Shown here: positions 1 to 20,833 of the stretch, one piece after another | Numbering within the stretch: the stretch's first letter is position 1 | Layout: every line of letters begins with the position of its first letter | DNA from: a virus | Direction: 5' to 3' (one strand) | DNA: 20,833 bases | Virus record (IMG/VR): IMGVR_UViG_3300048066_000133 | Location: 1-20,833 of that record | Position numbers and translations under genes: made by a program | Notes under the pieces: generated by a model | The model's database searches: none | The model's input: only the letters and a program-made list of their open reading frames with translations | What the model was told of the DNA's origin: nothing

Positions 1-1
1 A

Positions 2-736
2 GTCAATGATCAACTATCATTTGTGGACCTACAGACAATTCTGTCTTCACCTTCTATGAACCCAGACATACCTTTCTCGTTTAGTGAATCGACGATGGTG
101 GATGGGTCACCTATCAGTACACCGCATCGAAGGGTTATCAGGAAATACAGTTTCAAGGACGCCGAAGACCTATACTCACTGATACAGAAGGGATTGGTTG
201 GTTCAGAGTACATGTACCTAGACCCTACCCAAAACATAGACAACAAGTTCACTTTCGACATACAGGAAAGTGTGATATCATTATTGAAGAAAGATATGCT
301 AATAGATGAAGCACCTTTCTATAGTGAAGACTACAAGTCGAATGGTAAGGAACTACACAAGTATCCTTCTCGACGAATCACTCAGGTAGGTTCTACCAAA
401 GCGTATCATGAACAAGATTCGTATCAAGAGAGTAGTGAAGTATCTAAGTACAAGTTGAATGTAATCAATCGTGCTGTCGACCAGTTGATGAAGAAGAACC
501 CGATGACCATGTTGGTGAATGGTATAGACTTTCTTGACGGAACTGGTCATTTGACCATAGGAAGAAAGTTGACGGTCAGGTTCCTACGTAATCTAGCGCC
601 CGAAGACACCGACTATTTCTTTGACAATAAGAAGTCCGGAGACTTCCTAATATTCTCTGCAAAACATTCGTTCGATAGAGAGACGTACATGGTCTCACTA
701 TCTTGTGTAAAATTAGATAATGGTGATGTAACATGA
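2..736 (+). CDS. Baseplate hub protein, gp27-like (5' partial)
   Basis: The reading frame is open to the left edge (first whole codon at base 2), so this is the C-terminal part of a longer gene. A GTG at 23 could be read as a start but has no clear ribosome site and the frame continues upstream. The last 60 residues carry the pattern I associate with phage hub proteins of the gp27/gp44 type: a beta-strand GRKLTVRFLRN, then SGDFLIFSAKH and a terminal strand pair ending in a Tyr-x-x-Ser-Leu-x-Cys strand. Such proteins form the trimeric hub on which the gp5 spike sits, and gp5 follows immediately with a 4-base ATGA overlap, which fits. In T4 itself gene 27 is not next to gene 5. The hub role is an inference from end motif and neighbour; the N-terminal part cannot be judged. 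Confidence 0.6.
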   Translation, partial: VNDQLSFVDLQTILSSPSMNPDIPFSFSESTMVDGSPISTPHRRVIRKYSFKDAEDLYSLIQKGLVGSEYMYLDPTQNIDNKFTFDIQESVISLLKKDMLIDEAPFYSEDYKSNGKELHKYPSRRITQVGSTKAYHEQDSYQESSEVSKYKLNVINRAVDQLMKKNPMTMLVNGIDFLDGTGHLTIGRKLTVRFLRNLAPEDTDYFFDNKKSGDFLIFSAKHSFDRETYMVSLSCVKLDNGDVT

Positions 737-1464
737 TACCTAGTAACTTTATTGACTTCTATGGTGACCAGACACGATGGTTCGTGGGCACCGTAATGAA
801 TGTGAAAGATGACCCATTACAGATAGGTCGAGTCAGGGTCAAGGTACATGGAATGTATGATGACATTGAAGAAGAGGACCTTCCTTGGGCTCAGATAATA
901 CTACCTGTAACTCACGGTGTTACTTCTTTCAAAAAGAAGACAAAGGTCTTTGGACCTGTTCTCGACTTCGGAAAGGAAAAAGAGGAAACTTTACCAGTAG
1001 GACAGTACCTTGGTATGTTAGTGGGTACTCAGGTTTTTGGTATCTTTTTAGATGGTCCCAACTCTCAGTTACCTTTGGTCGTGGGAACGATACCAAAGGA
1101 AGGTGATGGTAATAAGAAGGCCGAAGAGAACTATCCATACAACAAAGTGTATCAGACAGAGAGTGGACACTATAAAGAGTGGGACGACACTGAAGGTGAG
1201 GAACGTGTTCGTGAACAACACACGTCGGGTACGTACTACGAAATGCAAGAAGATGGTAGTCGTGACACTGTTGTCCAGAATAATGATAAGCTGAGGGTCA
1301 AAGGTAATGTGACTATCATTGGAGAGAAAGATGCGAATATCCGAATCACTGGAAACTGCAATATCACGGTGACAGGTGATGCGAGGATCACAGCGAAGAA
1401 TGTCTCAGTAACAGGTACAGATACCGTTACAGTACGCGCAGGGAACAAGGTAGTACTGGGATGA
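733..1464 (+). CDS. 5: Baseplate central spike gp5-like, OB fold plus beta-helix, no lysozyme domain
   Basis: This is the membrane-piercing spike of the baseplate, 243 residues. Residues about 10-125 look like the gp5/VgrG N-terminal OB fold: RWFVGTVMNVKDDPLQIGRV, then LPWAQIILPVTHG, then the LPVGQ...FLDG...PLVVGTIP strands. Residues 140-175 hold the usual entry to the needle (SGHYKEWDDTEGEERV, HTSG, EDGS). Residues 175-243 are short repeated strands (NVTIIG, NIRITG, NITVTG, VSVTG, VTVRAG) typical of the triple-stranded beta-helix. T4 gp5 (575 residues) has a lysozyme domain between the OB fold and helix; here there is none and no room for one. It overlaps the hub gene by ATGA at its start and the next gene by ATGA at its end, so translation is probably coupled. 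Confidence 0.88.
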   Translation: MIPSNFIDFYGDQTRWFVGTVMNVKDDPLQIGRVRVKVHGMYDDIEEEDLPWAQIILPVTHGVTSFKKKTKVFGPVLDFGKEKEETLPVGQYLGMLVGTQVFGIFLDGPNSQLPLVVGTIPKEGDGNKKAEENYPYNKVYQTESGHYKEWDDTEGEERVREQHTSGTYYEMQEDGSRDTVVQNNDKLRVKGNVTIIGEKDANIRITGNCNITVTGDARITAKNVSVTGTDTVTVRAGNKVVLG

Positions 1465-3077
1465 CATCCATTGCACTTCCATGCCCACCTTCAGGTCTAC
1501 CGACCAAGGCGGACCTTACCAACATGTTCAATCAGATCACTGCGATACCTAGTGACATACAGGCGCAGATAGATGAACTGAAACAGACCACGCAAAAGGA
1601 TGCTAAGGAAGCACTCGATCGTATCCAGAATCTAGAGAACGAGATGAAGGAGAAGTCGGGAGAGGAACGTGCACGGATTCAGGCACAGATAGATGAACTA
1701 AAGAACTCACCGGACCCACTTGGTATTGTATCAGAGTTAGAGGATACAATCAAGGAAATCGAGGATACAATTGATACTATTACCGATCTATTCTCTCCGT
1801 GGTGGCAGAAGGGTAAGGTTCGTCAGTTAGAGAAAGAGGCAGAAGACGCATTTACCGAACTGGTACAAGAGTTTCATATCTACATTCCTGTCAAGATGTT
1901 AGAGATGATCAGTAAGATTGTTCCGATATCATTTGAAATTCCTGTACTGGGATTGTCTATCGATGTGTTGCGCATCATGGAACCAGCATACCAAGAAGAA
2001 CTCAAACAACAGATCGCTGGTATTACTGAAGAGTATACCACAAAACTAGAAACATTGCAAGCAGATTTAGAATCCGGTAAGTTGAAAGAGGATGCATACA
2101 ACTCTGCAATGGATGAGTTAGATAATCAGAGGTCACAGGTCATTGATGCATTGTATGCACTTGTACCTGAACAGTATCGTTACTTTGATGGTGAGTTCGG
2201 TGTAGAGTGTGCAGAGTGGAAGGCAAAACTTACATGGTCATACATCAAGAATGAGATCATGGAGTGGTGTACAATGTCCCTCTTCAAACTATTAGATAAA
2301 TTGATTGGTATGTTCAAGGAGATATGGGATGCATTAGGGTTACCCGATCTACCTATCCCTCTCTCATTTGATATGGCAGCATGGGTACGTGCGGTGATAG
2401 ATCAGATCGTCGCAAAGTATACCGAAGAACAGAATCGTATTCTAGGCGACCTAGATAAACTACAGAACTTTGATGTAGAACAGGAACTCGCAGACTTAGA
2501 ACAGGATGTCAAGGACAAGGTAGCAGAGACAGAAGAAAAGATCAATAACTTTGATGCGCAGAAAGAACTCGAAGATCAACTAGCAAAGTTGCAGGGTGAT
2601 ATTATATCAGAGATTATGGAATTGTCAATACCTTTACCATCACCTTTTGATATCAGTATACAAGATATCATGGGCGGAGAGATCGAAGGTAAGGTGCAGT
2701 GTCTCGAAGATAAGATAAACCAGATATGTACTGCGGCTAGAGACTGGAAGATTATCACTATGAAGGAACTGTTCAACATATGGTTGAAGAAGATTAAGAA
2801 GTTCCTTGATGCAATTGGTCTAGGTAAACTTCTAGATTTCCTCACCTTCACTTTCTGTGACGTACTTGAGTTGATAGGTCTTCCACTAGAGATTCCATTG
2901 CCGGGATTGGATAAACTATCAGAACTAGGAGTGTTGCCTCCTGTCCTTACGGGAGACATACTTGCTTCACACGATAGAGTGAAAGTTACTCTCCCTACCC
3001 TAAGTGACGACGATATACCCGACTTTGATAGTATGACAGAAGAAGAATATCAAGACTTCCTCAGCCGTCTTGTATAA
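1461..3077 (+). CDS. Unrecognised 538-residue coiled-coil virion protein with repeated proline-rich modules
   Basis: I do not recognise this gene. It starts inside the gp5 stop (ATGA) and lies before gp25, so a baseplate or tail role is likely. Visible structure: a short Pro/Cys-rich start, a charged coiled coil (residues 30-135) in which IQAQIDELK occurs twice (33 and 73), further coiled coils at 175-225 and 310-385, and four similar hydrophobic, proline-rich segments: IVPISFEIPVLGLSID (153-168), GLPDLPIPLSFDM (293-305), LSIPLPSPFDISI (388-400) and GLPLEIPLPGLDKL (473-486). Several follow amphipathic helices such as LFKLLDKLIGMFKEIWDALG. Four Cys occur at 250, 270, 414 and 423. The C-terminus (508-538) is acidic. 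No signal peptide is evident. Asp is often GAT here, whereas neighbours favour GAC. A structural or tether role is only inferred. Confidence 0.8.
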   Translation: MTSIALPCPPSGLPTKADLTNMFNQITAIPSDIQAQIDELKQTTQKDAKEALDRIQNLENEMKEKSGEERARIQAQIDELKNSPDPLGIVSELEDTIKEIEDTIDTITDLFSPWWQKGKVRQLEKEAEDAFTELVQEFHIYIPVKMLEMISKIVPISFEIPVLGLSIDVLRIMEPAYQEELKQQIAGITEEYTTKLETLQADLESGKLKEDAYNSAMDELDNQRSQVIDALYALVPEQYRYFDGEFGVECAEWKAKLTWSYIKNEIMEWCTMSLFKLLDKLIGMFKEIWDALGLPDLPIPLSFDMAAWVRAVIDQIVAKYTEEQNRILGDLDKLQNFDVEQELADLEQDVKDKVAETEEKINNFDAQKELEDQLAKLQGDIISEIMELSIPLPSPFDISIQDIMGGEIEGKVQCLEDKINQICTAARDWKIITMKELFNIWLKKIKKFLDAIGLGKLLDFLTFTFCDVLELIGLPLEIPLPGLDKLSELGVLPPVLTGDILASHDRVKVTLPTLSDDDIPDFDSMTEEEYQDFLSRLV

Positions 3078-3080
3078 ATA
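3073..3080 (+). promoter_or_regulatory. T4-type late promoter upstream of gene 25
   Basis: TATAAATA, an exact match to the T4 late promoter -10 box recognised by the phage sigma-like gp55 factor, 20 bases before the gp25 start. The TAA inside the box is the stop codon of the preceding gene (3075-3077). Confidence 0.75.
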
Positions 3081-3100
3081 GTACAAAAAGAGTTCACCCA

Positions 3101-3550
3101 ATGTCAAACAAAAACTGGTCGATACAAGACGGGAATCTAAATTCCACTCCTATTACTACGACGATATCCCGTACGTATTCGGATATTGATTGCTCGTTCG
3201 AACCTAATACATCTCCGGACGGTGACATCTATAAGAAGACTGACGCGGCTGCAGTACGTCAATCGGTCAAGAACTTATTGATGACCAACCACGGAGAAGT
3301 TCCTTTTCGACCATACCTTGGCGGGAACTTACATGACCTTCTATTCTCTCTATCTACAGATTTAGAAGTAACCGATATAAGAGACGCTATACAATACACG
3401 ATAGAGAAGTATGAACCAAGGGCGGTGATAAAATCTATCGACCCTATAATACAACCAGATTACAATTCAGTTGATGTGACCATAAAGTTTGCAGTTGTGA
3501 ATACACAGAAGGTCGTTACGTTGAATGTTAATATTGCAAGGATAAGATAA
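3101..3550 (+). CDS. 25: Baseplate wedge protein gp25
   Basis: gp25 nucleates sheath assembly and, with gp6 and gp7, forms the wedge core that is conserved across contractile injection systems. The protein is 149 residues, near the usual 130-140. It has the two family signatures: a helix followed by LLMTNHGEVPFRP..GG.LHDLLF (residues 59-82) and the Glu-Pro-Arg motif in KYEPRA (EPR at 105-107), which is characteristic of the gpW/gp25 fold. It is the first gene after a late promoter and ends one base before the gp6 start (TAA then ATG), so the two are translated together. Ribosome binding looks weak (AAAAAGAG, 3085-3092). Confidence 0.93.
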   Translation: MSNKNWSIQDGNLNSTPITTTISRTYSDIDCSFEPNTSPDGDIYKKTDAAAVRQSVKNLLMTNHGEVPFRPYLGGNLHDLLFSLSTDLEVTDIRDAIQYTIEKYEPRAVIKSIDPIIQPDYNSVDVTIKFAVVNTQKVVTLNVNIARIR

Positions 3551-5416
3551 ATGACTATACAGAATTCCGAACTGGATTTCTTTGAAATCAAATCCCAGTT
3601 GAAGACATACCTAAAGAAGCAACCGGAATTTTTTGATTACGATTTCAATGGAAGTGGTCTGTCTAACATACTAGATGTGTTGGCGCACAACACGCACATC
3701 AATGGATTGATTGCAAACATGGCGATCAACGAGTCCTTCCTGAGTTCTGCTCAGTTGCGTTCGTCGGTAGTATCACACGCCGAGGCACTGGGGTACCTAC
3801 CTAAGTCAATGACATCATCAACCGCTATCGTTTCGTTGTCAATAACCAACCACCCGAGTGGTCCGGATATTATCAATCTACCTGTAGGGACAGAGTTCAC
3901 CACTTCGGTCGAAGAGACTCAATACACATTCACCAACCCAGAATATTGTACCGCTCTCAAGGACGGTGACAACTACGTTTTCAAAACATCTTCGGGTTCG
4001 ACCGATATCTTCCTAAAAGAGGGAAGGGTAAAGAACAAGACATTCATCGTAGGCGATGTGAGTGATGACTCTGTGTATGTTATACCAGACGAATCGATAG
4101 ATACGTCGACTATTGTTGTTGACGTATATGAGAACTACCTATCGTTAGTACCAACAACTTACACTGATATCAACAAGGTCAGTACAATCAACGACGAATC
4201 AAGAGTCTTTATCATAAGAGAAACCTCTAATGGATACTATGAGATTTTCTTCAGTGACGGAAGTATCTTAGGTCAGTCTCCGACTGCCGGTAACAAAATT
4301 GAGATAACCTATATTGCGTCTTCGGGTGAAGTCGCGAACGGTGGTAAGAAGTTCTCTTCGGTATTCACTTCAAGTGGCAAAACACTGGAAGTAACTACAA
4401 TCGCTTCATCTGCTGGTGGTTCAGAAAAAGAATCTTCTGCATCCATCAAGTTGAATGCACCTAGGTCATACTCTGCACAGAACAGATTAGTGACAGCGGA
4501 CGACTACACAGCAATGATTCAGAGTCTATATGGTAGTTACTTCAAAGACGTAGTTGCTTGGGGTGGTAACGACAATCTGCCTCCAGAGTATGGTGTGGTG
4601 TTTGTTAGTATCAACTTCGAGGATGGTACAGTAGAAAGTATCAAAGACTTGACCAAGACTATGATACGAGACCAATTGACCTCTAACCTGTCTATCATGT
4701 CAATCGACACCAAGTTTGTCGAACCTGAAAGGACGTATCTGGAACTACAGACCAAGTTCAATATAGACACGACTAAAGATACATCTTCGGTGGAACTGTT
4801 ACAGAATACAGTAAACGATTTCGTCGTCGAGTACACTGAAAACAATCTGAACGAATTCGGTTCTATATTCCGTAGGTCGAATGTGTTGACTCAACTAGAC
4901 AACATATCACCCGCGATTCTAAACTCTCGTATGGACGTTCGTATACAACAACGTATCGATGTAGACGGAATTGTTGCACAGATAGAAGCTGATCAAGCAA
5001 GTGTCGGTATCGAGTTAGACGACTTTGTCGAGAAAGACTACACTATCAATTTCCCAGTTCTACTAGCGTCCCCAGATAAGGACGACTATGTAATCACAAC
5101 ATCCGGATTCAGTTCAAGTGGTGTGGACTGTGTTGTCAAGAACGAGTTGGGGTCTACCCGACTACAGTTGCTTGACCTAAACAACGTTGTTAGAATAGCG
5201 AACGTAGGTGACTACGATCCAGCAAAGGGTTTAGTAAACTTCAGAGGACTTGTCATCGACAAGAACAGTTATAGTGGAGATGGTATCAAGGTAACTGCCA
5301 CGCCCGCGAACCAAAGTACTATTAGCCCTCTAAGAAACTACATCATTACTCTGGACCAAGAGAAAACAATTACCCGTGGTGTTGTTGACGCAGGGGCAAA
5401 TAAGGTTGTATTATAA
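3551..5416 (+). CDS. 6: Baseplate wedge protein gp6 (gpJ family)
   Basis: gp6 forms the wedge ring that triggers the dome-to-star change of the baseplate. The protein has 621 residues (T4 gp6 has 660). The N-terminal stretch (about 17-85) is strongly conserved in T4-like phages: a YLKKQPEFFDYDF segment, then GSGLSNILDVLAHNTHIN, NMAINESFLSSAQLRSSVV and ALGYLPKS. Middle strands such as IFFSDGSILGQSP match the baseplate J domain, as does the segment APRSYSAQNRLVTADDYTAM (about 303-322), which precedes the Tyr-Gly-Ser/Val-Val-Ala-Trp-Gly-Gly region. The C-terminal third is beta-rich and less conserved. It abuts gp25 without a gap and overlaps the next start by one base (TAATG). Confidence 0.93.
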   Translation: MTIQNSELDFFEIKSQLKTYLKKQPEFFDYDFNGSGLSNILDVLAHNTHINGLIANMAINESFLSSAQLRSSVVSHAEALGYLPKSMTSSTAIVSLSITNHPSGPDIINLPVGTEFTTSVEETQYTFTNPEYCTALKDGDNYVFKTSSGSTDIFLKEGRVKNKTFIVGDVSDDSVYVIPDESIDTSTIVVDVYENYLSLVPTTYTDINKVSTINDESRVFIIRETSNGYYEIFFSDGSILGQSPTAGNKIEITYIASSGEVANGGKKFSSVFTSSGKTLEVTTIASSAGGSEKESSASIKLNAPRSYSAQNRLVTADDYTAMIQSLYGSYFKDVVAWGGNDNLPPEYGVVFVSINFEDGTVESIKDLTKTMIRDQLTSNLSIMSIDTKFVEPERTYLELQTKFNIDTTKDTSSVELLQNTVNDFVVEYTENNLNEFGSIFRRSNVLTQLDNISPAILNSRMDVRIQQRIDVDGIVAQIEADQASVGIELDDFVEKDYTINFPVLLASPDKDDYVITTSGFSSSGVDCVVKNELGSTRLQLLDLNNVVRIANVGDYDPAKGLVNFRGLVIDKNSYSGDGIKVTATPANQSTISPLRNYIITLDQEKTITRGVVDAGANKVVL

Positions 5417-6378
5417 TGTCTAACTTGATAAACAGACACTATCGAAGTGACCCTAGCTTTCACAGACACCAGATAACTCAGGTATTACCGGAATTCTTCC
5501 AAGAACAGTACCCTAGACTTATTCAGTTTCTAGAGAAGTATTACGAGTACACGGGTGAAGACGGGTCTATCTCATTCAATGAACAGGTACACCACCTATT
5601 CGGTATACGAGACATTTCCGATTCGGAGATGTACACACTAGACTTGTTGATAGAAGAATTGAGTGACGGTTTGCAGTCATCTTCATTCTATCAGAACCCA
5701 CGATTGATGGCAAGACTTTTGTCCAATTTCTATCGTGCTAAGGGTACAGGTATATCCGTTGAACAATTCTTCAAGGCGTTCTTTGGAGAGGGTGTAGAGA
5801 TATCCTATCCTAAGAGAGACATCTTTATTCTGAACGATAGTCCTGGCGGATCATTGATTGGACCTAAGTCCCTACACTTTATACAGGACAACAAGAAGTA
5901 TCAGATTCTATCCATTCTTTTGAAAACAAGTATGTCTCTGTCGGACTATGAGATATTGTATAAGAAGATGGTTCACCCAGCTGGATTCTATCTCGCCGCT
6001 TCGGTAGAGACTCAGGGTATCGCTGACTTGGACCTGAAGGCGGGACCAACAACAGACCCACTAGAAATTCCTAACTATGCGATTCTTCTTCAGGGACTAC
6101 CGTTGTCTTCTGGTACTGTACCTAAGTACTCGTTGTTGACTATGGAAGAGAATGACCCAGTCGACAGACGTAATCAAACAGAAAAAAACACGGGTGAAGG
6201 TCCGGTCGTCAGTTCACTAGAGACTCTAGAAAAGTTTGAAGATACTACTCTTGAAGAGATAGTGGGTGATTACATCACCGTTGATGAATGGGCGGGAGCG
6301 AAATCGTCACGATTGGATGATTTGGATTTCGATTTGTCTTCGGATAATGAAACTTTAGACGCTGATGACCATCTCTAG
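5416..6378 (+). CDS. Baseplate wedge protein, gpI/gp7-like
   Basis: 320 residues, translationally coupled to gp6 (TAATG). The position right after gp25-gp6 is that of gp7 in T4 and of gpI after gpJ in P2-like phages. The sequence fits a gpI-like domain: LPEFFQEQYPRLIQFLEKYY (24-43), a helix ending in LLSNFYRAKGTGISVEQFF (101-119) that resembles the Lys-Gly-Thr turn of tail protein I, and a final VHPAGFYLAASVE (186-198) like the Pro-Ala strand that closes that domain. Residues 200-320 form a Pro/Thr-rich then very acidic tail. T4 gp7 has 1032 residues, so this would be a minimal version; related marine phages usually list such a protein only as virion structural. The wedge role is inferred from motif order and context, and I give no gene symbol. 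Confidence 0.85.
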   Translation: MSNLINRHYRSDPSFHRHQITQVLPEFFQEQYPRLIQFLEKYYEYTGEDGSISFNEQVHHLFGIRDISDSEMYTLDLLIEELSDGLQSSSFYQNPRLMARLLSNFYRAKGTGISVEQFFKAFFGEGVEISYPKRDIFILNDSPGGSLIGPKSLHFIQDNKKYQILSILLKTSMSLSDYEILYKKMVHPAGFYLAASVETQGIADLDLKAGPTTDPLEIPNYAILLQGLPLSSGTVPKYSLLTMEENDPVDRRNQTEKNTGEGPVVSSLETLEKFEDTTLEEIVGDYITVDEWAGAKSSRLDDLDFDLSSDNETLDADDHL

Positions 6379-6380
6379 TT

Positions 6381-6388
6381 TATAAATA
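6381..6388 (+). promoter_or_regulatory. T4-type late promoter upstream of the fibre-connector genes
   Basis: TATAAATA, exact late box, starting 3 bases after the preceding TAG stop and 24 bases before the next ATG. The leader contains TATAGGGACTCCCG (6399-6412), whose AGGGA is a plausible ribosome site. Confidence 0.75.
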
Positions 6389-6412
6389 AAAGGACTATTA
6401 TAGGGACTCCCG

Positions 6413-7291
6413 ATGGCTAGACAAATTCTCAATACTGGCGGTGCTGCTAACGACGGTAAGGGCGATACCCTTCGAAACGCCAGTCAAAAAATAAATGACA
6501 ACTTTTCAGAACTATATCACCTAATCTCCTTGGGAAAAGGCGGTGATGGTCTATCTCTCGAAGAACTAAAGTCATTAGTCGAAGAAGAAGTAACCGAAGC
6601 ACTGCAAGATGTGGGTTTAGAAGGTGGCAACGCTAACGTACTTTTGTATAAAGGGTATGATGCAAAGACCCTACCTTCGGAAGAAGACATCTCTGTGGAT
6701 TCTACATACACCTTTGAAACCGGAACAATAGTAGAGACAGACACTAACAGTCCAGACATCAATGGATGGTCTATCAATCTTCCGGTAACTCAGAGATATG
6801 TGTTTCTGAAAAAAGTGGTACTTCACGCAAGTGAACCTACTAAGACTATCGCGCCTAGTGATTGGTCCAGTTCGGTTCTAGCGTATGATCGTGGGGGTGT
6901 CGCCGACTTAGATGTCGATATAGTAGCACCTAATGGAAACATCTTCCGGAACGATGTAGGTGAGACGGAAGTAAAAGCGGTAATCACTGCTGATGGGGTA
7001 GAAATATCACCATCGGAATATACCCAATTTGATTATGAATGGACAAGTGGCGGTGTACCTGTCTGTGTCCATGCAACAACAAGATACGTTTCTCACATCG
7101 ATGGTAACATTATAGTTGTGGGTTCGGATGGTACATGTCCCATAGGTTATGGTGTTCCCGCCACTAACTCTGGGGAAACAAACAACTTTCCTAACGGAGA
7201 GTTGAAATCAATTTTCATCGAAGCGCAGGCGGTTCCTAATTCTGGGACTCTACCTTTGCAACTAACAATTAACGATAAACAAGAGGATTAA
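6413..7291 (+). CDS. Baseplate/tail-fibre connector with gp10-type N-terminal motif
   Basis: 292 residues. The N-terminus (1-36) carries the motif of T4 gp10 and related peripheral baseplate or fibre proteins: ILNTGGAANDGKGDTLRNAS then QKINDNFSELY. This module is commonly found at the virion-proximal end of fibres. A short acidic coiled coil follows (48-66). Residues 70-170 include a Trp-rich beta region (INGWSINLP, APSDWSSSVLAYDRGG) that resembles the region just before the collagen repeats in the gene at 8523. Residues 175-292 look like an Ig-type beta sandwich (NIFRNDVGETEVKAVI, DYEW) that reappears in the next gene. It probably attaches fibre material to the wedge; identity with gp10 is not established beyond the motif. 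It starts after a late promoter. Confidence 0.82.
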   Translation: MARQILNTGGAANDGKGDTLRNASQKINDNFSELYHLISLGKGGDGLSLEELKSLVEEEVTEALQDVGLEGGNANVLLYKGYDAKTLPSEEDISVDSTYTFETGTIVETDTNSPDINGWSINLPVTQRYVFLKKVVLHASEPTKTIAPSDWSSSVLAYDRGGVADLDVDIVAPNGNIFRNDVGETEVKAVITADGVEISPSEYTQFDYEWTSGGVPVCVHATTRYVSHIDGNIIVVGSDGTCPIGYGVPATNSGETNNFPNGELKSIFIEAQAVPNSGTLPLQLTINDKQED

Positions 7292-7293
7292 AC

Positions 7294-8496
7294 ATGGCTC
7301 TTAGAACGGCAACGGCCGCGATAACCCTAACGGACTTGGCCGATGGTCAGAGTTCCGTAACTGCGTTCTTGACTAACGAAAACCACACCTTCGCAGCGAA
7401 TGATGCGGGTGTTGTATCCGATGCGACAAGACGCGATTTTGGATGTTCTGTAAAAGTGTTCGTTGGTGGAACCGAACAGGCATTCACTACAGGTTCTTCC
7501 CCAGCGGAAGGTTTCTTCACAATAGGTGTTCTTACCGCAGTAAGTGGTTGGGAGTTCCTAGTAGCACAATCAGTAAACACAGATATTGGTGGTGGTATAA
7601 CTAAAAATGCTGGTGTTATCTATGCAGACGCAATTGGTACACCTAATTCAGCTATCATCATTGTACCTGTCACATATAACAATGGTGGTTCAGTTGGTTC
7701 ATTCAACCTAGAACTTTCTGTAAACCGTATTCAGGACGGTGCTGGTGGTACAATCATTACTTTGATTCCATCTAGCCAAATGTTCTCTGCTGATGCAGAT
7801 GGTAAGTTATTACCAAGTCAGAATTCGAGTACTATTTTGTTCGACATCGCTGGTTCGCCAGGTGCACTTGTTTATGAAACATCACTAGACGGCGCATCAT
7901 TCCAAGCTCAGAGTGCATCCACAAACAATGCTGGTGGTATTGCTGGTTTCGACAATGACGATTCTGGTTCATTCACTACAGGTACATTACCTACATCAGC
8001 AACTACTGGTGCTCGACTAGAGATCAAACCAGCCAACATTGGTGATGCTAACTCAACTCTTACAGTTCGTGTAAGTGGTGAACAGGGTAAAGATGCAGTA
8101 ACTTTCAGTAAGGTACGTGCAGGTCGTGCAGCGATCTACGTTGAGATCGAAAACGATCACCCAACCATCTTCAAGAATAACACTGGTTCTCCAGTAACTG
8201 CAACTGCTAAAGTATATGACGCAAACGACGGTAGTCTAATCAGTGATGGTGTCGGTGGCGCAACAGTAGAATATGATTGGAAATGGGTAACTGGTCAACA
8301 GGTATATGTTGGTTCAACTGACCTAGAAGTTCAAACAGACTCTTCTGGTACTCCAGTATCAACTGGACGTTCTGCTAACGGCGGTTCAGGTGCAGGAGAA
8401 ATCAACACATCTTCAGTAATCATTGGTCCATCTGACATTCCAGACACAGGTGCTCCAATCAGTGTTCGTTGTACTGTAACAGTAACTACACCATAA
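7294..8496 (+). CDS. Beta-rich tail-fibre/adhesin-like protein with C-terminal Ig-like domain
   Basis: 400 residues, 2 bases after the preceding stop, with a good ribosome site (AAGAGG, 7281-7286). Not assignable to a T4 gene. The N-terminus (TATAAITLTDLADG) is similar to the start of the collagen gene ([14 protein letters not shown]), suggesting a shared attachment strand. A middle segment, NRIQDGAGGTIITLIPSS (about 149-166), then Ser/Asp/Gly-rich strands, is reminiscent of phage host-specificity and fibre proteins that carry Ig-like decorations. The C-terminal ~125 residues (HPTIFKNNTGSPVTATAKVY, VEYDWKW, final strand ISVRCTVTV) match in pattern the C-terminal domain of the preceding gene. 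Codon use changes near base 7565: GCG and ACG become rare and Gly is nearly always GGT, unlike the first 270 bases. No Cys-rich or membrane segments. Confidence 0.78.
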   Translation: MALRTATAAITLTDLADGQSSVTAFLTNENHTFAANDAGVVSDATRRDFGCSVKVFVGGTEQAFTTGSSPAEGFFTIGVLTAVSGWEFLVAQSVNTDIGGGITKNAGVIYADAIGTPNSAIIIVPVTYNNGGSVGSFNLELSVNRIQDGAGGTIITLIPSSQMFSADADGKLLPSQNSSTILFDIAGSPGALVYETSLDGASFQAQSASTNNAGGIAGFDNDDSGSFTTGTLPTSATTGARLEIKPANIGDANSTLTVRVSGEQGKDAVTFSKVRAGRAAIYVEIENDHPTIFKNNTGSPVTATAKVYDANDGSLISDGVGGATVEYDWKWVTGQQVYVGSTDLEVQTDSSGTPVSTGRSANGGSGAGEINTSSVIIGPSDIPDTGAPISVRCTVTVTTP

Positions 8497-8522
8497 TTCT
8501 ACATAACGGATAGGAAGTCATT

Positions 8523-11129
8523 ATGACAACGCTAACTGCCAGCGCACAAATAACGTTTACGGACATAAATGACGCTGCCGGATATGAGTCTATCTTCACT
8601 AGAACCGTTAATACAATACTTGACGCTGATGATTTTCTATCTTCGCAACTTCCAAGTAACTCATGGGGTTATGGTGTCCCTTCACCAAATGGTGGTTCTA
8701 ACGGAATAACGTGGACCACCAATGGTGAAAGTCTAAGTGCCGCTTTCCCTATACTATGGGAATGTAGGAGAAATATTGTAGGTACACCTAGTGCAGGCGA
8801 TTCGGTCGCTGGGCAGTGGGCTGAACCTACAATTATTGGTGTTGCTGGTGGTACGGGTGGAACAGGACCAACAGGACCATCCGGACCGATGGGAAGAACT
8901 GGTACTCAAGGACCTCAAGGTACGCAGGGTATTGACGGACCAACTGGTTTACAAGGACCAACAGGTACTCAGGGACCAGTCGGTACGCAGGGTCTTGTTG
9001 GACCTACTGGTACACAAGGTCCGGTTGGTACTCAGGGTCCACAAGGTACTCAAGGTATTGACGGACCAACTGGTATTCAAGGACCTACAGGTACACAAGG
9101 ACCTCAAGGTACTCAGGGTCTTGTTGGACCTACTGGTACACAAGGTCCGGTTGGTACTCAGGGTCCACAAGGTACTCAAGGTATTCCTGGCCCGTCCGGA
9201 ACTCAGGGACCAGTCGGTACGCAAGGTCCTCCAGGCACACAGGGTATTGCCGGTCCAACTGGTATTCAAGGTGTAACCGGAATAAGTGGTACACAGGGTC
9301 CACAAGGTACTCAAGGAATTCAGGGACCTACAGGTACACAGGGACCAGTCGGAACACAGGGTCCACAAGGAACACAAGGCATTGCCGGTCCTACTGGTTT
9401 AGCGGGTACACAAGGTCCACGTGGTTCTCACGGTATCCAAGGTATTACGGGACCAGATGGAAGTCGTGGTCCTACAGGTTTTCAAGGTGTAACCGGACAA
9501 AGTGGTACACAAGGACCTCAAGGTACTCAAGGAATTCAGGGACCTACAGGTACACAAGGTCCCGTTGGTACTCAAGGACCAGTCGGTTCTCAAGGTCTTC
9601 AAGGAACAATAGGACCAAGAGGTTCTATCGGACCTAGGGGTCTAACAGGTAATCGCGGTTCTCAGGGACCACGTGGTTCTAGAGGTTCAGTTGGCCCAAA
9701 AGGTACAGTTGGACCACGTGGTACTATCGGTCTAACTGGTTTACAAGGACCAACAGGCATACAAGGTACTCAGGGTGTTACTGGACTAGCCGGAACTTCG
9801 GGACCAAGAGGGTCTCAGGGTACTCAAGGTCCTAGAGGAACAAGAGGTACAGTAGGTCCATCTGGCCCAAGGGGTCAACAAGGTTCTAGAGGTACAATTG
9901 GTCCACGCGGTACACAGGGTCCACAAGGTACAGTTGGACCTAGAGGTTCACAAGGAACAAGAGGTACAGTAGGTCCAAGAGGTTCACAAGGAACAAGAGG
10001 AACACGCGGACCATCCGGACCACAGGGTACTCAAGGTCCTAGAGGAACAAGAGGTACAGTGGGACCAAGAGGTACAGTGGGACCACAGGGTTCTCAAGGT
10101 CCACGAGGAACAGTTGGTTTACAGGGTACTCAAGGTCCTAGAGGTACAGTGGGTCCAAGAGGTTCACAAGGAATACAGGGAACAGTGGGCCCTCGCGGTT
10201 CACAAGGAACAAGAGGCACACGCGGTCCATCCGGTCCACAAGGTTCTCAAGGTCCTAGAGGAACACGCGGTACTATAGGTCCTAGAGGTACAATCGGTCC
10301 ACAAGGTACACAAGGACCTAGAGGTACACAAGGTACAGTGGGTCCAAGAGGAACAAGAGGTACAGTGGGTCCACAAGGTACGCAAGGTCCTAGAGGAACA
10401 AGAGGTACAATCGGTCCTAGAGGTACGATTGGTCCCCAAGGTACACAAGGTCCTAGAGGAACACGTGGTACAATCGGTCCTAGAGGTACAATCGGTCCGC
10501 AAGGTACTCAGGGTCCACGAGGTTCACAAGGTACAATCGGTCCTAGAGGTACAGTGGGACCACGTGGTTCGCAAGGTACAAGGGGTCCTCGTGGAACACA
10601 AGGCACACGCGGTCCATCCGGACCACAGGGTTCTCAGGGTCCTAGAGGTACACGCGGTACAGTGGGACCAAGAGGTACAGCTGGACCACAGGGTTCTCAA
10701 GGACCTAGAGGTACACAAGGTACAGTGGGACCACGTGGTACGCAGGGATTGACCGGAACTATTGGACCATCGGGACCAATGGGTGCTGCGGGTAACGCTA
10801 TTGTATTTGATACCGACGCCGATGTCAACTCGGATACTGGATCAAACTCTAAGTCAGACCTTATCAGACAGTTCCGTGGTAATAACGAAGTATTGAATAA
10901 TGACGTATATTGGCACGTTCAAACTGGTCGAGTGTATCAGTATCAAGGTACTAGTATCAACAGTACAGCAGACGTGACATTTACCGAACTTACACGATCG
11001 GATGGTGGATTCCTAAATTTCAGTGCTATCCAGAGTGCATTCGCTAGTGGTTCTGAAATGAGATTTGAAAGTGATAGAATCTCAATCCTTGCAGGCAGTA
11101 CCGTGAGGGTTCGTTTAGGTAGACTATAA
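8523..11129 (+). CDS. Collagen-like tail fibre, about 217 Gly-X-Y triplets
   Basis: 868 residues with a ribosome site AGGAAG at 8512-8517. Three parts are visible. Residues 1-105 form a small beta-rich head ([41 protein letters not shown]), probably the attachment end. Residues 106-757 are Gly-X-Y in unbroken register (217 triplets plus the closing Gly). Residues 758-868 form a non-collagen tip ([28 protein letters not shown]; a final strand STVRVRLG) that may seed trimer folding or bind the receptor. Up to about residue 362 the repeat is rich in GPT, GTQ, GPV and GPQ; after that Arg dominates (GPR, GTR). In the whole repeat I count two Y-position Pro, one Lys, three Asp and no Glu. Pro sits almost only in X. 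A triple-helical rod is expected from the pattern. The following hydroxylase and transferase genes suggest it is modified. Confidence 0.93.
8988..9185 (+). repeat. 126-base-period direct repeat inside the collagen gene
   Basis: Bases 8988-9059 are identical to 9114-9185 (72 bases, offset 126). The flanking ATTGACGGACCAACTGGT at 8931 and 9057 has the same offset, so a 14-triplet unit was duplicated. Confidence 0.85.
9265..9558 (+). repeat. 216-base-offset direct repeat inside the collagen gene
   Basis: The block starting TTCAAGGTGTAACCGGA at 9265 recurs at 9481, offset 216 (24 triplets); 9306-9340 and 9522-9556 are identical over 35 bases. The same 216 offset separates two CCATCCGG blocks at 10011 and 10227. 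Confidence 0.75.
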
Positions 11130-11132
11130 ATA
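11125..11132 (+). promoter_or_regulatory. T4-type late promoter between collagen and hydroxylase genes
   Basis: TATAAATA, exact late box. Its TAA (11127-11129) is the stop codon of the collagen gene. A transcript would be expected to begin near 11138 and would meet the intrinsic terminator at 11158-11180 almost at once. Confidence 0.65.
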
Positions 11133-11157
11133 TCCATGTGAGTAAACTAATACTATA

Positions 11158-11180
11158 GGGGGCTCCGGCCCCCTTTTTTT
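11158..11180 (+). terminator. Intrinsic terminator after the collagen gene
   Basis: GGGGGC, loop TCCG, GCCCCC, then seven T. The perfect 6-pair G/C stem is closed by a C(UCCG)G loop, a UNCG-type stable tetraloop, and the T run follows directly. It ends most transcripts from the fibre gene and probably lowers expression of the modification genes downstream. Confidence 0.93.
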
Positions 11181-11192
11181 ATGGAATATATA

Positions 11193-11831
11193 ATGCACAA
11201 AATATATAAGAATTTTCTTACCCATGATCATGCATGGGACCTTGCCTGCTCAATCGACTCGACACCTTCAAACTGGTTTGAACTCGCAGTCAATACTTCT
11301 GACACTAAAGAACCTTTGTCGATATCACGAAATGTCGGCGGGTATCGTAAGAGATTCGATTACGAGAACTCGATCCGAAAAGATATCGTTGGTGGGCGAT
11401 TTGCCTATCAATTCCACAAAACTACACCACATGTGATAGGTTGTGAGTGTTGGGAATGTACGTTCAAGAAAGACGTTTTGATGTCAGATAACTTTCGCGA
11501 TTTTCTAGTGAAAGAGACATCTCTAACCAACCCTGTCCTAGATGAATCTTTCACTTCCGCATATTATCCAAAAGACTTTTTGGGTCAACACCAAGATGAT
11601 CGGAGAGGTATCGCCTTTATATTCCATCTCTCTTGGGATTGGAAACCAGAATACGGTGGACTGTTTCACGTAGAAAGTGAGAAAGGATTCAATACCTATG
11701 TGCCTGGATGGGGAGACTTGGTGCTTATGGAACTGGGTGAGATAGGACACAATCACTTTGTTTCGGAAGTGTCTGAATACGCACCAAGACCTAGACTGGC
11801 AATATCAGGTTGGTTCAGTGATGAAGAATAA
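11193..11831 (+). CDS. 2-oxoglutarate/Fe(II) oxygenase, prolyl 4-hydroxylase-like
   Basis: 213 residues from the ATG at 11193. An in-frame ATG at 11181 sits directly on the terminator T run with no ribosome site; 11193 has GGA (11184-11186) upstream and is preferred. The enzyme family oxidises a substrate C-H bond using Fe(II), O2 and 2-oxoglutarate. All ligands are visible: His133 and Asp135 (GQHQDD), the distal His188 (HFVSEV) and Arg201 (PRLAISGWF), the usual 2-oxoglutarate anchor. YGGLFHV (154-160) is the GG-strand of the prolyl-hydroxylase-like group and GDLVLME (174-180) precedes the distal His. It lies right after a collagen-like fibre gene, so hydroxylation of that fibre is the natural guess, but T4-like marine phages carry several 2OG oxygenases and the substrate is unproven. 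It overlaps the next gene by 11 bases. Confidence 0.88.
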   Translation: MHKIYKNFLTHDHAWDLACSIDSTPSNWFELAVNTSDTKEPLSISRNVGGYRKRFDYENSIRKDIVGGRFAYQFHKTTPHVIGCECWECTFKKDVLMSDNFRDFLVKETSLTNPVLDESFTSAYYPKDFLGQHQDDRRGIAFIFHLSWDWKPEYGGLFHVESEKGFNTYVPGWGDLVLMELGEIGHNHFVSEVSEYAPRPRLAISGWFSDEE

Positions 11832-13107
11832 TGAAAGATTGCCATTGATGTATCACGACGGAGATAGGTGGAGAAACTATTCCGTATATAATAAAGAGAA
11901 TCACAACGTAGGCATATTCGCAGGGTGTGGACCTTCTCTGAATGAAGTCGACCTTAGTGTCTTGAAGGGTGCTGGGAAAACAGTCCTTTCCATCAATACA
12001 ACGTACCCAACCCTGAAACCAGATATCTGGATGGGTATGGACGACCCCACATGTTATGACGAACGAGTATATGCAGAATCATTTCCCAAACTACTCCGTG
12101 GCGGATTTCAGAACCATGAGTTAGAAGGTAGAACACTCAAAGAATATCCCAACACATACTTCGCGAGTATAGAAGAAGTGGAGTTAGTGGACCGTCATAG
12201 AATATTTGAATGTTCTTTACCAAAATCAGAAACGTTTGTCTGGCACAAGAACAGTTTCGCAATGGCCATGAACGTCATGTTGTACATGGGATTCAAAGAC
12301 ATATACCTTCTTGGGGTCGATTTGTCAACAGATAAACTAAATTATTTTGACGGTCGAGAGTTGACTCAGAAAGAGATTGACTGGAACATGAATCTGTATG
12401 ACTCTCTTTATGGTTACATCGAATGGTTCTCTACAGAATGTGCAAAGATTGGTGTGACTATACATTCTTTGAGTAAGGATTCACGCATCAATGATATCGT
12501 TGATTATGTTTCACTCGAAGAACTCAATGAGTCCCTCGCGCCTCGTATACCCAAGACCACCGAACTAGTACATTCGTCTAAACATGGTTTCGACCTAATC
12601 AGTGATGAGTACAAGAAACTACTGCAACACGAACACGAAAATAGTGAGTGGGGAGTCAACGCTGGATGGGCAGCCGATAAACTACATGAATGGTTGATGT
12701 CTCATGGTGCAACCGAAGTGTTGGATTATGGATGCGGACAGAGTAGTTTCCGAAAGAACATTCCGGTGAAGGGTCACTACAATGTGTTTGAGTACGACCC
12801 CGGCATTTCCGGCAAAGATACCTCACCCGAACCGAGAGACTACTTGATATGTATTGACGTACTAGAACACGTCGAACCAGACCTTCTCTATAATGTACTG
12901 GAAGACCTTGAACGAGTAATCAAGAAAAAGGGGTATCTGACGATTGCAATGTACCCCGCTAGGAGGATATTGAAGGACGGTCGAAACGCACACCTTATTG
13001 TCAAAGATTCTTTCTGGTGGATTACTAAACTGAGAGAACACTTCAATATATTGAGTAGTAAACAAAATGGTTTGGAACTAAATGTGGAAGTCGGACCGAA
13101 ATTCTAA
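11821..13107 (+). CDS. Two-domain enzyme: DUF115-like Rossmann domain fused to SAM methyltransferase
   Basis: 428 residues from ATG 11821; the frame is open further upstream (ATG 11758) but that would lie deep inside the hydroxylase. N-terminal domain (about 28-230): GIFAGCGPSL (31-40), INTTYPTLKPDIWMGMDDP (58-76) and NSFAMAMNVMLYMGFKDIYL then LGVDLS (144-169) match the DUF115/MptE-like fold found in flagellin-modifying Maf proteins and related to sialyltransferase-like enzymes. C-terminal domain (280-428): VLDYGCGQSSF (300-310, SAM motif I), an acidic EYDPG (324-328) and CIDVLEHVEPD (344-354) are class I methyltransferase motifs. Together with the preceding hydroxylase this looks like a pair acting on the neighbouring collagen fibre, by transferring a sugar or methyl group, or on a carbohydrate. 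The substrate is not shown by the sequence. Confidence 0.85.
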   Translation: MKNNERLPLMYHDGDRWRNYSVYNKENHNVGIFAGCGPSLNEVDLSVLKGAGKTVLSINTTYPTLKPDIWMGMDDPTCYDERVYAESFPKLLRGGFQNHELEGRTLKEYPNTYFASIEEVELVDRHRIFECSLPKSETFVWHKNSFAMAMNVMLYMGFKDIYLLGVDLSTDKLNYFDGRELTQKEIDWNMNLYDSLYGYIEWFSTECAKIGVTIHSLSKDSRINDIVDYVSLEELNESLAPRIPKTTELVHSSKHGFDLISDEYKKLLQHEHENSEWGVNAGWAADKLHEWLMSHGATEVLDYGCGQSSFRKNIPVKGHYNVFEYDPGISGKDTSPEPRDYLICIDVLEHVEPDLLYNVLEDLERVIKKKGYLTIAMYPARRILKDGRNAHLIVKDSFWWITKLREHFNILSSKQNGLELNVEVGPKF

Positions 13108-13126
13108 AAAACCCCTGTAGAATTGG

Positions 13127-13134
13127 TATAAATA
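13127..13134 (+). promoter_or_regulatory. T4-type late promoter upstream of gene 8
   Basis: TATAAATA, exact late box in the 66-base gap between 13107 and 13174, with the start 40 bases downstream. The leader contains TATAGGACCCG (13160-13170), whose AGGA is a good ribosome site 7 bases before the ATG. Confidence 0.78.
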
Positions 13135-13173
13135 ACTTCATAAGATTTCAACACCTACGTATAGGACCCGAAA

Positions 13174-14592
13174 ATGCCAGCTATAGTAAGACACCCAATG
13201 GGCAGAGATATGGCGAAGACTCTACTAGAGGACGTTAAAGTATCTGCCGCAGAATCTTCTACCAACGAATATTATATCGGTATTGGTAAGTCCGATGTAT
13301 TCAATACGTCTGATTCTGTTATCGATCCAGTGGATTCACCAAGGGATGAACGAGAGTTTCGACTAAACCTACAATCTATCAAAAAGGTTGAAGATGCAAT
13401 TTTTGTCGCCAAGCGAGTGAACTGGTCATCTGGTACAATCTATTGTGGATGGGACGATGCAACTGACCCAGAACACACACCATCATGGTACGTCCTCAAC
13501 GACGCAAAAGAAGTGTATGTTTGTCTAGAACCAGGCAGATCACTGGACGGTACATCTAAACCATCGATGGTAGACCCTAACTGGGGACTATATGCCCCAA
13601 TGAGTCCTCAGACAGACCCAAACAATCCTGAGTATGATCCTAACCATCGAATGTTCAATGTAAGAGAGTGGTGGAAAGAGTTCAAGACTTCGGACGATTA
13701 TGTCTGGAAGTTTCTATACTCTATAACTCCAGAGAATATCTACCAGTTCCTATCATCAAACCATATCCCAGTACAAGAACCAGAAGATAGTCTACCACTA
13801 GGTGACAACATTGAAGACCTACAATGGATGGTAAAGGATACGGCAGTAGGTGGTCAGATTATTGACGTGCATGTCGTTGACGGTGGTTCCGGATATACCT
13901 CTGAACCTACAGTTGAGGTTGTGGGTAATGGTGCGAACGCTACAGTCCAAGTGCATCTTGTCGATGGTGTGATAAAAAGAGCAACCGTAACTTCATATGG
14001 TGCTGGTTATCAGTACGCGTCTCTTCACATTCAGGGCGGTGGTGGTCTTGGTGCCGTACTTCGTCCGGTCATCACTGGACCTAACGGTATTGGTTATGAC
14101 GCTATAGATGATTTGAAAACAAGTTCGGTCCTAATGAACATCAAACCAGACGGTGATGTCAATGGCACATTTACCGTTCAGAACACTTTCCGTCAAATGG
14201 GTATTATAAAGAACCCTAAAGAAGTTGACGGAACAACACCTTACGCCGGAGTTTCGGTGATGACATTACCTTCACTTACTTTGACGGGAACTTCTCCTTT
14301 CGCAGTAGGTGAAAAGATAAGAGGACTCACTTCCGAAGCGGTTGCTTACGTAGACAAATCGGATGGTAATGTTGTACACTATCACCAGAATGAATCTACA
14401 GGTTTCAAAATATTCCAGAATGAGACCGTCGAACAAGTTGGTATCAGTGGCGTAGAATCAGAAGTGCAATTGAACTCGAAGAAGAATGGCATCGATCGAT
14501 TCACTGGTGAAGTACTATATATTGAGAATCGTTACAGAATTCGTCGTGACGAAGAACAACAAGAAGATATAAAGATTGTAATAACCGTTTAG
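13174..14592 (+). CDS. 8: Baseplate wedge protein gp8
   Basis: gp8 is a dimeric wedge component that links gp6/gp7 to gp10. Family signatures appear in order: EYYIGIGKSD (32-41), the KKVEDAIFVAKRVNWSSGTI segment (70-89), SWYVLNDAKEVYVCLEPG (104-121) and DDYVWKFLYSI (174-184). At 472 residues it is longer than T4 gp8 (334). The extra material includes two tandem beta units at about 225-285: VVDGGSGYTSEPTVEVVGNG with the following AtvqV strand, and VTSYGAGYQYASLHIQGGG. This glycine-tyrosine-proline module recurs in many phage structural proteins. The rest resumes a beta-rich fold ending near GEVLYIENR. It is separated from the other wedge genes by the fibre and modification block, and is 8 bases upstream of the giant gene. 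Confidence 0.88.
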   Translation: MPAIVRHPMGRDMAKTLLEDVKVSAAESSTNEYYIGIGKSDVFNTSDSVIDPVDSPRDEREFRLNLQSIKKVEDAIFVAKRVNWSSGTIYCGWDDATDPEHTPSWYVLNDAKEVYVCLEPGRSLDGTSKPSMVDPNWGLYAPMSPQTDPNNPEYDPNHRMFNVREWWKEFKTSDDYVWKFLYSITPENIYQFLSSNHIPVQEPEDSLPLGDNIEDLQWMVKDTAVGGQIIDVHVVDGGSGYTSEPTVEVVGNGANATVQVHLVDGVIKRATVTSYGAGYQYASLHIQGGGGLGAVLRPVITGPNGIGYDAIDDLKTSSVLMNIKPDGDVNGTFTVQNTFRQMGIIKNPKEVDGTTPYAGVSVMTLPSLTLTGTSPFAVGEKIRGLTSEAVAYVDKSDGNVVHYHQNESTGFKIFQNETVEQVGISGVESEVQLNSKKNGIDRFTGEVLYIENRYRIRRDEEQQEDIKIVITV

Positions 14593-14600
14593 GATAAATC

Positions 14601-17600
14601 ATGGCAGATTTTACAGATAAAACATTCAGAGAAAGTTACCGCGATTATTACAACCCAGACGACGGTTATCATCGTGTACTATTCAACTCTGGTCGCGCAC
14701 TACAAGCGCGTGAACTAATCGAATCACAGACAATTATCCAAGAGGAGATTGCACGATTCGGACGTAACATTTTCAAAGAGGGCGCACTAGTCAATCCAGG
14801 CGGTGCGACCGTAGACAACAAACTAGAATATGTTCGACTAACCGCATCAAGTGTGGTAGATGCGAATTGGGTGGGTAAAACTCTATCGACCGAGGCAATG
14901 CCGGGTCAGGGTATAGAACTGAAGGTTCTAGAGATTGTCGACGTAACACCAGACGACCCAACAACACTGTATGTACAATACACAGATACGTCTCAAGTGT
15001 CCGACAATACCAAAGCACCTCGTGTTGGTGCCGGAGAGATTCTATATCGAGTTGACAATACACAATTGACTATTGAAGTCGATCAGGATGCGGTTGACCC
15101 AGAAACCAGTGAAATTATCAAAGCGTCTGGTCGTGGTACTAAGGCATATTTCGCTTCGGGTGATTTCTTCGTACAGGGTCACTTCGTCTACATGGAAGGC
15201 GGTAGTTCTTTCATTGACAAATACAGCGCACTACCTACCAAAGACATTGGTTTCAAGATTGAACAAAACATTATCACGTCCGAACAAGACATCGAACTGT
15301 TTGATAACCAAGGAGAAGTTCCTAACATCACTGCGCCAGGCGCGGACCGTTATCAAATCAAACTAATTCCTACGACGCGTGACCAAGTATTAGAAGAAGA
15401 GAACTTTGTGTTCGTTGCACGTGTTGTTGAAGGTATCATCACACGTGAAGTCAGTACATTCGATGCATATAACCGAATCAATGACCTTCTTGCACAACGC
15501 ACAAAAGAAGAGTCGGGTAACTACGTAGTAGATGAGTTCAAGGCAATTTTCGAAGATAAAGACGAAAATAACCTAAACCTAGATGTCACCGAAGGTATTG
15601 CATACGTTGATGGTTATCGACTAGAGATTGGTACAACAGACATCAACGTATCAAAGGCAAGAGATTCCGTAGAGAAGTCGAACGAACCTGTCCCTGCTGT
15701 ATATGGTAATTATATCTACATCGACGGATCAACCACAGAAGGGTTCGGTCGTTTAGATACGTTCGGTCAAATGGAATTGATTGATGCGAATGACCAAGAT
15801 ATTGGTACTTGTCATGTTCGTGGTGTTCAACGTGACCCGAAGGGTATTCGTCTATACATCTTCAAGATTGACATGGACGTTGGTGAGAGTTTCTCTAATG
15901 TCGTTAAACTAAGAGATAACGTTCCTTCAGGGGACCCAGACTTCGTCCCTGTTGTGACACCCGCCGTTCTTTATGAAGCGTCGAATAACAACCTGTTATT
16001 CCCTCTACCTAATAGCACACCAACCAAGCAGTTATCACCAAACCAGTTCACTGCTAACTACACTGCTCAAAGATACTTCAGGGGTCAACCAAACACGTCT
16101 GGTGATATTGCTCTTACCGATGGTGTAGAAAGTTCACAATGGATTATTGCTACTGCCAGCGGTGCAATCCTTTCTAACGTGCCTGTAAACAACACATATA
16201 CAGGACTGGACCCTGCTACTACATATGTCATCGCATACTACGTGGAGTTCACCAACGCAACTGCACGAACCAAAGATGCAACAGATGTAACAGAAATTCG
16301 AACAATCACTGCGAGTGACCAAACTGGCAGACCTATCTTCACAACAAAGGTAGATGGTATCGAATTGCAATCTGTCAAGTGGAGATTGGAAGGTACCACA
16401 GAGTGGACAGATATCACTCACCAGTTTACATTTGACGGTGGTCAACGTGATAACTTCTATGACCGAATCGTCATCAAACTCAAGCCGGGATACACTATTC
16501 CATATAATGGTTCTGACGACACTGAAGTCGAAGTAAAGTATTCCCATTATACCCACGGACAAGATGGACAGTTCTTCTCTGTTAGTTCATACTACACAGA
16601 AACCTATGAGTCTATTCCAGACCATACTACTGCGACAGGTCAGGTTATTTCTTTGCGTGACGTATTGGATTTCCGTCCATCTCGTTCAGAGGACGACTTG
16701 CAAGAGTTCAACGTAACCGGAGAACTTCCACAAAACGCATCTGCCGTTACAGTGAACCAAATCCACTATTACCTACCACGTATCGATGTGTTGGTTGCCA
16801 ACGCAACAGATAGTCGTGGTGATATCGGGTTCGGTGAACTACAGGTGATTCAAGGTGAGTCCAATGTAATCCCACGTCAACCAGAGATTCCTACAGGTTC
16901 AATGGCGTTATACACATTCCGTCTGAATCCATACACATTTGGTACTGCTGACCTTACTAGCACGTTCATTCCAAACAAACGATTCACAATGAAAGATATC
17001 GGTAAGTTGGAACAACGTGTAACAGACCTATTCGAACTAACTACTTTGAGTCTGTTGGAGTCTAACACTAACTCATTGACTGTATTAGATGAGAATGGTA
17101 ATGCGCGTACTAAGGCGGGTTTCATTGCAGACAACTTTAGTTCATTCATATTCTCTGATATCAACAACCCAGAGTATCGTGCGTCTATTGACCCACAGGG
17201 ATTATTGAAACCATCTTTCCGTGAGAACTCAGTCCGTCTTTCTTATAGTACGGACAATGTTGCTGAGGTCACCAAAAACGGCGATGTTGTAACACTACCA
17301 TATTCGCATGAACCACTGGTTGAACAGTTACTTGCAACAGGTAAGTTGAACGTCAACCCATTTGCGGTTATCACTCAAACCGGGCATATGGAACTATCCC
17401 CATCTTCGGATGAGTGGGTCGAGACTCGAACTCTACCGCCTATCATGCAGACTACCGTACGTCGATTGGAAAACTTCGATGCGGACCTATGGCAACGTCC
17501 AGCATTGCGTGACGGTAGAAATTCCAATAACTTCACAAACACGGGTCTGTTTACTACTATACCTAGAAATATATCCTTTAGAGAAACGACTCGTAGTATC

Positions 17601-20600
17601 CAAGACTTCATCGGTGAACAAGTCGCGAACGTAGAAATCATTCCGTTCATGCGTTCACGTATAATAAACTTCACTGTCAAAGGTCTGCGTCCTAATACCA
17701 AGATGTTCGCATTCTTCGGTGACAGGGATGTGAGTTCATGGGTACGTCAAGAAACAACATCATCTCGATTCTCAGATAACCCTACAGAAGTGGGAAGTCA
17801 ATATGCAAATGAAGAAGAGTACCCATCTGCACTAGGTGGTAAAGGCGATCTAGTCACAGACAGTAAGGGTGAATTGATTGGTACTTTCTTCTTACCTAAC
17901 ACACCATCAATCAACTTTAGAACTGGTACTCATGAGTTCAAGTTGCTTGACGTGAGTGGTGAAGGTAACGATAGTGAATCGACTGCAAGTACTAGTGCAA
18001 ACTACACATCAACAGGTACCATCGAGTCTATACAAAGAACCATTCGCACCACACGTGTTATTGGTTTCCGTGCTGGTCGTCAAGACCCTCTGGCACAGAC
18101 ATTCTTTGTTGACCAGATAGAAAACCCTAATGGACTGTTTATAACAAGAGCAAAAATCTTCATGGAGAGCAAGGACAGTACAGTCCCTCTTCAAGTACAG
18201 ATTCGTTCGGTAGAAAATGGTACCCCAACTACACGTATTGTGCCAGGATCAGTCAAGTTTGTAGACCCTGCCCTTATCACAGTGACACCACTTGATAGTA
18301 TTTCACAAGATGATACAGGAATGTCTACTCTTGTAGAGAATGGTGGCACAATTGTCGAATTTGATGAACCAATTTACTTGACAAGTGGAGAAGAGTATGC
18401 TATAATACTACTCGCTGAGTCGGTAGAGTATAATGCTTATATTGCTGAGACCTACGAGTTCTTGGTTGGTAGTACTGACAGTAAAGTCACGAAGCAACCT
18501 ACGCTAGGTTCTCTATTCCTATCACAGAATGGATTCACATGGACACCAGACCAGACTAAGGACCTAATGTTTACATTAGACCGTGCTGAGTTTGACAATT
18601 CGGGTACTCTAGTTCTTGACAATGCATCCTTACCTAAAGTAACTCTAGAGTCTAATCCTATTCAAACTACTATAGGTACTAGTGTAGTCAGAGTCTACCA
18701 TGAAGGTCATGGATTCACTGAAGGTGATGTAGTATCTATGTCCAGCGTTGAGAATGCAATTGGTGGAATACCTTCAACAGATTTTGATGGTACATTCACA
18801 GTTCTCAATCCAACATGGGAAGGGTATGGTATCTCTGTTGCAACAACTGCAACGTCTACCGCTCTTGGTGGTGGCGATGATGTGACCGCATCACAACAAG
18901 TCTACTATGATGAGTTTGTACCACAGGTTCAGACTTTGACACCTAATGGGACTAGCATCACTGCCGAATTACGTAACCCAAGCACCATATCTTATGGTAG
19001 TGGTCGATCATTCAACCCTACAAGTTATCAAATTCCGGCTCCAACAAAAGGTAATACCGTATTCTTGAATGACTACAACACAAACACAAGTCCAAGTGTT
19101 GTAGCATCCACTGATAATGCTAACGGTCTAGAAACGATGAAGTTTGAACTATCTCTTGAAACTCAAGACAAAAAAGTTTCTCCGTTGATCGACCTTCAAC
19201 GTGTGTCTGTTCTTGCACTAGAAAATGTCATCGATAACAACGATGCTGCGCAACACATAACTACTCCGGTTGTAATTGACGAAGCGTCTGCTGGACTGAA
19301 AATCATCTTTGCTGCTAACCGACCTTCTGGTGCAGACTTCGATGTCTATGTTAGGTCCGCTATTGATGAGGACACATTATCTGAAGTAGACAGTGAAGGT
19401 GATTTGCTAATTCCTTGGGTACAAGCTACTATAGACAAGGAACTTCCTTCGGACGACAACACATCAACGTATCGCGATTATGAATACACTGTTGATGTCG
19501 ACCAGTTTACTGCATTCCAAGTCAAGATTATTATGCAATCTAATAGTTCTTCTAAGATTCCGGTAATACGAGACTTACGTGCAATTGCTCTGATAACAGG
19601 AGGTTCGGGTTCCACAGGTTCTACTACCACATCAAATCCAAGTAACAATACTGGTAGTACAAACACCGGCGGTGAAACTAATACTGGTGGCGAAACTAAT
19701 ACTGGTGGCGAAACTAATACCGGCGGTGAAACTAATACAGGTGGCGAGACCAATGAGGTCAGAGACATATCTTCTCTTTTCGCTGAGACCGTTCCAACAA
19801 TATCAGCAAGTAGCCGCGATGTGGGTAGAGAGTGGTCAGGTACATCTGGTTGGGAACCTAGAGGAGTCAGATTCAATCTTGAGTTCCACCTTGATGGATC
19901 GTTGAAAGTCTATAGTCAAGTAAACGCTACGGATATTGGAACACGAACTCTAGTGCATACTAGTCAGTGGTTGGATAGACCTATTCAACAATTTACTGAC
20001 GGTCCAGATAATAACTTCTTTGACTATCTAGAAAGATTTAGAATTACAAGCACCCTGAAAAAAATCAACGATTATGAAATACCTAATGATAATGATCCGA
20101 ATGATCCGATCATGTCTCACACAAGTGACGGTGTGTCGGTACTTAGAAACAAAACAATCTACGATTTTGTCGGTGACAATTATGCAACCAATGTATCAGT
20201 CGCTGGAAGAGGCGAAATGGGTAGCACAGGGTTCATTCTAGTTGAATCCGATATGTCGGGTGTTAGTGAATCCATACCATATACTGGTACTGTAGAGATG
20301 GACATTAGATTGTCTCCACCTACTAGTGAGGCATTTGGTGGTGATTTGTATGAACCTGCTGGCAGTGTCACTCAAACACTCACGTTCAATTATGAATTGC
20401 CTGTTGGAGATCGTATGACGGTCGATACAGACGAAGGTATCGTTGTAGCTGTCGCTCATGATGGCGTATATTGGGAAAGTGGTCGAGACTTCCACGCAAT
20501 TTATCCATATAGTCCAGAAATGACCTCAGAAGCAGAAGGTCAAGCAACAGTTCAACCAATATTCATTGAAACGGATGCAGCTGTAAATGGTACTCAACAT

Positions 20601-20833
20601 GATGTTAGATTCATAACTTACGGAATCGAAAGACCAGAAGGTCATAACACACACTACTATCCAATAACATACACATTTGGTCCGGAATGGTCTACTACGG
20701 GTACTATTACTATGAACTATGGTACAGAGTTTGTGAACACGATTACTTCTGAAGCTTCAGGTAACTATAGTGTCAACCTATCCACTACTCACAGTGGTGA
20801 GACTTTTGATTGGTTGGATATACCGATCGGTAT
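14601..20833 (+). CDS. Giant DUF4815-like virion/tail-fibre protein (3' partial, at least 2077 residues)
   Basis: The frame from ATG 14601 (AGGA at 14591-14594) stays open to the window end. The N-terminus (about 10-70) has the DUF4815 pattern: YYNPDDGYHRVLFNSGRALQ, ELIESQTIIQEEIARFG, IFKEGALVNPGG. Further parts known from large structural proteins of T4-like marine phages follow: FSVSSYYTETYESIP and VLDFRPSR (about 655-695), a region MRSRIINFTVKGLRPNTKMF with AFFGDRDVSSW (about 1017-1050), DPLAQTFFVD (about 1162) and TSGEEYAIILLAES, then GSLFLSQNGFTWTPDQTKDL (about 1260-1330). The conserved body seems to end near PVIRDLRAIAL (about 1653-1663). After a Ser/Thr/Asn linker with five NTGGET repeats (1688-1717) comes a new beta-rich extension of over 350 residues. 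It is probably a long fibre or peripheral baseplate protein; the exact role is not known to me. Confidence 0.85.
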   Translation, partial: MADFTDKTFRESYRDYYNPDDGYHRVLFNSGRALQARELIESQTIIQEEIARFGRNIFKEGALVNPGGATVDNKLEYVRLTASSVVDANWVGKTLSTEAMPGQGIELKVLEIVDVTPDDPTTLYVQYTDTSQVSDNTKAPRVGAGEILYRVDNTQLTIEVDQDAVDPETSEIIKASGRGTKAYFASGDFFVQGHFVYMEGGSSFIDKYSALPTKDIGFKIEQNIITSEQDIELFDNQGEVPNITAPGADRYQIKLIPTTRDQVLEEENFVFVARVVEGIITREVSTFDAYNRINDLLAQRTKEESGNYVVDEFKAIFEDKDENNLNLDVTEGIAYVDGYRLEIGTTDINVSKARDSVEKSNEPVPAVYGNYIYIDGSTTEGFGRLDTFGQMELIDANDQDIGTCHVRGVQRDPKGIRLYIFKIDMDVGESFSNVVKLRDNVPSGDPDFVPVVTPAVLYEASNNNLLFPLPNSTPTKQLSPNQFTANYTAQRYFRGQPNTSGDIALTDGVESSQWIIATASGAILSNVPVNNTYTGLDPATTYVIAYYVEFTNATARTKDATDVTEIRTITASDQTGRPIFTTKVDGIELQSVKWRLEGTTEWTDITHQFTFDGGQRDNFYDRIVIKLKPGYTIPYNGSDDTEVEVKYSHYTHGQDGQFFSVSSYYTETYESIPDHTTATGQVISLRDVLDFRPSRSEDDLQEFNVTGELPQNASAVTVNQIHYYLPRIDVLVANATDSRGDIGFGELQVIQGESNVIPRQPEIPTGSMALYTFRLNPYTFGTADLTSTFIPNKRFTMKDIGKLEQRVTDLFELTTLSLLESNTNSLTVLDENGNARTKAGFIADNFSSFIFSDINNPEYRASIDPQGLLKPSFRENSVRLSYSTDNVAEVTKNGDVVTLPYSHEPLVEQLLATGKLNVNPFAVITQTGHMELSPSSDEWVETRTLPPIMQTTVRRLENFDADLWQRPALRDGRNSNNFTNTGLFTTIPRNISFRETTRSIQDFIGEQVANVEIIPFMRSRIINFTVKGLRPNTKMFAFFGDRDVSSWVRQETTSSRFSDNPTEVGSQYANEEEYPSALGGKGDLVTDSKGELIGTFFLPNTPSINFRTGTHEFKLLDVSGEGNDSESTASTSANYTSTGTIESIQRTIRTTRVIGFRAGRQDPLAQTFFVDQIENPNGLFITRAKIFMESKDSTVPLQVQIRSVENGTPTTRIVPGSVKFVDPALITVTPLDSISQDDTGMSTLVENGGTIVEFDEPIYLTSGEEYAIILLAESVEYNAYIAETYEFLVGSTDSKVTKQPTLGSLFLSQNGFTWTPDQTKDLMFTLDRAEFDNSGTLVLDNASLPKVTLESNPIQTTIGTSVVRVYHEGHGFTEGDVVSMSSVENAIGGIPSTDFDGTFTVLNPTWEGYGISVATTATSTALGGGDDVTASQQVYYDEFVPQVQTLTPNGTSITAELRNPSTISYGSGRSFNPTSYQIPAPTKGNTVFLNDYNTNTSPSVVASTDNANGLETMKFELSLETQDKKVSPLIDLQRVSVLALENVIDNNDAAQHITTPVVIDEASAGLKIIFAANRPSGADFDVYVRSAIDEDTLSEVDSEGDLLIPWVQATIDKELPSDDNTSTYRDYEYTVDVDQFTAFQVKIIMQSNSSSKIPVIRDLRAIALITGGSGSTGSTTTSNPSNNTGSTNTGGETNTGGETNTGGETNTGGETNTGGETNEVRDISSLFAETVPTISASSRDVGREWSGTSGWEPRGVRFNLEFHLDGSLKVYSQVNATDIGTRTLVHTSQWLDRPIQQFTDGPDNNFFDYLERFRITSTLKKINDYEIPNDNDPNDPIMSHTSDGVSVLRNKTIYDFVGDNYATNVSVAGRGEMGSTGFILVESDMSGVSESIPYTGTVEMDIRLSPPTSEAFGGDLYEPAGSVTQTLTFNYELPVGDRMTVDTDEGIVVAVAHDGVYWESGRDFHAIYPYSPEMTSEAEGQATVQPIFIETDAAVNGTQHDVRFITYGIERPEGHNTHYYPITYTFGPEWSTTGTITMNYGTEFVNTITSEASGNYSVNLSTTHSGETFDWLDIPIG
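19662..19751 (+). repeat. Five tandem 18-base repeats encoding NTGGET
   Basis: Five units of 18 bases (19662, 19680, 19698, 19716, 19734) each encode Asn-Thr-Gly-Gly-Glu-Thr. Units 2 and 3 are identical in DNA; the others differ at synonymous sites. They form a flexible hydrophilic linker, preceded by a Ser/Thr/Gly/Asn stretch, between the conserved body and the C-terminal extension of the giant protein. Confidence 0.95.

Follow-up and report, generated by a model that had tools for sequence, protein, structure and literature searches.

A collagen-like fibre gene and adjacent candidate modification enzymes in the baseplate region of a T4-like marine phage

Do enzymes encoded next to a phage fibre gene serve that fibre? 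The question is raised by a T4-like marine phage in which a collagen-like fibre, a 2OG/Fe(II) oxygenase, and a fusion of a glycosyltransferase-like domain with a methyltransferase (GT-MT) are encoded between the fibre connectors and gp8. The window, that is, the whole stretch of DNA analysed (20,833 nucleotides; IMG/VR record IMGVR_UViG_3300048066_000133), carries the genes in the order gp6-like, wedge protein, gp9/10-like, orf7294, trio, gp8 (Pfam and PHROG), which confirms the initial annotation in that the trio interrupts the baseplate gene order. The upstream boundary of this variable slot is the gp9/10-like baseplate-fibre connector (6413..7291, + strand, as are all features given below; PF07880, E 1.7e-7; PHROG 677). 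It is followed by orf7294 (7294..8496; 400 aa), intermediate in position between connector and fibre, for which no Pfam or PHROG family was matched; its blastp relatives are 71–75% identical in L032, L035, and L038, all with collagen, and 41–43% identical in L119 and L123, both with a non-collagen fibre and without enzyme. The downstream boundary, also the anchor of the survey described below, is the gp8-like baseplate wedge protein (13174..14592; PHROG 438, 4e-73). Both enzyme genes are 100% identical in three other IMG/VR contigs, where they are adjoined by the window's fibre gene, whole in L008 and with its end only in L009 and L004. Thus, the trio is no accident of assembly, and an artefact of this kind was ruled out as its source.

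The fibre gene (8523..11129) encodes 868 aa comprising an N-terminal domain, a Gly-X-Y run, and a C-terminal domain (Pfam Collagen, E 2e-99). The run, previously put at about 217 triplets, was counted as 218 in a single uninterrupted stretch (residues 106–759); 83 of them contain proline, which places the protein among the collagen-like ones. Nearly all repeat prolines (82/84) occupy the X position, and Lys is found in one of the 218 Y positions. A chance origin of the repeat was ruled out, as Gly-X-Y runs did not exceed four triplets in 50 base-shuffled windows. The C-terminal domain (about 110 aa) is common to other collagen fibres (40 IMG/VR loci) and had no match among annotated phages. 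At the junction of fibre and enzyme cassette, a terminator-like hairpin with T run is predicted by consensus match (11157..11182); four such hairpins were found in the region, with 3.8 expected from shuffles.

The open reading frame of the oxygenase (11181–11831; 216 aa) is better started at ATG 11193, as in its relatives, giving a gene at 11193..11831. The protein belongs to PF13661 (E 4e-13; 50.1 bits, cut-off 27) and contains the complete iron triad, H-x-D and distal His, together with the 2OG-binding Arg. The residues named before (His133, Asp135, His188, and Arg201) are correctly numbered from ATG 11193 and become 137, 139, 192, and 205 when counted from 11181. In a PDB profile search, OGFOD1 was the best match (2e-6), and all four catalytic residues align with it in the profile alignment. 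A further match, 4iw3 (0.24), is named "putative uncharacterized protein" in the PDB; we take it to be a prolyl hydroxylase, in which case the closest solved relatives are both of this type. OGFOD1 itself is a prolyl 3-hydroxylase according to PMC4396695. The likely substrate of the phage enzyme would be the repeat prolines.

The GT-MT gene (11821..13107; 428 aa) overlaps the end of the oxygenase gene with its start, which the ORF finder had placed at TTG 11758. The initial annotation had described a fusion of a DUF115-like domain with a SAM-methyltransferase, and the second part of this description held: the C-terminal domain matches PHROG 24759 (8e-20) and contains VLDYGCGQSSF, of which we take VLDYGCG to be methyltransferase motif I, so that family match and motif together indicate a class I SAM-dependent methyltransferase. 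The match to Methyltransf_23 is just below the cut-off of 27 bits in the window (25.7) and above it in the L035 homologue (30.3). The first part has to be weakened to a resemblance, since the N-terminal half stays below the cut-off of 34.6 bits for PF01973 (MptE-like, presumably the former DUF115), both in the window (0.0012; 19.1 bits) and in L035 (29.5 bits). The same half is also only weakly similar to PHROG 4603 (2e-4) and to GT42 sialyltransferases (CST-II-type structures, 0.03–0.06). An AlphaFold model of the fusion reached a mean pLDDT of 47 and was excluded from fold searches.

As the initial annotation had proposed, the neighbourhood was surveyed, with gp8 as bait. The set consisted of the best 80 of at least 569 relatives, the window, and C48C1 (L013), 82 loci in total. 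Eight in which the fibre was cut off or could not be assigned were set aside (L090, L092, L109, L116, L121, L122, L125, and L126; a cassette gene is present in L090, L109, and L116, where the fibre is not visible, and in none of the other five), leaving 74. Among these, modification-type genes, recognised by queries drawn from collagen loci, lie between fibre and gp8 in 21/21 collagen loci and in the slot of 0/53 non-collagen loci, that is, enzymes match collagen presence in 74/74. When DUF6445, a family of untested fold, is not counted, 20/21 remain, as L091 alone relies on it. Four of the "no collagen" loci (L094, L095, L106, and L114) have a fibre cut by the contig end, with 527–1076 aa visible. 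In L120, the non-collagen locus with unmatched slot genes, Pfam identified a tail assembly chaperone and assigned no family to two others. Dereplication at 95% gp8 identity, which drops L089 (here identical to the window) and merges L104 and L011 with L096 despite their different cassettes, resulted in 12/12 versus 0/40 (Fisher p 4.8e-12, ignoring kinship). Mapped onto the gp8 tree, the label for collagen switches six times, at least five of them on branches with good support, and the label for enzymes coincides with it throughout; all five independent pairs are concordant (sign test p 0.0625, the minimum possible with five pairs). Regular occurrence of both enzymes without collagen, which would speak against a link, was not found for the pair, and when the GT-MT fusion was searched irrespective of collagen, collagen lay upstream in 8/8 loci. 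The survey supports a functional link between fibre and enzymes.

The cassettes are of different types, built from 2OG, DUF6445, GT2, GT-MT, and PF05159 genes. L096 and L104 are nearly identical in gp8 (96.7%) and orf7294 (98.8%), but the C-terminal domains of their fibres share only 34% identity, and their cassettes differ (DUF6445 and GT2 versus 2OG and GT-MT). The L096 domain is 75–78% identical to those of two other phages with DUF6445 and GT2. Thus, cassette and fibre C-terminus change together. The combination of collagen with the same 2OG enzyme also recurs in an unrelated phage type: the siphophage-like L005 and L006 encode a collagen with a related C-terminal domain (39–40%), a 2OG protein 57–58% identical to that of the window with its ligands present, and a PF05159 glycosyltransferase; L006 has a tail-tip protein with PF13550. 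Across fibres with the shared C-terminal domain, the first gene downstream encodes a 2OG, DUF6445, glycosyltransferase, or GT-MT protein in 34/38 loci with visible downstream sequence, many of them near-copies, or in about 9/12 when counted by lineage by hand. No recognised enzyme was found downstream in L042, L043, and L065, and in L066 the enzyme follows only four genes downstream of the fibre. Collagen loci were also sought by the DNA pattern of the repeat, and the resulting 24 stretches were followed in part. Apart from loci found before, a glycosyltransferase is present in both L086 and L088, the latter having a 2OG gene as well; L075 has an unscanned gene starting like the PF05159 one, and L073 no enzyme by eye.

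DUF6445, carried by many of the other cassettes, keeps a similar H-x-D...H...R order, the one feature that speaks for a 2OG fold. Profile matches in the PDB (E 0.26 or higher) were to other proteins, hhalign gave no match to the 2OG profile, and the AlphaFold model (mean pLDDT 43) was excluded from fold searches. DUF6445 relatives in Syn9, P-SSM2, and S-SSM7 have no collagen within the 12–17 kb examined.

A third combination is found in named cyanophages, where Lys-rich collagen occurs alongside oxygenases and a COLGALT-PLOD-lysyl-hydroxylase-like protein. At loci of five named phages where a PLOD-type glycosyltransferase accompanies a visible collagen, Lys occupies 26–43% of Y positions, compared with 0–14% at the remaining 22 collagen loci with linked enzymes that were examined; thus, enzyme type tracks collagen sequence. 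An exception is L061, where GT_PLOD is present, yet none of 19 triplets contains Lys; AG-345-L05 (L175) has a PLOD-like stretch and no collagen in 8.4 kb. S-PRM1 gp162 matches PDB 6ax6 (1e-9), which we take to be L230, and R699 (3e-31), presumably mimiviral. The features of the animal-type collagen lysine pathway, Lys in Y and LH, GT25, and GT_PLOD domains, are present in S-PRM1; the window lacks them, and none of the three Pfam domains was found in its trio.

These associations make modification of the fibre likely, its chemistry being inferred. The slot would be an exchangeable module of a collagen-like tail or baseplate fibre and the enzymes modifying it, a reading to which we assign a probability of about 0.78. 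Fibre chains would be made in the host cell and modified during or after synthesis: the oxygenase would hydroxylate repeat residues, most likely the X-position prolines of Gly-Pro-Y, the GT-MT fusion would attach a sugar to Thr/Ser or to a hydroxylated residue of the repeat and methylate either this sugar or its acceptor, and the modified helix would then be assembled into the virion. The fibre as substrate, the residues changed, and the order of steps are what we infer; the benefit may be helix stability, or a sugar coat tuning receptor binding or resisting host proteases. Of the original proposal that the enzymes act on the fibre, the part that they belong with it is supported (74/74 judged loci among the best 80 of at least 569 plus two, joint change, and recurrence). 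A fixed course of hydroxylation followed by glycosylation or methylation was not supported, in view of a sister lineage whose 2OG protein lacks ligands, of L035 and L036, in which GT-MT is present and 2OG absent, and of distant 2OG relatives without collagen. Also, the pathway is properly called phage-encoded rather than virion-encoded.

The same sister lineage (contigs L010, L011, and L018) bears on a rival explanation, according to which the 2OG-like protein acts chiefly as an assembly factor that binds the fibre, its catalysis being dispensable, and only sugar (and methyl) transfer matters. In the 2OG protein of this lineage, Lys replaces Asp139 and Asn replaces His192 (counted from 11181); the frame is kept open despite the loss of two of three iron ligands, with mostly synonymous differences between L010 and L018 (dN/dS 0.06, few changes). 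Hydroxylation is thus not needed in every such phage, and the GT-MT genes without 2OG in L035 and L036 fit this explanation as well. We nevertheless consider it improbable, as the window lineage, the siphophage-like group, and L066 have the full set of ligands, and many other cassettes carry DUF6445, a candidate for the same fold by its residue order.

Even less probable is that the enzymes are auxiliary cargo of a host-recognition island which alters the host surface polysaccharide (O-chain) and so excludes competing phages, their adjacency to the fibre being incidental. GT2, PF05159 (capsule synthesis), and GT42-like matches occur among the cassettes, families common in polysaccharide synthesis. 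Moreover, glycosyltransferases and methyltransferases do occur near structural genes without collagen, and in both Caulobacter phage CcrSC and Tetraselmis virus S20 the methyltransferase domain has sialyltransferase-like genes close by, again in the absence of collagen. The glycosyltransferases of pelagimyophages were so read by the authors of PMC7029224. However, such cargo predicts neither 21/21 loci with collagen versus 0/53 without (best 80 of at least 569 plus two), nor joint change with the fibre C-terminal domain, nor domains resembling protein prolyl hydroxylases and COLGALT/PLOD/lysyl hydroxylases.

Equally unlikely, the enzymes might modify another virion or host protein (orf7294, gp9/10, or a ribosomal protein, the substrate of the nearest solved homologue OGFOD1), and distant 2OG relatives indeed lack neighbouring collagen (none in the sequence examined of L189–L196, 29–39% identical or 49–51% in two short fragments; only an 11-triplet run on the opposite strand in L185 and L186), but orf7294 is nearly identical in L096 and L104 despite their differing cassettes while the C-terminus of the collagen varies together with the cassette, and gp9/10, orf7294, and gp8 have no match in the siphophage-like loci with collagen and 2OG. 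Two profile scans of bacterial genomes, sensitive to few conserved peptides only, found no 2OG relatives there.

Extending the modular reading, we lean towards the view that marine tailed phages possess exchangeable cassettes for collagen maturation, each suited to the sequence of the fibre: OGFOD1-like oxygenase with glycosyl/methyltransferase for Pro in X, DUF6445 with GT2 for Gln-rich repeats, and oxygenases with one GT25/PLOD/lysyl-hydroxylase-like protein for Lys in Y, so that an animal-type collagen lysine pathway would exist in bacterial phages.

Related systems differ in host or chemistry. Mimivirus hydroxylates and glycosylates its own collagen, as stated in PMC8968730, and its lysyl hydroxylase-glycosyltransferase L230 was described by Luther et al, 2011 (as cited in PMC12220804). 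It resembles the present case in combining virus-encoded collagen, 2OG oxygenase, and glycosyltransferase (L230, R699), but it is a eukaryotic giant virus with lysine chemistry, whereas the window has an OGFOD1-like oxygenase, a single Lys in Y, and a methyltransferase joined to a sugar enzyme from a different family. The prolyl 4-hydroxylase of PBCV-1 (Eriksson et al, 1999, as cited in PMC9301287) is likewise a viral 2OG enzyme hydroxylating peptide proline, but of an algal virus. OGFOD1 (PDB 4nhx), the closest solved relative, with which the four catalytic residues align, is a eukaryotic enzyme with ribosomal protein uS12 as its substrate, and its solved chain comprises 562 residues versus 212 in the phage protein. 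Among prokaryotes, BclA of Bacillus spores is a glycosylated collagen, and a B. anthracis prolyl 4-hydroxylase, also a 2OG enzyme, hydroxylates both the X and the Y positions of collagen-like peptides (PMC8968730); BclA is a spore protein, not a phage fibre. Collagen-like fibres are known from E. coli prophages (PMC3368898), and pelagimyophages and cyanomyophages have "triple collagen repeats" encoded in their structural operon (PMC7029224), so that tail or baseplate proteins contain the repeat as here; the available portions of both sources mention no linked modification cassette. In the titles, abstract openings, and passages covered by a literature search without most subscription papers, no account was found of a phage collagen associated with modification enzymes of its own.

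Viral use of prolyl 4-hydroxylase has been termed "cryptic" (PMC9301287). If the modular reading is true, at least some unexplained 2OG oxygenases of marine phages would gain a purpose. Hydroxylated and glycosylated collagen is regarded as a speciality of animals (and giant viruses); phages would then be compact systems for the production of modified collagen in bacteria, and would offer a fresh view on the origin of collagen-modifying enzymes.

The 20,833-base window is an IMG/VR virus record that carries the baseplate genes of one T4-like phage; its gp8 shares 61% identity with the gp8 of Phage C48C1 (Kyanoviridae). Between the gp9/10-like connector and orf7294 on one side and gp8 on the other sit three plus-strand genes, encoding a collagen fibre (8523–11129), a 2OG/Fe(II) oxygenase (from 11181 or 11193 to 11831) and a fusion with a C-terminal SAM methyltransferase (GT-MT; 11821–13107). 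The initial annotation counted about 217 collagen triplets, and the fibre indeed has 218 Gly-X-Y triplets, with mostly Pro (82) or Thr (79) in X and mostly Gln (81), Arg (51), Val (24) or Thr (23) in Y; Pro occupies Y twice and Lys once. In C48C1, no collagen was found in the stretch examined, and no annotated gene lies from the fibre connector to gp8. By eye, orf7294 (7294–8496) and the fibre start (8523–8840) begin alike (ITLTDLADG and ITFTDINDA), perhaps as a shared anchoring domain.

The adjacency of enzymes and fibre was surveyed with gp8, a bait uninformative on collagen. The best 80 of at least 569 IMG/VR relatives were combined with the window and C48C1; excluding eight undetermined loci left 74. 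In this sample, one or two modification-type genes lay between fibre and gp8 in all 21 loci with a collagen fibre, and at the same slot in none of the 53 without. DUF6445 was counted as modification-type, though a family without established function; when uncounted, the figure is 20 of 21 (L091 carries DUF6445 alone). Dereplication at 95% gp8 identity left 12/12 versus 0/40 (Fisher p = 4.8e-12, kinship ignored). The gp8 tree requires six changes of collagen state, of which at least five fall on well-supported branches; with each change, the enzyme state switches as well. Five independent pairs all agreed (p = 0.0625, the lowest value that five pairs can give). Two loci (L119 and L123) are especially informative: like the window, they carry gp9/10 and a relative of orf7294, but their fibre is not collagen and they lack an enzyme.

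The content of the cassette varied: beside collagen, the slot held the oxygenase plus GT-MT (window, L010 kind), GT-MT alone (L035), DUF6445 alone (L032 kind), DUF6445 plus GT2 (L044 kind and others) or a relative of a PF05159 glycosyltransferase (L115). In L096 and L104, backbone genes are 97–99% identical, fibre N-terminal parts 67% and C-terminal domains 34%, and the cassettes are unrelated. L110 and L113, which share the L096 cassette, have fibre C-terminal domains 75–78% identical to that of L096; from this comparison, fibre end and cassette seem to travel as a unit. GT-MT can also move alone, as in a recent transfer between two phage lineages: the window copy (11821–13107) and L010:10001–11287 differ by a dS of only 0.25, whereas gp8 and oxygenase are saturated.

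A scan with the fibre C-terminal domain yielded 40 loci, siphophage-like genomes among them. In one of these (L006; L005 is a cut relative), a tail-tip protein ending in collagen is followed by the same oxygenase (57–58% identity) and a PF05159 glycosyltransferase; other loci carried DUF6445 plus a GT2 just below cut-off (L067), a GT2 + PLOD glycosyltransferase (L061) or a GT1 glycosyltransferase (L041). Where sequence beyond the fibre was visible (38 loci), the next gene was of cassette kind (DUF6445 counted) in 34, the exceptions being L042, L043, L065 and L066; the gp8 survey carries more weight, because the present set includes many near-copies (L044–L060) and its query was built from oxygenase-bearing loci. 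In another phage type (L088:2294–11121), collagen-like proteins precede a protein of 786 aa that matches GT25 (GT1 and OGFOD2-like matches below cut-off) and a 2OG oxygenase. Synechococcus phage DSL-LC02 (L172) has a Thr-rich collagen-like protein near an FkbM methyltransferase-radical SAM protein and a DUF6445 protein.

With the enzymes as bait, GT-MT had collagen upstream in 8/8 loci (about four lineages), directly or before the oxygenase gene. The oxygenase bait gave 26 loci. The group to which the window belongs (at least 57% identity) had collagen in 8/9 loci, and the ninth (L023) starts within the gene; collagen was also present in L183 and L197–L199, and an 11-triplet run lies on the other strand in L185/L186. 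None was found in the sequence examined of L184, L187 and L188 (short contigs, same phage as L185), nor in that of L189–L196. A tie to collagen therefore holds for the nearest part of the oxygenase family, but not for the wider family. DUF6445-like genes lie among oxygenase or glycosyltransferase genes in Syn9, P-SSM2 and S-SSM7 (L168, L169 and L167), with no collagen found in the stretch examined; their annotation as 'minor coat protein' is doubtful.

The oxygenase matches PF13661 (4e-13), and the best solved-structure match of its profile is OGFOD1 (2e-6), where the four catalytic residues align. OGFOD1 is described as a prolyl 3-hydroxylase (PMC4396695). That the window's enzyme hydroxylates X-position proline is conceivable, at slightly under even odds. 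Of the DUF115-like plus methyltransferase fusion described initially, the methyltransferase half stands but the PF01973 (DUF115) match falls below cut-off; with a weak GT42 match besides, the N-terminal half is at best glycosyltransferase-like. For the fusion, addition of a methylated sugar is an even bet.

Lysine in Y accompanies another enzyme type. The collagens of S-PRM1, S-CAM9, S-8S55, S-8S56 and CRP-6, which represent two or three lineages only, have 26–43% Lys in Y, and in all five a downstream protein contains a PLOD-type glycosyltransferase stretch (tblastn); GT25 plus GT_PLOD domains were recognized by Pfam in S-PRM1 and CRP-6 only. Synechococcus phage S-PRM1 gp162 (L170:7326–9170), located 3′ of the collagen fibre and two 2OG genes, combines collagen galactosyltransferase-like (GT25), PLOD glucosyltransferase-like and lysyl-hydroxylase-like parts, matching procollagen galactosyltransferase 1 (7e-23), LH3 (4e-33) and, C-terminally, the viral lysyl hydroxylase of PDB 6ax6 (1e-9). 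The layout is alike in L173, L174 and L176, and related in CRP-6 (L171). The other 22 enzyme-linked collagen loci have 0–14% Lys in Y. Three loci are exceptions: L061 has a PLOD domain, but its 19 triplets contain no Lys; in L043, Lys reaches 62% and an enzyme was not seen; L175 has a PLOD-like stretch, with collagen absent from its 8.4 kb.

For the oxygenase, ATG 11193 is the more likely start, because it is the start used in relatives, and because a terminator-like hairpin (11157–11182) between fibre gene and cassette has its T run at the upstream ATG; with this start, the residue numbers of the initial annotation are correct. As GT-MT starts (at 11821) before the oxygenase gene ends, both enzymes are probably translated together, and the hairpin may keep them scarce relative to the fibre. 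Inspected by eye, the equivalent place holds a hairpin with T run in L010, L018, L032, L035 and L115 and one without in L044, L110 and L006, the sequence varying and the place being kept; none was seen at this junction in L093 and L112.

Initially, hydroxylation followed by glycosylation or methylation of the fibre had been proposed. The link between cassette and collagen is supported, a fixed pathway of this kind is not. In a sister lineage (L010:9373–10011, L011:653–1291 and L018:8004–8642), two iron ligands of the oxygenase, Asp139 and His192 (counted from 11181), are lost, yet the frame is still open. L010 and L018 differ at few sites here, mostly synonymous ones (dN/dS 0.06), and the protein is probably kept for a role other than classical catalysis. 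The L035 cassette has no oxygenase at all. Given both cases, sugar transfer, or binding, may be the constant part, with hydroxylation optional. The literature searched on phage collagen held no description of one with its own modification enzymes, the nearest precedent being mimivirus. We consider modification of the collagen fibre by the cassette highly probable (roughly 85%); natural guesses as to how the phage would benefit are stability or altered receptor contact.
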